From positions 5,446,001 to 5,510,000 of the forward strand of contig NZ_CP036276.1 in assembly GCF_007747995.1 (NCBI RefSeq): a DNA stretch of 64,000 bases. Reading direction: 5' to 3'. Shown in pieces: positions 1-64,000 of the stretch (position 1 is the stretch's first letter; each line of letters opens with the position of its first letter). Below the pieces are notes generated by a model. That model was not told where the DNA came from and ran no database searches. It was given only the letters and a program-made list of their open reading frames with translations. Origin of the DNA: Symmachiella dynata (lineage in GTDB: Bacteria; Planctomycetota; Planctomycetia; Planctomycetales; Planctomycetaceae). Both the position numbers and the translations under genes were made by a program.

Positions 1-23
1 TGCAGGCCGCTGCAGACCATTGC

Positions 24-1367
24 TTAGGCCGCGCGGCGCTTGTTTTTGTCACCAGACCGTGTCGACAACGGGATCGGACCGTCATCGAGGTTCCGTCGAT
101 AATTCACGAACCGCATCGTCATCGCATGCAGCGCCGGCACGGCGAACCAGCTGAACAGCAATAACCCCGCCCACAAATTCACGCCGATCGCCCGGCTGAA
201 TTTGCTACCGATCAAACACTCCGCCGCGAACCATGCACCGATGACAAACATCGCCATCCGCGGACGATGCGGCCGTTGCCGCACAACGCACGCCAACGGA
301 AAAAATGCCCACACCAAATAGTGTGTCCAGACCATGGGGCTTGTCAGAAAAAACCAACTGCAAACCATTCCCAACTCCCGGGCATCGCGGGAAATACCGC
401 CCCCGGTCTCCGCCACAGGCAGCAAACGCGGCAATTGCCGTCGTCGGTTGAGGCGCAAGCCACACAGTGCGGCAATTCCCAGACCGGCGAAAAACAGCGT
501 CGCTCCAGTCCGTGCCCGTCGCCACGTTGCCGCATCACACTTCAGTAGGTTCACTTGAAATCGATCGCCATACCACTTGGCCGGCACATCCATCATCACC
601 CGTGCCAAGACAGCATGCACAGCTTGGTTGTTGTACCGCGCGGTGCAGCGCATCGACCGCGGAAACGCCGGATCCTCGAGTCGATCCTGATCCGCACGCG
701 TGACGAACCGGCCCCAACTGTGGTACCAACCCACGTTGGTTTCGTAGCCAAAAAACAACGTCCCCAGCCCGCCCGCCACGAAAACAATCGTCGCGAGAAA
801 ACCGGCGCACACCTTCCACCGCAACCGCAATGCAAACGGCACCAAAAACAGCACCGGATACACCTTGATCGCCGTCGCCAACCCGATCAAGCAACCGCCA
901 CGAAACTCGCGTCCTTGCCGCGCAAAGGTATATGCTCCCAGCACCAAACACATCAAAATCAGGGTGTTTTGCCCCAGCGTTAACGTCCCCAGAAAAAACG
1001 GAGCAACGCCGACCACCGGGATCCACAGCTGCGCGTAATCCGGCGGCGGGAGATTCAACAACCCGATCGTCAGCCGCACAATGCCCCACGCGCAGCCAAT
1101 ATTGATCAAATAAATCACCAGCGCCGCCCCCCACAACGGCAGCGCGCCCAGCGGAGCGAACAGCACATAGAACGAAGGAGCGTAGGGGTCTTCGGGGTCG
1201 GGGCGATTCTCCACCGACGGCTGCTGCCAGTTTGCCACCCAAACGGCATGAAACCCCCGCAAGTCGCTGCTGGAACGCTCAGTCCGCACCGTGATCACAA
1301 TGCCGCCGACAGCAATCGCAGCGATAAGAATTAGGCGTTGGCGAATTTGAGCAGACGAGGCATCCAT
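24..1367 (-). CDS. GT87 (DUF2029) family membrane glycosyltransferase
   Basis: Polytopic membrane protein of 447 aa that resembles the GT87/DUF2029 family, whose characterised members are polyprenol-phosphate-mannose dependent mannosyltransferases. One N-terminal membrane segment (about residues 11-27) is followed by an extracytoplasmic loop with the DLRGFHAVWVA and YAPSFYVLFAPLGALP stretches; the second resembles the conserved Tyr-Pro loop before the second helix of this family. About eight further hydrophobic segments follow. The C-terminus is basic (KNKRR). The start is the ATG at 1365-1367. There is no lipid-carrier or sugar gene next to it, so donor and acceptor cannot be named. Family assignment is fairly sure; function is inferred. 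Confidence 0.75.
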   Translation of the reverse strand: MDASSAQIRQRLILIAAIAVGGIVITVRTERSSSDLRGFHAVWVANWQQPSVENRPDPEDPYAPSFYVLFAPLGALPLWGAALVIYLINIGCAWGIVRLTIGLLNLPPPDYAQLWIPVVGVAPFFLGTLTLGQNTLILMCLVLGAYTFARQGREFRGGCLIGLATAIKVYPVLFLVPFALRLRWKVCAGFLATIVFVAGGLGTLFFGYETNVGWYHSWGRFVTRADQDRLEDPAFPRSMRCTARYNNQAVHAVLARVMMDVPAKWYGDRFQVNLLKCDAATWRRARTGATLFFAGLGIAALCGLRLNRRRQLPRLLPVAETGGGISRDARELGMVCSWFFLTSPMVWTHYLVWAFFPLACVVRQRPHRPRMAMFVIGAWFAAECLIGSKFSRAIGVNLWAGLLLFSWFAVPALHAMTMRFVNYRRNLDDGPIPLSTRSGDKNKRRAA

Positions 1368-1386
1368 GCCGGTTTCTCTATAAGTT

Positions 1387-1462
1387 GTTTCAAAACCCTC
1401 TGACGCGTCCCACTGAGATCAATCATTAAGTTTCGGGAACAAGCACAACCGGGTTTTGAAAC
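1387..1462. repeat. 76-bp dispersed hairpin element, copy 1
   Basis: Perfect 12-bp terminal inverted repeats GTTTCAAAACCC (1387-1398) and GGGTTTTGAAAC (1451-1462) enclose a variable centre. A second copy of exactly the same length lies at 11003-11078. The two share about 24 bases at the left end and 26 at the right end, while the middle differs. It lies just upstream of the GT87 gene and next to the GGGAGGGCGAAG repeat. Confidence 0.85.
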
Positions 1463-1488
1463 CGGTTCCAATGCGAATGCGGCATCAT

Positions 1489-1515
1489 GGGAGGGCGAAG
1501 CTCCTGCTGAGCCGC
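1489..1515 (+). repeat. GGGAGGGCGAAGCTCC-type dispersed repeat, copy A
   Basis: A 27-bp sequence beginning GGGAGGGCGAAGCTCCTGCT and ending GAGCCGC. It is identical to the copy at 6214-6240 and very close to those at 41718-41744 and, inverted, 41814-41840. Translations of it give recurring peptides such as GEAPAEPR or SAGASPS in spurious reading frames. Confidence 0.85.
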
Positions 1516-1687
1516 AACGGTACATAGAACAGGATTTGCAGAAGAGTCGAAAAAATACGATCCAGTCGCGCGGCGAGACAGGTGCCGCACTCCCAACCAC
1601 CCCAAGGATTTCAGGGCCGGGAGTGTAATCGCTCACTGGAATCCCCGAAAGAGGAACTGCGCAGCTGACGGGCGATTGAAATTCGCG

Positions 1688-2107
1688 CTAATCGGCGTCC
1701 GGCAGGGAGAATTGAATCCGCTTTGCCGGTTCTTGTCCGGCAGCGAATCGGACTTCGGTACCCGGCGGAACGTGGGAGATGCCGATTTTGGGGCCAACCA
1801 GCAGACCGTATCGTGGGGTCTCAGGAGGCGGATCGGGCAATTCGACCGACGGGGGATATTCGGCTCCGAGCACTCGGACAAGGCGATCCGAACCATCTGG
1901 GCGGGTCAATTCAAGCAATTGGCCCTTAGCAAAGAGACCATGCTGGTCGGCGGTAAACCCAATCAGGGCAAGTCCGCGGCCTTTGATTTTCAGTGCGTGT
2001 TCAACGACAAACAGCGGTTGAGACGCCTCAACCGCTGGAAGAGTATTCATCGTTGCAGGCTCGTTACCAATCGAGGGAGTTTGGGGCGGCGAATCGCGCC
2101 TACTCAT
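1688..2107 (-). CDS. hypothetical protein with a beta-rich conserved core
   Basis: Protein of 139 aa if it starts at the ATG at 2105-2107, which overlaps the end of the upstream small gene in an ATGAGTAG arrangement typical of translational coupling. The sequence FVVEHALKIKGRGLALIGF, then LLELTRPDGSDRLVRVLG and YGLLVGPKIG, looks like a small beta-barrel. The alternation is reminiscent of the OB-like domain 2 of translation GTPases, but that is only a resemblance. No transmembrane segment or signal peptide. An in-frame ATG at 2049 is an alternative start. Opposite-strand frames here are judged to be shadows. Function unknown. Confidence 0.6.
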   Translation of the reverse strand: MSRRDSPPQTPSIGNEPATMNTLPAVEASQPLFVVEHALKIKGRGLALIGFTADQHGLFAKGQLLELTRPDGSDRLVRVLGAEYPPSVELPDPPPETPRYGLLVGPKIGISHVPPGTEVRFAAGQEPAKRIQFSLPDAD

Positions 2108-2264
2108 CAAATGTAAACAACGGGCTGATTTTCCGTGCTTTGGCCAGCAATTCGGCCTTTTCACCTTCGCTAGCAGCGTTGGCATAGACTTTGCGAAGCT
2201 TCTGCAACTTTTCACGACGTTTGCGGCGGCGTTTCATTTCCCGATCACGTTCGACACAACCCAT
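2100..2264 (-). CDS. DUF6800-like small basic protein
   Basis: A 54-residue, highly charged protein beginning MGCVERDREMKRRRKRREK and ending in KARKISPLFTFDE. The Arg/Lys-rich helix followed by a short acidic tail matches my recollection of the planctomycete DUF6800 family of mini-proteins; no function is known. Longer in-frame starts exist upstream (to 2324), but the family-like N-terminus favours 2264. It overlaps the next gene (1688-2107) by 8 bases, so the two are probably co-translated. The basic helix could bind nucleic acid; that is inference. Confidence 0.6.
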   Translation of the reverse strand: MGCVERDREMKRRRKRREKLQKLRKVYANAASEGEKAELLAKARKISPLFTFDE

Positions 2265-2532
2265 TTTGACGTAACTTTCCTGAGTGTAACAGTTTAATGC
2301 ATGTAACTGACTGCGGCTCCACACCGGCGCGACGTGGAGATACCGTGGTTTCAGTGGGTCATTCCCCGCCGACGCTGATATTACAGCGTTTCACAGTCCA
2401 TTTGGCAAGGGACACGCGCATCGCAAGTTGGCTAGTGGTCAAGCCTAGCGAGGATTACGCAGAAACCGGCGTCGGACGAAGTTCTTCCGACCCCAAGCCT
2501 CCTCAAGAGCGCTTTGTTCAACAAAAATCAAG

Positions 2533-2604
2533 TTGGGGACCTGGGACTTGAACCCAGAATAAGTGAGTCAGAGTCACTCGTGTTACCAATTACACTAATC
2601 TCCA
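2533..2604 (-). tRNA. tRNA-Gln (anticodon CTG)
   Basis: On the minus strand a cloverleaf can be read. The acceptor begins TGGAGAT and pairs with the 3' GTCCCCA, with one mismatch. The D-loop holds AATTGGTAA. The anticodon arm is AGTGA-CTCTGAC-TCACT, giving anticodon CTG with T33 and A37. The T-arm is CTGGG-TTCAAGT-CCCAG. A first base U paired with A72 is typical of tRNA-Gln. CCA is not encoded. It lies between the DUF6800-like gene and mfd. Confidence 0.9.
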
Positions 2605-2789
2605 AGACTTCTCATAGGACACGTCGCTGAACAATCCGTTCGCGAAATGGCCGCTAGCACGCGCCATTATGAAGGCCGTCAGCGGTTTGTCAACGACCTG
2701 GAAGGCGTGAGGCATGAGGGGACAGGCTTGAGGAATTTGCCGACACACGTCCAGATACTACCCATGCCCTAAACTCTGCGGCTCGCCTG

Positions 2790-2834
2790 ACTGCCTACTG
2801 CCTACTGCCGACTGCCTACTGCCTACTGCCTACT
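2790..2834. repeat. heptanucleotide tandem repeat (ACTGCCT)n
   Basis: About 6.4 head-to-tail copies of ACTGCCT, with one variant unit ACTGCCG, in the gap between tRNA-Gln and mfd. It ends about 55 bases before the mfd start. The rest of the 2605-2889 gap shows no gene. Confidence 0.85.
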
Positions 2835-2889
2835 AAAAAGTCATTGGCCAAATTCCACTCGCCCGCTACAATTTGCCCCAGCTAAAAGT

Positions 2890-5800
2890 ATGCCTAAGAA
2901 AACGCGTGCTCCAGTGCGGCATTTGGGTGACTTGGTGCCGCTGTTGTTGTGGTCTGACGGGTTCGGCGAGGTGCTTGCGGCGCTCCAACAGGGCGATAGC
3001 GGGACGATCGGCGGAGCCTGGGGCTCAGCGTGCGCGCTGACCACAGCCGCATTGGCTGACAAGGCGCCCGGCACGCTGCTGGTCGTGTTGCCTCGGATTA
3101 GTGAAGTCGATGATTTCGCCGACGATGTCGCCGGGCTGTGTGGATTCGATCCCGTTCTGTTTCCCGCCTGGGATTCACTCCCCAAGGATCACCGCATTAC
3201 CGATGTGACGTTTGGGGCCCGCCTCCGCGTTCTGCGGGCCCTGACTTCCACAAACCCGCCAAAGATTATTGTCACCAGCATTCCGGCCCTCTTGCAGCCG
3301 GTCCCCAGTCGCGACGAATTAATACGTGGCACGCGGACCTTTTCGGCCGGTGACGAAATCGACCCCGAAGAACTGGTGCGGGACTTGGTCGATCTCGGAC
3401 TCGAGCATGTCACCGGTATCGAAATGCCGGGTGAATTCAGCATGCATGGGGGGATTGTCGACATCTTCTCGCCCGATGCCGAAAACCCGCTGCGGCTGGA
3501 ATTCTTTGGCGATGAGTTGGAATCGATCCGTACATTCGATGTCGAGACGCAGCGCAAATTAGAGGACCTCAACGAAGCCGCCATTACGCTCGTCACTCCC
3601 CCGGGGCGCGACGACGAGTCGAACGGTGATCGCTTGGCAGGCGAACATTTTCTCGACTTCATTCCGCCACAACCTTGGATCGCGCTCATCGAACCGGAAG
3701 AACTAGTCGGCGAAGGAAAGCACTACCTGGAGCGGCTGGATGACCCGCGCGGTTTCTACCAAGTGGATGCCACGTTAGCACGATGCATGCAGCATCCCAC
3801 GGTGACGATCTCCGCCCTGGCGGGAGACAGCTTCGAGGCGACTTGCCATTTGCGGATTGAATCGGTGGAACGCTTCAATGGTCGCGCGGGTGAAGCAATA
3901 GCGGAATTGGGCACATTGCTGGCCAGCGACGAACGCGCGGTGATTGCTTGCCACAACGAAGGGGAACGCGAACGGCTGAGCGAGTTGATTGCTGAAAGCA
4001 AAATCCCGGGAGCCTCACGTATTTCCCTGTGTGTGGGGCGGTTGACGGCTGGATTTCGCATGGTTTCCGAGCGGGTGATTGTTGTCAGCGATCACGAATT
4101 GTTCCACCGCAAGGAAGTCCGCCGGGCAGTGAATAAAAAGGCGGCTGTCGAATCGCGGGCAATCGATAGTTTTCTGGAATTGAGCGAAGGGGATTTGGTC
4201 GTCCACCTCTCCAAAGGGATCGCCCGGTTTCGCGGGATCAAGTTGCTAGAGAAAGGCGACCAAAAAGAAGAGCATCTGGAATTAGAATTCCACGGCAAGA
4301 CACGGGTCTACGTGCCGGTTTCACTGATTCACTTGGTGCAAAAATATGTCGGCGGTGCCAAGTCGGCGCCGGTGCTGTCCCGGTTGGGATCCAAGAGTTG
4401 GGAACGCAAAAAACAGGCGGTTGAAGAAGCGGTTCGCGATCTGGCAGCGGAGATGATTCAACTGCAAGCGGCACGGAAGACAAAATCGGGACACACATTT
4501 CCAGTCGACAGCCAATGGCAGCGTGAATTTGAAGCTTCATTTCCCTATACAGAAACGCCCGATCAGTTGACGACCATGGAGTCGATTCGCGGTGACATGC
4601 AGGGCGCACAGCCGATGGACCGGCTCATTTGTGGCGATGTTGGTTACGGTAAAACGGAAATGGCAATCCGCGCCGCCTTTAAGGCGGTCGACTCCGGAAA
4701 ACAAGTCGCGGTGCTTGTTCCCACCACGGTGCTGGCCGAACAGCACTACCGTACTTTCAGCGAACGCATGGCGGAGTATCCGTTCAACGTCGATGTGCTC
4801 TCCCGTTTCAAAACCAAACGCGAACAACGCGAGACGTTGGCGAAGCTCAAATCGGGCGCGGTCGATTTGGTGATCGGTACGCACCGGCTGGTGCAAAAGG
4901 ATATCGAGTTCAACGATCTGGGCCTGCTGATCATCGATGAAGAACAACGCTTCGGCGTCGCTGCCAAGGAGATGCTCAAGCGGCTGCGACTGGAAGTCGA
5001 TGTGCTCACGATGAGTGCGACCCCTATTCCCCGCACGCTCCACATGTCGTTGGTCGGCATTCGGGATATCTCAAACCTGGAGACCCCGCCCCGTGACCGT
5101 CAAGCCGTGGAAACCCGCATTTGCCGCTTTGACGGCGAATTGATCCGGCAGGCGATCATTCGCGAAATGAATCGCGGCGGGCAGATTTATTTTGTGCATA
5201 ACCGTGTGTACAACATTCAAAGTATCGCCGATCAAATTCAATCGCTGGTCCCCGAAGCGCGCATCGGCATCGTGCATGGGCAGATGAAGGAAGGTGAACT
5301 CGAACCGGCAATGCTCTCGTTCGTCCGTCGCGAAACCGATGTGCTGGTGGCGACGACGATCATCGAAAGCGGATTGGATATCCCCAACGCGAATACGATC
5401 TTCATCCATCAAGCGGACAATTACGGTCTCGCCGATTTGCATCAACTGCGTGGACGCGTTGGCCGTTATAAGAATCGCGCCTATTGTTATTTGGTTCTCG
5501 AAGAAGGCCGCTCGCTCTCCAGCACAGCAGCGAAACGCCTCAAGGCGATTGAAGAATTCAGCGAACTGGGAGCGGGCTTCAAAATCGCCATGCGCGACCT
5601 GGAGATTCGCGGCTCGGGAAACATCTTGGGCAACGAACAGAGCGGGCACATCGCCAGCGTCGGTTACGAGCTGTATTGCCAGCTGCTGGAAAACTGTGTC
5701 CGCACGATGACCAACCAACCGTTGCGGCAAATGGCCAACGTGGCGATCGACCTGCCGATCTCGGCGTACTTGCCGGGATCCTACGTACCGCCGGGGCGGG

Positions 5801-6168
5801 CCAAGATCGAAGTCTACCGCCGTTTATCACGCACACAGGACTTCCAACAGCTTGCCGAATTCGAGGCGGAAGTGATCGACCGTTTTGGCCCGATGCCCGT
5901 GGAGGCCAAACGTCTTCTGGAATTGCGCGGCTTGCAATTGATGGCACATTTTTGGCAGATCGACGACATTCATCTCGAAGATCGTTATGCCGTGTTCTGT
6001 TACCGCGACCCGAAAAAGATCCAACAATTGAAAGCCTTTACGGGCAATCGCCTCCGTATCGCAGACGGACGGTCGGCCTATCTGCCGCTGGTCAAGACCC
6101 TGCCGTTAAATCTCGACACAGTCTTCGAAGACATCGTCGCAGTGCTCCGCCCCGGCGAGTTACCGTAA
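2890..6168 (+). CDS. mfd: transcription-repair coupling factor Mfd
   Basis: Mfd binds RNA polymerase stalled at DNA lesions, pushes it off with its DNA translocase and recruits UvrA for excision repair. The 1092-aa product has the usual family size and order. A UvrB-homology region covers roughly the first 350 residues. The RNA-polymerase interaction domain (EGDLVVHLSKGIARF to YVPVSLIHLVQKYVG) lies at about 430-490. RecG-like helicase motor domains follow, with Walker A GDVGYGKTE near 585, IIDEEQRFG near 682, SATPIPRTL, VATTIIESGLDIPNANT and QLRGRVGR. The C-terminal TRCF domain comes last. It stands alone, with no uvr gene next to it. Confidence 0.97.
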   Translation: MPKKTRAPVRHLGDLVPLLLWSDGFGEVLAALQQGDSGTIGGAWGSACALTTAALADKAPGTLLVVLPRISEVDDFADDVAGLCGFDPVLFPAWDSLPKDHRITDVTFGARLRVLRALTSTNPPKIIVTSIPALLQPVPSRDELIRGTRTFSAGDEIDPEELVRDLVDLGLEHVTGIEMPGEFSMHGGIVDIFSPDAENPLRLEFFGDELESIRTFDVETQRKLEDLNEAAITLVTPPGRDDESNGDRLAGEHFLDFIPPQPWIALIEPEELVGEGKHYLERLDDPRGFYQVDATLARCMQHPTVTISALAGDSFEATCHLRIESVERFNGRAGEAIAELGTLLASDERAVIACHNEGERERLSELIAESKIPGASRISLCVGRLTAGFRMVSERVIVVSDHELFHRKEVRRAVNKKAAVESRAIDSFLELSEGDLVVHLSKGIARFRGIKLLEKGDQKEEHLELEFHGKTRVYVPVSLIHLVQKYVGGAKSAPVLSRLGSKSWERKKQAVEEAVRDLAAEMIQLQAARKTKSGHTFPVDSQWQREFEASFPYTETPDQLTTMESIRGDMQGAQPMDRLICGDVGYGKTEMAIRAAFKAVDSGKQVAVLVPTTVLAEQHYRTFSERMAEYPFNVDVLSRFKTKREQRETLAKLKSGAVDLVIGTHRLVQKDIEFNDLGLLIIDEEQRFGVAAKEMLKRLRLEVDVLTMSATPIPRTLHMSLVGIRDISNLETPPRDRQAVETRICRFDGELIRQAIIREMNRGGQIYFVHNRVYNIQSIADQIQSLVPEARIGIVHGQMKEGELEPAMLSFVRRETDVLVATTIIESGLDIPNANTIFIHQADNYGLADLHQLRGRVGRYKNRAYCYLVLEEGRSLSSTAAKRLKAIEEFSELGAGFKIAMRDLEIRGSGNILGNEQSGHIASVGYELYCQLLENCVRTMTNQPLRQMANVAIDLPISAYLPGSYVPPGRAKIEVYRRLSRTQDFQQLAEFEAEVIDRFGPMPVEAKRLLELRGLQLMAHFWQIDDIHLEDRYAVFCYRDPKKIQQLKAFTGNRLRIADGRSAYLPLVKTLPLNLDTVFEDIVAVLRPGELP

Positions 6169-6213
6169 GCACGCGTGGCAAGTTTCATTTTCACGACGAA
6201 AACCCCGCAACAA

Positions 6214-6240
6214 GGGAGGGCGAAGCTCCTGCTGAGCCGC
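6214..6240 (+). repeat. GGGAGGGCGAAGCTCC-type dispersed repeat, copy B
   Basis: Identical over 27 bp to copy A (1489-1515). It lies 45 bp after the mfd stop codon, in the convergent gap between mfd and the MDR-family gene. Confidence 0.85.
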
Positions 6241-6355
6241 GCGAAATAAAATTCACCCCCACCCACTAAGCTTGGTATCTGCCACCCCTGAACGAATGAA
6301 GGCGACCACTGAGCACCACAGTGCCCCAATCAATTTTTGTTGTCCCGATTCGGGG

Positions 6356-7348
6356 TCATTCGCTGATGGACAACAACACCTTTCCCGCACGCCCCGATTG
6401 TTCGGCGGCCCGTACGGCGTCGCAAACTTTATCCAACGGGAATGTCTCGCCCACATCAGCTGTGAGGGTTCCGTCGCGGAGCAAGGTTTTCACCATTTTG
6501 ACCAGCTTCAGTTTGCCGATCAAATTCAGAGAGTTCATATGATTCGACAGCCAGAACCCGGCGATATTGGCGTCGGGCGTCATGATGTCGCGGGGGGAAA
6601 ACGAGAGTGGTTCCCCCGAAAGCGTGCCGAAGACCAACATGCGGCCCCCTTTGCCCAACGATTGCACCACAGCCGTGCCAAGTGCGCCGCCCACGGGGTC
6701 GATGGCATAAGGCACGCCCTGTCCGCTGGTGATTTCGGAAACGGCAGCGGGTAACTCTGCGGGGCTCGCGGCAATCACGGCATCGCCGCCGAGCGACTTG
6801 AGCTCAGCGACTTGTTCTTCACGGCGAACGACGTTGAGCGTGCGAAAGCCGTACTTGCGTCCCAAACGGATGACCATCTTGCCCAGCGCCGAACCGGCAG
6901 CAGTTTGCAGCAGCCATGCTCCGCGCGGTACTTTGAGTACTTGGCGGGTCATGACGTAGGCGGTTGCCGGATTGACGAAAAACATGGCGGCTTGCTCGAC
7001 GGATAACTCCTTACCCAAGGGAACCGCTTGTTTGGCAGGGACGGTGGTTTGCTGTTGCCAATTGCCGGTCGTGCCGTTCAGCACGGCGACCCGTTTGCCG
7101 ACCAAGAATTTGCCCAACAGTCCGCCGCCACTGGCTTCGACGATGCCGACCCCTTCGAATCCGGGCGTCGCCGGAAGTTCGGGCAGAATGCCGTATTGGC
7201 CGCGGATCATCATCAAATCCGACGGATTGATCGGGCTGGCCAGCATCCGCACGCGGACGTGTCCGGAAGCCGGGACCGGCTGGTCGCGCGATTCGATCCG
7301 CAAGACGTCGGCCGGTTCGCCGAATTGGTTGAGAACCACTGCTTGCAT
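6356..7348 (-). CDS. MDR-family zinc-independent NADPH oxidoreductase (quinone/2-enoyl thioester reductase-like)
   Basis: A 330-aa medium-chain dehydrogenase/reductase. The N-terminal GroES-like domain (MQAVVLNQFGEPADVL, NPSDLMMIRGQYG, PGFEGVGIV) has no catalytic or structural zinc cysteines. It is followed by a Rossmann domain with AAGSALGKMVIRLGRKYG. The AxxGxxG-type nucleotide loop and the NPSD motif are typical of quinone oxidoreductases and of MECR-type trans-2-enoyl thioester reductases, which use NADPH. The gene lies 126 bp downstream of a FAH-family gene in the same direction, so the two could be co-transcribed. The substrate cannot be told from sequence. Confidence 0.8.
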   Translation of the reverse strand: MQAVVLNQFGEPADVLRIESRDQPVPASGHVRVRMLASPINPSDLMMIRGQYGILPELPATPGFEGVGIVEASGGGLLGKFLVGKRVAVLNGTTGNWQQQTTVPAKQAVPLGKELSVEQAAMFFVNPATAYVMTRQVLKVPRGAWLLQTAAGSALGKMVIRLGRKYGFRTLNVVRREEQVAELKSLGGDAVIAASPAELPAAVSEITSGQGVPYAIDPVGGALGTAVVQSLGKGGRMLVFGTLSGEPLSFSPRDIMTPDANIAGFWLSNHMNSLNLIGKLKLVKMVKTLLRDGTLTADVGETFPLDKVCDAVRAAEQSGRAGKVLLSISE

Positions 7349-7424
7349 GTTGGGGGGCCTTGGGGTTTGTGACGTTGTTGGGTTTGTGGCGAAATGGGGT
7401 TGTGAATTTATCGCTCGGAACGAC

Positions 7425-7464
7425 GGCGAAGCCGTCGGTTTGGGAACTGTGCGACGGCTTCGCT
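7425..7464. repeat. small inverted repeat between FAH and MDR genes
   Basis: GGCGAAGCCGTC (7425-7436) and GACGGCTTCGCT (7453-7464) can pair over 11 bp around a 16-base loop, in the 126-bp gap between two minus-strand genes. It lacks a T-run on the minus strand, so it is more likely an attenuating hairpin or a small repeat than a full terminator. Confidence 0.45.
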
Positions 7465-7474
7465 GCTGGGAAGA

Positions 7475-8335
7475 CTAGAGTTGCTTCACGGAGTTTTTGA
7501 GGACGCCGAGGCCTTCGATTTCGACTTCGGTGACGTCGCCATCTTTGAGAAACACCGGCGGTTTGCGGGCCATGCCGACTCCTGGGGGAGTGCCGGTGAA
7601 GATGATATCGCCTGGTTCCAAACTGAACAGTTGCGAAATATGGGCAATGATTTCGTCGACGCCGAAGATTAGTTCTTTGGTCGAGGAGTCTTGCATCGTC
7701 TCGCCGTTGAGCCGCAGCGAAATCGCCAGGTCGCTCGGGTTCTCGATTTTATCGGCCGTCACGACGTACGGTCCGATCGGTGCAAAGGTATCGGGAGTTT
7801 TTCCCAACAGCCATTGACCGCCGGGGCGTCCGATTTGCCAGTCGCGGGCCGAGACGTCGTTGCCGACCGTGTATCCGGCAACGTGAGCGAAGGCGTCTTC
7901 ACGCGAAATATTCCGTCCCCCGCGGCCGATGACGACGACCAACTCCGCCTCATAATCCACAGTCTTACAGGCCGCTGGAAGTTCGATGGTTTCTTCGGGG
8001 CCAATCACGGAACTGGAAAACTTGCTGAAGCAAATCGGCTCATCGGGAATCGGCGCGTTGCTCTCCACGGCGTGGTCGCGGTAATTGAGACCAATGCAAA
8101 TCACCTTGCCGGGACGGGTTATCGGCGCCAGAAGTTCTCCCGTGACAAACTCACCCGCCGCCGAAGCTCGCTCGGCTGCGTCTTCGATTTTTTTCAGGTT
8201 CTGGGGAAGCTCGGCCAACAGGCCAGCCATGTCATTCGCAAGTGTCGGGTCGGCCGCCTGCAAATCTACGTATTGGTTTTCGATCACGGCGACGGCGCGG
8301 TTGCCGGCGTTTGTTCGCAAAGTGGCCAAATGCAT
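7475..8335 (-). CDS. fumarylacetoacetate hydrolase (FAH) family protein
   Basis: A 286-aa protein of the FAH superfamily, metal-dependent enzymes that cleave or decarboxylate beta-diketo acids and related compounds. Conserved pieces are VICIGLNYRDHA, the metal-binding acid cluster around DYEAELVVVIGRGGRNI, GYTVGNDVSARDWQ, TGTPPGVGM and a C-terminal VEIEGLGVLKN. The length fits the single-domain branch related to 2-hydroxyhepta-2,4-diene-1,7-dioate isomerases and acylpyruvases. No aromatic degradation genes surround it, so the substrate is open. The MDR oxidoreductase follows in the same direction. Confidence 0.88.
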   Translation of the reverse strand: MHLATLRTNAGNRAVAVIENQYVDLQAADPTLANDMAGLLAELPQNLKKIEDAAERASAAGEFVTGELLAPITRPGKVICIGLNYRDHAVESNAPIPDEPICFSKFSSSVIGPEETIELPAACKTVDYEAELVVVIGRGGRNISREDAFAHVAGYTVGNDVSARDWQIGRPGGQWLLGKTPDTFAPIGPYVVTADKIENPSDLAISLRLNGETMQDSSTKELIFGVDEIIAHISQLFSLEPGDIIFTGTPPGVGMARKPPVFLKDGDVTEVEIEGLGVLKNSVKQL

Positions 8336-8723
8336 CAGTCAACTCCTGGTTTGTTCCAACGTCGTTATTGTGCCGTTCGTGTACGGCAATTCGGGGCGCG
8401 CGTGAAAAACAGTTTTCTCGTACAACACTTCTCCCGGCTCATGAGCCGGACATCATACGGCTGTAGCGACTGGACTGGCAATCAAAGCGGATGGATCCGG
8501 GACAATTCGGCCATTTCACCAGCGATACAGCGGTCGATTGAGGCGAAATCTGAACATTCGTCATGCGGAATTCGGCCCCCAGACATCTTAAATCCCGCCA
8601 AAACTGGCTCAAAACGTCATTTGTTCGGGGTTTCGACGCTGCGAATTGCTCGAAAAATGATTCCCTTTGCCTCAAACAGTCGATAAGATGAAAAAGAGCG
8701 AATCATTTTGTTGGAGCCGGTCT
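8336..8723. other. 388-bp divergent intergenic region
   Basis: Separates the minus-strand FAH gene from the plus-strand FHA gene and so must hold both promoters. I see no further open frame, repeat or convincing RNA structure in it, and no promoter hexamers I would defend. Confidence 0.4.
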
Positions 8724-9233
8724 ATGCCAATCTGTCTTACTCCGCATCTCGACGGAGACCCGATCAAACTGGATAAAGCGATCCTGTTAGTCGGTCGGCA
8801 TCCCAGTTGCGACATTATCTTGGTGTCGAGCCGTAAGGTTTCCCGTATTCATTGTTGCATCGCACAGGCGGGGAACCGTCTGTTGATCCGTGACCTGGGC
8901 AGCACCAATGGCGTTACGGTCAACGGTGCAAACGTTGAAGAATCGGAAATCCACCTGGGTGACGACGTTGTGATCGGCGACTTGAAATTCTTTGTCGGCG
9001 ACGGCTCAGAAAATCGGCAGTCGAAGCACGACAAATCGAACGGGAACGGAAGCTCCGCACCGGTCAAAAAGATGAAGGGGCTCGATTCATCGGAAACTCC
9101 ACTGGTGATCGAACGTGCCAGCGCCGAGGAATATGACATTGTCGAAGACTCAGACGATGAAGTTGACTCCCAGGCCATCGATGGCGAAAATTCGTTCGCG
9201 GAGTTGAGCGACTCGCACGTCGAGCCCGTTTGA
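8724..9233 (+). CDS. FHA-domain protein with acidic C-terminal tail
   Basis: Begins MPICLTPHLDGDPIKLDKA at the ATG at 8724; an in-frame upstream ATG at 8667 would add 19 residues without family similarity. Residues 1-90 form a forkhead-associated domain: LVGRHPSCDIIL, SSRKVSRIHCCI and RDLGSTNGVTVNG carry the Arg, Ser, His and Asn positions that bind phosphothreonine. The remaining 80 residues are low-complexity and very acidic (VEDSDDEVDSQ) with no membrane segment, so it is probably a cytoplasmic adaptor for Ser/Thr phosphorylation. A receptor-like kinase lies 2 kb downstream, separated by an opposite-strand gene. Confidence 0.85.
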   Translation: MPICLTPHLDGDPIKLDKAILLVGRHPSCDIILVSSRKVSRIHCCIAQAGNRLLIRDLGSTNGVTVNGANVEESEIHLGDDVVIGDLKFFVGDGSENRQSKHDKSNGNGSSAPVKKMKGLDSSETPLVIERASAEEYDIVEDSDDEVDSQAIDGENSFAELSDSHVEPV

Positions 9234-9269
9234 ATTTGATCCATCTGATCAACGAAACGCCGCAATCGC

Positions 9270-10685
9270 TCACCCCAAATCGCTCACCGCGCGTCCCACG
9301 CACAATTGCTGTTGCCCACGTTGGAATTCATCGTAATAGGTCAGCGAACTGTCGATGCCAAGATGCTTGAAAACCGTCGCGGTCAGGTCGGCGGGAGTCA
9401 CCGGTTTGTCGGCGATATAGCCGCCGTTGGAAGTTGTCGCTCCGTAAGCCTGCCCCCCGCGCACTCCGCCTCCAGCAACCAATGCGGTAAATGCGTGTGG
9501 CCAATGATCGCGGCCCGTTTTTTCCGTCATGCCGTTTTGCGTGACCAGTCCGATCTTGGGCGTGCGTCCGAATTCGCCCAGCGCGACCACCATCGTGGTT
9601 TCCAAGAGCCCGCGCTGATCCAAGTCCTGCAGGAATCCCCCAAAGGCGTGATCAAACAATGGGCAAAGGTCGTTTTTCAGCTTGGGGAAATTTTGATGAT
9701 GCGTGTCCCAATGCGGCGAGACCTTATCGTATTTCGTTTCGTCATCCCAGTTGACGGTCACCAACGGGATATCGTTTTCAACGAGTCGACGCGCTAGTAG
9801 TAAGCTTTGCCCGAATTTCGTCCGGCCATACAGGTCGCGAATCGCCGTCGGTTCTTCGGACAAGGAAAACGCATTCGTGGCCTGCGATGTTTCGACTAGT
9901 CGCAGGGCGCCGGCGTAATTCGTATCGACCAATTCGGCCAATTCCCCGGCATCGGTCCGACGGTCGGCCAATTTCCCCAATTGTTGCCGTAGTTCTCGCC
10001 GCCGGTCAAAACGCGAACGCGTGACCTCCTGAGGAAAGCGAACCCCCTCGACTTGGAAATCTTGCTTTCGCGGGTCTCCACGGATGAGAAACGGATTCCA
10101 ATGTTCACCCATTCGCCCCCCAGTTTGGCCGGCGATCCGTTTGTCTTGCCCTACGAACTGTGTGTACCAAGGCAGAACCACCGAAGCAGGAAGCCCCGTT
10201 GTGGACTGTCCATAACGGGCGACCATCGACGCAATGGACGGCCAGTCTTCCGGGAGGGCTTGATCGGTGATGGGGGGACCAAAGTAGGGACGACCGGAAT
10301 AGATTTCGCTGCAGGCCGGTCCATGCACGCTCATTTTGTGAGTCATCGAACGCAGCAGACAGAATTTATCCATCTGTTGCGACAACAGCGGCAGGTGTTC
10401 GCCGATGCGGATATCCGGTACGTTCGTGGCAATCGATTGGAATTCGCCGCGCACTTCCAGCGGAGCCTCGGGCTTCATATCCCACATATCGATGTGGCTC
10501 GGCCCGCCGAAGAGAAAGATAAACACACAGGATTTGGCCCGTGCTTGTGTGGTCGGCGTTTGTGCGAGCGTCGCGGCACGCAGTTGTTGCAACTGTGGTG
10601 TATTCAAACCAAGCAGGCTCAGCCCGCCGATTTGTAAACACTTCCGCCGTGCCAACTTGGGCTGATCCGCGAACAAGCTCAACAT
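9270..10685 (-). CDS. DUF1501 protein, Tat-exported
   Basis: A 471-aa member of DUF1501, a large planctomycete family with an alkaline-phosphatase/sulfatase-like fold. The N-terminus has a twin-arginine-type signal (ARRKCLQIGGLSLLGL) typical of the family. Conserved stretches are FIFLFGGPSHIDMWDMKP, the RSMTHKMSVHGPACSEIYSG region, VTVNWDDE, TTMVVALGEFGRTPK and GRDHWPHAFTALVAGGGVRGG. DUF1501 proteins are usually found next to DUF1549/DUF1553 partners; this one stands alone, although a pair is found at 20.9-25.0 kb. Predicted to act outside the cytoplasmic membrane; substrate unknown. Confidence 0.9.
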   Translation of the reverse strand: MLSLFADQPKLARRKCLQIGGLSLLGLNTPQLQQLRAATLAQTPTTQARAKSCVFIFLFGGPSHIDMWDMKPEAPLEVRGEFQSIATNVPDIRIGEHLPLLSQQMDKFCLLRSMTHKMSVHGPACSEIYSGRPYFGPPITDQALPEDWPSIASMVARYGQSTTGLPASVVLPWYTQFVGQDKRIAGQTGGRMGEHWNPFLIRGDPRKQDFQVEGVRFPQEVTRSRFDRRRELRQQLGKLADRRTDAGELAELVDTNYAGALRLVETSQATNAFSLSEEPTAIRDLYGRTKFGQSLLLARRLVENDIPLVTVNWDDETKYDKVSPHWDTHHQNFPKLKNDLCPLFDHAFGGFLQDLDQRGLLETTMVVALGEFGRTPKIGLVTQNGMTEKTGRDHWPHAFTALVAGGGVRGGQAYGATTSNGGYIADKPVTPADLTATVFKHLGIDSSLTYYDEFQRGQQQLCVGRAVSDLG

Positions 10686-11210
10686 GGATACGTTTGCTCC
10701 CCGCTTGTGTGCCGCATCCGAGTCCCTCTCAGAGGCCGTTTCTGGATACCAACAGTTTACCCGATTTTCTCAACATGCGACAGTTTTTAATGGCTGTAAA
10801 GTCATCTCCCACCCAGATCGCACCGTAGTTTGTCACAAAATCCAATCTGTCCTTATCGAAATCATAGAGACCCCAACCGCTAAAGACACCCCAGGAGCGC
10901 CAGAGGCTCGTGCGCTCCAAAGAACGTTGCTCGTTCACTTGACCATTGTCGCAGACGACCGACAATTCACTGACAGCGGCGTGGGAATTCTGTCTACAAG
11001 TCGTTTCAAAACCCTCTGACGTGTCACGCAACCAATTGTATTATGGACCCCTGAACAGGCGCAACCGGGTTTTGAAACTGGTCTAGCAACGACAACTTGA
11101 TTTTGTTTTGGCTAGAATAGCAGGCTGTTGGCTAGAATCCCGGCTGTGCTCGACCTATCCTCAACCAACGCGTTCGATTTTGTGAAACCCGCAATGATGT
11201 CAATTTGTTC
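10686..11210. other. 525-bp intergenic region with a hairpin and the second 76-bp element
   Basis: Lies between two divergent genes. It contains a 7-bp stem hairpin (GGAGCGC 10894-10900 / GCGCTCC 10912-10918) and the 76-bp repeat at 11003-11078. A 100-codon minus-strand frame (10729-11031) runs from the repeat through the hairpin; I do not recognise it and do not call it a gene. Confidence 0.5.
11003..11078. repeat. 76-bp dispersed hairpin element, copy 2
   Basis: Terminal inverted repeats GTTTCAAAACCC (11003-11014) and GGGTTTTGAAAC (11067-11078), the same length as the copy at 1387-1462. Sequence just inside both ends is conserved (CTCTGACG at the left, CAACC at the right) and the centre is not. 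It lies about 130 bp upstream of the kinase gene. Confidence 0.85.
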
Positions 11211-13439
11211 ATGACCGATAGCCCCAGCCGACCGATCTCAACCGAGCCCGATGATACGCTCCGGCAGGATGCTGAGAGTTCCGATCGGTCCGCGCGACTC
11301 AGTCGGCGGAAATTGCGTCCGCCGGGAGACGTGCCGGGTTACAAAATCAACCTCTGCCTGGGTGAAGGAGCCTACGGATCGGTCTGGCTAGCTGGGGAGC
11401 AAAACACCGGCAAGCAGGTTGCCATCAAATTCTACACGCACCGCGGCGGACTGGATTGGTCGCTGCTGAATCGTGAAGTCGAAAAACTGGCCATGCTGTA
11501 TACGAGCCGCGATATTGTGCGGCTCTATGAAGTCGGCTGGGATGCGCAACCTCCTTACTATGTCATGGAGTACTTGGAAAACGGCTCGTTGGCAGCGCTT
11601 CTTCGGGAAGGACCGTTGTCAGTGACCGAATCGGTCCGTATTGCCGAAGCGGTGTTGCGGGCGCTGGTCCATGCCCATGGCAGCGGGATTTTGCATTGCG
11701 ATATCAAACCGGCCAACGTGCTGCTCGACGGTGACATGCAACCTCGCTTGGCAGATTTTGGTCAGTCGCGGCTGTCAAACTCTCAGGACCCGGCGCTGGG
11801 GACTTTGTTTTACATGGCGCCGGATCAGGCGGATCTGGCGGCGGTGCCTGATGCGCGCTGGGACGTCTACGCGCTCGGCGCGCTGTTGTACCATTGCTTG
11901 TGCGGACACCCACCGTTTCGCACCCCCGAAGTCGAACAAAAAATCCTCGCAGCGGATAGCCTGCGTGAACGATTGGCGGTTTACCGGGGAACGTTACAAT
12001 CCGCCGAGCGGCCCTCGGCACATCGTCGGGTCGCGGGCGTGGATAAACGCTTGGTGCATATCGTGGATCGCTGCCTGGAAATGAATCCCGCGCGGCGTTA
12101 TCCCAATGCGCAGGCCGCCTTGGAAGCATTCAAAGTCCGCGCCAAACAGCGTGCCCGTCGACCGGCGATTGTGATGGGCATCATTGCCCCTTTGCTGCTG
12201 CTGATAGCGCTGGTGCCTTTGGGATTTCAGGCAGGCGACAAGGCGGTGGCCACCTCTGAATCGGCAGTGGTTTTTCAGGCCTCAGAGAACAACAAACTGG
12301 CGGCCAAGGCAACCGCACGGATGTTGGAAAGCGAACTGGTCGGCTTGATCGGCCAATTGCACGGCGCGGCGAGTAATCCAGAATTGGCCGAGGCGATCTA
12401 TCGTGAAGGGGAATTGCCCCAAGACAAACGTTCCCAGCTGGAAGAATTGCTAATAAATTTCCGCCGCCGATACAGTGTCCCGCGAACGCTGAAAGCCCGG
12501 TCACGGACCACAGTCGCCAAAGACGACGAAATCGACTATCTGTTGGATCGCAGTTGGTTTCTCACCAATGCCCAAGGCGTTCAACTGTGGCGTGATCCGC
12601 ATGGCGAGACCATCGACGGTGAATATCATTGGCGCGATTATTTTCACTGGGGCGGCAAACAGCTTCCTAAAACCGTGGACGTCAAAGATGTAAAAACCCA
12701 TTGGGATGAGAAAACATTTCACATCTCCTCTCCCTTCGTCAGTGAAGAGACGAATAGCTACATGGTGGCCATCTCGGTCGTCGTCCGTGATAAAGAGACC
12801 TCGCAACCGCTGGGCGTACTCGCCCGCACCATTGACTTGGGAAAATTGCTCTCCGAAAAAACGCTGGGAGGAGTGCGACGGGTTGCAATGATTGATGGAC
12901 GCAACGGCAAATTTTTGGATCACCCTTTGATGTCTCCCACGCGATTTGAAGGCCTCGACGACGATGAAGTCACGGCCACCATTGAAGACTTGGAACTGAG
13001 TCCTGCGATCCGCGAAAAACTCGCACAGTACCAGCATTCAGAACACCGGACACAAGATGCGGGTGAGATGGATGTGATCATCGAAAACCAACATCGCGAT
13101 CCTGCGGACCGACTTGATCCAGAAGCCGTGAAACGCGGCGACGACCAGCAGCGCTGGTTAGCCGCCTTTGCCCGGGTCCCCGGAACCGACTGGTGGACCG
13201 TTGCCCAGGAGCGGCACACCGAAGCGATTCAACCCGTGCATAAAGTCCAATCGGAATTAATGTTCTATGGCATGATCGGACTGTCGGCGTTTTTTGCGCT
13301 GATTGGCGCACTGTGGTACTTCTTATTACGCGGCGTAAGCAACCGGACAGTCCGTCTCGGCTTGTCGCGATCCCGCCGCGGTCGCAATACCGAAACCGAA
13401 GCATTGTCCGGCAGCGGGAGGAGTTCGTCATTTGACTGA
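11211..13439 (+). CDS. membrane receptor Ser/Thr protein kinase with extracytoplasmic Cache-like sensor
   Basis: A 742-aa Hanks-type kinase if it starts at the ATG at 11211 (a TTG two codons earlier is possible). The kinase domain spans about residues 44-310: GEGAYGSVW, K73 in VAIKFY, catalytic D164 in HCDIKPANVLL, DFG at 182-184. It is a non-RD kinase (HCD instead of HRD) and has APD in place of the APE motif. A membrane helix at about 319-339 leads to a 340-residue extracytoplasmic segment resembling a Cache/PDC sensor (YHWRDYFHWG, ISSPFVSEETNSYMVAISVVVRD, LGVLARTIDLGKLL). A second helix at about 683-706 precedes a short basic tail. The stop overlaps the next gene by 8 bases, so kinase and cyclase are translationally coupled. 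Confidence 0.88.
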   Translation: MTDSPSRPISTEPDDTLRQDAESSDRSARLSRRKLRPPGDVPGYKINLCLGEGAYGSVWLAGEQNTGKQVAIKFYTHRGGLDWSLLNREVEKLAMLYTSRDIVRLYEVGWDAQPPYYVMEYLENGSLAALLREGPLSVTESVRIAEAVLRALVHAHGSGILHCDIKPANVLLDGDMQPRLADFGQSRLSNSQDPALGTLFYMAPDQADLAAVPDARWDVYALGALLYHCLCGHPPFRTPEVEQKILAADSLRERLAVYRGTLQSAERPSAHRRVAGVDKRLVHIVDRCLEMNPARRYPNAQAALEAFKVRAKQRARRPAIVMGIIAPLLLLIALVPLGFQAGDKAVATSESAVVFQASENNKLAAKATARMLESELVGLIGQLHGAASNPELAEAIYREGELPQDKRSQLEELLINFRRRYSVPRTLKARSRTTVAKDDEIDYLLDRSWFLTNAQGVQLWRDPHGETIDGEYHWRDYFHWGGKQLPKTVDVKDVKTHWDEKTFHISSPFVSEETNSYMVAISVVVRDKETSQPLGVLARTIDLGKLLSEKTLGGVRRVAMIDGRNGKFLDHPLMSPTRFEGLDDDEVTATIEDLELSPAIREKLAQYQHSEHRTQDAGEMDVIIENQHRDPADRLDPEAVKRGDDQQRWLAAFARVPGTDWWTVAQERHTEAIQPVHKVQSELMFYGMIGLSAFFALIGALWYFLLRGVSNRTVRLGLSRSRRGRNTETEALSGSGRSSSFD
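13416..13423 (+). promoter_or_regulatory. ribosome binding site that fixes the TTG start of the cyclase
   Basis: GGGAGGAG lies 8 bases before the TTG at 13432, and 20 bases before the first in-frame ATG (13444), too far for that ATG. It sits inside the end of the kinase gene. Confidence 0.75.
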
Positions 13440-15210
13440 GCTAATGGCCGAATGTGCCGAATCCCAAAACCGTGCGACGGTCGTGATCGAATCAGACAAG
13501 CCGCTTGCGGTTGGTCGCGATGAGCAATGTGACTTTGCTATTCCCTGGGATAAATCGATCTCACGGAAACATGTCGAAGTGCGCCTCGTCGGCGAGTGCC
13601 TCCGCGTCCGCAGGTTCGCTGTCGCTGCCAATCCACTGTTCCATCGTGGTGCGCAGGTCGAGTCTTGTGAATTGGAACCGGGCGACCATTTTGTACTGGG
13701 ACACACCACATTCCTATTCAGCGACGCACGGACCCCACGGCTCTCGACTCCCACACAACCGGTGGAAGAGGTCGCCTTTTCACGCGACGACTTGCGGCGG
13801 ATTCAATTTCTCGATGCCGACCGACGCATTGAAGTATTAACACACCTGCCCGATGTAATTTGGGGCGCGCGGACCGATGAAGAATTGTTCGTCCGCCTGA
13901 CAACCACCCTCCTGGCAGGCATTGCCGGAGCTGAAGCGGCTGCGGTCGTTTCGATTGCGGGCGATGAACCGCCGGTGATTGAACATTGGGAGCGTCGTCT
14001 GGAAGTCGCCGGAGAATTTCGTCCCAGCACGCGACTGATCAAGGCGGCCGTGTTGGAGAAAGAGCAAAGCATCCTGCACGTCTGGGAAAGCGAAGAGCAC
14101 CATCAGGCGGATTACACCATCACACAGGAATTTGATTGGGCGTTTTGCACACCGGTCCGTGGCGCTGCCACGCAAGGTTGGGGGCTTTATCTAGCCGGTC
14201 GTTTTGATCGCGCCGCCAATCCCGCCGGACAATTGGATACCAGCGAACAGCAGTTGCGCGGTGATGTCAAATTTGCCGAGTTGATGGCGGAAATTATCAG
14301 CGCAGTGCGGCAGGTCAATCGCCTGGAACGGCAACAGGCCGGTTTGCGACAATTCTTCGCGCCGCGAATTTTGTCATCGTTGGGAGACGGTTTCGACACA
14401 AAAAGCCTCGATCCGCGCGAGTGCGACGTCACCGTGTTATTTTGTGACCTTCGCGGTTTTAGCAAACAGGCCGAAGGAGCCCGCGATGAATTGATCCATC
14501 TCCTCGATCGCGTCAGCCAAGCCTTGGGCGTGATGACGCATCATATTTCCGAACATGGCGGTGTGATCGGCGATTATCAGGGCGATGCGGCGATGGGATT
14601 TTGGGGCTGGCCGGTCGCCACGGATTCGGCGGCACTGGATGCCTGCCGCGCCGCTTTGGGAATTCGCGCTGCCTTTGCTGCGACTGCCGGGAAAAAAGAT
14701 CACGCGTTGGCCGATTTCCAGATGGGGATCGGCATCGCACACGGCAGAGCGGTGGCGGGGAAAATCGGGACCACCAACCATGTCAAAGTCACCGTTTTTG
14801 GGCCGGTCGTCAACCTCGCCAGCCGGCTGGAAGGGATGACCAAACAGCTCCGCGTTCCGATTCTGTTGGATGAAGCATTGGTAGAGCGAATCCAAGACGA
14901 ATTGACTCCCGAAGAGGGCCGCATTCGCAAATTGGCCCGCGTGTTACCCTACGGGATGCAGACCCCGGTGACGGTCAGTGAATTGCTCCCCTCCGAAGCC
15001 GCCTTTCCGGAACTCACCGCGGCGCATCTGGAATCGTATGAACATGCGGTGACCAATTTTCTGGCCGGGGATTGGGAACAGTCGTATCGGGCGCTGCACG
15101 ACATCCCGCCCAGCGACCGGGCACAGGACTTTCTCAACGTCCTGATTGCCCAGCACAATCGTCAAGCCCCGGGCGATTGGGACGGCATCGTCAAACTGCC
15201 CAGTAAATAG
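13432..15210 (+). CDS. FHA-GAF-class III nucleotide cyclase
   Basis: A 592-aa three-domain protein. Residues about 1-105 are an FHA domain (VGRDEQCDFAIPWDKSISRKH). Residues about 125-290 look like a GAF sensor. Residues about 330-525 are a class III nucleotidyl cyclase: VTVLFCDLRGFSK with metal Asp 339, GDAAMGF with metal Asp 385, and VVNLASRLEG with the transition-state Asn and Arg. The residues that select adenine or guanine are unusual: the Lys expected before the second metal motif reads Asp, and the Asp of the GDxVN motif reads Pro (FGPVVN). So a cyclase fold is clear, but substrate and even activity are open. It starts at a TTG overlapping the kinase stop; the FHA domain may bind the phosphorylated kinase. 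Confidence 0.88.
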   Translation: MTELMAECAESQNRATVVIESDKPLAVGRDEQCDFAIPWDKSISRKHVEVRLVGECLRVRRFAVAANPLFHRGAQVESCELEPGDHFVLGHTTFLFSDARTPRLSTPTQPVEEVAFSRDDLRRIQFLDADRRIEVLTHLPDVIWGARTDEELFVRLTTTLLAGIAGAEAAAVVSIAGDEPPVIEHWERRLEVAGEFRPSTRLIKAAVLEKEQSILHVWESEEHHQADYTITQEFDWAFCTPVRGAATQGWGLYLAGRFDRAANPAGQLDTSEQQLRGDVKFAELMAEIISAVRQVNRLERQQAGLRQFFAPRILSSLGDGFDTKSLDPRECDVTVLFCDLRGFSKQAEGARDELIHLLDRVSQALGVMTHHISEHGGVIGDYQGDAAMGFWGWPVATDSAALDACRAALGIRAAFAATAGKKDHALADFQMGIGIAHGRAVAGKIGTTNHVKVTVFGPVVNLASRLEGMTKQLRVPILLDEALVERIQDELTPEEGRIRKLARVLPYGMQTPVTVSELLPSEAAFPELTAAHLESYEHAVTNFLAGDWEQSYRALHDIPPSDRAQDFLNVLIAQHNRQAPGDWDGIVKLPSK

Positions 15211-15467
15211 CCAGTTGGTTCGACACAATGCCTCTGGCTGTGGCAACGATTGTGCGGATTGCACCGGCCGAGTCACCGTGGCTGTCGTATCGGGGCTAGG
15301 TAAACTCAATCGATTGGGCAATGCTGGCAATTAGCAACCTATACTTCACTACGTTGTCAACGACCGTCTCGGCCAGACGGAGCCGTGGTTTGTTGATGCA
15401 AGTTCTCGTGCCACCGCGCGCGAAATTCACCAGAGATGACCTACAAAACTGACGAAGGACTAGCTGC

Positions 15468-15692
15468 GTGGCCCTTATGAATGGTCCCCGATTTGCGGAC
15501 ACAGATTTCCTTGCACCTGAAGAGACACTGCTTCTTGCGTCTGAAGAGACGACCGATCCGGAAACGACGTTGGGCATCTCCGAGCGCGGTGTGGAACTGT
15601 TGCACAAAATCAATGAGATCATTGATTTAGCGACCGAGAATCAGCCTGAGGGTTCCGACCAACCCATCATTGTACAGTTCACTCAAAAGTAG
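15468..15692 (+). CDS. small acidic hypothetical protein
   Basis: A 74-aa protein starting at a GTG at 15468, preceded by a GAAGGA ribosome binding site at about 8 bases; an ATG at 15477 is further from it. The first half is Glu/Thr-rich and disordered-looking (EETLLLASEETTDPETT). The second half could form a helix (ERGVELLHKINEIIDLATE). I recognise no family. It lies between the cyclase and the response regulator in the same direction, so it may belong to the signalling unit. Confidence 0.5.
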   Translation: MALMNGPRFADTDFLAPEETLLLASEETTDPETTLGISERGVELLHKINEIIDLATENQPEGSDQPIIVQFTQK

Positions 15693-15763
15693 CCGATCGC
15701 CGTGCCGGTCGGAGAGCGTGCCGATCTTCCGGGTCCTTGCGGTTGTTTGAGGCTGATCACCTA

Positions 15764-16348
15764 ATGGTTAATGAAATTGGGGCCCGCCGGTCCAAAGTAC
15801 TCATTATCGACGACGACCCGCTCTTCCGCAGCATGCTGGCTTCGGTCATGCGCGAAAAATACATCGTGTTCGTCGCAGCCGACGGAGAAGAAGGATACCG
15901 CAAGGCGCTGGCCCATCCCCCCCATGCCATCATTCTCGATATCCGGATGCCGGGGTGGGATGGTTTAAAAACGTTGCGGACCATTCGCCGCAATGAACTC
16001 CTGGCGGAATTGCCGGTGATGATCCTCTCCAGCGATGCCAGCCGTGAAACCGTTATTGCCGCGATTCATTCAGGCGCCACCGACTACCTGATCAAAACCA
16101 GCTTTACCAGAAAAGAGTTTCACAGCAAATTGACGCGGCTGATCGAAACCGCGCGCGACCGCGCCCTGGACCGGCCCTCGCGACGACGCCTTGAAGAAGC
16201 TTGGTCGCACGTCCGGCGCGTCCCCCCTGCCACGCCCATTCCCCCCCGAGAAAATTCCCCCCCAGCGGCCGCCGAATTGCCCGAGACCGTTAACACACCC
16301 AGTGCTGACAATTCACAACTCCAGGAAATCATGGATGCCTGGGAGTAG
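15764..16348 (+). CDS. single-domain response regulator with Pro-rich tail
   Basis: A 194-aa protein from the ATG at 15764. Residues 11-130 form a receiver domain: acidic pocket D16/D17, phospho-acceptor D59 in IILDIRMPGWDG, conserved Ser in ILSSDA, and Lys in DYLIKTSF. Instead of a DNA-binding output domain it has a 60-residue basic, then proline-rich tail (RRVPPATPIPPRENSPP). It is therefore more likely to act by protein contact than as a transcription factor. No histidine kinase is encoded nearby; the closest sensors are the kinase and cyclase genes upstream. Confidence 0.85.
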   Translation: MVNEIGARRSKVLIIDDDPLFRSMLASVMREKYIVFVAADGEEGYRKALAHPPHAIILDIRMPGWDGLKTLRTIRRNELLAELPVMILSSDASRETVIAAIHSGATDYLIKTSFTRKEFHSKLTRLIETARDRALDRPSRRRLEEAWSHVRRVPPATPIPPRENSPPAAAELPETVNTPSADNSQLQEIMDAWE

Positions 16349-16532
16349 CAGCGACTGTTTTGATGTGCTGAATTGTTGAGAACAGCTTCACAGTTTGCCC
16401 TGACGGGGCGTCTCCGGATCGACTTTGGTCTTGATCCCATCTCGCCTCTGCGACGACAATACAGTCTGTGCATCCGCTGCTGCGCCGTCATGTTCATGAT
16501 GGCCGATTCCACCTGCATTTCCTGGCGTATTC

Positions 16533-17321
16533 ATGCCTCATAAATCCCGTCGACCATTTCTTAAAACTTGGTTCCCGTTGTTGATGGTCGGTACAGCGAC
16601 TGTCGGTATGCTGTTGAACGGCGTGCTTGACATCGACGCTGCCGAGAAAGTGGGCGTGAACCGGGTGACTCCCGAACTCCTAGTGGTGTTCATCGGGGGC
16701 ATGGATTCCGATCCGACTCCGGCTGAAATTGCCGGCACGGCACGCGCCAACCAGGGCAATAGCGGCATGTTCCAACTCTGCAACCAGTTGGACGACGAGC
16801 GTTTGGTGTGCGAGTATTTCAACTGGAACGGCACCCGTGCCGGAAAAATCCAAACCAGTCCTCCGCCGATGACCGCGTCGATTGTCGACAGGATCCACGA
16901 GCACATTCGCCAGTTTCCCCGCAGCCGCATCGTCCTTGTGGGCAACAGTTGGGGCGGTCACACCGCTTGGCAAGTCGCCGATGAAATCGCCCGCAGCGAC
17001 CACCCTTTAGCGATCAAGCAAGTCATTTTTCTGGATGCCTCATCCACCGGACGAGCGGTGGACCGGCATCCTAAAGAATTGCCGATCAACATCAACAACG
17101 CCCTGCATTACTACACGCACAACGTCTTTTGTTGGGGCCAGTGGAGCGAGAATCGTCTCCAGGCCATCGACTTGGGCGACCCCCAACTGGGGTACTCCAA
17201 GGATGGCACCCCCAATTACAGCTCAGCTTTCGATTTCCAAGCGCATGTCGCCGCTGAATGGGACCCGCGTATCCACACTGAAATCAAAACGGCTGTCATG
17301 CGGCTTCTCACCACCCGCTAA
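16533..17321 (+). CDS. exported alpha/beta-hydrolase-like protein
   Basis: A 262-aa protein with an N-terminal signal sequence or anchor (KTWFPLLMVGTATVGMLLNGVL). The mature part has an alpha/beta hydrolase look: an early strand LLVVFIGGMDSD and a nucleophile-elbow-like motif IVLVGNSWGGHTAWQ (G-x-S-x-G with Ser), followed by VIFLDASS and a late His region. Catalytic Asp and His are not certain. Nothing around it suggests a substrate. It could be a lipase/esterase-like or a non-catalytic family member. Confidence 0.65.
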   Translation: MPHKSRRPFLKTWFPLLMVGTATVGMLLNGVLDIDAAEKVGVNRVTPELLVVFIGGMDSDPTPAEIAGTARANQGNSGMFQLCNQLDDERLVCEYFNWNGTRAGKIQTSPPPMTASIVDRIHEHIRQFPRSRIVLVGNSWGGHTAWQVADEIARSDHPLAIKQVIFLDASSTGRAVDRHPKELPININNALHYYTHNVFCWGQWSENRLQAIDLGDPQLGYSKDGTPNYSSAFDFQAHVAAEWDPRIHTEIKTAVMRLLTTR

Positions 17322-17815
17322 AACGCCTCTCTCCGCACGCCACGTTTACAATGCGCGCCGCCGCGAATTGTAATTCTTACGTTGCCAATACGATGGGCTG
17401 CAGCCATTCGCAAAGATTTCTAAAAGGTCTCGCCACCGGCTCTCTGTTGATTTTTGGGCGAAAACGACAGAGTTAATCGTCGCGGCGGGGCAAAATCCAC
17501 TCGCAGGGCCAGCGCACAACATAGGTTGGCGCGGCAATTGCTTACTCCTCATTTGTCTGCCCAATACATGGTCAGCATTCAAAGCAAATGACTGCGATAT
17601 GGGCAAAAACCAATTATTGACCTACACAGAATGGATTGAGATCGTTATCTTTTTTCTTGCCGCCATTTTTCTTAGTGTCGAACGCACGATGGTCGGCAGG
17701 ACCACGGTGAAGACGTGCTCCAGCGATGGTGACCGGAGCTTGCGATTGAGAAGGCTATTGGTCTTCGCCGCGAAATGAAGGATCGTATTTTTCCCGTGGC
17801 ACAAGGAACCACACA
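17322..17815. other. 494-bp intergenic region
   Basis: No convincing gene, tRNA or strong repeat was seen. Its last 20 bases carry an AAGGA ribosome binding site for the BON-domain gene. Confidence 0.4.
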
Positions 17816-18124
17816 ATGAGCAAGCTGGCAGAACGCCTCCCGGGCCAAACGATTGAGGCAACAGCCCCCTCACCGCGACAAGAAGCCGGCACCGCGGTGC
17901 CAGACGAATCTGCCCATCAAGTCGAACAAGAAGTCCGACGTCGACTGATGGCGACCCCCCGCCTGAAAATTGAATCACTCGTCGTGCGACGTGTCGATCA
18001 AGGCATTTGTCTGCAAGGGGTCATCGAATCCCAGGAAGCGAATCACGATATCTGTTCGCTCGTGAAAACGGTCGCTGGTGTGGATCGCGTCATCAATCGT
18101 TTGTTGGTTGCTTCGAAACATTAA
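17816..18124 (+). CDS. BON-domain protein
   Basis: A 102-aa protein. The second half (HQVEQEVRRRLMATPRLKIESLVVRRVDQGICLQGVIESQEANHDICSLVKTVAGVDRVINRLLV) follows the beta-alpha-beta BON pattern, with the characteristic LxGxVxS strand and a V..V.N ending. BON domains are small lipid- or membrane-associated modules found in OsmY-like proteins. No signal peptide is visible, so it is probably cytoplasmic. Start at ATG 17816, with AAGGA at good spacing. Confidence 0.75.
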   Translation: MSKLAERLPGQTIEATAPSPRQEAGTAVPDESAHQVEQEVRRRLMATPRLKIESLVVRRVDQGICLQGVIESQEANHDICSLVKTVAGVDRVINRLLVASKH

Positions 18125-18143
18125 GTTGTCGAAACCGATGAAC

Positions 18144-19619
18144 TCATGAGTCGCCCGCGCGTCGGGTGACGCGTACGCGATACGTCCCCCCATTGTCGGA
18201 CAACTCGCCCCACGCATCGTTCACGCGCAAAAACAGTGTCCCGGATACTCTGGGGCGCAGCGTGGCAGCTGCGCCCACCGGTTCAATGCCATCCGCTAAG
18301 GCAGCGGTCGCATTTTTCGGCACCACAACCGCCAGCAGCCTTCCCAACGGTTGGCCGTCATGATACCGAATCGTGATTCCCTCAGCGGTCGCTTCCCAAG
18401 GCCGTGGGGTTTGCGCTAGAGTCACCATTCCCTCAGCTGTGATTTCATAAGCAGCCCCCGCCTCGACCTCGACACCGCTCGATTGCCATCCACGATTGGC
18501 TTGGATCTCCACACTAGTTTCGCGACCGGCCGCCAAGGCTTGCGTTGCTGGAAACTTGATCGCAGCCCGCTCCACGTCATAGTCGTAATTCAGACCGGAG
18601 GTAAACAACGCCCATTCCCGGTTCAATTCCGACAGGTCCGTTCGGTAGAATTCTTGAAACTTTCTGCTGAATTGCGTCCCCTGCAGATAGCCTCCCAATT
18701 CCCGAAACCGATCTCGGTATCGCGGGTGTGCATCCAAAAACTTGCACAGCGCCCACGACCAAGCATAGGACTCCGTCTTCAGAAATGAGTTGTGTCCATA
18801 GTTGAAAATGTCCATCACAGATTGCGGGCGGCCGGCGGCGCATTCCGCGGCGATAATTTGCAGACGCCCCCACCCTCGGACCTCGAGCGATTCGGTGGGC
18901 ATGATGCGGAACGTTGTGCGTCCTTGCGCATCGGTGCGATGCGTTCCAAACAATTCCGCCATCCCCTCCATATACGAACTCGGCGCCAACACGCCCGGCA
19001 TGGCCGTCATGAAGCAATGCGTTCCTTCATGGATCATCAGATGCCGCCGATAATAATCGTGCTCCTGATCGTTCATCCAAAACTCGATCCCGCGATTCCG
19101 GCCGTGCGGAAAATCGGGCAAATCCTCGGGGAGCAAACCTGTCTCAACGAACAACCGCTTGTCCCCCATCAGATAACCGGTCATCTGAAAATCGCTCCCT
19201 GCGCGATTCGGCGGCAACGGACCGAAATACTCTTCCCAGGCCCGATACGCTTCATCCATCAAGCCCGGAAGCGGTTTCGCTACTTCCGGATCGATGTCGG
19301 TATAAAGAATCAATCGCTGCGATTCATACCGCTGAATCCCCACTTCAGCCAAACGTGTATCATCATGCTGCGGCCGTTGATCATCGGGACGATAAACGCG
19401 TTGTGATTGGGGAGGCTGCTTTGGCGTTTTTTGTTGTGCGCCGTCGGGACGATTATTGTTATCCTCCGGCGGACGAACTGGGGACGCGACCGACGGCGCG
19501 GGAGAATCATTCGCCGCATCCTCAGCGCCACCACAACCGCCGACCAGTATCGGCAGCAACAGCCACACCGCGATTTGTCTTCGCTTCTCGTTCAAGCGCC
19601 GTAGCATTGTTTCATTCAT
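18144..19619 (-). CDS. lipoprotein with HExxH metalloprotease-like domain
   Basis: A 491-aa protein if it starts at MNETMLRRLNEKRR (ATG at 19619; 19607 and 19634 are alternatives). The signal peptide ends in a lipobox LVGG-Cys (Cys 29), followed by a Pro/Asn/Gln-rich linker, so it is anchored by lipid. The central domain has H197-E198-G-T-H201 (MIHEGTHCF) and, about 20 residues later, YMEGMAELF, whose Glu could be the third zinc ligand as in gluzincins. A C-terminal beta-rich domain (about residues 370-490) resembles a carbohydrate-binding or PPC-type module. Peptidase activity is inferred from the motif only. Confidence 0.7.
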   Translation of the reverse strand: MNETMLRRLNEKRRQIAVWLLLPILVGGCGGAEDAANDSPAPSVASPVRPPEDNNNRPDGAQQKTPKQPPQSQRVYRPDDQRPQHDDTRLAEVGIQRYESQRLILYTDIDPEVAKPLPGLMDEAYRAWEEYFGPLPPNRAGSDFQMTGYLMGDKRLFVETGLLPEDLPDFPHGRNRGIEFWMNDQEHDYYRRHLMIHEGTHCFMTAMPGVLAPSSYMEGMAELFGTHRTDAQGRTTFRIMPTESLEVRGWGRLQIIAAECAAGRPQSVMDIFNYGHNSFLKTESYAWSWALCKFLDAHPRYRDRFRELGGYLQGTQFSRKFQEFYRTDLSELNREWALFTSGLNYDYDVERAAIKFPATQALAAGRETSVEIQANRGWQSSGVEVEAGAAYEITAEGMVTLAQTPRPWEATAEGITIRYHDGQPLGRLLAVVVPKNATAALADGIEPVGAAATLRPRVSGTLFLRVNDAWGELSDNGGTYRVRVTRRAGDS

Positions 19620-19767
19620 TGGCCAATTGCCCATCCTGGATGCACCACACCTCTGGAAAAACATCAATGCTCATAGACAGTGAACGCTTCCACGGTGATT
19701 TGATTCACCGCCGGTCCCACGATATTCTCAGAGAAGTTCGAAAACTGGTTTCCACACCAAATGGCGG

Positions 19768-20589
19768 ATGTCGATCATGTCGGATTTCAAATACGCACTC
19801 AACAGTAGCACAATCCGACCGGTGCCGTTATTGGAAAAAATCCGCATTGCTGGGGAGGCGGGTTATGCGGGGATTGAATTGTGGCACGATGATATTGAAG
19901 CTCATCTCACCCAAGGGGGCCAACTGCACGATATTGTCGTCGCCCTCGACGAGCACAACCTCCGCGTGCCGACGACGATTCACATGAAGGGCTGGTTCGA
20001 ATCGGCGGGAGACGAACACACAGCCAACATGGACGCGTGTAAATGGAAGATGGAGCAGGCCGAAGCGGTCGGCGCAGCTTACATCATTGCCGGTCCGCCG
20101 CGGGAAACCGCTGATCGTACGCTGGGGGCCAAGAACTACCGCGAGCTATTAGAAATCGGCCACGAAATCGGCATCAAACCAGCGATGGAATTTTTGGGTT
20201 TCGTCGAGGACATCAACAGCATCGAAGACGCGCTGGAAATCATCACGCACGCCGAGCATCCTGACGGCACGATTGTGCTCGACCCCTTTCACATCTTCCG
20301 CGGTGGCGGTTCGATAGAAAGCATTGCGCAACTCAGCCCCGCACAAATCGCCATCTGCCACTTCAACGACGCCCCGGCCCAGCCACCACGCGAGCAACAA
20401 GCCGACCGCGACCGCGTCTATCCGGGCGACGGCAGCGTCGATCTAAAACGAATGATCGCGCTGCTCAAACAAATCGGCTATGACGGTTGGTTGTCGTTGG
20501 AATTGTTCAATGAAGAACTGTGGCAGCAGGATCCGTTGGAAGTTGCGAAAACGGGTTTGGATAAAATGCGGGCCGTTGCGGAAGCGTAA
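19768..20589 (+). CDS. sugar phosphate isomerase/epimerase-like TIM barrel
   Basis: A 273-aa xylose-isomerase-like TIM barrel. Supporting stretches are ALNSSTIRPVPLLEKIRIAGEAGYAGIELWHDD, YIIAGPPRE, the Glu in PAMEFLGF, VLDPFHIFRGGG, CHFNDAP and WLSLELFN. The Glu, Asp/His and His positions are those that bind the divalent metal in this family. Substrate unknown; family members act on inositols, sugar phosphates and keto sugars. A second in-frame ATG lies three codons downstream. The neighbours do not suggest a pathway. Confidence 0.85.
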   Translation: MSIMSDFKYALNSSTIRPVPLLEKIRIAGEAGYAGIELWHDDIEAHLTQGGQLHDIVVALDEHNLRVPTTIHMKGWFESAGDEHTANMDACKWKMEQAEAVGAAYIIAGPPRETADRTLGAKNYRELLEIGHEIGIKPAMEFLGFVEDINSIEDALEIITHAEHPDGTIVLDPFHIFRGGGSIESIAQLSPAQIAICHFNDAPAQPPREQQADRDRVYPGDGSVDLKRMIALLKQIGYDGWLSLELFNEELWQQDPLEVAKTGLDKMRAVAEA

Positions 20590-20867
20590 ATCTTCAATAG
20601 ATTAGCAATGATTCATTGAGGGCGTACAAGATCTCGAGATTTCGCCCCTCACTGCGCCCCAGCGACCAACGGGAGCGACACCCAGCATCTCGAGCGGAAG
20701 CTCGCACAAAGCGGCTGTGCCGCCGCATGCCGCCGCTTTTGGCTTGCCATGAACCTCGGGAAACGGGATAATCGGTTATGGGTCTTGGCAGATCGGTTGG
20801 AAGCCGGTTTTCGAGGTCCCTCCCACCTAAAATTCACTCCCCCACTTTCCTGCCTGTGGAGTTGTTT

Positions 20868-23471
20868 ATGTTTCGCACACTGCCCTGGGGCTGTTTGTGT
20901 CTTGTCGCCCTGAGCGGTCTTGCATCCGCCGATGAATTGGTACAGCCCGACGCAGCAGTCTCTTTTGAAAAGCAGATACGGCCAATTTTCCGCACGTATT
21001 GCTACGATTGCCACGGCAGCGGCGAGGAACATGCGGGCGGATTGGACCTGCGGTTGCGGCGGTTTATGATCACCGGTGGCGAAAGCGGGTCGGTGCTCGA
21101 ACCGGGCGAACCGGATAGCAGTTATCTGATGGACCGCCTACGGGACGGCGACATGCCGCCTGGGGAGAAGAAACTCTCTGCTGAAGATATTTCGACGATT
21201 GAAAAATGGATTGCGGCCGGAGCGCCGACAATTCGCTCGGAACCGGAAAAATTAGGACGCGGTTTGGGCATCACTCCCGAAGAACGCGCCTATTGGGCCT
21301 TTCAACCGATTGTGCGACCCGACGTGCCGGTCTTTGCTCCCCAAAATAGCGTGCGGAGTCCGATCGATGCGTTGCTGTTGGCGAAGATGCGTGAAAAAGG
21401 ATTGTCGTTTTCCAACGATGCTTCAAAGCTGACATTGCTGCGGCGGGCGCATTTGGATTTGACTGGAATTCCGCCGACGATGGATGAGATCGTGCAATTC
21501 CTGGCCGACGATTCGCTCGACGCTTATGAACGGCTGATCGACCTGCTATTGGAATCGCCACAGTACGGCGAGCGCTGGGGGCGACATTGGTTGGATGTCG
21601 CGGGGTATGCCGACTCCGAAGGTTATACTGTGCGCGACAACGTACGAAATTACGCCTACAAATATCGCGACTATGTAATCCGCGCATTGAACGCCGACAA
21701 ACCGTTTGATGAGTTTATCGTCGAACAACTCGCCGGCGACGAACTGGTGCCGTTGCCACATGCGAATTTGAGTCCGGAAAATCTCGAAAAATTGGTAGCG
21801 ACCGGTTTCTTACGCATGGGAGCCGATGGGACAGACGGCGGCGCCGACGATATAGATTTGGCCCGCAATCAAGCGCTGGCCGAAACGATCAAGATCGTCT
21901 CCACCTCTTTGTTGGGCATGTCGGTCGGTTGCGCGCAATGTCACGACCACCGTTACGATCCGATTTCGCACGACGACTATTATCAACTACGAGCGATCTT
22001 CGAACCGGCCTACGATTGGAAGAACTGGCGAACACCATCGCAACGCCGACTCTCGCTGTATACCGTCGAAGAACGCGCCGCTGCGGCTGCTGTCGAAGCT
22101 GAGGTCGCCGAAGTTGCCGCCGAACGGAAAAAACGGCAAGACGAATTGATGGCGCAAGCGCTGGACGCGGAAGTTGCGAAAATCGAAGACAAAGAACTGG
22201 GCGAGAAACTGCGAACCATTTATCGCACACCGGCAGCAAAGCGCACGCCGGAGGATGTTGCCTTGTTCAAAATGCATCCGAACTTCAATATCTCGCCGGG
22301 CAATCTCTATCAATACATCAGCACGTCGCGCGAGGAGTTGAAGAAATTCGATGACCGGATCGGAGAAATCCGCAAAAAGAAACCGGTCGAAGATTTCGTA
22401 CGCATCCTGACAGAAGTCCCCGGCCGCGTTCCGGAAACCTTTTTGTTTCATCGTGGTGACCACCAACAACCGAAACACGAAGTGATTCCCGCTGCTCTGA
22501 CAGTCGCTGCTCCGGAAGGCCAGCCGTTTGAAATCCCCAAGAATGATGAAGCGTTACCTACCACAGGGCGTCGTCTGGCGTATGCACGCTGGCTGACCAA
22601 TGGACGGCATCCGTTGTTGGCGCGGGTGATTGCCAATCGTGTCTGGCTGCATCATTTTGGCCGCGGCATCGTCCCGACGCCGGCCGATTTCGGAACCGCC
22701 GGTCAACCGCCGACGCACCCGAAATTGCTCGACTGGCTGGCGGACGAATTCATGGCGCAAGGCTGGAGCCTGAAACAACTGCATCGCACGATCATGCTGT
22801 CGACCGCTTATCGGCAATCGTCTGAGACAGATGCAAGCAAACAACAGATCGATAGCTCGAATTTTTATTATTGGAAAAAACCGGTCGTCCGGCTGGATGC
22901 GGAAGTCATCCGCGATCATGTGTTGGCAACAGCCGGCACATTGAGCAGCAAGATGTATGGTCCCCCGGTGCCGGTGAAGGAAGATTTTGTGGGACAAATC
23001 GTCGTGGGGGGCGATGATACGCGGCGGAGTGTTTATATCCAGCAACGGCGAAGTCAGCCGATGGCCTTGCTCACGGCGTTTGACGCGCCGGTCATGGAAA
23101 CGAATTGTGAACTCCGACCAATTTCGACCGCGGCAACACAATCGTTGATGCTGATGAACGGCGAATTTATGCTCGCGCATGCCAAGAAATTCGCCGAACG
23201 TTTGCAACGTGAAGCGGGGGACAACGTGCGACGACAGGTGCAGATTGCCTGGCAACTGGCCTATTCGCGACCCGCCACCCAAACCGAATTAGACGATGCA
23301 GTGCAGTTCCTCGATGAACAGATTGTCTACTTAAAACAAAACCCGCCGCCCGCACCGCCCAAGAAAAAAGGGGAAGCCGATCCGCCGGCCCCACCGACTC
23401 CCCAGTTTGAAGCCTTGGCGAATTTGTGCCAAGTGTTGTTGAACTCCAACGAATTTCTGTACATGGAATAA
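20868..23471 (+). CDS. PSCyt1-DUF1549-DUF1553 protein (planctomycete cytochrome c family)
   Basis: An 867-aa exported protein. The signal peptide (MFRTLPWGCLCLVALSGLASA) is followed by a cytochrome-c-like domain with a single haem motif C-Y-D-C-H near residue 48. The DUF1549 region lies at about 155-360 (SPIDALLLAKMREKGL, RRAHLDLTGIPPT, YGERWGRHWLDVAGYADSEGY). A charged coiled-coil stretch (EERAAAAAVEAEVAEVAAERK) comes next, then DUF1553 (RRLAYARWLTNGRHPLLARVIANRVW to NLCQVLLNSNEFLYME). ATG 20868 was chosen because it begins the signal peptide. A DUF1501 gene follows, the usual partner. The pair is thought to work in extracytoplasmic polymer breakdown, but no biochemical role is established. 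Confidence 0.93.
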   Translation: MFRTLPWGCLCLVALSGLASADELVQPDAAVSFEKQIRPIFRTYCYDCHGSGEEHAGGLDLRLRRFMITGGESGSVLEPGEPDSSYLMDRLRDGDMPPGEKKLSAEDISTIEKWIAAGAPTIRSEPEKLGRGLGITPEERAYWAFQPIVRPDVPVFAPQNSVRSPIDALLLAKMREKGLSFSNDASKLTLLRRAHLDLTGIPPTMDEIVQFLADDSLDAYERLIDLLLESPQYGERWGRHWLDVAGYADSEGYTVRDNVRNYAYKYRDYVIRALNADKPFDEFIVEQLAGDELVPLPHANLSPENLEKLVATGFLRMGADGTDGGADDIDLARNQALAETIKIVSTSLLGMSVGCAQCHDHRYDPISHDDYYQLRAIFEPAYDWKNWRTPSQRRLSLYTVEERAAAAAVEAEVAEVAAERKKRQDELMAQALDAEVAKIEDKELGEKLRTIYRTPAAKRTPEDVALFKMHPNFNISPGNLYQYISTSREELKKFDDRIGEIRKKKPVEDFVRILTEVPGRVPETFLFHRGDHQQPKHEVIPAALTVAAPEGQPFEIPKNDEALPTTGRRLAYARWLTNGRHPLLARVIANRVWLHHFGRGIVPTPADFGTAGQPPTHPKLLDWLADEFMAQGWSLKQLHRTIMLSTAYRQSSETDASKQQIDSSNFYYWKKPVVRLDAEVIRDHVLATAGTLSSKMYGPPVPVKEDFVGQIVVGGDDTRRSVYIQQRRSQPMALLTAFDAPVMETNCELRPISTAATQSLMLMNGEFMLAHAKKFAERLQREAGDNVRRQVQIAWQLAYSRPATQTELDDAVQFLDEQIVYLKQNPPPAPPKKKGEADPPAPPTPQFEALANLCQVLLNSNEFLYME

Positions 23472-23540
23472 GATCCGGCAAGCTCACCCAGATCACGACC
23501 TCCCTACATTCACATTCGGCAAGACGGAAAGTCTCACACC

Positions 23541-25010
23541 ATGCATCGATCATCCTCCACTGCTCGCTCGCAAGCCCCGGATTGGCAATCGGGCCGCCGC
23601 CGTTTTCTGTTCAACAGCATCGCCGGCATGGGAAGTTTGGCGCTGGCATCGTTGCTGAAACAGGATGGCCTGCTGGGGAAAGAAGGCATCGCCCCCAAGC
23701 CGCGGACCTCGTTCGATCTGGCGGCGAGAAAACCGCACTTTGAACCCAAAGCCCAAGCGATGATTTCGCTATTCATGCATGGTGGTCCGAGTCATATCGA
23801 TCTGACCGACCCCAAGCCGGAGTTGACGAAACGCGACGGACAGGACTTTTCCGGCGACATCAAGTTTAGCTTTATCAATCGCGCCAGCAAGAAACTGATG
23901 GGCAGTCCGTTTAAGTTTCAAAAACATGGCGAGTGTGGCACGGAGTTGTCGGAATTGTTGCCGCACTTGGCGGAAATCGTCGACGATATCACCCTGATCC
24001 GCTCGATGCACACCGGGATCAACGGGCATGAATCCTCGATCCGGTATTTGAATACGGGAATTTCAATCCCCGGTCGTCCCGCACTGGGGTCGTGGCTGAC
24101 GTACGGCCTGGGAGCGGAAAGCGACAGCCTGCCGGCGTATGTGGTGATGACTGATCCAGGCGGACATCCGGTCGACGGCGTTCGCAATTGGTCCAACGGT
24201 TGGATGCCGTCGATTTATCAAGGAACCGTAATCCGTCCCCGCGAACCACGGATTTTGAATCTCGAGCCCCCTGCCCGGCTGGCCGGGACGCTGCAAGAAC
24301 AGAATCTAAAATTCCTCGGCAAACTCAACCGGCGACACCTAGAAAACCACCCCGGCGAGAACGATCTTGAGGCGCGGATCAGCAGTTACGAATTGGCAGC
24401 CCGGATGCAAGGTGCTGCCAAAGAGGCGCTCGACATTAGTCAGGAGACCAAAGCCACGCAAGAAATGTACGGCTTGGACGATCCGGCGACTCAGGAATAC
24501 GGCACACGATGTTTGATCGCGCGGCGGTTGGTTGAACGCGGAGTGCGATTCGTGCAACTGTTCCTGGGTGGCCAACCATGGGACATGCACAACAGCATCC
24601 GCACGCAATTGCCCAAGGTCTGTAAGCGGACCGATCAACCGACGGCGGCGCTGGTCAAGGATCTCAAAGCGCGAGGTCTGTTGGATACGACGCTCGTGCA
24701 TTGGGGCGGCGAAATCGGCCGACTGCCTGTCACCGAAGGGGATCCCAAGACCGGTGGTCGCGATCACAACGGACAAGGCTTTAGCAGCTGGCTGGCCGGC
24801 GGCGGAGTCAAAGCGGGTTTAGCGTTTGGAGAGACCGATGAATTCGGCCATAGCGCCGTCGTCGATCGCGTCGCTGCCAATGACTACCAAGCGACCTTGA
24901 TGCACCTGTTCGGCTTCGATCACGAAAAGTTGACATTCCAACTCAACGGCCAAGAACGAAGCCTAACCGATGGTCGTCCCTGCCGGGTCGTCAAAGAGAT
25001 CCTGGCGTAG
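23541..25010 (+). CDS. DUF1501 protein, Tat-exported, partner of the PSCyt/PSD1 protein
   Basis: A 489-aa DUF1501 protein with a clear twin-arginine signal (GRRRFLFNSIAGMGSLALASLL). It carries the family hallmarks ISLFMHGGPSHIDLTDPKP, MHTGINGHESSIRYLNTG, RFVQLFLGGQPWDMHN, TLVHWGGEIGRLP, GRDHNGQGFSSWLAGGGVKAG and HLFGFDHEKLTFQLNGQ. It lies 69 bp after the DUF1549/DUF1553 gene in the same direction, the arrangement seen many times over in planctomycete genomes. The fold is sulfatase/alkaline-phosphatase-like. Predicted periplasmic; substrate unknown. Confidence 0.93.
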   Translation: MHRSSSTARSQAPDWQSGRRRFLFNSIAGMGSLALASLLKQDGLLGKEGIAPKPRTSFDLAARKPHFEPKAQAMISLFMHGGPSHIDLTDPKPELTKRDGQDFSGDIKFSFINRASKKLMGSPFKFQKHGECGTELSELLPHLAEIVDDITLIRSMHTGINGHESSIRYLNTGISIPGRPALGSWLTYGLGAESDSLPAYVVMTDPGGHPVDGVRNWSNGWMPSIYQGTVIRPREPRILNLEPPARLAGTLQEQNLKFLGKLNRRHLENHPGENDLEARISSYELAARMQGAAKEALDISQETKATQEMYGLDDPATQEYGTRCLIARRLVERGVRFVQLFLGGQPWDMHNSIRTQLPKVCKRTDQPTAALVKDLKARGLLDTTLVHWGGEIGRLPVTEGDPKTGGRDHNGQGFSSWLAGGGVKAGLAFGETDEFGHSAVVDRVAANDYQATLMHLFGFDHEKLTFQLNGQERSLTDGRPCRVVKEILA

Positions 25011-25145
25011 AATACCGAGAACCATGTCTCAGGATCATGTGTGTTCGGCGTTTTCCGTCTCAGCGAAGTGCTTCTTAGATGGGCACGTAATATGCGATAA
25101 GATTTCCACAGATCGTCAAACGCGATTAGAAAGGTAGGAAGTCTA

Positions 25146-25646
25146 GTGATCGAATCGCCAGGCAAAGTGAGGGGAATTCAATGGCGCGTAGTAGTCATAG
25201 CATTGCTTGTCCTGGGCCTGCTTGTCATCGCAGTCTTGTTTGTGTTTTTTCCAGGACTGTTTCAGGCTGAATTGTCAAAAGCAGATAGCGAGGCAAGAAG
25301 TGCCGACCGTATTTCTGATGCGGTTGTGCAAATCGCTTGGCGATTGCCTGGTACGATGGCCTGGCGTAAAACGCTGCCGATCGGAAAGTTGCCTGAAGGG
25401 TCACTAACGTATGCTGAAGATATGAAAGAGATGTTTAAGTTGAATTGGGAGCATGTCCGTACCGCCCCGGGTGGTGACACGTGTAATTATGTAATTAAGT
25501 ACTGGAATGGCAGTGATTACATTACACATAAAACTGTGTCCGTGGAAGACAGCTCCTCGATTGTGTTGTTAGATAAACCGGCCATCGAGGTATGCGTGTT
25601 CCCTCAGGGGATCAACGCGGAAAGTGATAACCACGACGAACCCTGA
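25146..25646 (+). CDS. hypothetical single-pass membrane protein
   Basis: A 166-aa protein starting at a GTG at 25146, with TAGGAAG just upstream. It has one strong N-terminal membrane helix (about residues 13-36: VVVIALLVLGLLVIAVLFVFFPG) and a soluble domain of about 125 residues with no recognisable family. Its codon use looks less G+C-biased than its neighbours (ATT, TTG, AAT), which may indicate recent acquisition or low expression. Confidence 0.6.
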   Translation: MIESPGKVRGIQWRVVVIALLVLGLLVIAVLFVFFPGLFQAELSKADSEARSADRISDAVVQIAWRLPGTMAWRKTLPIGKLPEGSLTYAEDMKEMFKLNWEHVRTAPGGDTCNYVIKYWNGSDYITHKTVSVEDSSSIVLLDKPAIEVCVFPQGINAESDNHDEP

Positions 25647-25683
25647 AGCTTAGGCCGATGCGGTGATTTTTAAGTCCCTGCCG

Positions 25684-26904
25684 TTAATCGCGCTGGCGAG
25701 CGACCCGAAAGAGCACGCGGTGCACGAGTTTTCCCGCACGGTTCATCGTGATGGCGTCCTGCTTAGCCGTGCTACGTTTCTTGGGCAGTAGACGAACGCT
25801 GGGTAGTTTGCCGCGGGCTACCGTCATCAACACCGGCAGCCTGCGCGCCGTGCCGGCGATTGCGGTTTTTCCGGGGACGACAGTCAGCCAGCGTGAAACA
25901 CGCTCGCGATGATCGCGCAACATCCAAATCAGCCCAATGACAATCAACAACGCACCAATCACCGGCGTCCAATTGTTCTCAGCTGGGGTGCTGGACGTTT
26001 CAGTGGTCGTAGCCTCAGCAGCGGTCGGTGCGGCGATGGCAATTTCAGGTCCGCTTTCTACTGCCAATTCCGCGACAGCAGGTTGTTCATCCATCAGATT
26101 TACATCGTCACCTGCTTGGTGATCTAACGGTGCGACTGGTTCGGCGAACAGCTCGGGACCAGTGACCGGCTCGGCGGTTTCCTGCGACACCAATTGCACG
26201 CCCCTGTCGGCGCTGTCGGGCATTGCAGCAACAGCGGGAATCTTGGGAAGAGTTGCAAAGTCAATGTTCTGCGGATCGAAGACCAGGACCATGCCATTCG
26301 TCAGGCTGCGCAAGGCCTGTCCGATGGGACGTCGCGAGTTCTCTTCACCACTGGTGATGATGCGAATTTGATTGGCCATTCCGGGGGATTGCCGTAACTC
26401 CGCCAGCAATCGGCCGACAGTCACGTCGGAGCTAAAAATGGGCAGAATGATCGGTGTCTCTAAAATTCCCACGAGACCAACGTAGTTGGCATTGGCGGAC
26501 GAAGTTTTTTTCCGTGCCGCTGCAGAGGGAAATTGAGCTTCTTTTTTTGTGGCAATGACCACATCGCCTGATTTCAATCGGCAATGCGTTGCGTTTTTTG
26601 TGAATTGGTAATCGGCGTGGTGCACCACCCGGCCGGCCCGGACGATTTGGATCTCGCAACTTCCCTCGGGCGAATCAAGGCCCCCCGCACGTTTTAACAG
26701 AGTGTCGATCACCAGCGGCGACGACTGAAATTCAAACGCACCGGGAAACTGAACATCGCCAATCACGTAACAGACGGCGGTATTCGGCGCCGGACCATTT
26801 TCGGCCGGAATGGGAGTCACATTCGCATCGGCAGCGAGGATCGCATTCACCGGCAGCACCGTGGCTGCTACGATCAAGAGTTTTCCGATTAGCCGTATGT
26901 TCAT
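25684..26904 (-). CDS. exported SLBB-like protein with C-terminal membrane helix and basic tail
   Basis: A 406-aa protein; the ATG at 26904 is preceded by GGAGGAAT and starts a signal peptide (MNIRLIGKLLIVAATVLPVNAILA). Two beta-grasp-like segments follow: VIGDVQFPGAFEFQSSPLVIDTLLKRAGG with LKSGDVVIA (about 40-135) and VGILETPIILPIFSSDVTVGRLLAELR (about 155-230). Both resemble the SLBB ligand-binding fold of polysaccharide export proteins, but no export or kinase partner is nearby. An Ala/Glu/Thr-rich linker precedes a single membrane helix at about 313-329 (VIGALLIVIGLIWML) and an Arg/Lys-rich tail that would be cytoplasmic. Function unknown. Confidence 0.65.
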   Translation of the reverse strand: MNIRLIGKLLIVAATVLPVNAILAADANVTPIPAENGPAPNTAVCYVIGDVQFPGAFEFQSSPLVIDTLLKRAGGLDSPEGSCEIQIVRAGRVVHHADYQFTKNATHCRLKSGDVVIATKKEAQFPSAAARKKTSSANANYVGLVGILETPIILPIFSSDVTVGRLLAELRQSPGMANQIRIITSGEENSRRPIGQALRSLTNGMVLVFDPQNIDFATLPKIPAVAAMPDSADRGVQLVSQETAEPVTGPELFAEPVAPLDHQAGDDVNLMDEQPAVAELAVESGPEIAIAAPTAAEATTTETSSTPAENNWTPVIGALLIVIGLIWMLRDHRERVSRWLTVVPGKTAIAGTARRLPVLMTVARGKLPSVRLLPKKRSTAKQDAITMNRAGKLVHRVLFRVARQRD

Positions 26905-27182
26905 CACCCGATTCCTCCACTCCAATCCGAGGGCGAACCCGACTGAGACAACATCTGCTCGCGCCGGCGCGATGATCCTGCGGCCCAACGGATATCGCGC
27001 TGCACAGCCGCCCCCTACAATTCCTATAATCGGCAGGTTTTCCAGGACTGCTTCACTCGAATTCCCGTCTGCGGGTAAGTCATCAAGGGCGGCATGATCG
27101 AGATGTCTTTCGTTTTTAGGGTGCGGAGGTATCTTGAAATGGAATATGATGACACCGACTTAATATTCAGGAGTAAATAAAG

Positions 27183-28367
27183 ATGACGACAGATGCCTAT
27201 GTGATCGCCGGTTGCCGGACACCGATTGGGAAATTTTTGGGTGCGTTTCGAGATATTCCCGCGCCGGAATTGGGAGCGATTTGTATACGCGAAGCGCTGC
27301 GCCGCGGCGAGATTGACCCTGCAACCGTCGATGAAGTGATCATGGGCAACATTCTCTCCGCAGGTCTGGGACAAGCTCCGGCGCGACAGGCGGCACTCAA
27401 AGCCGGCATACCGGCCGGTGTGGCGGCGCTGACCATCAACAAGATGTGCGGGTCGGGCCTCAAAGCGGTGATGCTGGCCGATCAGGCGATTCGTCTGGGG
27501 GATGCCAACGTGATTGTCGCCGGCGGGATGGAAAACATGACCCGCGCGCCGCATCTCATTCCAGGAATGCGCGAAGGATTGAAATTCGGCAACGGTCAAC
27601 TGGTCGACTCCATGCTGTATGACGGATTGTGGTGCACGTTCCATGACTGCGGCATGGGAGAACACGCCGAAGCGACCTCTAACCAAAACGATGTCAGCCG
27701 CGCGGATCAGGATGAATTCTCCGCCGCCAGCCAACAACGCGCCGCCCGAGCCGCCGCGGAAAATGAATTCGACGACGAAATCGTCCCCGTTACGGTTCGC
27801 GTGAAACGTAACGAAATTCAAATTACAGCGGACGAAGGGCCACGCCCGGAAACAACGGCAGAGGTGCTGAGCAAATTACGCCCCGCATTCAGCGCCGAGG
27901 GAACGGTCACGGCGGGAAATTCGTCGATGCTCAGTGATGGCGCCTCGGCGGTGGTCGTGGCCAACAAACAAATCGCCGATGCGTCCCCTGCTCCATACAA
28001 GGCGCGCATCGTCGCCTCGTTCACCAGTGGCGTGGAACCGCGCGACATTTTCATCGCCCCCGTGGCAGCTGTGCGCGGCGTGTTGAACAAGGCCGGTTTG
28101 TCGCCCGATGACATCGATCTTTTCGAACTCAATGAAGCCTTCGCCGCACAGATGCTGGCCTGCATGAAACAATTGGAGCTCGATCCGCAGCGGGTGAACG
28201 TCAACGGCGGAGCAATCGCATTGGGTCATCCCATCGGTGCCAGCGGCGCACGCATCTTGGTCACGCTGATAGCGGCCCTGAAACGCCGTGGCTTGCGCCG
28301 TGGATTGGCGAGTCTCTGTTTAGGCGGCGGAAATGCGGTGGCGATGATCGTCGAATGTGAGGCGTAG
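27183..28367 (+). CDS. thiolase family acetyl-CoA C-acetyltransferase
   Basis: A 394-aa thiolase II, which condenses two acetyl-CoA to acetoacetyl-CoA or runs in reverse. The nucleophile Cys 89 lies in [11 protein letters not shown]. The His of [16 protein letters not shown] is near 348, and the second catalytic Cys is in [12 protein letters not shown] near 379. The ELNEAFAAQ motif is also present. Length and motifs fit biosynthetic or degradative acetoacetyl-CoA thiolases; chain-length preference cannot be read. No beta-oxidation or polyhydroxyalkanoate genes are adjacent, so the pathway is open. Confidence 0.95.
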
Positions 28368-28402
28368 GCTGTTTCAGTTAAACACCCACAGTCAGAGAAA
28401 TC

Positions 28403-28482
28403 GGGTGCCACTGCTGGCTTGTCCAGCAGTCTGTTTGCCGGTCACACGGTTTGCACTGGCGGACAAGCCGCCAGTGGCACCC
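28403..28482. repeat. REP-like inverted pair downstream of the thiolase gene
   Basis: Two related REP units in opposite orientation. The first starts GGGTGCCACTGCTGGCTTGT at 28403. The second ends AAGCCGCCAGTGGCACCC at 28482. The outer arms GGGTGCCACT and AGTGGCACCC are perfect complements. The same unit flanks the RAYT gene at 35.7-37.8 kb. It lies between convergent genes. Confidence 0.85.
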
Positions 28483-28495
28483 GGCGTTTGCGTAT

Positions 28496-30016
28496 TCACC
28501 GTGCGGCTAAATGCGGTTGCCGTCCGTTTTGATCCGGAGCAGCGGACGGTAATTTGATCAACGTGATTTGCAACTGGGCCGATGATTGGCTGGAAACGCA
28601 GAGCCGAACTATCCCCGGCGAATCTGCGGCGGAGATTTCCACGAACCGGCTAGATGTGCCGTTGAGCGACAGAGTCGGAGCTGCGCTGTTGATGTTCCAT
28701 TCATCGCGAGCGATGCCTTGTAGGTCGTGCTCTCCAATGTGGCCGTTGAGCGAAAGGTATTGCAATCCAGCGGGCGATTGATTTGCAACCGTTGAGTTCT
28801 CGACTGGCGCCCCAGCGAGGGCGATGGTCCAGTAGCGGAATAAGTCCTCAAATGATTGACCAGTCGCCTGCTGCAGATTGATGCGGCCGCGCTGTCGGGA
28901 ATGGATGAGGCGGCGGATCAATTGGTCGCCATAGGTATCAGTACACCATCGCAATAACAGATAGGTCGCGCCGCGACAACCGTGGTCCCGCCAACGGCCC
29001 GCTCGATAATAATCGGCGACAACCAGCGGGCACTCAGCCGGGTTTTGTAAAAATGCGTCGATGCGGTGATCGAGATTGGACCAATCGCTGCTGTGCATAT
29101 TTTCGGCGACATGCGCGATCGCTTCATTGAGCCAATCCTCCTCATCCGTGTCGACGGCCATCGAATCCGCCAACCGTCGACGAGCGCTGAAGAGCACAGC
29201 ATGCGTATATTCGTGCGCCAACAACGTTTTGAGCCGCGGCCCGGCGGCGATATTGGAATTCAAATACAACACGTCCGCTTGATTTCCAAATGGCGGGGCG
29301 ATGGTTTTGCGAAAATCACTGCCGCGGACAAATCCTCCCACAGAGGTCTGCCCTCCTTGGAGTTTGCCCAGCCAATGCGACAACAGAATCGCAAATTTCC
29401 CGTCGCCATCGACATCGCAATAATCGCCGCAATGCTGCAAGCTCGTGGGATAGACTTCGTCGTCGAACAGACGAATCACTTCCGCTGCAATGTCGGGATA
29501 CAATTCTCGCTCAGTTTGATCGCCGTCAAGATAGACCCGCACATGTCGCCCTTCGGCAATCAATCGCCCGCGGACTTTGTGATAGCTGCGCGGATCGTCT
29601 AAGGCTCCGTCTGTGACGTGGATAGAAAAGTCGCGAGATGCGCGGGTATCCTGCGACGGTGTTCTGTCTGTGAGCGGCAGAGGCGCTGCCGGTGTCGTAA
29701 TGGGGCGAACAGCAAGCGGGGCGATGCGCTTGATGGGTTGCTTGGTGACCGCCGCAATCGGATGAGCGTTGAGCGAGAGCGGGAACTCCACATCGCTCGC
29801 GGCTAAGCTGCCGATGATCAGCAAATACCGGTCACCGTTGCCGATTTCGAGATCGAACGTCGCTGCACCATCTTCGGTTCCTATGGCGTAGGGGATTCCC
29901 GCATCGAGCGTTGTGATCCCTGTAGGTGGTGTCGCCTGAGCGCGGTGCAATTGGATACAACAAACGGCAAACGATCCCAGAATCATCAGCGCAATCATGA
30001 TTCCGCGTTGGTGCAT
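28496..30016 (-). CDS. secreted M30-like metalloprotease-family protein
   Basis: A 506-aa protein with an N-terminal hydrophobic signal (IMIALMILGSFAVCC). The middle holds H268-E269-Y-T-H272 (TLLAHEYTHAVLF) and, 25 residues on, DWLNEAIAHVAENM, whose Glu 298 fits the third zinc ligand. The HExxH plus WLNE spacing resembles the hyicolysin/M30 gluzincin group. An N-terminal beta-rich part (about 40-110) and a C-terminal beta-rich part resemble accessory domains. An in-frame Met at residue 7 is an alternative start. Substrate and activity are not shown. Confidence 0.7.
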   Translation of the reverse strand: MHQRGIMIALMILGSFAVCCIQLHRAQATPPTGITTLDAGIPYAIGTEDGAATFDLEIGNGDRYLLIIGSLAASDVEFPLSLNAHPIAAVTKQPIKRIAPLAVRPITTPAAPLPLTDRTPSQDTRASRDFSIHVTDGALDDPRSYHKVRGRLIAEGRHVRVYLDGDQTERELYPDIAAEVIRLFDDEVYPTSLQHCGDYCDVDGDGKFAILLSHWLGKLQGGQTSVGGFVRGSDFRKTIAPPFGNQADVLYLNSNIAAGPRLKTLLAHEYTHAVLFSARRRLADSMAVDTDEEDWLNEAIAHVAENMHSSDWSNLDHRIDAFLQNPAECPLVVADYYRAGRWRDHGCRGATYLLLRWCTDTYGDQLIRRLIHSRQRGRINLQQATGQSFEDLFRYWTIALAGAPVENSTVANQSPAGLQYLSLNGHIGEHDLQGIARDEWNINSAAPTLSLNGTSSRFVEISAADSPGIVRLCVSSQSSAQLQITLIKLPSAAPDQNGRQPHLAAR

Positions 30017-30274
30017 GGTTGATCCCGGCTTTGAGATGATGGCGAAACCCCGTCAGCAGCGCGCGGGGTTGCTCTTATTCCGCATCGGAATTGAGATGCT
30101 TGCCGGTCCAGCAAAACCGTTCAACTTGCCTCGGTTTATGCATAGTGATTGTGATCCGTCACAAAATCACAGAGGCTGGGCAGACTTGCAGATACAGTTT
30201 GCCGACGGTTACAGTGAATTTTCAGCGCTGTTGCTGGCCATCGTTGTCACCGAAATCGGAACCCATTCCCGCCC

Positions 30275-31729
30275 ATGACTTACCGCATCAAAAACATTGA
30301 GTTGTACGTCCGAGAAACCCCGCCGGGACGGATGGCGTTTGCCATTGGCAAACAGTCGGCCAAGGGACCGCAGCAACGATTGACCAGCCCGCTGGGGCAT
30401 GTACGACTGGAATTGGAAAATGACCGCGGCGACACGACGTTCGGGTGTGCGGGAGACCGGTTGTCGGTTCGCTGGCTCGATAAACGTCCGGGGCGCGAAC
30501 GGGGCCTGAAACTGCGCGAGTTGGTTGATCTAATTGAATTCGCGCGCGAGACCTACTTGCAATCGCCGCAGTTCGAGACCCCGTTTGCTCAGTGGCAGCA
30601 ATGCCACAAAACCATCATGCGCGAAGGTCGCCGCCGCAAGCAGGAAGACCTCACGGCGGCGTTTGCCTCAGCGCTCTTTGAACGTGCGTTGCTGGATGGT
30701 GTCGCCCGGTTAGAAGGCCGATCGTTGTTTGAAATGATTCATGCAGACCGATTGGGAATTCGCCCGGCACAGGTGCATCCGGAATTGCACGACCTGCCGC
30801 TGCCCAAAATCCTCCCCCCGACTCCAGCGAGCGAATTTTACATCCGCCACACAGTCGGACTGGCCGACCCATTGACGGCCGACGACTTGCCAGAAAAGGA
30901 CCGCGTCAATGATGGGCTGCCCGAAACATTAGCAGAGTACATCCAGACCGATGGTGTGGTGCATTTCAAGGTCAAGATTTCGGGCCAACCGGATCACGAT
31001 CTTGCGCGGCTGGAGCGGTTGTGGGATCTCATTCCCAAGACCGAAGAAACCGTCATCACGCTCGACGCCAACGAAGCCTACACCGACATGGGGCGATTTC
31101 GCGATTTTGTGCAGAACTTGGAAACACAAAATCCAGGCTGCTTTCAACATATTTCCTACATCGAGCAACCGTTGCTGCGTTCGCTCAAGGTAACGCCCGC
31201 TGATGCGAAGATCTTGCGCGAGATTGGCGAAAGCAAACCGGTCATTATCGACGAAGCGGATGGCACGTTGCATTCCTTCAAGGACGCCCACGCGGTCGGC
31301 TATTCCGGAACCTCCCACAAGAACTGCAAGGGGTTCTTCAAATCGTTGATGAATTATGCGCTCATTGCGCATTACGGACTGGAAGGGGAGTCGAATTATC
31401 TCAGCGGCGAGGACCTGCAAAATCTACCGGTCGTGCCGTTGCATCAAGATTTCGTCTCGGCATCGATCCTGGGATTGAACGACTGCGAACGCAACGGCCA
31501 TCACTACAATTATGGGCTGTCGTTGTTATCCGATCAAGACAAAACCAACGTCACCAAGCACCACCGAGACCTCTATGTGAAGCGGGGGGATGAATGGTTC
31601 TTGAACATCGTCGACGGCAAAGTCCGTTGCGCGAGTCTGCAATGTCCGGGATATGGTGTGAGCAACGAACCCGATTGGGCTTCGATGACCAACATGCGAC
31701 AGTGGCTGCAAACGCGATTTCCGGCCTGA
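30275..31729 (+). CDS. enolase-superfamily protein (mandelate racemase/muconate lactonizing-like)
   Basis: A 484-aa protein whose C-terminal barrel carries enolase-superfamily landmarks in order: HFKVKISG (KxK-type base), TLDANEAY (first metal Asp), YIEQPLL (second metal Glu), IIDEADG (third metal acid) and GTSHKNCKGFFKS (late-barrel Lys). The N-terminal capping part is unusually long, about 220 residues rather than 120, so this is not a standard muconate or mandelate enzyme. Substrate unknown. It is convergent with the amidase gene, whose stop lies 3 bp away. Confidence 0.78.
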   Translation: MTYRIKNIELYVRETPPGRMAFAIGKQSAKGPQQRLTSPLGHVRLELENDRGDTTFGCAGDRLSVRWLDKRPGRERGLKLRELVDLIEFARETYLQSPQFETPFAQWQQCHKTIMREGRRRKQEDLTAAFASALFERALLDGVARLEGRSLFEMIHADRLGIRPAQVHPELHDLPLPKILPPTPASEFYIRHTVGLADPLTADDLPEKDRVNDGLPETLAEYIQTDGVVHFKVKISGQPDHDLARLERLWDLIPKTEETVITLDANEAYTDMGRFRDFVQNLETQNPGCFQHISYIEQPLLRSLKVTPADAKILREIGESKPVIIDEADGTLHSFKDAHAVGYSGTSHKNCKGFFKSLMNYALIAHYGLEGESNYLSGEDLQNLPVVPLHQDFVSASILGLNDCERNGHHYNYGLSLLSDQDKTNVTKHHRDLYVKRGDEWFLNIVDGKVRCASLQCPGYGVSNEPDWASMTNMRQWLQTRFPA

Positions 31730-31731
31730 GA

Positions 31732-33072
31732 TTATTGTGAAATCACGCGTTCGCACCACCGTGCGACTTGGAACAGCGCCGCCTCTTCAAAGGGTCGTCC
31801 GACGATTTGGATCGCCAGCGGCAACCCCGCGCTTGAGAGTCCCATCGGAAACGAGACGGTCGGCAGTCCGGTGAAACTCCAAGAAGAATTGAATGCCGGA
31901 TTTCCAGTCGTCGAGCGGTCCGGTGCTGCGCTGGTCGTGGCGGGGCAAATCAAGGCATCGACCTCCGCAAAGCAATCCAGCATTTGCCGTTTCAGGTGGA
32001 CTTGAAGATCGCGGGCACGAATGTAATCGGTCACCGAAGCTGCCAGTCCGTCGGTGATCAATTTCGTGATGCAGGGGTCGTACTCTTGCGGCTCAGCGGT
32101 GAAGCGTTGTTCATGCACCGCTGCGGCCTCGGCGGCCATCACCAGAGCGTGCGGCGCGAGTACGTCGCTGAAGTCCGCGGGCAACGGAGTACTGGAAATC
32201 GCTGCACCGCCGCCGCGTAGTTTTTTGAGAGCCGCAGCGAATGCCGTTTTCACGGTCTCATCCGCCATGTCAGCGAATAGACCTTCCAATTGGCCCAAGC
32301 GCGGAGCGGCTATGCCTTCGGGGTCAAGTGTTGTCGCTGTCGGTTCCGGCGGCCGATCAATGCTATAGGGGTCCCCCGCGTCGTAACCGGCAATGACGTC
32401 CAGCATCACGGCCAAATCGTCGACTGTGCGGGCAATGGGACCAGGGTGATCCAGATTCGGCGCGAGTGGCAGGATGCCCCGCAGGCTAACCCGGCCGTGC
32501 GTCGGTTTGCAGCCGGCGACACCGCAGAACGATGCGGGACGGGTGATCGATCCCCCGGTTTGCGAACCAATCGCGCCCAAGCACATCCCAGCAGCGACGG
32601 CGGCTGCTGATCCACTAGAGGACCCGCCCGGCGTGTGGTCGAGATTCCAAGGATTGCATGTAGGAGGCGGGTCAAACGAGGCGTATTGCGTGGTGACGGT
32701 TTTACCCAACAGAATCGCACCGGCCGCTTTTAGACGGGCAACGACTTCGGCGTCGCCCCCGGCAATTTTGTCTTTCCATCCCGGCGAACCAGCCGCCGTC
32801 GGCCAGCCAGCGACGTCGACAATATCTTTGATTCCCACTGGAATACCATGCAACGGTCCGCGATCGGTCCCAGCGGCCAACTCCGCATCCAATTCCCGCG
32901 CGCGGGCCAAACTGCCCTCGCGATCGACAAGCACCCAGGCGTGAATCCGTGATTCTTGTTCGTCAATACGTTGCAGGCATTGCTCAACGATTCGCACACA
33001 GGTCATCTCGCCCGCGCGTAACCGCCGGGCGGTGCCGAGGATCGTGTGTTCCGGTGCCGGATAGAGTTCCAT
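31732..33072 (-). CDS. amidase-signature family hydrolase
   Basis: A 446-aa amidase-signature enzyme, which hydrolyses amide bonds with a Ser-cisSer-Lys triad. Lys 82 is in GIPVGIKDIVD, the cis-Ser (152 or 153) is in TPGGSSSGSAAAVAAG, and the nucleophile Ser 175 is in GSQTGGSITRPA. Length and motifs agree with the family, which includes GatA, but no gatB or gatC is adjacent and the sequence lacks obvious GatA-specific neighbours. A free-standing amidase of unknown substrate is therefore more likely. Confidence 0.88.
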   Translation of the reverse strand: MELYPAPEHTILGTARRLRAGEMTCVRIVEQCLQRIDEQESRIHAWVLVDREGSLARARELDAELAAGTDRGPLHGIPVGIKDIVDVAGWPTAAGSPGWKDKIAGGDAEVVARLKAAGAILLGKTVTTQYASFDPPPTCNPWNLDHTPGGSSSGSAAAVAAGMCLGAIGSQTGGSITRPASFCGVAGCKPTHGRVSLRGILPLAPNLDHPGPIARTVDDLAVMLDVIAGYDAGDPYSIDRPPEPTATTLDPEGIAAPRLGQLEGLFADMADETVKTAFAAALKKLRGGGAAISSTPLPADFSDVLAPHALVMAAEAAAVHEQRFTAEPQEYDPCITKLITDGLAASVTDYIRARDLQVHLKRQMLDCFAEVDALICPATTSAAPDRSTTGNPAFNSSWSFTGLPTVSFPMGLSSAGLPLAIQIVGRPFEEAALFQVARWCERVISQ

Positions 33073-33488
33073 AATCGGCCTTTGATTGCTTTGTGCTACG
33101 AATGTGCAGAATCTTAATGGTGTTCAGTAAAGAGAAACCACGAAAGACGCGAAAAACACGAAAACGATCTAATCGGAGAAGAGACAAACCCGCCTTGCTC
33201 AGATTTCTGAGAAATACGTTGCGAGAAATAGACTCTGTAATTTTTTCGTGTCTTTCGTTTTTTTCGTGGTTCAGTTTTTTGGGGGGGGAGTTGTGACCAG
33301 CTTGCGCGCTCAGATTTGTTTTCTCCTGCAGTCGGGACTCCTACGAATTATGACGTCTTTCTGAGCAGAAGAAAGTGTGGTTGGATTTCCAGACTCTTTT
33401 CAAAAATCGGCAGCATGTGTGGATACCGGACGCTGCATTGGCTATCCTGCCGTTTCAGCGAGACCCGCCCCTCCGAGTGACTCTATTC
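33073..33488. other. 416-bp divergent intergenic region with imperfect inverted repeat
   Basis: Lies between the divergent amidase and acyltransferase genes. Left arm 33135-33164 (AACCACGAAAGACGCGAAAA and on) and right arm 33241-33272 (ending TTTTTCGTGGTT) are imperfect complements built from CACGAAA units. A run of eight G follows at 33281-33288. The rest shows nothing recognisable. Confidence 0.6.
33135..33272. repeat. CACGAAA-type imperfect inverted repeat
   Basis: Arms 33135-33164 and 33241-33272 are complementary at both ends (AACCACGAAA / TTTCGTGGTT and CACGAAAA / TTTTCGTG), separated by about 76 bases. This is low-complexity intergenic DNA with the look of a dispersed element; only one copy lies in this window. 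Confidence 0.6.
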
Positions 33489-34214
33489 ATGTCCGAAGTT
33501 CAATCCCAAACTCAGCAAGATCAGCCTCAGCCGGCGCCACCGCCCCATGAGTCGCCGTTGCGGCGCAATTGGGTTTGGTTCGGCTTTCAAATGGTCGCGC
33601 AGGTGCTGTTCACCATTTGGTTTCGTGCACGAACGCGGGGCCTGGAAAACCTGCCCAAAGAAGGGCCGGGCCTGATTTTGATGAATCACGAAAGTTTCCT
33701 CGATCCCTTGGTGGCGGCAGTTTGGATCAAGCGACCTGTCAGTTACCTCGCCCGCCACGACCTGTTTGACGTTCCCGTGGTCGGCTGGATATTGCGGCGG
33801 ACATACGTGATGCCCATCAATCGCCTCAAAGGCAGTTCCGCTGCCATGCGGGCGACGATCCAACGACTGGATCAAGGCTTTCTGGTGGGGATCTTTCCCG
33901 AAGGAGCCCGCACCGAAGATGGCGAATTGGGAGAAATCAAGGGGGGGTTCCTGGCAATTACGCGACGTGCTCCCGTGCCGATTATTCCGATGGGGATTGC
34001 CGGCACGCGCAAAGCAATGGCGTACGGCGATTTTTTCCCCAAGCCGTTTCGCGTCCGCGTTGTCATCGGCGAACCGCTCGATGCCGAAGAAGTCGCGCGG
34101 CTAAGTACCAAGGAACGACAAGGGGAAATGTTAGAACTCATCGAACAGCGATTGCGGGACTGCCGCCGTGCTGCTGAGGAATGGCCCCGGATAGAAAAGT
34201 CCGGCAAACCTTAA
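33489..34214 (+). CDS. 1-acyl-sn-glycerol-3-phosphate acyltransferase (PlsC family)
   Basis: A 241-aa PlsC-type acyltransferase, which acylates lysophosphatidate at the membrane in phospholipid synthesis. The HX4D motif is H67 to D72 in LMNHESFLDPL; GIFPEGARTEDGELGEIKGG and VPIIPMGIAGTRKAM are the acceptor and phosphate-binding motifs. One membrane-proximal hydrophobic helix lies at about 29-45. ATG 33489 was chosen because the longer frame adds unrelated residues. It lies 18 bp before the phosphohexomutase gene, so the two are probably co-transcribed. Confidence 0.88.
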   Translation: MSEVQSQTQQDQPQPAPPPHESPLRRNWVWFGFQMVAQVLFTIWFRARTRGLENLPKEGPGLILMNHESFLDPLVAAVWIKRPVSYLARHDLFDVPVVGWILRRTYVMPINRLKGSSAAMRATIQRLDQGFLVGIFPEGARTEDGELGEIKGGFLAITRRAPVPIIPMGIAGTRKAMAYGDFFPKPFRVRVVIGEPLDAEEVARLSTKERQGEMLELIEQRLRDCRRAAEEWPRIEKSGKP

Positions 34215-34232
34215 TGTGGAAGGATCACAGAC

Positions 34233-35585
34233 GTGACACAACGGATTTTGAGCATATCGGGATTGCGGGGCGTGGTGGGGGACGGGCTCGACCCAGAGTT
34301 CCTCGTCAATTTCGCCGCCGCTTTGGGAACCATGTGTGACGGGGGCACGATCGTGCTCTCCCGCGACGGGAGAGCAACGGGCGTGATGGTCAAACACGCG
34401 GTCATGTCCGCACTGCTGGCCACAGGCTGCGACGTCGTCGATATCGATATTGCCTCGACCCCCACGTGCGGCGTGTTGGTCACAGAGTTAGAAGCCGCCG
34501 GCGGGTTGCAAATCACGGCCAGCCACAATCCCGTGCAGTGGAACGGGCTGAAACCGTTCCAGCCGACCGGTTCGGTGTTGGATGAAGCAGCCGGCGCGCG
34601 GCTGCTGAGCATTCTGGAAAGCCGCGATTTTGCCTGGAAGGATCATGCAGGAATTGGAACGGTTCGCCAATTGGAAGATCCGGGTGGAATTCATCTCGGG
34701 CGAGTCTTCAAGTTGGTCGATGTCGCCCCGGTGCGGCAACGAAAACTGAATGTGGTACTTGATTGCAATCATGGCTCGGGCGGCGTGCTGGGACCGTGGT
34801 TGCTGGAATCACTCGGCTGTGAAGTGCATGTGATGGGCCGGACGCCCGACGGTCAATTCGCACACACGCCCGAACCATTGGCACAAAATCTAGGGGGACT
34901 GTGCGACGAAGTCCGTGCCCGTGGCGCGGATATTGGATTCGCCCAAGACCCCGACGCCGACCGGTTGGCGATTGTCGACGAAAAGGGCCGCTACATCGGC
35001 GAAGAATTGACGCTCGCTCTGTGCGCCGATTTCATTCTGGCACGGACACCCGGCCCGATTGTCGTCAACGGCTCGACCAGCCGCGTGACGGCTGATATTG
35101 CGGAAAAGTATGGCTGTGCGTTTCATCGTTCCAAAGTCGGCGAAGCGCATGTCGTGGCCAAAATGAACGAGGTAGGCGCGATCATCGGTGGTGAGGGGAA
35201 CGGCGGTGTGATTGAACCACGAGTTGGTTTCGTTCGCGACAGCTTCGCCGGCATGGCCTATGTCTTGGCCGGTTTGACCGACCGCAAAACCACCCTGTCC
35301 GCCTGGGCCGACTCGCTGCCGCAATACACGATCGTCAAAGACAAGATCACCTGCGAGCGAGACAAGGTCGATCAAGCTTGCGCAGCCTTAAAGGCAAAAT
35401 ACGCCGATGCCGAAGCCACCGAAGGGGACGGCCTGCGGCTGGATTGGCCCGACCGTTGGGTGCAAGTGCGAGCCAGCAACACCGAACCGATCGTACGCAT
35501 CATCGCCGAAGCGCCGGAACAATCGACGGGCGAAGCGTTATGCGCCGAAGCCAAAGCGATCGTCGGCGAAGCCGTCGGCGGGTGA
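34233..35585 (+). CDS. glmM: phosphohexomutase (phosphoglucosamine/phosphomannomutase family)
   Basis: A 450-aa alpha-D-phosphohexomutase, which moves phosphate between C1 and C6 through a phosphoserine. S97 is in QITASHNPVQWNGLK, the magnesium loop DPDADRLAI is near 238-246, the sugar-specificity loop is GGEGNGGVI, and the phosphate-binding loop is VRASNTEPIVRI near 410. The RASNTEP form is shared by archaeal-type GlmM and by PMM/PGM, so glucosamine-1-phosphate is the likeliest product but mannose or glucose phosphates are possible. GTG start at 34233 with an AAGGA site upstream. It follows plsC closely. Confidence 0.82.
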   Translation: MTQRILSISGLRGVVGDGLDPEFLVNFAAALGTMCDGGTIVLSRDGRATGVMVKHAVMSALLATGCDVVDIDIASTPTCGVLVTELEAAGGLQITASHNPVQWNGLKPFQPTGSVLDEAAGARLLSILESRDFAWKDHAGIGTVRQLEDPGGIHLGRVFKLVDVAPVRQRKLNVVLDCNHGSGGVLGPWLLESLGCEVHVMGRTPDGQFAHTPEPLAQNLGGLCDEVRARGADIGFAQDPDADRLAIVDEKGRYIGEELTLALCADFILARTPGPIVVNGSTSRVTADIAEKYGCAFHRSKVGEAHVVAKMNEVGAIIGGEGNGGVIEPRVGFVRDSFAGMAYVLAGLTDRKTTLSAWADSLPQYTIVKDKITCERDKVDQACAALKAKYADAEATEGDGLRLDWPDRWVQVRASNTEPIVRIIAEAPEQSTGEALCAEAKAIVGEAVGG

Positions 35586-35656
35586 GTGATTACGCAAGCC
35601 AAGCGAGTGAGTGGTAGCGTCGGGCAAGCGGGTGAGCGACAGCGTGTAGGGCAGGC

Positions 35657-35686
35657 GGGTGCCACTGCTGGCTTGTCCAGCAGTGC
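35657..35686 (+). repeat. REP sequence, left flank of RAYT gene
   Basis: A 30-bp unit starting GGGTGCCACTGCTGGCTTGT and ending CCAGCAGTGC. It contains its own imperfect palindrome (CACTGCTGG / CCAGCAGTG). The exact reverse complement is found on the other side of the RAYT gene, split by an IS insertion. It lies 12 bp beyond the RAYT stop codon. Confidence 0.95.
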
Positions 35687-35697
35687 TGATGAGCGGC

Positions 35698-36288
35698 TCA
35701 CAATTCCTTGATCGCGAACTCAGTAGGCAACGGCTTTAATCTCGGTAAGTCCGGGTCAAGCGGACTTTCGGGTTCTAAAAATCGCCGCGCACTTGACCAT
35801 CGCCAGTCAATTGCACGTTCACAGAGGCCACTTTTCACTGGATTCTCGTGGATATAGTCAATCGCGGCAATGATAGATTCCGGCTCAATTAGATTTCGAT
35901 CGTATCCAGGGCCTTCTTGCCAATACCGAAACGTCGTTACCCCGGGCCGCTGACGAATCGTCAGTTTCTCAAGCAGGTTACATTGGGAACTGAGGAGCAA
36001 TTGTTTGATGCGATAAGAATAAGGCCTTTTGATCGCATTCAACAAAGCTGAGATTGTCGACGCATCTCGTTCAGGCAGCACAAGCAGATGCACGTGTTCC
36101 GGCATGAAGACAAATGCCACCAGCCGATATTGATGCCGCTCTGCTGCCCGCACAACACTTTGTGCTAGCAAGGTCTTCCACGAATCATTCGTCAATAACG
36201 GCATCCGCCGGTAGCAGGAAAACGTCAGCTCGTGAACGTGCCCCCGTTCCTGAAAATGTTTCACCCGTTTTCGATGTGGTTGGTCCAT
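35698..36288 (-). CDS. REP-associated tyrosine transposase (RAYT, IS200/IS605 Y1 type)
   Basis: A 196-aa Y1 HuH single-strand transposase. The HuH motif is PEHVHLLV and the catalytic Tyr is probably in AAIDYIHENPVKSGL; the ending DWRWSSARRFL is typical of RAYTs. Known RAYTs are single-copy relatives of IS200 that nick and join REP palindromes. Here the gene sits between two inverted perfect 30-bp REPs, the expected layout. The ATG at 36288 was chosen: the longer frame starting at 36330 runs into the REP and the IS end and would be a TTG start. Confidence 0.92.
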   Translation of the reverse strand: MDQPHRKRVKHFQERGHVHELTFSCYRRMPLLTNDSWKTLLAQSVVRAAERHQYRLVAFVFMPEHVHLLVLPERDASTISALLNAIKRPYSYRIKQLLLSSQCNLLEKLTIRQRPGVTTFRYWQEGPGYDRNLIEPESIIAAIDYIHENPVKSGLCERAIDWRWSSARRFLEPESPLDPDLPRLKPLPTEFAIKEL

Positions 36289-36310
36289 TCCAACAAGCTC
36301 CCCAAACGAA

Positions 36311-36327
36311 GCACTGCTGGACAAGCC
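36311..36327 (-). repeat. REP sequence, right flank of RAYT gene, first part (split by IS4)
   Basis: 17 bp, GCACTGCTGGACAAGCC, forming the first part of the reverse complement of the 35657-35686 REP. The remaining 13 bp are at 37808-37820, on the far side of the IS4 element. Confidence 0.93.
36319..36327. repeat. target-site duplication, left copy (GGACAAGCC)
   Basis: 9-bp direct repeat directly abutting the left IS end; the second copy is at 37799-37807. Deleting the IS and one copy restores a perfect REP. Confidence 0.93.
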
Positions 36328-37798
36328 CAATCCTGTTCGGCTCGATTGTTGCTATTGTTGGGCGTGATGGCAAGGTGGCGGTGTGTTTGCTTGTTTTTTG
36401 GGGGAGGGCGTGGCTGCAAGGGCTGCGGTTGGTGGGGTGGGGAGTTGTCTCAGCGCAGCGTTGAGCGGCTCGTCATCTGCGGGGAGTCGCGGAGCGAGTG
36501 GGGTTAGACGCTTGTCGTGGCGTGCGGCGGCAAACGGTTTATGTGGGCCAGTAGTTCTTCTTCATCCGCCAAACCTTGGAAGTAATAACAAAGCATTTCA
36601 TACGTCCGCAGCGTCGGCTTGCGGCCGGTCACTAGGCTGATCAGCAGGCAAGCGATGATCGCACAGTACGTTTGAATTTCGATTCCGTTGTCACAGTCGC
36701 TTAATAACTTGCGGCAGCCCAGCACATGTTTCAAAAACCGAAAGTACAATTCGATCATCCAGCGACTGCGATAAATCAACGCGATGATTTCCGCCGGCAC
36801 GTCCAGCAAGTTCGTCACCAGCACGACGTCGTGCGTGGCAGCGGCCCGCTTGCGTCCGCCTCGCTTGGGATGCGTTTCGGCGCGAATCACCACCCGCCGC
36901 ACGCGATGCTGCGGATGCTCAATCCGTCGCGATTTGGGCGAACCGAGTTGGCCGATGGCGTCTTCCAACACGCCCGCCGCCCGCGCCTCCTCGTCCAGTT
37001 CGCGAACCTCGTCAGCCGTAAACGCGCGGTCGTTGCGGATGCGGCAAACGTAGCTGCTGCCGACATCGACGATCGCGTTGAACAGCGAAAATTGTTCGTA
37101 ACCGCGATCGATCACGTAGCAGCGATCCGGTTCCAATTGGCTGCGCAACACATTTTTTTCATTGGCCGGTCCTTGGCCGCTGGCGTCAGTGACTGCCGAT
37201 TTGACAGGCACGCCTTTAAGGATTTCAAAGTGCGCGTGCAGCTTAAAACCGCGATCGTTGCGGGTGGCGAAACAGGCCTGCGTGATTTGCGGCAGCTTCT
37301 TCAGCAGACTGCCGTCGACGGCGGTCAAGGTCTGCGCAAAGTCTTTCAGCCGCGGGTCGCAGTCGGCGCGTTGCGGAGCGCGCTGGAGCAGTTCACCGGC
37401 GATTTCCCGCAGCAATTCCGGGTCAAACACACGTGCCGCTTCGGACAACGAACCCAGCGAAGCCCGTTGGCAACCGAGCAAGCGTTGCACTTTTTTGAGC
37501 TGGCTGGTTTGTTGCATGCCGCGCAGCGAAGTGACGATCGGGTTGAACATAGACAGCAGCATCAACCCGCAATACTGATCAAAAAACAAGTCACGATTGC
37601 CGGCTTTGTCCCGTTCGCAGCCGACGGGCCGCAAGCGTTTGAGCAGCGAAGAGATTCGTTTCAGATATTTCAGTCCGGTCAAATCCGCATCGGAAACCCG
37701 CTTCGCTTTCTTCCTGGCCACAGGGCGCCTCCCCGTCAAATTGGCAGTTTTATCGACTACCATATCCCATGGCGCAAATTCCGTGCCGAACAGGATTG
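36328..37798 (-). mobile_element. IS4-family insertion sequence, complete, 1471 bp
   Basis: Bounded by 14-bp perfect terminal inverted repeats CAATCCTGTTCGGC (36328-36341) and GCCGAACAGGATTG (37785-37798), with further partial pairing inside. It is flanked by a perfect 9-bp target duplication. It carries one intact transposase gene on the minus strand and about 160 bp of G-rich non-coding DNA between the gene's 3' end and the left end. Inserted in the middle of a REP palindrome. Confidence 0.95.
36504..37763 (-). CDS. IS4-family DDE transposase
   Basis: A 419-aa DDE transposase. The first Asp lies in LTAVDGSLL and the second in CYVIDRGYEQF. The third catalytic residue is in the IS4 signature Y(2)R(3)E(6)K, read as YRSRWMIELYFRFLK. 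The start MVVDKTANLTGRR (ATG at 37763) lies just inside the right terminal repeat; the longer frame to 37880 runs out of the element into flanking repeats and is rejected. No frameshift or internal stop, so the element may still be active. Confidence 0.93.
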   Translation of the reverse strand: MVVDKTANLTGRRPVARKKAKRVSDADLTGLKYLKRISSLLKRLRPVGCERDKAGNRDLFFDQYCGLMLLSMFNPIVTSLRGMQQTSQLKKVQRLLGCQRASLGSLSEAARVFDPELLREIAGELLQRAPQRADCDPRLKDFAQTLTAVDGSLLKKLPQITQACFATRNDRGFKLHAHFEILKGVPVKSAVTDASGQGPANEKNVLRSQLEPDRCYVIDRGYEQFSLFNAIVDVGSSYVCRIRNDRAFTADEVRELDEEARAAGVLEDAIGQLGSPKSRRIEHPQHRVRRVVIRAETHPKRGGRKRAAATHDVVLVTNLLDVPAEIIALIYRSRWMIELYFRFLKHVLGCRKLLSDCDNGIEIQTYCAIIACLLISLVTGRKPTLRTYEMLCYYFQGLADEEELLAHINRLPPHATTSV

Positions 37799-37807
37799 GG
37801 ACAAGCC
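37799..37807. repeat. target-site duplication, right copy (GGACAAGCC)
   Basis: Second copy of the 9-bp duplication, directly abutting the right IS end. Confidence 0.93.
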
Positions 37808-37820
37808 AGCAGTGGCACCC
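37808..37820 (-). repeat. REP sequence, right flank of RAYT gene, second part
   Basis: AGCAGTGGCACCC, the missing 13 bp of the REP split by IS4. Confidence 0.93.
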
Positions 37821-37826
37821 GCGCGT

Positions 37827-37902
37827 GTAGGGCAGGCTCCCGCCTGCCGCCGATTCCAATTGTCGTCCAACGTATATCACGGCAGGCGGGAGCCTGCCCT
37901 AC
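37827..37902. repeat. GTAGGGCAGGCTCCCGCC-type double hairpin
   Basis: Perfect 23-bp inverted arms at 37827-37849 and 37880-37902, each also an internal palindrome (GGCAGGC-TCCC-GCCTGCC), with a 30-bp loop. The right arm overlaps the stop codon of the minus-strand gene 37877-38182. A related but distinct pair is found at 52904-52976. Confidence 0.92.
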
Positions 37903-38182
37903 GACTTAATGGATATGCGGGAAGGGCGTTTTTGTCTGGTGTGGTTTTCTCGTCACCGTTTCCATCACAGCGATCTTGCCAGCCTGCGGGCGCGAATCTC
38001 CGCATCGTCATTACGCAGATGCTGACATAATTGATAATCGCAATCGCCAGAAACATGCGAAAAACGCCAGGCGAGTTCTCTGCTGACGGTGGAAAAAGAC
38101 AGGCTGTGAAAAGGAGACCAGCTAGCGTGCAGGAACTTACCATTGTGGTAGTTTTCGCGATCTTCCAAATCTTTTCACTCAT
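37877..38182 (-). CDS. hypothetical two-helix membrane mini-protein
   Basis: A 101-aa product from the ATG at 38182, with GGAG 7 bases upstream. Two hydrophobic segments (about 14-31 MVSSCTLAGLLFTACLF and 43-60 MFLAIAIINYVSICVM) suggest a small inner-membrane hairpin protein. The last eleven codons (YPLSRRAGSRLP region) and the stop come from the adjacent palindromic repeat, so the original C-terminus may have been replaced by repeat insertion. It follows the phosphotriesterase-family gene by 48 bp. No family recognised. Confidence 0.6.
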   Translation of the reverse strand: MSEKIWKIAKTTTMVSSCTLAGLLFTACLFPPSAENSPGVFRMFLAIAIINYVSICVMTMRRFAPAGWQDRCDGNGDEKTTPDKNALPAYPLSRRAGSRLP

Positions 38183-38230
38183 TATAAATCTCCGTCTTCC
38201 AAATCTGATATTGGGACTGGCCTCCGTCCA

Positions 38231-39385
38231 TCAAAACGCCAACACCCGTGCCGGATTGCCGATTGTGATCGCTTGGATATCTTTCGCCGAAACCCCCGCC
38301 GCTGCGAGTTGCGGTAGCAGTTGTTTCGTCACGATCGTGTAGTCGGAATCTTTGAACGTCCAAGCGTCGATCGTGTTGTTCGGTACGTTGGAATCGAACT
38401 GGCCGCGATAAAAGTATGGCGCCCAATCGTGGCCGACCAGGATTTGTTGGGCGAAGCCTGCTTCGACCAGTCGGCGGATTTGCCGGGCGCACTTGTCGAC
38501 GGCATAGCTATCATGCCCCACGCGGTCGAACTGCACGTAACAGCCCAACTCGACCAGTTGACGTTGATATTCGTACGCTTCGTCTTGTTTGCGGTCGTCC
38601 TTGTTGCCCATGTGGCCGATGATGACACGTTGCGGTTTCGCGCCGGCGGCCAAGAGCAACCGGGCTTGTTCCAATCCGCCGCCGTCGGTGGTGTGCGTGG
38701 TGATGGGGCAACCCGTTTCAGAACTGGCGATGGCGGCGGCTGTATTGCAGCGGCGTTCGCTGGGGGTCATGTAGGCACTGGTGCCGATTTTGATCACGCC
38801 TGCTTTGACGTTTGTAAACTTCTCGCCCCACTGACCGGTGGGGTCTTCCATCCCTTCACGGATTTCGCGGATGTAAAGCTGTGCGATCTTGTCGATGCCC
38901 CCCCTCTCCAGCCCCATTTGAATCGCCCAGGGATGCTGCGGCGCGAAGGCCTCGCACCAAAATCCGGTGGCGGCGATCAGGTGACATTTGACCCGTCGGG
39001 CCAAATCGACCAACAGTCTCGGGTCGCGCCCCACACGAATCGGCGTGCACTCGACAATTGCGCCCGGACTTTGCTTGTCGGTAAGCGTCGCCTCGAAGGC
39101 CTGCAACATGGCTGTCATCTTTTTGAGCATTTCGTTGCGCACGGCTGGGACGAGCGGCGCGGGTTTGAATTCGTACAACTCTGACCAATCGACCAACGGC
39201 GCATGTTCGTGCATGAGCGTCAGTCCCAGTTTCTCGGGTGGAACCGGTCCGAGCACGGTGTGCACGCGCGGCAGGACCTTATTAGCGGCAACGGCGCTGT
39301 TCATGGTTGTGCCGGCAACAGCTGCAGCCGCCGCGGCAGTGAGGAGGAAATCGCGACGGCCGAGCGTTGGTAATTGAGACGACAT
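38231..39385 (-). CDS. phosphotriesterase-family metal hydrolase, Tat-exported
   Basis: A 384-aa amidohydrolase-superfamily protein of the PTE group. The twin-arginine signal (GRRDFLLTAAAAAAVAG) predicts export. H59-E-H61 in LTLMHEHAPL gives the first metal site; GVIKIGTSA is a candidate for the bridging Lys; CPITTHTT and VIIGHMGN supply the next His ligands; and LVGHDWAPYF supplies the final Asp. Related enzymes act as lactonases or esterases on unknown substrates; phosphotriester activity should not be assumed. The two-TM mini-protein gene follows. Confidence 0.85.
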   Translation of the reverse strand: MSSQLPTLGRRDFLLTAAAAAAVAGTTMNSAVAANKVLPRVHTVLGPVPPEKLGLTLMHEHAPLVDWSELYEFKPAPLVPAVRNEMLKKMTAMLQAFEATLTDKQSPGAIVECTPIRVGRDPRLLVDLARRVKCHLIAATGFWCEAFAPQHPWAIQMGLERGGIDKIAQLYIREIREGMEDPTGQWGEKFTNVKAGVIKIGTSAYMTPSERRCNTAAAIASSETGCPITTHTTDGGGLEQARLLLAAGAKPQRVIIGHMGNKDDRKQDEAYEYQRQLVELGCYVQFDRVGHDSYAVDKCARQIRRLVEAGFAQQILVGHDWAPYFYRGQFDSNVPNNTIDAWTFKDSDYTIVTKQLLPQLAAAGVSAKDIQAITIGNPARVLAF

Positions 39386-39551
39386 AGCAGCGATCCATTC
39401 CTAGATTGGAAAACAGAGTTGATCAAATGTATGGCGGACATTCAGCATACACAGTCCAATCGTCGGATTCCAAGACCACGATTGGTGGACGTTGTGTCGG
39501 AGCCAAGCGAACACTCATCGGTCTGCACTTTTAGTGCATCCCAATGAGCGC

Positions 39552-39592
39552 ATAAAAAACACCCGGTGATGAAATGAATCATCTCCGGGTGT
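39552..39592 (-). terminator. rho-independent terminator of the cysteine-rich protein gene
   Basis: On the minus strand, ACACCCGG-A-GATGA pairs with TCATC-A-CCGGGTGT, followed by TTTTTT. The stem is interrupted only by single mismatched A residues. It lies 32 bp after the stop codon of the 39624-40103 gene. Confidence 0.88.
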
Positions 39593-39623
39593 CTGGTTTT
39601 GCTTACGACGAAAAGTGTCGCAA

Positions 39624-40103
39624 TTACTTCGTGCTGGCCGTGCTGGGAGCGGGGGCGGGTTCCGGAGCGGGTGCTTCGGTGGGAGCTGCTGCCGGTGCCG
39701 AAGGAGCACAGGAGGAGCCGCATGATCCACAGGAAGAACCGCAGGAGGATCCACAGGATCCGCAAGAAGAACCACAAGCCGACTGCTGGCAGCTACCGCA
39801 GCTCTGAGTCGAGCATTGCGTGACGCAGCAGGTCGGGGCGGGGGTGCAGCAAGCTTGCGTGATCACCGTCGGCTGGCAGCTGGTTTGCGTGCAGCATTCG
39901 GTTTGCGTGTAGCAAGAAGTTTGTTGGCAGCAGCTGGTTTGCTTACGGCATCGCTTGGATCGACGCTCGGTCTTGCAGCAAGAAGAATACCGTGCCTTCT
40001 TGCATTTGACTTTACGACACCGGTTCTTCGCTTCCGCGTCGCTGGACATGAACGCCAACGCCATCACTACCATCACCGAAGTCACAATCATTTTTCGCAT
40101 CAT
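39624..40103 (-). CDS. exported cysteine-rich protein with Pro/Ala tail
   Basis: A 159-aa protein starting at ATG 40103 (GGAGGG 9-10 bases upstream). The signal peptide (KMIVTSVMVVMALAFMSSDAEA) is followed by about 110 residues holding 25 Cys, first with Arg/Lys (RCRKVKCKKARYSSCC), then as CC pairs spaced by Thr/Gln, then as CGSSCGSC repeats. The last 27 residues are Ala/Pro/Glu/Thr. It has its own terminator. Such a protein could be a disulfide-crosslinked envelope component or a metal-binding protein; nothing in the neighbourhood decides. No family recognised. Confidence 0.8.
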   Translation of the reverse strand: MMRKMIVTSVMVVMALAFMSSDAEAKNRCRKVKCKKARYSSCCKTERRSKRCRKQTSCCQQTSCYTQTECCTQTSCQPTVITQACCTPAPTCCVTQCSTQSCGSCQQSACGSSCGSCGSSCGSSCGSCGSSCAPSAPAAAPTEAPAPEPAPAPSTASTK

Positions 40104-40491
40104 TGTCAGACACCCTCCATATGAGTCTCAACTGTGTGAATCCATGATCCCGGAACTGCCGTATAGCCGTTTTATGCGAATCCTGCAGGCTTAAGCCGGT
40201 CTCGTTCGCCGCCACCCAGACGTCCCCTGGGTGAAACCACGGCGATCACTGGCGCTGAGTATAACCGGGGGGAATTTGCGGGCAAGACAACGACGGCAAA
40301 TTTATCGCTTTCCGCGCATCTTCGCAAATTCGGACAATGCACAAGCTGCATCGACTGAATTGCCGAAAACTCCTACTGACACTTTGCGTACTATATTACA
40401 GAAGACGTCACACAACCCGCGGTCGACCCGAAAGCACAACCGATAAAGCCACCTCAGCCAGCGACGCCCACCCACGACGGAGATCTTCACT
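40104..40491. other. 388-bp divergent intergenic region
   Basis: Contains the upstream regions of the Cys-rich gene and the exported protein gene at 40492. Long enough for two promoters; no repeat or additional gene was seen. Confidence 0.4.
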
Positions 40492-41631
40492 ATGCACCGC
40501 ATTTTATCCAGTCGATTGATTTGGGGCCTCATCTGCCTGTATTTCACCCCGATTGCAGCAACTTACGCGCAGAATTCTCGCCCGCGCAGCACAACATCTC
40601 GCACAAGCAAACTGCCCGATACGCATCTGGAGATCCAATTGCTCACCGGCAATGGCGGCGCGAATCGGACCGCGCAGCGCTGGTCGGAGTACTTTCAGAA
40701 AATGAATGTTGCTGTTCGCATCCGCCGCGCAACGCCGCGTGATAAACCGGGAGTGACGGAAAAAAATATTGGCAACTCAGTGCGGCGGGTCATCGTCATC
40801 GCCGGAATGGACCGCCAAGGCCGCCTGATTCTTCCCGGGCGGATGTTCTCACTCTCGCAAGGCGGCAGACTCGCGGAATGGTTAGACGAACTGCGCACCT
40901 ACGGAGCACAAGGTTCTCCGGAGGGGCAGCCTGCTTGGGGTTTGACCAAAAAACAATTGGACCAAGTGCTCCTGCCGCTGAAACGTCCTCTCACCATCGA
41001 CCCGAAGGGCAAAGATCTGTTGGCGGCGATGGTCTTGTTCGCACCTGATATGGAACAGGGGGATTTGCCGATTCACGTCACCCCTGATGCCAAGGAAATT
41101 ATGGCCCACCCGCGCAGCAAAGAATTGTTTCCACAATCGTTAGCCGGGCTGAGTCGGGGTACGGCATTGGCGATTCTGTTGCGGCATTATGGACTTTGCT
41201 TTACGCCACAACGAACTCCCACCGGGGATTTGGAACTTTCGGTGCGCGATATCACAAAGACCAAACAACCTTGGAAAGTCGGTTGGCCTTGGCCGGACGA
41301 TAAGTCTCGCTCGAGCATAGCACCGAATCTTTTCAAATACGTCACTGTCGATCTAGAAGATCGACCACTGGCAGACGTGGTGGAAGCGGCCTCGTCGGCC
41401 ATTGGGATTCCTATCCTGGTGGACCACGCCGGTATGAACGAATGGCATATCGATTACGACAAAATCCAGGTCACGTTTCCGCGCAAAAGAACCACCTGGG
41501 GCTTAGCCATTCAGCGCATCGCCTTTCAATCGCGACTGCGACGGGAGCTGTATATCGACGAAGCCGGCAAACCGTTTGTGTGGTTGACACCGATTGAGTT
41601 CAAGCGCAAACCGACTGCGAAGAAGGAGTGA
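40492..41631 (+). CDS. exported hypothetical protein with STN-like C-terminal part
   Basis: A 379-aa protein with a signal peptide (LIWGLICLYFTPIAATYAQ). The N-terminal half (about 45-145) has alternating strands and helices (HLEIQLLTGNGGANRTAQRWSEYF, RRVIVIAGMDRQGRLILPGRMFSL). Near 295-330 the stretch VTVDLEDRPLADVVEAASSAIGIPILVD looks like a secretin/TonB short N-terminal (STN) module, common in planctomycete exported proteins. The C-terminus is basic. No partner genes are nearby; function unknown. Confidence 0.65.
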   Translation: MHRILSSRLIWGLICLYFTPIAATYAQNSRPRSTTSRTSKLPDTHLEIQLLTGNGGANRTAQRWSEYFQKMNVAVRIRRATPRDKPGVTEKNIGNSVRRVIVIAGMDRQGRLILPGRMFSLSQGGRLAEWLDELRTYGAQGSPEGQPAWGLTKKQLDQVLLPLKRPLTIDPKGKDLLAAMVLFAPDMEQGDLPIHVTPDAKEIMAHPRSKELFPQSLAGLSRGTALAILLRHYGLCFTPQRTPTGDLELSVRDITKTKQPWKVGWPWPDDKSRSSIAPNLFKYVTVDLEDRPLADVVEAASSAIGIPILVDHAGMNEWHIDYDKIQVTFPRKRTTWGLAIQRIAFQSRLRRELYIDEAGKPFVWLTPIEFKRKPTAKKE

Positions 41632-41717
41632 GGCCTGAGGCGATAGGCTTGAGGTCAGACCGGGCGGTTTCTTAGAACGTGTTTTCAAATTACGTTTTAC
41701 AACTGCCACCCAGCGCC

Positions 41718-41744
41718 CCGGGAGGGCGAAGCTCCTGCTGAGCC
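41718..41744 (+). repeat. GGGAGGGCGAAGCTCC-type dispersed repeat, copy C
   Basis: CCGGGAGGGCGAAGCTCCTG and on to GAGCC, matching copies A and B except at the very end. Confidence 0.85.
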
Positions 41745-41813
41745 ACATTGTGACGTTTAGTGTGGGAAAAGCTGGAGATTGAAATGGCCAAGGGGGGCGA
41801 TATGGTTCAGCGC

Positions 41814-41840
41814 GGCTCGGTCGGAGCCTCGCCCTCCCGG
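41814..41840 (-). repeat. GGGAGGGCGAAGCTCC-type dispersed repeat, copy D (inverted, diverged)
   Basis: Reverse complement begins CCGGGAGGGCGAGGCTCC and ends GAGCC, with four differences from copy C. It faces copy C across a 69-bp spacer. Confidence 0.75.
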
Positions 41841-42114
41841 TTACGTCGTGAGTGAAGCACCCGATCCTTTATGGGCTGCGCGGTTCGAGGCAAATCACAG
41901 AACCGTTCCCGATCAATGGAACGCGTCCCTGAAACAGTCCCGTTCACGGGGGTTCTCGATGCAACGGCTTTAGCCTTCAACGCATTGCAATGCGCCGCGG
42001 TTTGAAAACACGCTCTTGGGTATCTGGCATGTCGACGCTGTGGTATTGAGGTGATATCGGCTATGCTTGAGCTGCGTTGGAGAATCCGCTGTCTCTTGCC
42101 GTTGAGTTCACCGT

Positions 42115-42603
42115 ATGTTTTCTGGTCCACAAATTGTCGACACCTTGAAATCGCTCGGCATCACGCATGTCGTGTGGCTTCCGGACAGCACGTTTGGCGC
42201 GTGGGAAGCGGCACTGAACGATGCTGAAGGCTTGGAACTCATCCGGGTTTGTCGCGAGGGTGAAGCTTGGTCGATTGCCGCCGGGCTCCATATGGGCGGC
42301 GCGCAGCCACTGGTGATTATCCAGTGCACAGGGCTGTTTGAATCGGGCGACGCGCTCCGCAACGCGATTTACGACTACCAGCTGCCGCTTTTCGCGCTGG
42401 TCGGTTATCGCAGCTTTCTAAATCAGGACGCGATCCCCAACGACTCGGCCCGTGTTTTTACAGAGCCAATCCTGCAAGCGTGGCAGTTGAAGTACCGCCT
42501 GATCGATGCTCCTGACAAGCTCCCTGAACTGGTAGAGCTCTACGAAGAATGCCAACGCGATGGCTCCCCCGGTGTCGCCTTGATCGCCGAAGGCCGCATG
42601 TAG
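42115..42603 (+). CDS. orphan ThDP-binding PYR-domain protein (sulfopyruvate/phosphonopyruvate decarboxylase alpha-like)
   Basis: A 162-aa protein equal to the PYR half of a thiamine-diphosphate enzyme. ITHVVWLPDSTFG, VCREGEAWSIAAGLHMGG (candidate activating Glu 48 or 50), VIIQCTGLFESGDALRN and YDYQLPLFALVGYRS are typical of ComD-type sulfopyruvate decarboxylase alpha subunits and phosphonopyruvate decarboxylases. The matching PP-domain subunit, which normally follows directly, is absent; the next 900 bp hold no gene. It must pair with a subunit encoded elsewhere or have another role. Confidence 0.75.
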   Translation: MFSGPQIVDTLKSLGITHVVWLPDSTFGAWEAALNDAEGLELIRVCREGEAWSIAAGLHMGGAQPLVIIQCTGLFESGDALRNAIYDYQLPLFALVGYRSFLNQDAIPNDSARVFTEPILQAWQLKYRLIDAPDKLPELVELYEECQRDGSPGVALIAEGRM

Positions 42604-43034
42604 AGGTTCGCTGCACGGCCACCGGCCCATCCGATGGTCCAAAGTCAATCACACTGGCCCCAAAGCGCCGCTAATACGCGACAAACGTTGTCCAATCGAT
42701 GACAGATTTAGATGTCTGCGGATCACCATGCGCGAGATCCGATTCACCCCAACATGCTCCTATAAATGGGGTTGCGTCTTAAAACTGCGAGAGTCTCACC
42801 CCAACGGCACGGAAATCGCGGTTATGTTTCAGTGTGAGCAGCAACACGAACCATGACTAACGAGAGTGGCAATTCCAACTGAACTAATAGATCCGGAATG
42901 ACGGGGAGACAGAATTACAGACAGCAAAGCGAAAATTGAGAACGACTGACTACCTACCCGGCGGGTTCGCTGCAATCCCCGTTGTCTTGACCGCACGCTG
43001 GTCAGCTAGCGGACTCGCCGTTTTTAATAAGTGC

Positions 43035-43069
43035 AAAAAGCCACCAGCCTGATGGACTGGTGGCTTTTT
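43035..43069. terminator. strong bidirectional hairpin terminator
   Basis: A 13-bp perfect stem AAAAAGCCACCAG (43035-43047) / CTGGTGGCTTTTT (43057-43069) with a 9-base loop. The T-run ends the plus-strand reading and the A-run gives a T-run on the minus strand. It isolates the nuo operon from upstream transcription. Confidence 0.9.
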
Positions 43070-43490
43070 TGCGAGCTGGTTGCCGTGACTCAGATTTCCA
43101 CGACGCTTCCCCCCTAGGCTGAAACTGTGAACAACGTGCATGTGGAGGGTACGACACTGACAAGCGCCCCCCTGAGCTCCACGAATCTTTGGATGGCACG
43201 GGTGTTTCTATAGGTCGACACGTCCCAATTCCAATTGATCGAGAGGGCGACCGGGACCGTCGGGTGCTTCTCGATTTTGAGAAATGAAGAGCTTGCGCGG
43301 CCGGTCGCTTGAATCGCCTCAACAGTTGTGGCATAGTTCACGCTTTGCTGAATTCGCCGAAAGCGTTATGCGCTGAGGCTTTCAGTTGTGGCGAGCGGCG
43401 TGGACGTCGCTTGAGGTTTTGCACAAACCGCTGTCAGTTATGTCCGGACGCATCAACTTCTGCGAAGTTGGTCCGTTTCTGCCTCCGGTG

Positions 43491-43495
43491 GGGAG
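43491..43495 (+). promoter_or_regulatory. ribosome binding site that decides the nuoH start
   Basis: GGGAG, extended by more G upstream, lies 7 bases before the GTG at 43503. The upstream in-frame TTG (43386) and ATG (43440) lack such a site and would add residues not typical of NuoH. Confidence 0.65.
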
Positions 43496-43502
43496 CACTT
43501 TT

Positions 43503-44750
43503 GTGACATTTGCGTTGTTTGGAATTGATAGCATCGGTGATATGTTCACCGATGCCTGGTGGAAATGGGCGATAGTAGCGCTGATTCACGCGGTGATCAT
43601 CGTTAACTTTTTCGCTGTTGCTCCGCTATTTTATATCTGGTTGGAACGAAAAGTCTCCGGTCGCATCCAAGACCGCCTGGGCCCAACCCGGGTGGGCGGG
43701 AAGTTCGGCTGGTTGCAGACGTTGGCCGACGGGATCAAGTTGATCCAAAAGGAAGACCTGTGCCCACAAGCTGCCGACGGCATGCTGTTCCGTGTGGCAC
43801 CTTATATTGTCTTCGTCGCCTCGTTCGCCGCATTCATCGCCCTGCCGTTTAGCAACGGCTGGATCGCCCAGAACCTCGACATCGGCCTGTTTTTCGTACT
43901 GGCGGTGATGTCGCTCGAAGTGATCGGCATCATTCTGGCCGGGTATGCGAGCGGTTCGAAGTGGGCCCTGTTTGGCGGAATGCGTGAAGCAGCCCAGATG
44001 GTCAGCTACGAAATTCCCATGGCAATCTGTGCGTTGATTCCGATTGTGGCAGTCGGGTCGCTGAACTTGGTTGAGATTGGGCAAATGCAATCGGGTTGGT
44101 TTCTTTCCGATTGGCTCATCTTCCGCAATCCGTTTACGTTCCTCGGGTTCTTTGTGTATTTCACCGTGGCTACGGCGAGTGTGAAACGGGCTCCCTTTGA
44201 CTTGGCAGAAGCTGAGAGCGAATTGGTTGCCGGTTTTCATACCGAATATAGCGGGATTCGCTGGTCGTATTTCTTCATGGCAGAATATGCGGGAATGTTT
44301 GCGGTCAGTGGAATCGCCGTCTTGCTGTTCTTGGGCGGCTGGTACACCGGGATCGCTCCTTTAGACAACACCTTGGTTTCGCTGCAATCCGCCGGTCCCT
44401 GGGGGCTGAGTAGTTACATTGTCAATCTGTTCTTTATGGTTGTGTTCATCACCAAGGGCAGCCTGCTCGTCTTTTTGCAGATTTGGATTCGCTGGACGTT
44501 TCCCCGTTTGCGGATCGACCAGGTGATGATGACTTGCCTGAAGTATCTGCTGCCGATGAGTTGCGCGTTGTTCCTGGGTGCGGTGCTGTGGCCATTGGCC
44601 ATGTATCAAATCAAAGGGGGCAATGAAGGCGACGGGCGGACACAGTTTTTCGGGGAAGCGATCGCGGACAAGGTGACGCAATTGGATTCCAGCGCCACGC
44701 AATCACAACCTGACACGCCGTTGCCGGCCGTTGAAGAGGAGGGGCGGTAA
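43503..44750 (+). CDS. nuoH: NADH-quinone oxidoreductase subunit H
   Basis: Membrane subunit of complex I that, with NuoA, J, K and the peripheral NuoB/D, forms the quinone chamber. About 415 aa from the GTG at 43503, chosen by its ribosome binding site; the open frame extends upstream to 43386. Hallmarks are PLFYIWLERKVSGRIQDRLGPTRVGGKFGWLQTLADGIKLIQKED, the FDLAEAESELVAGFHTEYSG loop (quinone-site Glu and Arg region) and FLQIWIRWTFPRLRIDQVM. Eight or nine membrane helices. A roughly 40-residue polar tail follows the last helix. Its stop overlaps the nuoJ start by one base. Confidence 0.95.
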   Translation: MTFALFGIDSIGDMFTDAWWKWAIVALIHAVIIVNFFAVAPLFYIWLERKVSGRIQDRLGPTRVGGKFGWLQTLADGIKLIQKEDLCPQAADGMLFRVAPYIVFVASFAAFIALPFSNGWIAQNLDIGLFFVLAVMSLEVIGIILAGYASGSKWALFGGMREAAQMVSYEIPMAICALIPIVAVGSLNLVEIGQMQSGWFLSDWLIFRNPFTFLGFFVYFTVATASVKRAPFDLAEAESELVAGFHTEYSGIRWSYFFMAEYAGMFAVSGIAVLLFLGGWYTGIAPLDNTLVSLQSAGPWGLSSYIVNLFFMVVFITKGSLLVFLQIWIRWTFPRLRIDQVMMTCLKYLLPMSCALFLGAVLWPLAMYQIKGGNEGDGRTQFFGEAIADKVTQLDSSATQSQPDTPLPAVEEEGR

Positions 44751-45370
44751 TGTTTCAGGAGTTCTTATTCTGGGTGTTTGGGATCGCAGTTTGCGGCGGC
44801 GCTTTAGGTGTCGTGCTGAGCCAAAACATCGTGCGAATGGCTTTTTGGCTGATTATTTCACTCGGCTCGACATCGGGGCTGTTTTTTCTGCTACAGGCCG
44901 ACTTTGTCGGAGCGGTGCAACTGATGGTCTATGTCGGCGGGACATTGGTCCTGTTAATTTTCGGGATCATGCTGACCGCCAGCGGACCTTATGTCACGAT
45001 GAAAACCTCACCGACCGAATGGGTGGTGGCGGCAATCGTCAGTTCGGCCCTGCTGGGATTGATCACGGTCTCTGCCTTTGGTGTGGATTGGCACGCGGTC
45101 GACGGGGTCGTCAGCGGACATTCAACGGAAAACCGTCCTGAAGGTTACACGACCGCTCAACAAGGCCGCACGATTCGACCGCTGGGTTTCGCGTTGCTGG
45201 GAGTCCGGCCCGACAAGGATCTGAATCAACCCGGCGAACCAACAGGCGTGGGGTATTTGCTGCCGTTTGAAATTGTTTCAGTGCATCTGTTGGTAGTGCT
45301 GGTCGGTGCGGCGTATTTGGCACGGGCCAAGCGACGAGTCGACCCTTTGGCAAAAACGACAGCGAGCTAA
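44750..45370 (+). CDS. nuoJ: NADH-quinone oxidoreductase subunit J
   Basis: A 206-aa membrane subunit of complex I. Conserved parts are VLSQNIVRMAFWLIISLGSTSGLFFLLQADFVGAVQLMVYVGGTLVLLIFGIML, whose third helix carries the Gly-rich pi-bulge region that links the quinone site to the pumps. A loop of about 60 residues (113-175) precedes the last helix. The start codon overlaps the nuoH stop (TAATG), so the two are translationally coupled. nuoI, usually between H and J, is missing. Confidence 0.95.
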   Translation: MFQEFLFWVFGIAVCGGALGVVLSQNIVRMAFWLIISLGSTSGLFFLLQADFVGAVQLMVYVGGTLVLLIFGIMLTASGPYVTMKTSPTEWVVAAIVSSALLGLITVSAFGVDWHAVDGVVSGHSTENRPEGYTTAQQGRTIRPLGFALLGVRPDKDLNQPGEPTGVGYLLPFEIVSVHLLVVLVGAAYLARAKRRVDPLAKTTAS

Positions 45371-45414
45371 ATTAAACGCCGCTTGTTCTGCGGTGAAACA
45401 ACGGAAGTGAACGT

Positions 45415-45723
45415 ATGGGAAGCGAACTCAATTTTTGCATTTTCATCTCAGCCGTGCTGTTCGTGGCGGGTGTGGTCTGCATGGCCACAAAACGCAACGC
45501 GATCGGCGTGTTGATGGGAGTGGAGTTGGTACTCAATGCCGCGAATTTGAATTTTGTGGCGTTCGCAAACTATACGGCATTGGGATTAGACGGACAGGTG
45601 ATTGCTCTGTTCGTGATTGTGTTGGCAGCTGCCGAGGCGGCGGTGGCCTTGGCGATCGCATTGAATTTTTACAACAACCAGCTGACGATCGACGTCGACC
45701 GCGCCAACGACTTGCAAGGTTGA
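45415..45723 (+). CDS. nuoK: NADH-quinone oxidoreductase subunit K
   Basis: A 102-aa, three-helix MrpC-like subunit of complex I. The family motif GVLMGVELVLNAANLNFVAF carries the essential helix-2 Glu, and IVLAAAEAAVALAIALNFY carries the second conserved Glu in helix 3. Length and order are exactly as in other operons. Confidence 0.96.
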   Translation: MGSELNFCIFISAVLFVAGVVCMATKRNAIGVLMGVELVLNAANLNFVAFANYTALGLDGQVIALFVIVLAAAEAAVALAIALNFYNNQLTIDVDRANDLQG

Positions 45724-45806
45724 TGTTGCCGGCCACGCGTACTGGAAATTGTCTCACGGAAATTTTGCCGGCTGAACCCGGGCATCGATAGTAGACCGAG
45801 AGTGGT

Positions 45807-48221
45807 ATGGATCCGGAAATCTATAAACAAACGGGCGATTGGCTCAAATGCTTGCTGACAATCGCTTGGCTGCTGCCGTTGGCCGGTTTCGTTGCCGAAA
45901 TCTTTGCCGGATACTGGAGCACGCGGCTGAAAAAGACCGCTGCCTATCTGGCCGTCGGTTGTATCGGTACAGGATTTGTCTGTAGCCTCCTCGCCTCAAT
46001 CATTTGGTTGAACGCCACGAATTGGCATCCGCTCAAGCCACACCACGCAGCCCACGACGAAGTCGCCCATGGTGACGGTGAAAATGCTGCCGGTGAGCAC
46101 CACGAGTCGGGTCATGCTGAGGAAAAACATGCCGCTGCCGACCACGACCATCCCGTCGCCACAGATGAGAAAGACGCGGAAGCTGAGCACGACAGACCGA
46201 CGGCTGTCTCAGGTACGTATTATCAGATTGCCCATTTCGGCAAATTGAAACTCGACATCGGTTACTACATCGACAGCTTAACACTGGTGATGTTCACGAT
46301 GGTTACGTTGATTGCGACCTGCATTCACGTGTTTGCCATCGGCTATATGAGTGACGAACTGACCGAGGATTACGAAGATCACTTCGTACATGTCGGCCAA
46401 GGGCATTTGCATCGGCCGGGGCGGTTCTATCGTTTCTTCGCATTTCTGTCACTGTTCTGCTTTTCCATGCTGGGACTGGTCATCGCGGGCAATGTGTTCA
46501 TGGTGTTCGTGTTCTGGGAATTGGTCGGTATCTGCAGTTACCTGTTGATCGGGTTTTATGTCGAACGCAAATCAGCCTCGACGGCGGCGAATAAAGCATT
46601 CATCGTCAACCGTGTGGGTGACTTCGGGTTTTTGATCGGACTGATGATCCTGTGGACGTCCTTCGGCACCTTCACCTTCACGCAACCGGACGAAGCGCTG
46701 GCCAAGACGGATCCCGGCCTGTTCCAAATGCTGCGTGACGATCAAGGTCAGATCACGACGCAAATGGCGCCGGACGAATCGAAGTTGGTCGTGCTGCACG
46801 GAGCGGGGGGTGAAGAGTCGACGATCCCTTATTACCTCATGGTCGCAGCTGGAATCGGGATTTTTTGCGGGTGTGTGGGCAAGAGTGCTCAATTCCCGCT
46901 ACAGACCTGGTTACCCGATGCCATGGAAGGACCGACACCTGTTTCAGCACTGGTGCACTCGGCGACGATGGTGGCTGCCGGCGTGTATCTCGTCGGACGT
47001 TTCTACCCGATGTTCATGCCGGAAGTTCTGCTCACCATCGCCTATATCGGTGGGATTACGCTGTTCATGGCGGCCACGATTGCCATTGTGGCAACCGACA
47101 TTAAGCGGGTCCTGGCTTATTCCACGATCAGCCAGTTGGGCTACATGATGCTTGGCTTGGGTGTGGGCGGTTGGGCAGCGGGACTGTTGCACTTGATCAC
47201 ACACGCGTTTTTCAAATCGTTAATGTTCCTCTGCTCGGGCAGCGTGATTCACGGCTGCCATCACGAACAAGAAATGCCCAAAATGGGCGGGCTTCGCAAG
47301 AAGATGCCGATCACAGCTTATACGATGCTGATCGGTGTGATTGCGATTACCGGTTTAGCGATTCCCGGCGTCTTGGCCTTCTCCGGTTATCACTCCAAAG
47401 ACGCCATCTTGGCGACATCACTGGCGTACGCACGACTGAATGGTTCGCATCCGCTGTTGTTCTTCTTACCGCTGGCCGGTGCGGGGATCACGGCGTTCTA
47501 TATGTTCCGTCTCTGGTTCTACACCTTTGCCGGTCAACCGCGGGACGAGCATGTTCACGATCATGCCCACGAATCACCTTGGGTGATGACCGCTCCGTTG
47601 TTGATCTTGTCGGTGTTTGCCGCATTCGTAGCCGTCGGCGGCGAAGAAGGTCCGCTGTGGAGCATGTTGGTGCACAGCGAACCGGTTGGTGTTGCGAATG
47701 GTACCGAAGCGATTCCGCCGGGGAACATCAACTTGCCTAGCCATGCCCACGTGGGTGAGGTGCACGCCGAAGCGGGACGCTATGCGTTGTCGATTGCGGT
47801 GATGGGTGGAGTCTTAGCGTATCTCTTTTACGGCATCCGTGTGTTGAACCCGAGTGACGTCAAACGGCAATTGTCGGGCGTGCATGAATTCTTGGTGGAA
47901 AAATGGCGGTTCGACGAACTGTATGATGTCATGTTCGTCCGGCCGGTGCATATAGTATCGAGTTGGATCTCCGCTTTTGATCGCGTGGTCATTGACGGTT
48001 TTCTGCACGGTACCGCTAAAGTGACCATGGACGTTTCTGAAATCGACCGCCGGTTTGATGAAACGGTGATCGACGGGATCGTCAACTGGGTCGGCCAAAA
48101 GACGTTTGCCATCGGCCGTTCGCTGAGCGTGGTACAGACCGGGCAGTTGCGGCAATATGTGGTATTTATCGCCGGCGGATTGTTCGGCGTGTTGATGCTT
48201 GTCTACTTGCTCTCGTTCTAA
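45807..48221 (+). CDS. nuoL: NADH-quinone oxidoreductase subunit L with His-rich extracytoplasmic loops
   Basis: The distal proton-pumping, antiporter-like subunit, 804 aa against about 610 in E. coli. The core is standard: FWELVGICSYLLIGFY, NRVGDFGFLIGLMILW, FPLQTWLPDAMEGPTPVSALVHSATMVAAGVYL, DIKRVLAYSTISQLGYMMLGLG and HAFFKSLMFLCSGSVIH, plus the long lateral helix region at the C-terminus. Extra length comes partly from a His/Asp/Glu-rich insertion at residues 74-130 with 12 His, between the second helix and the conserved IDSLTLVMF segment, on the predicted outer face. Further His clusters occur near 192-205 and 570-585. Confidence 0.95.
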   Translation: MDPEIYKQTGDWLKCLLTIAWLLPLAGFVAEIFAGYWSTRLKKTAAYLAVGCIGTGFVCSLLASIIWLNATNWHPLKPHHAAHDEVAHGDGENAAGEHHESGHAEEKHAAADHDHPVATDEKDAEAEHDRPTAVSGTYYQIAHFGKLKLDIGYYIDSLTLVMFTMVTLIATCIHVFAIGYMSDELTEDYEDHFVHVGQGHLHRPGRFYRFFAFLSLFCFSMLGLVIAGNVFMVFVFWELVGICSYLLIGFYVERKSASTAANKAFIVNRVGDFGFLIGLMILWTSFGTFTFTQPDEALAKTDPGLFQMLRDDQGQITTQMAPDESKLVVLHGAGGEESTIPYYLMVAAGIGIFCGCVGKSAQFPLQTWLPDAMEGPTPVSALVHSATMVAAGVYLVGRFYPMFMPEVLLTIAYIGGITLFMAATIAIVATDIKRVLAYSTISQLGYMMLGLGVGGWAAGLLHLITHAFFKSLMFLCSGSVIHGCHHEQEMPKMGGLRKKMPITAYTMLIGVIAITGLAIPGVLAFSGYHSKDAILATSLAYARLNGSHPLLFFLPLAGAGITAFYMFRLWFYTFAGQPRDEHVHDHAHESPWVMTAPLLILSVFAAFVAVGGEEGPLWSMLVHSEPVGVANGTEAIPPGNINLPSHAHVGEVHAEAGRYALSIAVMGGVLAYLFYGIRVLNPSDVKRQLSGVHEFLVEKWRFDELYDVMFVRPVHIVSSWISAFDRVVIDGFLHGTAKVTMDVSEIDRRFDETVIDGIVNWVGQKTFAIGRSLSVVQTGQLRQYVVFIAGGLFGVLMLVYLLSF

Positions 48222-48294
48222 CACGAACGGTATTGGGCATTTTTCAAATACAGAGTGTGACAACCTCTCTTCGACAGTTGAGTTCATTGAAACA

Positions 48295-49884
48295 ATGAGT
48301 GATCCAATATACCTGCTGAGCGCAATCATTTTCCTACCAGCATTGGGCGCAATCTTTTTGAGTTTCTTTTCCAAGGAAGCCGAAGAGGGCATGCGGGTGT
48401 ACACGTTGATTGTGACGGTCGTCACATTCGTGCTCACGTTGTTTTTACTCAGAGACTTTGATCCAGCCGTTGGCGAAATGCAGATGCAGGTTAACAGGAC
48501 CTGGATTGGCGCGTGGAATATCAATTATCAATTGGGAATCGACGGCATCAGTATGCCGTTGGTCCTGTTGACCAGCTTTATCTCCGTGCTGGCGATGTTG
48601 GCCTCCTGGAGCATCAAAAAGCAGGTTAAAGGCTATTTGATTCTGTTCCTGCTGTTGGAAACAGGCATGTTGGGCGTGTTTATGGCGCTCGACTTCTTCC
48701 TGTTCTATGTCTTCTGGGAAGTCATGTTGCTGCCGATGTACTTCTTGATCGGTGTGTGGGGCGGGCCGCGGCGAGAGTATGCGGCAATCAAGTTTTTCCT
48801 CTACACACTCTTCGGCGGCGTGTTGATGTTCATCGCCATGTTGATGTTCTACTTTGGCAGTGCGGCCGGGGGAGACGCATCGACTTTCGACATCTTGCGT
48901 CTGCAGGAAATTGGCCAAGGCAAAATCGCCGGAATTGAATTCGACGGGACCATGCAGTTGATTGCGTTCTGGTTGCTGTTTGTCGGCTTTGCGATCAAAG
49001 TTCCCACCATTCCCTTCCACACCTGGTTGCCCGACGCGCACGTCGAAGCTCCGACGCCGATCAGTATGATCTTGGCCGGTGTGCTTTTGAAAATGGGTGG
49101 CTACGGCATCTTGCGGATCGCCTTTCCGATTTGCCCCGAAGGGGCGCAGGTCGCCGCTTATGCGCTGGTATTAATTGGTGCGGGTAGCATCATCTACGGG
49201 GCATTTGCTGCGATGGCCCAAACCGACTTCAAACGACTCGTGGCTTACAGTTCGGTCAGCCACATGGGATATGTGATCCTGGGAATCGCGGTGTGGAAAA
49301 TCACCGACGGAACCACGATCGGCAAGGATTATTGGAACATGGGCATCAACGGTGCGATGTTCCAAATGATCGGCCACGGTGTTTCCTCCGCCGGTATGTT
49401 CTTTATGGTGGGTGTGATTTACGATCGCGTGCACCACAGGGATCTGAACAAATTCGGCGGACTGATGGCCTTGATGCCGCTGTACGGTGGACTAGCTGCG
49501 GGAATTTTCTTCGCTGGTTTGGGACTTCCCGGACTGTGCGGGTTTCCGGGAGAAGTCTTCACCGTGTTGAGCGCCTGGAATTTCAGCCCCTTGATTGCAA
49601 TCATCGCTGCCGCGGGGGTGATCCTGACGGCCGGCTACATTCTGTGGGCTATTCAACGCGTTTACCTCGGCCCGGAATATAAAGGTCCGCATGCCGAAGA
49701 AATTACGCCCATGAACGGGCGCGAGATTTCGGTGGCTGTGACGTTGTTAGTGTTCGCCATTGTGTTGGGTGTCTATCCTGAGTCGATTTTCGGTCTCATG
49801 CGGTCCTCGACAACGTTGTTGGTCGACAACCTGTCTGCCACCGCGCAATCATCTGTGGAAGCTGTCACTCAATTGATCAAATAA
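48295..49884 (+). CDS. nuoM: NADH-quinone oxidoreductase subunit M
   Basis: Antiporter-like proton-pumping subunit of complex I, about 529 aa from the ATG at 48295 (the frame is open back to 48199, inside nuoL, but MSDPIYLLSAIIFLPALGAIFL is the natural N-terminus). Motifs are GIDGISMPLVLLT, VFWEVMLLPMYFLIGVWGG, TIPFHTWLPDAHVEAPTPISMILAGVLLKMGGYG and DFKRLVAYSSVSHMGYVILG, carrying the Lys/Glu pair and the central Lys of the half-channels. Fourteen helices expected. Confidence 0.96.
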   Translation: MSDPIYLLSAIIFLPALGAIFLSFFSKEAEEGMRVYTLIVTVVTFVLTLFLLRDFDPAVGEMQMQVNRTWIGAWNINYQLGIDGISMPLVLLTSFISVLAMLASWSIKKQVKGYLILFLLLETGMLGVFMALDFFLFYVFWEVMLLPMYFLIGVWGGPRREYAAIKFFLYTLFGGVLMFIAMLMFYFGSAAGGDASTFDILRLQEIGQGKIAGIEFDGTMQLIAFWLLFVGFAIKVPTIPFHTWLPDAHVEAPTPISMILAGVLLKMGGYGILRIAFPICPEGAQVAAYALVLIGAGSIIYGAFAAMAQTDFKRLVAYSSVSHMGYVILGIAVWKITDGTTIGKDYWNMGINGAMFQMIGHGVSSAGMFFMVGVIYDRVHHRDLNKFGGLMALMPLYGGLAAGIFFAGLGLPGLCGFPGEVFTVLSAWNFSPLIAIIAAAGVILTAGYILWAIQRVYLGPEYKGPHAEEITPMNGREISVAVTLLVFAIVLGVYPESIFGLMRSSTTLLVDNLSATAQSSVEAVTQLIK

Positions 49885-49940
49885 CGTCTGATCGCATGTC
49901 ACTCTGCCGACAGCCACCGATCGACTTGAGTTTGTGATTC

Positions 49941-51596
49941 ATGAATATCAAAATCGAAAATCTAGTTAACCACATTTACACCGACACGGGGAATTCGCTG
50001 TGGGCGTTTTCTCCCGAGTTGGCGGTCTGTGCCACCATCTTGCTGCTGTTGTTCGCCCGACTGTTCAACGTGGACCGTAAGGGGGGGATCGTCTCTCCGG
50101 CCGGGTTGACGATGATTGGTATCGTCACCGCCATTTTCCTTTCGGTCGTGACCCAATCGCAGTTAATGAGCAACGCGGACGGCGTTTACTCTCAAGAATT
50201 GTTCACGGGATTGCTGGTCTTCGATCCTTTCACCGGATTCTTTCGGCTGCTGCTACTGGCCGCGGTGTTCATCGTTGTCTGGCTGACGCTGCTCAGCGGT
50301 ATTCCTGATCGCGAAGATGGGCCTGACTTTTACATCCTGCTCATGGGTGCGACCTTGGGCATGATGATGATGGCCTCAGCGAATCACATGCTGATGCTCT
50401 TCTTGGCGATCGAAACCACCAGTGTGCCCAGTTACGTCATGGTCGGATTCCTCAAAGGCCGCAAGACGGCTAGTGAAGCGGCTCTGAAATACGTCGTTTA
50501 CGGTGGTGGTGCGGCTGGAGTAATGCTCTATGGAATCAGTCTGCTGTCGGGAATGCTGGGGACGGCATATTTTCCAGATATGGCAATGCAGATGGCGAAA
50601 ATCGCAGCCGATCCCAACCTGATGACCGGCGCCGCGATCACCACTTTGACCTTAGCCGTTGTAATGATCCTGATTGGTTTGGCATTCAAACTGTCGATCT
50701 TCCCCTTCCACTTCTGGTGCCCGGACGCGTTTGAAGGGGCCTCGGCGGAAGTTGCTGGCTTTCTTTCCGTAGCATCCAAGGCAGCGGCATTCGCTTTGTT
50801 AGTACGATTCTGTTTGGCCTTGGTGGGAGGATCGTCCGCTGATGATCCTGAGGCACTTCAACAGTTCAATATGCAGATCGGCGTCGCTCTGGGATTCGTG
50901 GCGGCCATCACAGCTACGTTTGGAAACCTCTCCGCCTATAGTCAAACCAACATGAAACGGTTGCTGGCGTATTCCACAATCGCGCATGCCGGCTATATGC
51001 TGATGGCCGTTTCGGCGATGATGGTTTTCCTAAATGCCCCCGGTGATGCATCGACTGCCAACGCCAATGCGAGTCTCGCCATTGAAGGACTGCTGTACTA
51101 TCTGGTTGTGTATGTGTTAATGAATCTGGGGGCGTTTGGAATTGTGGCCCTGATCCGCAATGAGATCTACAGCGAAGAGATCGCCGATTATGCCGGCATG
51201 TCAAAAACCTCACCGATGTTGGCTGTGGGCATGTTGATCTGCCTGTTCAGCTTGGTCGGCATTCCGCCCACGGGTGGGTTCATTGGCAAGTTTGTCATTT
51301 TTGCCGCTCTGTTCGATGCCGCTCAGTATCAGCCGATCATGTATGCCGTGTTCTTATTGGGCGTGCTCAACACCGTGTTCAGCCTGTTCTACTATCTGAA
51401 TGTCCTGAGAGTGATGTGGATTGTGCCCGCACAGGACTCCGTACGGATTGCCGAAGTGCCGTTGGTTTCCAAGCGGGGCGCATACGTGGCTTTTCTGGCT
51501 GTTTGCGTGATGGTCGCCGGGACAATCTTTATTGCTCCGGTTTATGAAGCTGCTGAACACGTTTCCGTGATGTTATTTTCGGGCATCGTCCCTTAA
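49941..51596 (+). CDS. nuoN: NADH-quinone oxidoreductase subunit N
   Basis: The third antiporter-like subunit of complex I, 551 aa. Hallmarks are FLAIETTSVPSYVMVGFLKGRKTASEAALKYVVYGGGAAGVMLYG, FKLSIFPFHFWCPDAFEGASAEVAGFLSVASKAAAF, QTNMKRLLAYSTIAHAGYMLM and GIPPTGGFIGKFVIF. It closes the nuo cluster; the next gene is 57 bp downstream and unrelated. No clear terminator was found in between. Confidence 0.96.
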   Translation: MNIKIENLVNHIYTDTGNSLWAFSPELAVCATILLLLFARLFNVDRKGGIVSPAGLTMIGIVTAIFLSVVTQSQLMSNADGVYSQELFTGLLVFDPFTGFFRLLLLAAVFIVVWLTLLSGIPDREDGPDFYILLMGATLGMMMMASANHMLMLFLAIETTSVPSYVMVGFLKGRKTASEAALKYVVYGGGAAGVMLYGISLLSGMLGTAYFPDMAMQMAKIAADPNLMTGAAITTLTLAVVMILIGLAFKLSIFPFHFWCPDAFEGASAEVAGFLSVASKAAAFALLVRFCLALVGGSSADDPEALQQFNMQIGVALGFVAAITATFGNLSAYSQTNMKRLLAYSTIAHAGYMLMAVSAMMVFLNAPGDASTANANASLAIEGLLYYLVVYVLMNLGAFGIVALIRNEIYSEEIADYAGMSKTSPMLAVGMLICLFSLVGIPPTGGFIGKFVIFAALFDAAQYQPIMYAVFLLGVLNTVFSLFYYLNVLRVMWIVPAQDSVRIAEVPLVSKRGAYVAFLAVCVMVAGTIFIAPVYEAAEHVSVMLFSGIVP

Positions 51597-51653
51597 TTTT
51601 GTCCCTCGAATGACGGTGTCTTTGCATAACCGATTCTGAAGCCATCTCCCCCC

Positions 51654-52094
51654 ATGCCCGAACTACAAAACGCCTGCTTAAACGAAGTCCTGATCCGCAT
51701 TCTCCGCGGTCTGTTGCAGTACGCCGGAGAGTGTTGGCCTTGGAGCAGCGCCGAGCACGGGGAAGAATACCCCACGATCGCTCGATTGGTCGCTGAGCAG
51801 CAAGAGCAAGTCCAAGAGTTGGCGGACCTGATCACCGAGCGGGGGGCATTGGTGGATTTTGGAACCTACCCCACCGAATTCACCGACTTAAACTATGTGA
51901 GCCTAGACTACCTTCTCGATGCACTGGTCCAAGAACAGGTGCAATTGCTCGCCGATGTCCGGCAGGCAATGACCGATTGCGCAGGGGATCCGGAAGGGCT
52001 GGAACGGCTTGAGCAAATTGCGAAGCAGGCTCAACAACATCTGGACACGTTGTCGGAACTCGCAGCTGCGCGGACCGCGGATAGTTCCACGTAA
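51654..52094 (+). CDS. hypothetical helical protein, coupled to tatD
   Basis: A 146-aa, almost all-helical acidic protein (NACLNEVLIRILRGLLQYAGECWPW, ARLVAEQQEQVQELADLITE, LDALVQEQVQLLADVRQAM). The heptad-like pattern and length suggest a four-helix bundle; regularly placed Glu and Asp are reminiscent of ferritin-like proteins, but I see no clear ExxH metal motif. No signal peptide. Its stop overlaps the tatD start (TAATG), so the two are co-translated. Function unknown. Confidence 0.7.
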   Translation: MPELQNACLNEVLIRILRGLLQYAGECWPWSSAEHGEEYPTIARLVAEQQEQVQELADLITERGALVDFGTYPTEFTDLNYVSLDYLLDALVQEQVQLLADVRQAMTDCAGDPEGLERLEQIAKQAQQHLDTLSELAAARTADSST

Positions 52095-52879
52095 TGCCCA
52101 TGTCGCTCATCGACACGCACGCCCATCTGGACGAAGAGGCCTTTGAGCCGGATCGCGACGAAATCGTGACCCGCGCGACCGAAGCGGGTTTGCAGGCAAT
52201 TCTCACCATCGGCCTGACCCTTTCTACCAGCCGCGCTGCTGTTGAATTGGCCGAAAAATACCCCAACGTCTATGCCGTGGTCGGCATTCAGCCCAATTAT
52301 GTGCACGAAGTCGCACCGGGAGACTGGGAGGCGATTCAAGCATTGGCCGACCACCCCCGCGTGGTCGGGATCGGCGAAACCGGTTTGGACCGCTATTGGG
52401 ACTATGCTCCACTCGACCTGCAAGTCGAACATTTTCAACAACACATGGCATTCGCTCGCCAAAAGAACCTGCCGTTCATCGTCCATTGCCGCGATGCGGC
52501 CGCCGAGGTCTTGGAACAGCTCAAAATCGCTGCCGCTGAGGGACCGTTGGTCGGGGTGATGCATTCGTTTTGTGATGACCTGGAGACCGCGCGAGCTTGC
52601 CTGGACATGGGGATGCATATCTCGTTTTCAGGGATGGTGACTTTTAAGAAAGCCGCCAACCTGCGAGACTTGGCTAAAGAAATTCCCCTCGACCGCATTC
52701 TGGTTGAAACCGATGCCCCGTATTTGGCCCCCACACCACGACGGGGCAAACGTAACGAACCAAGCTATGTCCGCTACACAGCCGCCTGTCTGGCGGAGGT
52801 GCACGGCATGACGCCCGAAGCATTCGGCGAACTCACCACCCGCAACGCGTGTCAACTCTTCGGGCTGGAGCTTGGTTAG
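52094..52879 (+). CDS. tatD: TatD-family metal-dependent deoxyribonuclease
   Basis: A 261-aa TIM-barrel hydrolase of the TatD family, implicated in 3'-5' DNA repair exonuclease activity. Metal ligands can be seen: DTHAHLDEEAF (HxH), the Glu in VGIGETGLDRYW, FIVHCRDAAAEV (His), GVMHSFCDD (His) and VETDAPYLAPTPRRGKRNEP (Asp). The length is typical. A second Met lies two codons later (MPMSLIDTH). It overlaps the upstream gene by one base. Confidence 0.93.
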   Translation: MPMSLIDTHAHLDEEAFEPDRDEIVTRATEAGLQAILTIGLTLSTSRAAVELAEKYPNVYAVVGIQPNYVHEVAPGDWEAIQALADHPRVVGIGETGLDRYWDYAPLDLQVEHFQQHMAFARQKNLPFIVHCRDAAAEVLEQLKIAAAEGPLVGVMHSFCDDLETARACLDMGMHISFSGMVTFKKAANLRDLAKEIPLDRILVETDAPYLAPTPRRGKRNEPSYVRYTAACLAEVHGMTPEAFGELTTRNACQLFGLELG

Positions 52880-52903
52880 TGGTCGGTGGTCACAAAAAAC
52901 TGT

Positions 52904-52976
52904 AGGTCAGGCTCCTGCCTGACATCCTGCGCATTTGATCATCGAACGGCGATTTCGTCAGGCAGGAGCCTGACCT
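52904..52976. repeat. AGGTCAGGCTCCTGCCTGAC double hairpin
   Basis: Perfect 20-bp inverted arms at 52904-52923 and 52957-52976, each an internal palindrome around TCAGGC / GCCTGA. The sequence is a cousin of the 37827-37902 element. It begins 24 bp after the tatD stop and may also act as a transcription barrier. Confidence 0.9.
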
Positions 52977-53344
52977 TCTATGAAAGTTCGTTGCTTGTCA
53001 AGTGGCGATGCTGTGATGACGTGCGTCCCCATTCTTCTATCCGAGCAAGGGAATTCTCCCAGCCCAAGTGGGTGGCTTCGAGGTGATGTGACAGCCCCAT
53101 CTACAGGACGAGCGTAGCGACACGGCGGCCGCCGGCCCAGGTCAGGCTCGAGCAAGTCAGCATCAGCACGGGTTAGCAATCATCATCAACAATCGTCACT
53201 TGCATTCACTTTTTCATTATACGTTCGATGAGCCTCGTTCGTCTCGCCGTCGTCTCGGCCTGCACAACCAGGAGGTCGAGAGGACGGCGTGGCGACCCTC
53301 GTTTGTTGAGCTGGAGTTGAGGTCTGGACATGGCGAACGCTTTC
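52977..53344. other. 368-bp gap leading to the IS110 transposase 3' end
   Basis: No gene seen. The last 130 bases (about 53215-53344) are rich in self-complementary stretches (CGTTCGTCTCGCCGTCGTCTCGG) and belong to the IS110 element, where a guide RNA would be expected for an IS1111-like member. Confidence 0.45.
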
Positions 53345-54358
53345 TTAAACGGAAATGGTTTTCATTTGATGGTACAACCAACGCATCCAACGGTTGCCGA
53401 TCGCCGCCGCCACCACGCTGCCCGGCTTGCCGCGTCGACGCAAACGCGTGTTCATCTTCGACAGACGCAGGTCGTAACGGCCCAGGCGATGGGCGGTCTC
53501 GATGATCACACGCCGCAATTCCGGATTCCCCGCCTTGATCAAACCGGCGTCCGCCTGGCGGTTTCCGCTGGAGGCATTTCGCGGAGTCATGCCGCAAAAA
53601 CGAGCCAACTGTTTCCCCGTACGAAAGCGGTCGAACCGGCCGATTTCCGCACGCAACGTCACAGCCGTCACCAAGCCCACACCTTTGATCTCCAACAGTT
53701 TTTGGACGATCGCATCATCGCAGGTCGCCGCGCAGAGACGTGCTTCGGCTGCGCGGATCTCCCGTTCCAATCGCTGCAGCGCCTCTAGATGCTGGTCCAT
53801 CACCCACCGCATCTGAGGCGAGATTTCGTCCAGCCCGGCCAGCCAGTGCTGCCACGCTTTGGTCCAGCGGCGCTGCTCTGCGACGATACGTTCCTCGCGA
53901 AGCAGAGCCGTGATCCGCAACTTGACGTTTCGCCGCGCGGCGGCCAACTGTTGACGATACCGCACCAGCCTCCGCAGATCCCGCAACGACTCCGGTGGCA
54001 TCCAGACCCGCGGAAGGTACCCCACACGTTCCAGGTCTGCCAACAAACGCGCGTCGCTGAAATCGGTTTTGTCGGGGCTTTGTTTGAGTTTGGCGACGTA
54101 GCCGGCATGGGCCAGATCGACGGACCAACCCGTGTGGCGGACCAATTCTTCAGCAAAGTTGGCTGCTCCGGTACAAGCTTCGAGGGCGACGAAGACCCGT
54201 GCGGATTTGGGAACCACCCCGCGCACCAGTAAGGCGACATGCTCCGCACTGTTCGGCGATTTGAGGTTAGCCAACACATTGCCCTCGCGATCCAACACGC
54301 AGACCTGAATGAACGACTGGTGGTAGTCGAGTCCGACAAAAAACGATAAACTGGACAT
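53345..54358 (-). CDS. IS110-family DEDD recombinase/transposase
   Basis: A 337-aa protein from the ATG at 54358 (AGGAG 8 bases upstream); a longer frame to 54415 is unlikely. The N-terminal RuvC-like DEDD domain shows FVGLDYHQSFIQVCVLD, VFVALEACTGA and KTDFSDARLLADL. The C-terminal Tnp domain shows IKGVGLVTAVTLRAEIGRFDRF, FCGMTPRNASSGNRQADAGLIKAGNPELRRVIIETA, whose Ser pair includes the expected catalytic Ser. Intact, so potentially active. It separates tatD from leuS. Confidence 0.93.
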   Translation of the reverse strand: MSSLSFFVGLDYHQSFIQVCVLDREGNVLANLKSPNSAEHVALLVRGVVPKSARVFVALEACTGAANFAEELVRHTGWSVDLAHAGYVAKLKQSPDKTDFSDARLLADLERVGYLPRVWMPPESLRDLRRLVRYRQQLAAARRNVKLRITALLREERIVAEQRRWTKAWQHWLAGLDEISPQMRWVMDQHLEALQRLEREIRAAEARLCAATCDDAIVQKLLEIKGVGLVTAVTLRAEIGRFDRFRTGKQLARFCGMTPRNASSGNRQADAGLIKAGNPELRRVIIETAHRLGRYDLRLSKMNTRLRRRGKPGSVVAAAIGNRWMRWLYHQMKTISV

Positions 54359-54425
54359 GCTCGTTGCTCCTGATAGGACCAAATTGTTGCGTGAAATCAA
54401 ACTTGGTTGTATCACAGCAACGAGC
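54359..54425 (-). promoter_or_regulatory. inverted repeat directly upstream of the IS110 recombinase start
   Basis: GCTCGTTGCT (minus-strand 5' arm, 54425-54416) pairs perfectly with AGCAACGAGC (54368-54359), which ends right at the ATG and includes part of the AGGAG ribosome binding site. The hairpin would sequester the start region; it may limit transposase translation or mark the element end. Confidence 0.5.
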
Positions 54426-54517
54426 TTTCATCCCCATCTACAAAATATATTCCTGGCCACCGGCCACTCGCCACTGGCTACTTTCATCCACCCCAATTCA
54501 CGTTCCATCTAAATACC

Positions 54518-57379
54518 ATGCCTCGTTACGACGCCAAGCGGATTGAGCCCAAGTGGCAAGCTTATTGGGAACAGCACAAGACTTTTGCCGCTCCGGAAAT
54601 CTCCGATCAGCCCAAATTGTATGTGTTGGACATGTTTCCCTATCCTTCGGGAGATGGTTTGCATGTGGGGCATCCGGAAGGTTATACGGCCACCGATATT
54701 GTCTGTCGCTATTCCCGCATGCGGGGCAAAGCGGTGTTGCACCCCATGGGGTGGGATGCCTTTGGATTGCCGGCCGAGCAACACGCCATCAAAACCGGCA
54801 CGCATCCACGCGAAACGACCTACAAAAACATCGGCACCTTCCGCCGCCAATTAAAGATGTTGGGTTTCAGTTACGACTGGGACCGTGAATTGGCGACGAC
54901 CGACGAAGACTTTTTTCGTTGGACGCAGTGGATCTTCTTGGAATTGTTCGATACCTGGTTCGACGAAGAACAACAACGCGGTCGGCCGATCGCTGAATTG
55001 CCGATTCCCGAGGATATTACCGCCGCCGGCGATGAAGCGGTGCGTCGTTATCAAGACAAAAACCGCTTGGCCTATCAAACCGAAGCACCGGTGAATTGGT
55101 GTCCCGCCTTGGGAACGGTCTTGGCCAACGAAGAGGTGATCGGCGGGGTGAGTGAGCGAGGCGGTCATCCGGTGGTACGGATTCCGTTGCGACAATGGAT
55201 GTTGCGGATCACCTCCTATGCGGAGCGGTTGTTGAACGAATTGGAAGAGGTGAATTGGCCCGACTCGATCAAAGCCTTACAGCGAAATTGGATCGGCCGC
55301 AGCGAAGGGGCGGAGGTCGATTTTTATATCGGCGACGACATCGAAGCCTGGAAAACAGCTCGCGGTAAATCCGGATTCCCGACCGAACCAGGCGACGACG
55401 TGTTGCGGGTATATACCACACGCCCCGATACGTTGTACGGCGCGACCTATATGGTGTTGGCGCCGGAGCATCCGGTTGTTGATCGTTTGGCCACGGACGA
55501 ACAGCGCGAGGCGGTTGTTGCGTATCGCGACAAGTCGGCGACCAAGAGCGATTTGGATCGTACCGATTTGGCCAAAGAGAAATCGGGCGTCTTCACCGGC
55601 AGTTATGCGATCAATCCGGTCAATGGTGAACAGATTCCGATTTGGATCGCCGACTATGTTTTGATTAGCTACGGAACCGGGGCGATCATGGCGGTTCCGG
55701 CGCATGACTTGCGCGACTGGGAATTCGCCGTCACCTTCGACATCGAAATTCGCCCCGTCGTGCAACCTCCTGCAGGGTATGAAGCGTCGCGCGATGAAGC
55801 CGCGTTGGCGACCGAGATCAACGGCGAGAAACGGTTTCCCTTCGCTGGATTGGGGACAGCTGTCAATTCCGGCACATACGACGGCATGGAGACAGCGGCA
55901 TTTAAAAGCAAAATCACCGAAGAATTGACCACATCCGGATTAGGTCGCGGGGCGGTGAACTATCGGTTGCGGGACTGGTTGTTCAGCCGGCAGCACTTTT
56001 GGGGCGAGCCGTTTCCGATCTGGCATGAGTTGGACGATCAGGGCAACCCGACCGGCTTGATGCGGGTGGTTGAGGACAAAGATTTGCCGGTTACCTTGCC
56101 CGACATGTCAGAATTCAAACCGCACGGTCGCCCCGAACCGCCGTTGGCCGAAGCGGGTGACGAATGGTTATATTCCACCGCTGAGGACGGCACGAAATTG
56201 GTTCGCGAAACGAACAGCATGCCGCAATGGGCCGGGTCGTGTTGGTATTACTTGCGCTACATCGATCCCAAAAACAGCGAGCGATTCGTCAGCGAGGAAT
56301 TGGAAAAATTCTGGATGCCGGTCGACTTGTATATCGGCGGCGCCGAGCATGCGGTCTTGCACTTGTTGTACGCCCGTTTTTGGCACAAAGTGTTGTTCGA
56401 CCGCGGTTATGTCTCCACGCCCGAACCGTTTGACCGATTGGTCAACCAAGGCATGATCTTGGGCGAGGCGGAATTGACCGCCTATCAGACAGCTGATGGT
56501 AGTTGGTTATCGGCTGCGATGGTCCGCGATGCTCCCGAAGGGGTTGAGGGAAAAGTCAGCAAACAAACGGGCGAAACGGTTACGGCTGTCCGATTGGAAA
56601 TGGACCAAGTCGAAAAGCAGGGGAACGATTTTGTATTGAAGGACGACGAGGACGTTGCCGTCGAAAGCCGGTCGTTCAAGATGTCGAAATCGCGGGGTAA
56701 CGTCATCAATCCCGATGAAGTCGTCGACGTGTACGGAGCCGATGCGTTGCGGTTGTATGAAATGTTCATGGGACCCTTGGAACAGACCAAACCCTGGAAC
56801 ATGAGTGGCGTCGAGGGGGTCAGCCGGTTTTTGGCGCGAGCTTGGCGGATGATCGCCGATGATGTTGCGGAAGAGGTCAAATTGAATCCGGCGATCCAGG
56901 CTGTTGATCCGAACGCCGATCAATTGCGGATCTTGCATAAAACGATTCAAGCGGTCAGTGACGACTGCGAGAAATTGTCATTCAACACGGCGATCAGCCG
57001 GTTGATGGAATTCACCAACCATTTCAGCCAGCAGGATTCTCGTCCACAATCGGTGATGGAAGCCTTCGTGTTGATGTTAAGCCCGTTCGCGCCGCACTTG
57101 GCAGAGGAATTGTGGGAGTTGTTAGGGCATGGCAAAACATTGGCCTATGAACCGTGGCCGGAATTTGATCCGGCAATGATCGTCGAATCGGAAATCGAAA
57201 TCCCGGTGCAGATCAATGGGAAGTTGCGGGCTAAAATCCGCATCCCCGCCGAGGCGGACTCCGCTGCGATGCAAGCCGCCGCCGAAGCAGACGAGACGGT
57301 GCAAAAACAGATTGCCGACAAACAGGTGGTGAAAGTCATCGCCGTGCCGGGGCGGATGGTCAATTTCGTCGTGCGGTGA
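54518..57379 (+). CDS. leuS: leucyl-tRNA synthetase
   Basis: Class I aminoacyl-tRNA synthetase that charges tRNA-Leu and edits mischarged amino acids; 953 aa from [17 protein letters not shown] (ATG 54518). HIGH-type motif HVGH is in [18 protein letters not shown]. The CP1 editing domain lies at about 230-420 with [22 protein letters not shown] and [23 protein letters not shown] is in [16 protein letters not shown]. The anticodon-binding and C-terminal domains follow ([25 protein letters not shown]). The frame is open further upstream to 54407, but that part is intergenic and IS-derived. Confidence 0.97.
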
Positions 57380-57901
57380 ATTCGCAAACCCGTTCGCTAC
57401 AGAGCGCGATGCCCGTGTGGGGACGCGTTCTTGTCACGCACCATTTCTAAACGAATGCTTTCGTTTACTGGTGACCCCCGCAGAAAAAATTGTGAGGTTC
57501 GCTCAGACGGGTTTTCGCGCGCAGAAGACACGACGGAGGCTTGGATATCACCCTCATAAAACTGCGTAAAACTACCTATAGTAAACGCTTAGTGTCTCCT
57601 AATTTGATCAACATCGGTGTCAGTACAATTGAGCGCGCTAAGGATTCTTTACGCTCTCTATGGGCCTATCCTTCGCGGTCGACCTAATTGATACAACCAT
57701 GGGGTTTTGGGTGAAATCGGCTATTGAGCGAGTAGCAGGTATCGAAAATGCCTCCGCTTTGGGGCATGATGGGTTTTAGCAATTTGACTCGGCGGCTGAG
57801 CGGGCGTGTGAACCGTTTGGGCTTCGGGCGTCGTGATGATTGCAAACTTTCTTCATCGATACTATGGACTTGTGGCCACCAATTTCCAGAAAAACGCACC
57901 G
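57380..57901. other. 522-bp region without a confident gene
   Basis: Between leuS and the unknown gene at 57902. No repeat, tRNA or strong hairpin seen; the upstream in-frame extension of the next gene (from 57833) is not supported by similarity. Confidence 0.4.
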
Positions 57902-58321
57902 ATGACTCAACCTCCGCAATGGATTCAAGACCTTACATACGACGCCACGGAAGAGATTCACGCGTTCGATGTACTCGCGCCTGTGGGCTGTCATTACCAC
58001 CAGATCGACTCGCAATGGGAGGTGACAATATTCGCTTCCCGGACCGAGGTGGTTGGTGGTCCTAAAGACGGCACGCAGACCTCTTCCAATTTTTCTCTCA
58101 ACCTCAACGGCGTCTACAAATTGCTGGACGACGTGACCGAATTTCGCTGGCAAGCACTGCCGGTGGACGAGGCGGACGATTTGGGTCCGCACGTCTCACT
58201 GGTCGGCACCCGCGACGGGCACCCGGTGTGGCTACGGATTCTTGCCCAAGCCCCGGTGAACTTCGAGCCCGGCCGTTTTATCTCGGCCTATGATGGAAAC
58301 TGGGACGAAGCTTGGACGTGA
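57902..58321 (+). CDS. hypothetical cytoplasmic protein
   Basis: A 139-aa protein from ATG 57902 (MTQPPQWIQDLTYDATEEIHAFD). It is mixed alpha/beta, with WEVTIFASRTEVVGGPKDG, FSLNLNGVYKLLDDVTEFRWQALP and VSLVGTRDGHPVWLRILAQAP. No signal peptide or membrane segment. I recognise no family. Longer starts at 57833 and 57836 are possible. Confidence 0.65.
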   Translation: MTQPPQWIQDLTYDATEEIHAFDVLAPVGCHYHQIDSQWEVTIFASRTEVVGGPKDGTQTSSNFSLNLNGVYKLLDDVTEFRWQALPVDEADDLGPHVSLVGTRDGHPVWLRILAQAPVNFEPGRFISAYDGNWDEAWT

Positions 58322-58435
58322 GTTTATTAGGCGGGAAGAAGTGGCCGGTGGTCAGTGGCCGGTGGCCAGAGATTGCTTATGATCGCTTAGCTGCGCAGTC
58401 CTATCGTCTAAGGTCTACAGTCTCACGTCTACCGC

Positions 58436-59119
58436 CTACCCTCTCGGGAGACGTTCTAGGCTTTCGTGGGAGCCGACTAACACCAGGACGTCGTCGGGTT
58501 GCATGACGTCGTCTGGCTTGGGGACGCTGGTGATGCGTAGGGTTTGAATCAGTTCGCCATCCTTCTGGACCGTCACGGTCCGTTTTAAAGCGACGAGGTT
58601 CACCTGATATTTGGTCCGCAGTTGCAGTTGCGACAAAGTCTTGCCGCGGAATTCGACGGGGCAACGGATGTCAATCAGGCTGTATCCTTCAGCCAATTCG
58701 ATCAGATCCTGGAATTGCGGATTGGCTAAGCGACGGGCCAGGCTGTTGCCGGTTTCGATTTCGGGTTGCACGATGTCATCAGCCCCGATGCTTTGAAAGA
58801 TTTCCGCATGCGTTGTTGTTTGCGCGCGGCAAATGATCCGCTTGGCACCGATTTTCTTCAAAGTCGCCGTCGTCAGTAGCGCTCCTTCAAAGTTTTCGCC
58901 GATGGCGACGACGCAAACATCGCAATTTTGCAGGTCCTGGCTGAGCAGGGCTTCTTCGTCGGTGGAATCGAGCCGAACAGCCAAGGCGACGTCGTCCTTC
59001 ACGGCGGTGACGAGATTCGGATTGCGATCGATGGCAATCACTTCGACATCGCTTTTGCCCAAGCTCTTCGCCAGCGTGGTTCCAAAGCGTCCCAAACCTA
59101 ATATAGCAATCCGCTGCAC
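58436..59119 (-). CDS. TrkA/KtrA-type potassium channel NAD-binding regulatory protein
   Basis: A 227-aa RCK protein that gates a K+ channel in response to nucleotides. The GTG at 59119 is preceded by AGGAG 8 bases upstream, giving MQRIAILGLGRFGTTLAKSLGKSDVEVIAIDRNPNLV, the start of a Rossmann fold with GxGxxG and the acidic residue that binds the adenine ribose. The TrkA-N part covers 1-135 (VVAIGENFEGALLTTATLKKIG) and the TrkA-C part about 140-220 (YSLIDIRCPVEFRGKTLSQLQLRTKYQVNLVALKR). The membrane channel subunit is not adjacent. The longer frame to 59209 is rejected. Confidence 0.9.
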   Translation of the reverse strand: MQRIAILGLGRFGTTLAKSLGKSDVEVIAIDRNPNLVTAVKDDVALAVRLDSTDEEALLSQDLQNCDVCVVAIGENFEGALLTTATLKKIGAKRIICRAQTTTHAEIFQSIGADDIVQPEIETGNSLARRLANPQFQDLIELAEGYSLIDIRCPVEFRGKTLSQLQLRTKYQVNLVALKRTVTVQKDGELIQTLRITSVPKPDDVMQPDDVLVLVGSHESLERLPRG

Positions 59120-59127
59120 TGTTGTTT

Positions 59128-59132
59128 CTCCT
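59128..59132 (-). promoter_or_regulatory. ribosome binding site that fixes the GTG start of the TrkA-type gene
   Basis: AGGAG on the minus strand, 8 bases before the GTG at 59117-59119; no ATG is in a suitable place. Confidence 0.75.
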
Positions 59133-59336
59133 GTACGACGACCAAGCAAGACCAGCGTTCCCCGTGTGCAGACATGATAGGGAGTAGCACCGCTGAAACA
59201 CAATTCCAACTAAGGGCCGCTTGTCTTTGGGGTGGAATTGCGTGTATGAAACAACCTAAAACCGTCGATCGTCTGCCGATGATCTTCGGCTGACCGTACA
59301 CAGCGTGCCTCAATACTAAAACAGGAGTCCGCCAAG

Positions 59337-60518
59337 TTGTTGAATTCCCTCTCGTACAATCTGCTGACACCTGCGCAAATCTGTTTTGGCTGGGGACGCC
59401 GCGCCGAAGTCGGGGAATTGGCCCGCGGGCTGGGAGAGCGTGCCTTTTTGGTTGTGGGATCCCAGACCTTGTGCCGCAACGGGATGTTGGCAGACATTCA
59501 GCAGCGACTTGCTGCTCAGGAAATCGAATCAATCCACGTGGCGGATATCTCACACGAACCGGAGGTCGCCGACGTCGACCGGTTGGTTGAACAATTGCGC
59601 CAACATCAGCCTGCAACCGGCGATTTTGTCATGGCGGTTGGGGGGGGAGCGGCGATCGATCTGGCGAAGGCCGCCGCCGCGATCGTCACCAATGCTGCCG
59701 CGGGGGACTCGGTTCAAGATTATTTGGAAGGGGTCGGACGGGGTCTGAAGATCACGGCGCCTCCGCTCCCCATGCTGGCCATGCCCACGACTGCGGGCAC
59801 CGGCAGCGAAGCTACGAAAAACGCGGTGATTTCTTCCTACGATCCCCCCTTTAAAAAAAGCCTGCGGTCCGATGCGATGGTGCCGGACATCGTGCTTATC
59901 GATCCGGAATTGATGGTCTCGGTCCCCGCGACGACAACCGCTTACACCGGCATGGATGCGATTACACAGTGCATCGAAAGCTACATCTCTCGCCGCCGAC
60001 AACCGATTCCACAAGCTTTGGCGATTGAAGGATTGAAATCTGCGGTACCGGCGATCACCACAGCGGTTGCCAACGGCGATTCTCGCCCCGCGCGCGAGGC
60101 GATGGCGCATGCGGCGATGTTATCGGGCATGGCCCTGGCGAATTCCGGCTTGGGGATGGCGCATGGCGTGGCAGCGGCGCTGGGAGTGCATTGTCGTGTT
60201 CCGCACGGTTTGGCCTGTGCGGTGATGTTACCCGTGGCGATGCGGACCAACCGCGCTGTCGCCCGCGACGAACTTGAAATCATTGGACGCACAATTGTCG
60301 ACGACGAACTACGCGGCACCGCCGCGGTCGATGCGGGGATCGCCAGAATTCAGGAAATCTGCGACGAGGTGAAAATCCCCCACACCCTGACGGAGATCGG
60401 AGTCTCGGCGGAGCAGATTCCAGAGATTGTGAAAAGCTCACGAGGAAATAGCATGAACGGCAATCCGCTTGAATTGAGTGATGCGGAATTGACGCAGATC
60501 TTGGAGGGCATGCTGTGA
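59337..60518 (+). CDS. iron-containing (group III) alcohol dehydrogenase
   Basis: A 393-aa Fe-ADH. The start is a TTG at 59337 with AGGAG 9 bases before it; no ATG is near. The N-terminal nucleotide domain has RAFLVVGSQTLCRNG and VMAVGGGAAIDLAKAAAAI; PTTAGTGSEATKNAVIS is the family signature. Metal ligands come from DAITQCIES (Asp) and the His in AHGVAAALGVHCRVPHGLACAVMLP. Substrate unknown; such enzymes oxidise primary alcohols, glycerol-type or propanediol-type compounds. It overlaps the PfkB gene by 4 bases, so they form an operon. Confidence 0.9.
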   Translation: MLNSLSYNLLTPAQICFGWGRRAEVGELARGLGERAFLVVGSQTLCRNGMLADIQQRLAAQEIESIHVADISHEPEVADVDRLVEQLRQHQPATGDFVMAVGGGAAIDLAKAAAAIVTNAAAGDSVQDYLEGVGRGLKITAPPLPMLAMPTTAGTGSEATKNAVISSYDPPFKKSLRSDAMVPDIVLIDPELMVSVPATTTAYTGMDAITQCIESYISRRRQPIPQALAIEGLKSAVPAITTAVANGDSRPAREAMAHAAMLSGMALANSGLGMAHGVAAALGVHCRVPHGLACAVMLPVAMRTNRAVARDELEIIGRTIVDDELRGTAAVDAGIARIQEICDEVKIPHTLTEIGVSAEQIPEIVKSSRGNSMNGNPLELSDAELTQILEGML

Positions 60519-61438
60519 TCATTGCTGCCGGATTGACGCCCGCTTGGCAACAAATTGTGCTGCTCGATCGATTGCAGCATGGTGAGGTGAATCGTGCGCG
60601 TGCGGTGCATTGGTGTGCCTCGGGCAAAGTGCTGAATGTGGGCATTGCTCTGCATCATCTGGGAGCTGTGGCAGAGACAATCTCGCTGGTCGGCGGGCTG
60701 CCCGTGCGTTCGATCGATGCGGAGTTTGAACAATTCGGGATCGCCCGTAAATGGGTCCCTACCGCAGCCGCCACGCGCGTGTGCACGACGGTGCTCGAAG
60801 CCGAGACCGGGATCGCCACCGAATTGGTCGAAAACGCCGCTGCTGTCACTGAGGCAGAACTTGCCGAATTTCAGTCGGTGTTTCGCGAATCTGCGACGGC
60901 AGCCGATGTGATTCTCCTCGCCGGTTCCCTTCCAGCGGGGACACCGGCGACGTATTACCGCGATCTCATGACAGGGCTCGATGCGCGGGTGATCATCGAC
61001 GGACGCGGAGCGGAATTGGTGGCGGCGCTGGAGGCTGCGCCCTATTTGGTCAAACCCAATCGCGAAGAGTTGGCCCGCACGGTCGGACGGGAATTGACCA
61101 GCGACGATGACCTAGTCGCGGCGATGCGCGAACTGAATGCCGCCGGCGCTCAATGGGTGCTCGTCACTCAAGGCGCCCAGGCCGTTTGGCTGACATCGGC
61201 GACCGAGTGTTTGCGGTTTCAGCCACCGACAATCACGCCGGTCAATCCAATCGGTTCGGGCGATTCTCTGGCAGCCGGCATCGGTTGGGGACTGGCGAAT
61301 GGGGACGACATCACGCGGGCGGTGCAACTCGGCATCGCTGCGGGGGTCGAAAATGCACTGCAACTGCTCCCAGGACGGGTCGCGGCCGAAGCGGTGATTG
61401 AGCGTGCAAAGGCGATTGATGTGGAATCCTATCGCTAA
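60515..61438 (+). CDS. PfkB-family sugar kinase (1-phosphofructokinase-like)
   Basis: A 307-aa ribokinase/PfkB-family kinase. It starts at GTG 60515, overlapping the Fe-ADH stop by four bases (GTGA). The N-terminus IIAAGLTPAWQQIVLLDRLQHGEVNRARAVHWCASGKVLNVGIALHHLG is like 1-phosphofructokinase and tagatose-6-phosphate kinase, as is VKPNREELARTVGRELT. The C-terminal signature NPIGSGDSLAAGIGWGLANGDD holds the catalytic Asp near 251. Substrate unproven; the neighbour suggests a phosphorylated polyol or keto sugar pathway. Confidence 0.87.
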   Translation: MIIAAGLTPAWQQIVLLDRLQHGEVNRARAVHWCASGKVLNVGIALHHLGAVAETISLVGGLPVRSIDAEFEQFGIARKWVPTAAATRVCTTVLEAETGIATELVENAAAVTEAELAEFQSVFRESATAADVILLAGSLPAGTPATYYRDLMTGLDARVIIDGRGAELVAALEAAPYLVKPNREELARTVGRELTSDDDLVAAMRELNAAGAQWVLVTQGAQAVWLTSATECLRFQPPTITPVNPIGSGDSLAAGIGWGLANGDDITRAVQLGIAAGVENALQLLPGRVAAEAVIERAKAIDVESYR

Positions 61439-61534
61439 CGCAGATTCAACCAGGGCTGGTGGTTGCAGCCAAATGACGATCCGATAGACTGAGGACTGTC
61501 CGTTTGACCCGCCATTTGTCCCACCGCAGTTCCC

Positions 61535-62776
61535 ATGAATTCACCGCTGCCGCTATTGTCCGTAGATGATGTTCGTCAGTACATCACCGAGAACCTCCGT
61601 GCGGCTGATTTTGCCGACAAACGGGTGTTATTGATCGTTCCCGATGCAACGCGGACCGCGCCGTTGCCGTTGCTATTCGAGGCTGTGCACGGCCAATTGT
61701 CGTCGGCTGCGGCTAAAATTGATGTGCTCGTAGCCCTGGGGACACACCCGGAAATGCCACAGGCCGATATTCGGCGGTTGTTGGGGATTTCCGACGCGGA
61801 CAGCCGCGGGCGATACGCCGACGTGGAGCTGTTCAATCACGAATGGGACCGGCCGGAATGCCTGCTTTCGCTGGGCACATTGAGCGAAGCGGACACGCGC
61901 GAGATCTCTGGAGGCCTGTTGGAAGAGGCGGTCGATGTCGCTATCAATCGCCGTATTGCCGACTACGACGTACTGTTGGTGCTCGGACCGGTGTTTCCGC
62001 ATGAGGTTGTGGGGTTTTCGGGAGGGAACAAATACTTCTTTCCCGGGATCGGTGGCGCGGAGATTTTAAATTTCTTTCACTGGCTCGGCGCGCTAATAAC
62101 CAATGCTTCCATCATCGGCGTCAAAGAGACTCCCGTGCGGAAGGTCGTCGACCGTGCCGCGGCGCTGATTCCTGTCGAGCGGCGCTGTCTGGCGTTTGTG
62201 GTGGCGCCCGATGCGAGTCTGTACGGCATGTTTTATGGGACGCCGGAATCGGCTTGGAATGATGCGGCTGATTTGTCGGCGCAAGTGCATATGCGCCGCG
62301 TGCCGAAACCATTCCAAATGGTCCTGTCCTGTGCGCCGCCGATGTATGACGAATTGTGGGTCGCCGGCAAATGTATGTACAAGCTCGAACCGGTTGTGGC
62401 CGATGGCGGGGAGTTGATTATCTACGCGCCGCACATGCATGAGATTTCGATCACGCATGGGCCGTTGATCGAAGAAGTCGGATACCACGTGCGAGATTAT
62501 TTCACCGCACAGGCAGAACGATTTTCGCACATCCCCCGCGGCGTCTTGGCGCACTCCACGCACGTGCGGGGTGGTGGGACATTTGTAGACGGAGTCGAAC
62601 ATCCGCGCGTGCAAGTGACCTTGGCCAGTGGGATCCCACGAGAAACGTGTGAACGAATCAATCTGGGCTATCGCGATCCCAGTACAATCAACGTCGAGGA
62701 TTTTGCGAATCGTGAAGATGAAGGTGTATTGTTGGTCCGTAAGGCGGGCGAAATGTTGTACCGGCTTGAGGATTAG
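61535..62776 (+). CDS. LarA-like nickel-pincer racemase (DUF2088)
   Basis: A 413-aa homologue of lactate racemase LarA, which uses a nickel-pincer cofactor made by LarB, LarC and LarE. Residues corresponding to the known ones are present: D37-x-T-R40, H71 in ALGTHPEMP, H156 in GPVFPHEVVGFSGGNKYFFPG, K166 (site of cofactor attachment) and H182 in ILNFFHWLG. LarB, LarC and LarE are not in the window. The substrate need not be lactate, because this family includes racemases and epimerases of other 2-hydroxyacids and sugar acids. It lies 97 bp after the PfkB gene. Confidence 0.85.
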   Translation: MNSPLPLLSVDDVRQYITENLRAADFADKRVLLIVPDATRTAPLPLLFEAVHGQLSSAAAKIDVLVALGTHPEMPQADIRRLLGISDADSRGRYADVELFNHEWDRPECLLSLGTLSEADTREISGGLLEEAVDVAINRRIADYDVLLVLGPVFPHEVVGFSGGNKYFFPGIGGAEILNFFHWLGALITNASIIGVKETPVRKVVDRAAALIPVERRCLAFVVAPDASLYGMFYGTPESAWNDAADLSAQVHMRRVPKPFQMVLSCAPPMYDELWVAGKCMYKLEPVVADGGELIIYAPHMHEISITHGPLIEEVGYHVRDYFTAQAERFSHIPRGVLAHSTHVRGGGTFVDGVEHPRVQVTLASGIPRETCERINLGYRDPSTINVEDFANREDEGVLLVRKAGEMLYRLED

Positions 62777-62847
62777 TTCTTATCCAGGTGCGCGGCGTCG
62801 CACCTGTTTGTCATGACCTATCGATAACGAGAAACGAACGAACCGAG

Positions 62848-63639
62848 ATGAGTGAACAACCGGAGATTTCGCGGCGGCTGGAGGTCGCCCTGACAGTGAC
62901 ACAGGCGGCCGCGGAGTTGATCATGCCGCACTACCAATCGGCCGATTTGGCGGTGGAGAGTAAAGGGGACGAAAGTCCTGTAACCGTGGCGGACAAAGGG
63001 GCGGAAAAACTCATTCGCGAACGGCTCTTTGATGTCTTCCCCGACGATAGCGTGCTGGGAGAAGAATTTGACGATGTCGAGGGGACCAGCGGATACCGTT
63101 GGGTCCTCGATCCGATCGACGGCACAAAATCGTTCATCCACGGTGTGCCCCTGTTTGGCACGTTGGCTGGTTTGGAATACGACGGTCGCTTGGTGGCGGG
63201 CGTTTGCCGGTTTCCCGCACTGAATGAAGTCGTCTATGCCTCGCTGGGAGAAGGTGCCTGGTGGCAACGTCGCGACCAAAAACCGGTTGCTGCGCGCGTC
63301 AGCGATATTTCGGATATGTCGCAGGCCCTGTTTTGCACTACGACGATCACCCGTTGGGAACAAATCGGGCGTACCGAAGCGTTTCACGACCTCTGTACCA
63401 AATCGAAACTGACCCGCGGTTGGGGCGACTGTTACGGACACATTCTGGTCGCAACCGGACGGGCGGAGGTGATGATTGATCCCGAATTGAGTGCCTGGGA
63501 TTGTGCCGCCTTGATTCCGATCATGGTCGAAGCGGGGGGCGACTTTGTCGACTGGAAGGGCAAACGTTCAATGCATTCTGGAAACGGGTTGTCGGTCAAT
63601 GCGGCATTGAAGGATGAGATTTTGGCGATTTTGCAATAA
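62848..63639 (+). CDS. inositol-monophosphatase-family phosphatase (histidinol-phosphatase-like)
   Basis: A 263-aa Mg-dependent sugar-phosphate phosphatase. ATG 62848 (MSEQPEISRRLEVALTVTQ) was chosen over a longer frame to 62788. Motifs are ESPVTVADKGAEKLI, GEEF, LDPIDGTKSFIHGVPLFGT and AWDCAALIPIMVEAGG, the metal- and phosphate-binding set of the family. The form IDGTKSF with GWGDCYGHILVATGRAEVMIDPELSAWD fits the bacterial HisN-type histidinol-phosphatases, but inositol-phosphate or 3'-phosphoadenosine use is possible. It lies 71 bp after the LarA-like gene. Confidence 0.88.
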   Translation: MSEQPEISRRLEVALTVTQAAAELIMPHYQSADLAVESKGDESPVTVADKGAEKLIRERLFDVFPDDSVLGEEFDDVEGTSGYRWVLDPIDGTKSFIHGVPLFGTLAGLEYDGRLVAGVCRFPALNEVVYASLGEGAWWQRRDQKPVAARVSDISDMSQALFCTTTITRWEQIGRTEAFHDLCTKSKLTRGWGDCYGHILVATGRAEVMIDPELSAWDCAALIPIMVEAGGDFVDWKGKRSMHSGNGLSVNAALKDEILAILQ

Positions 63640-63749
63640 GGCATCAGCCGCAATGCGTACCCCCCGGCGGAGTCGGGGGTTGAGGGAAAACGGAATCGTT
63701 TCACAGTCTCGACCAGCAGTCCCTGGTTTTACCGGGGAAAGGACAATTC

Positions 63750-64000
63750 ATGTTCGCAGCCCCGGCGCCTCCACACGATGGTCTGAGTTCGTACGACTAC
63801 ATCGCAGTCGCAATGTATTTGCTGGGAACGATTGGCATCGCACTGTATTTTGCGAAGCGGCAAGGATCGACGGAAGAGTTTTTCCTCGGCGGCCGGAACA
63901 TGCCTTGGTTCGCTGTCGGCTTGAGCATCATGGCGACGTTGATGTCGACGATCTCGTACTTGGCGCAACCGGGAGAGCTGATCAAAAACGGCATCACGAT
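63750..64000 (+). CDS. sodium:solute symporter family protein, 5' part only (runs off the window)
   Basis: The first 83 codons are visible from ATG 63750 with GGGGAAAGGA upstream. They give SYDYIAVAMYLLGTIGIALYFAKRQGSTEEFFLGGRNMPWFAVGLSIMATLMSTISYLAQPGE, the first two membrane helices and the EEFFLGGRNMPW motif typical of SSS/SLC5 transporters. It imports a solute with sodium; which solute is unknown. Same direction as the preceding four genes, so it may supply their substrate. Confidence 0.85.
   Translation, partial: MFAAPAPPHDGLSSYDYIAVAMYLLGTIGIALYFAKRQGSTEEFFLGGRNMPWFAVGLSIMATLMSTISYLAQPGELIKNGIT

Follow-up and report, generated by a model that had tools for sequence, protein, structure and literature searches.

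A planctomycete class III cyclase with an acidic residue at the ATP-reading site and a product that may differ from cyclic AMP

The window, a stretch of 64,000 nucleotides from Symmachiella dynata, contains a gene for a class III cyclase that also carries an FHA domain and a divergent GAF fold (Table 1). Its first 8 bases overlap the 3' end of a Ser/Thr kinase gene, in which a dCache_1 match (2e-10, 41.1 bits) lies under the Pfam cut-off of 45. The annotated genes on its two sides encode, according to Pfam, this kinase and a response regulator, and neither of them has a TIR or cNMP-binding match. The linkage holds for some of the relatives. At 34 of the 84 non-redundant loci that leave 900 bases of room, the kinase, or its C-terminal part, adjoins the cyclase gene (39/96 before near-identical rows were merged). 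Beside the cyclase genes of relatives, no TIR or cNMP-binding family was found among the families listed (25 of 29 and 25 of 46), the downstream-gene scan covering 39 of 41 genes. Matches to the window protein at E<=1e-20 occur in 90 of 99 genomes, its own included; 78 of these reach 1e-50 or better, and the weaker matches include Lys-type paralogues.

Table 1. Features of the cyclase gene and its upstream neighbour (coordinates within the window).
Feature	Coordinates	Strand	Evidence
Ser/Thr kinase with dCache-like part	11205..13439	+	Pfam Pkinase 5e-43
Candidate ribosome-binding site of cyclase gene, AGGAG	13419..13423	+	sequence reading
FHA-GAF-class III cyclase gene	13432..15210	+	ORF, 592 aa, TTG start; Pfam
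FHA domain, residues 23-99	13498..13728	+	Pfam FHA 5e-6
Predicted divergent GAF-fold domain, about residues 115-260	13774..14211	+	AlphaFold2 of isolated part, pLDDT 86.1
Long helix ahead of cyclase, residues 268-306	14233..14349	+	AlphaFold2 model
Class III cyclase domain, about residues 325-520	14404..14991	+	Pfam Guanylate_cyc E 3e-12
Metal Asp D339	14446..14448	+	104/104 non-redundant rows
D381, at base-reading Lys position	14572..14574	+	104/104 non-redundant rows
Q383, pocket position of mammalian I940	14578..14580	+	Q 56, H 39, L 9 of 104
Metal Asp D385	14584..14586	+	104/104 non-redundant rows
K452, position of mammalian Q1016	14785..14787	+	K in 97/104
T454, true partner position (mammalian D1018)	14791..14793	+	T 98, G 3, S 2, D 1 of 104
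P458, 3 residues ahead of transition-state Asn	14803..14805	+	Pro in 103/104
Transition-state N461 and R465	14812..14826	+	104/104 each

The FHA domain named in the preliminary description is recovered by Pfam, and a Yop-YscD_cpl match over the same region (7e-7) falls under its own cut-off. The core residues, at positions which we take to be phospho-threonine-binding, are kept almost throughout: G28 in 62/62 members, R29 in 61/62, and S44, H47 and N67 in 60/62 each. Pfam finds the domain in 50 of the 62 scanned members of the window's sub-clade and in 0 of 3 further, more distant ones. The GAF domain proposed with it stands as a predicted fold and fails as a family match, since Pfam gives no GAF match in the 62 members at E 0.01. 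Residues ~115-260 are predicted to be GAF-like; most of the chains that they match in structure are of the GAF, phytochrome-GAF or fRMsr kind, with just two matches at Foldseek E<=0.001 and a best Z of 10.9 over 118-119 residues.

By its residues and its predicted fold, the remaining part is a class III cyclase. The AlphaFold2 model, a monomer, superposes on 8qfg with Z 21.0 over 202 residues, and all of the 50 structural matches listed are cyclases (Z 17-21). The metal-binding Asp pair and the transition-state Asn and Arg, described earlier as kept, are present in the window protein and in all 104 non-redundant rows. In comparison with a genome of the same genus, the whole gene has dN 0.017 and dS 0.46, and the cyclase domain, which is under strong purifying selection, dN 0.0045 and dS 0.45; the comparison with L005 was saturated (dS 4.8 for the whole gene, FHA without a value) and is unused. 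Because D339, D385, N461 and R465 are invariant in 104/104 rows and dN/dS is low, catalysis is deemed to be retained.

The base pocket departs from that of canonical adenylyl cyclases, which have Lys at the base-reading position. Here the position is held by Asp381, four residues before the metal Asp385 and ungapped from it in alignments with solved cyclases, so the claim that this Lys is replaced by Asp is borne out, and the claim that the site is not a usual reader of adenine is supported. Asp381 occurs in 112/112 aligned rows before merging (three of them the window's own gene, some genomes appearing twice) as well as in 104/104 non-redundant rows and is therefore not a chance substitution, although the rows were gathered by similarity to the window protein and their agreement is partly expected. 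Merging of rows 97% alike reduced the 118 rows of the window's clade to 104 and left the odds of the readings below the same.

The residue first named as the partner of the Lys, the Pro of FGPVVN, exists and is conserved but is at the wrong position. Known pairs of partner and transition-state residues are seven apart, as in D1018/N1025 and C541/N548 (PMC3591389), D157/A164 (PMC4215837), and A150/L157 (PMC3770947). Since the partner stands seven residues before the transition-state Asn, it is T454; P458 lies three before it and is not the partner, and a substrate-selecting role for it is not supported. CyaC, which is an adenylyl cyclase, shares this Pro. Thr is the partner residue in 39 of the 54 Lys-type cyclases compared. 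Two further changes had been missed. Gln or His occupies position 383, two residues before the metal Asp, in 95 of the 104 relatives, while a polar residue is found there in 1/54 Lys-type cyclases; the pocket role of the corresponding I940 comes from docking (PMC12637298). Position 452 is Asp or Glu in 34/54 Lys-type cyclases and Lys or Arg in 2/54, whereas K452 is missing in just 7 of the 104 rows, all of which still have D381. A Lys elsewhere in the pocket, which was to speak against the earlier interpretation, is thus partly found: K452 sits at the Q1016 position, where guanylyl cyclases have Arg (PMC1326233), and might touch the base. Overall, the earlier observation is partly confirmed and its interpretation partly supported.

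The proposal that such residues define a clade with FHA domains was followed in trees, with the outcome that had been asked for. With the pocket columns removed, all Asp381 rows of the tree fall within one planctomycete clade (44 rows, support 99/93), within which the window's side is a sub-clade with support 100/100. The guanylyl cyclase Cya2 falls outside this clade, so that its likeness in having an acid, a base and a neutral residue is probably convergent. In the sister planctomycete sub-clade (L124-L133, L135-L137, L139-L142, L159, L160, L162, L203, L217), Asp381 is shared in 18/22 rows and Lys452 in 17/22, but residue 454 is Gly in 22/22 and residue 383 is Ile, Val or Leu in 18/22; a GAF match was found in 6 of 7 scanned members, against 0/62 on the window's side, and an FHA match in 1/7. 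Positions 381 and 452 changed together in four independent cases, the same way in 3.9/4 on average and never in opposite ways (median p 0.125, in a test that cannot reach 0.05 with fewer than six pairs). In one tree thinned to 104 rows, L163, L174 and L209 lie outside the Asp clade, and L153 and L123 (Asp) inside. Later trees and tables are without L163, L209, L180, L123, L153, L216 and L174, rows that are long or degenerate and some of which have neither Lys nor Asp; L222, there a second, distant cyclase, was omitted from the covariation analysis and the pocket-removed tree, and the duplicates L002, L003, L118 and L119 from the table of partner residues. A phage search matched 2 records and a plasmid search 367, of which the three examined (H1, H4, H7) all have Lys; in this thin sample of three plasmid records, no member of the Asp clade was seen outside Planctomycetota.

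The best explanation, to which we give a probability of about 0.5, is a kinase-coupled class III cyclase that prefers GTP over ATP and makes cGMP. An acid at 381, a base at 452 and no acid at 454 resemble the layout of guanylyl cyclases, in which the acid at the Lys site is the chief determinant of guanine reading. Of the five adenylyl/guanylyl differences of Tucker et al., as cited in PMC1326233, K938E, Q1016R and D1018C fall at positions where the window has D, K and T; the switch of the enzyme required no more than K938E and D1018C, the 452 position being dispensable there. In the rebuilt pocket, D381 would accept hydrogen bonds from N1 and N2 of the guanine, as does the Glu of RhGC (PMC7384201), and K452 could offset its charge. 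Regulation might start at the upstream kinase, whose Cache-like part would sense an outside ligand and trigger autophosphorylation; the FHA domain would then dock on a phospho-threonine of the kinase, and how active the cyclase dimer is would be controlled by the GAF domain together with the long helix.

Several details count against a preference for GTP. The guanylyl cyclases cited carry Glu, and the window has the shorter Asp. Thr454 is non-acidic, yet guanylyl cyclases have Cys, Ser, Ala or Gly there and Thr is the usual residue of Lys-type enzymes. Gln or His at 383 is no mark of a guanylyl cyclase, and a shorter side chain at this position has been argued to be necessary for guanine (PMC12637298). 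When human sGC was simulated, its Arg at the 452 position bonded to E526 of the other subunit, not to E473 (PMC7289801). A rival idea is that ATP is the main substrate of a non-canonical adenylyl cyclase, held by backbone contacts or with a flipped base, D381 and K452 forming a mere salt bridge. Mycobacterial cyclases are known that make cAMP without the canonical pair, and adenylyl cyclases account for most of the top structural matches. The common Thr partner fits as well, and the K101E variant of Ma1120, in spite of increased guanylyl activity, kept a higher kcat/Km for ATP (PMC4215837). We nevertheless consider ATP rather unlikely, since loss of the Lys in the same variant lowered ATP turnover about 20-fold (PMC4215837), the exchange of Glu for Lys alone (E488K) is enough to convert Cya2 from a guanylyl to an adenylyl cyclase (PMC5995499), and an acid kept at 381 in 104/104 relatives points to a positive role.

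The polar residue at 383, scarce in Lys-type cyclases, recalls Pycsar cyclases (D94, K104, Q144), and the Asp at minus 4 is shared with the uridylate cyclase AnPycC; both would suit an enzyme that makes cCMP or cUMP as a pyrimidine messenger for a purpose other than phage defence. Such a product appears improbable: the transition-state Arg is kept where the two aligned solved Pycsar cyclases have Lys, the sister sub-clade mostly has an aliphatic residue at 383, and the neighbouring genes, in the window and among the families listed for relatives, include no TIR or cNMP-binding partner. The PADLOC PycC match (E 2e-19) was rejected as evidence for Pycsar, as the model joins cNMP-binding and cyclase parts and is unspecific; it also matches the Lys-type cyclase of the genome, more weakly (8e-12), and three cNMP-binding places. 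A shade more doubtful is the related notion that the Asp381/Gln-His383/Lys452/Thr454 pocket of this kinase-coupled planctomycete family reads a non-ATP nucleotide, possibly a pyrimidine, for a housekeeping cCMP, cUMP or mixed signal instead of a phage-defence alarm. The inactive signalling module envisaged at the outset, a catalytically dead scaffold, would account for base-reading residues that depart from the canonical ones; it is very improbable with the catalytic residues invariant and the domain strongly selected, and a dead-looking relative, L153, is without either metal Asp and lacks the Asn and D381 as well.

If the GTP-preferring cyclase makes cGMP, this messenger would be common among the relatives of the window (78/99 genomes at 1e-50 or better). 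Few bacteria have been shown to signal with cGMP, and PMC3770947 names Rhodospirillum centenum and Xanthomonas. It would also couple Ser/Thr phosphorylation, through the FHA domain, to a cyclic nucleotide, and an acid-base-neutral pocket reached independently of Cya2 would be a natural test of substrate change in class III. The groups with D/Q-H/K/T, D/I/K/G and G/R/V/D at 381/383/452/454 offer a ready series for the base-reading code. Four genes of the source genome encode cNMP-binding domains; all lie outside the 64,000-nucleotide window, and none is linked to the cyclase as receptor. In a class III and cNMP-binding scan of 17 of 18 single-contig genomes (G069 left out), one complete genome, in which the window-type cyclase was the sole class III match, had no cNMP-binding match. 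No planctomycete FHA-GAF cyclase, or Asp at the base-reading position, was found among the matches listed from the open-licence literature (titles and abstract openings).

Among known systems, the Pycsar cyclases AnPycC, EaPycC and BcPycC share with the window the class III fold and a polar residue at minus 2. AnPycC, taken from its residue fit to be structure 8jsz, makes cUMP and is the only assayed cyclase among those compared with Asp at minus 4. BcPycC has D94 at minus 2 and Ala at the Lys position, and both have Lys in place of Arg465. The two genes flanking the window cyclase include no Pycsar effector gene, and the FHA-GAF architecture is unlike Pycsar. CyaC of Spirulina platensis resembles the window in its Thr at the partner position and its Pro three residues before the Asn, but its base-reading residue is Lys and its residue 452 is Asp; with other Thr-partner adenylyl cyclases, it presumably belongs to class IIIb. 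In profile searches of the PDB, the best match (E 8e-22) is Cya2, a Synechocystis guanylyl cyclase (2w01). By structure, Cya2 ranks only 18th (Z 18.4), and several adenylyl cyclases match the window model better. It carries a CHASE2 sensor (PMC5995499), unlike the window protein, and Met at 383 where the window has Gln. At 381, 452 and 454, Cya2 has Glu, Lys and Gly, the window Asp, Lys and Thr, and the sister sub-clade mostly Asp, Lys and Gly.

Judged from its sequence, the FHA-GAF-class III cyclase gene is real, conserved and catalytically plausible, and it belongs to a clade of class III cyclases that pair an FHA-GAF architecture with an apparently guanylyl-like pocket of one acid and one base. 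FHA and class III cyclase domains are recognized in the protein by Pfam. The FHA match recurs in 50 of 62 members of the clade and in none of three more distant members, and its core residues are conserved in 60-62 of the 62. The GAF domain of the preliminary description stands as a GAF-like predicted fold and finds no counterpart in Pfam, since the stretch between FHA and cyclase gave no match at E 0.01 in any of 62 family members. Folded alone (AlphaFold2, 59 sequences), this stretch reached a pLDDT of 86.1, and most of its Foldseek matches were chains of GAF, phytochrome-GAF or fRMsr type. Two matches (3p01 and 4g3v) reached E<=0.001; those ranked lower include a few unrelated chains (T4 antiholin/holin). 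The top structural Z was 10.9 across 118-119 residues. In the sister sub-clade, GAF is seen by sequence in 6/7 proteins. The full-length model has a pLDDT of 86.7 and a pTM of 0.60.

By Pfam, the cyclase gene sits between a kinase gene and a response-regulator gene; dCache_1 scored 41.1 bits in the kinase, against a cut-off of 45. A kinase, or the C-terminal part of one, lies directly upstream in 34 of the 84 non-redundant loci with 900 bases of room. Pfam likewise finds kinases among the adjacent upstream genes, 13 of the 41 tested (from 37 distinct loci). The linkage is therefore frequent without being obligatory. Among the 25 upstream-gene families listed, of 29, all occur once except two kinase models and dCache_1. 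A small separate FHA-domain protein is encoded about 2 kb ahead of the kinase gene. A response regulator similar to the downstream one is found beside the cyclase in loci L004, L013-L018, L020, L024 and L025, and in loci L033-L112 a DUF218 protein occurs in 9/39 scanned same-strand downstream neighbours (near-copies not merged).

Features of the cyclase locus (window coordinates, or residues of the cyclase protein)
Feature	Position	Strand	Remark
Small FHA-domain protein	8667-9233		
Ser/Thr kinase with dCache-like part	11205-13439	+	overlaps cyclase gene by 8 bases
AGGAG, possible ribosome-binding site of cyclase gene	13419-13423	+	sequence reading
FHA-GAF-class III cyclase gene	13432-15210	+	ORF, 592 aa
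Long helix preceding cyclase	residues 268-306		whole-protein AlphaFold2 model
Response regulator	15737-16348		downstream

Both metal-binding aspartates and the transition-state Asn and Arg, already described as kept, proved invariant: D339, D385, N461 and R465 are each present in 104/104 non-redundant rows of the window's clade. Against L004, a 96% identical relative of the same genus, dN is 0.017 and dS 0.461 for the whole gene, and 0.0045 and 0.450 for the cyclase domain. From these residues and rates the enzyme is very probably active. What loss of function looks like is illustrated, by contrast, by L153, a likely dead cyclase, which keeps the Pro (FGP) but has Arg and Glu in place of the two metal aspartates and has also lost the Asn and D381.

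Of the two positions on which the preliminary description relied, the replacement of the base-reading Lys by Asp is borne out, as D381 occupies the Lys site in the alignment to solved cyclases. The partner was misplaced on the Pro of FGPVVN. Partner and Asn are seven residues apart in mammalian adenylyl cyclase (D1018/N1025) and sGC (C541/N548) (PMC3591389), in Ma1120 (D157/A164; PMC4215837) and in XC_0250 (A150/L157; PMC3770947), and counting from N461 therefore gives T454; P458 is three residues before the Asn, a place where Pro also occurs in the adenylyl cyclase CyaC. Thr is an ordinary partner, being found in 39 of 54 Lys-type planctomycete cyclases (Asp 13, Ala 2). Position 383, equivalent to mammalian I940, a base-pocket residue by docking (PMC12637298), is Gln in 56, His in 39 and Leu in 9 of the 104 rows; in the 54 Lys-type cyclases it is Ile/Val/Met/Leu (51), Gly (2) or Glu (1). 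At position 452, the equivalent of mammalian Q1016, 97/104 rows and 17/22 of the sister sub-clade carry Lys; in the other seven of the 104 rows D381 stands without it (Val 4; Ser, Thr and Ala 1 each). Lys-type cyclases have Asp/Glu here in 34 of 54, Lys/Arg in 2 and a gap in 6. Compared with ordinary cyclases, then, 381 and 452 tend to have exchanged their charges. In a tree from which the pocket columns had been left out, 381 changed independently four times; 452 followed it in an average of 3.9 of the 4 cases and never went the opposite way (median p 0.125; four pairs are too few to reach 0.05). In six relatives (L143-L148) the pocket reads Gly381/Arg383/Val452/Asp454, so that a base and an acid reappear at different sites; this suggests that the four positions change as a set.

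For phylogeny, 211 rows were aligned and 207 counted; the tree, from which the pocket columns were again removed, holds 101 thinned rows plus Cya2 and CyaC, with seven long or degenerate rows left out. A single branch (44 rows, support 99/93) sets apart every Asp381 row, along with rows that have Gly, Ser, Thr or Cys at this position. Outside it lie Cya2 (Glu) and L198 (Asn), and the rows nearest Cya2 are Lys-type. The window's half comprises 22 rows (100/100), five of the Gly-type group, and the sister half 22 rows (100/94, earlier tree). Of the omitted rows, L163, L174 and L209, with neither Lys nor Asp, fell outside the clade in the first tree, and L123 (Asp) and L153 (Ser) fell within it. 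The window's clade was populated with rows retrieved for their similarity to the window and counted as members on that basis, the trees holding a thinned subset, and sampling beyond Planctomycetota is thin (three plasmid records, all Lys). The contig of L110, labelled Candidatus Nealsonbacteria, bears a typical planctomycete copy and is probably mis-binned.

The window's genome (one contig, 7.77 Mb) has two Guanylate_cyc matches at E<=0.001, the second being a response-regulator cyclase (L001) whose two reading positions are Lys and Asp. The gene retrieved by similarity to the window's cyclase is the only Guanylate_cyc match (E 1e-4) in 7/17 single-contig genomes (G003, G006, G009, G034, G041, G087, G092), a count that may miss further members, as the Pfam model recognizes this clade poorly. 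In the five of these seven whose pocket was read, D381 and K452 are constant, with T454 in four and D454 in one (L149). Matches to cNMP-binding domains occur in 16/17 single-contig genomes; the complete genome G034 (locus L018), whose only Guanylate_cyc match is the window-type cyclase, has none at E 1e-6, a finding that weighs against a CRP-type receptor common to all. In the window's genome, L114 (1405-2712) encodes a Ser/Thr kinase joined to a cyclic-nucleotide-binding domain, in an arrangement resembling that of cyclic-nucleotide-dependent kinases, and is a candidate receptor.

A kinase-coupled class III cyclase preferring GTP is the leading reading, with a probability of about 0.5. The main guanine contact in RhGC is reported to come from the Glu that occupies the Lys site, with little from the partner (PMC7384201), and E488K by itself turned Cya2 into an adenylyl cyclase (PMC5995499). 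Among the five adenylyl/guanylyl differences of Tucker et al. (K938E, Q1016R, D1018C, I1019L, W1020F), only K938E and D1018C were required for the switch, as related in PMC1326233. At the K938, Q1016 and D1018 positions the window has D, K and T, Cya2 has E, K and G, and the sister sub-clade mostly D, K and G; it is this likeness, with the reports cited, that puts GTP first. Several points keep the figure from rising: Asp has a shorter side chain than Glu, Lys-type enzymes also have Thr454, Gln or His at 383 is foreign to guanylyl cyclases, and in a simulation the Arg that sGC has at the 452 position makes its bond elsewhere (PMC7289801). Two more points favour ATP, as kcat/Km of Ma1120 K101E was still higher for ATP (PMC4215837) and adenylyl cyclases outrank Cya2 by structure.

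A pyrimidine substrate is improbable, and is kept in view because the positions with which Pycsar cyclases read the base include those four and two residues before the metal Asp (EaPycC R142 and Q144, AnPycC K104, BcPycC D94, places fixed by alignment; PMC11224242), and the residue at minus 4 is Asp in 8jsz, which is taken to be AnPycC. A likely Pycsar pair is present in another Planctomycetota genome (L163, 1492-3203), where a PycC near BcPycC (7r65, E 2e-42) adjoins a cNMP-binding TIR effector. The PADLOC PycC model PDLC00734 also matches a Lys-type cyclase and cNMP-binding proteins, so calls made with it need care. The window's cyclase itself is not classed with Pycsar, on account of Arg465 and of the flanking kinase and response regulator: at the transition-state position, BcPycC and AnPycC have Lys, whereas the window's enzyme has Arg.
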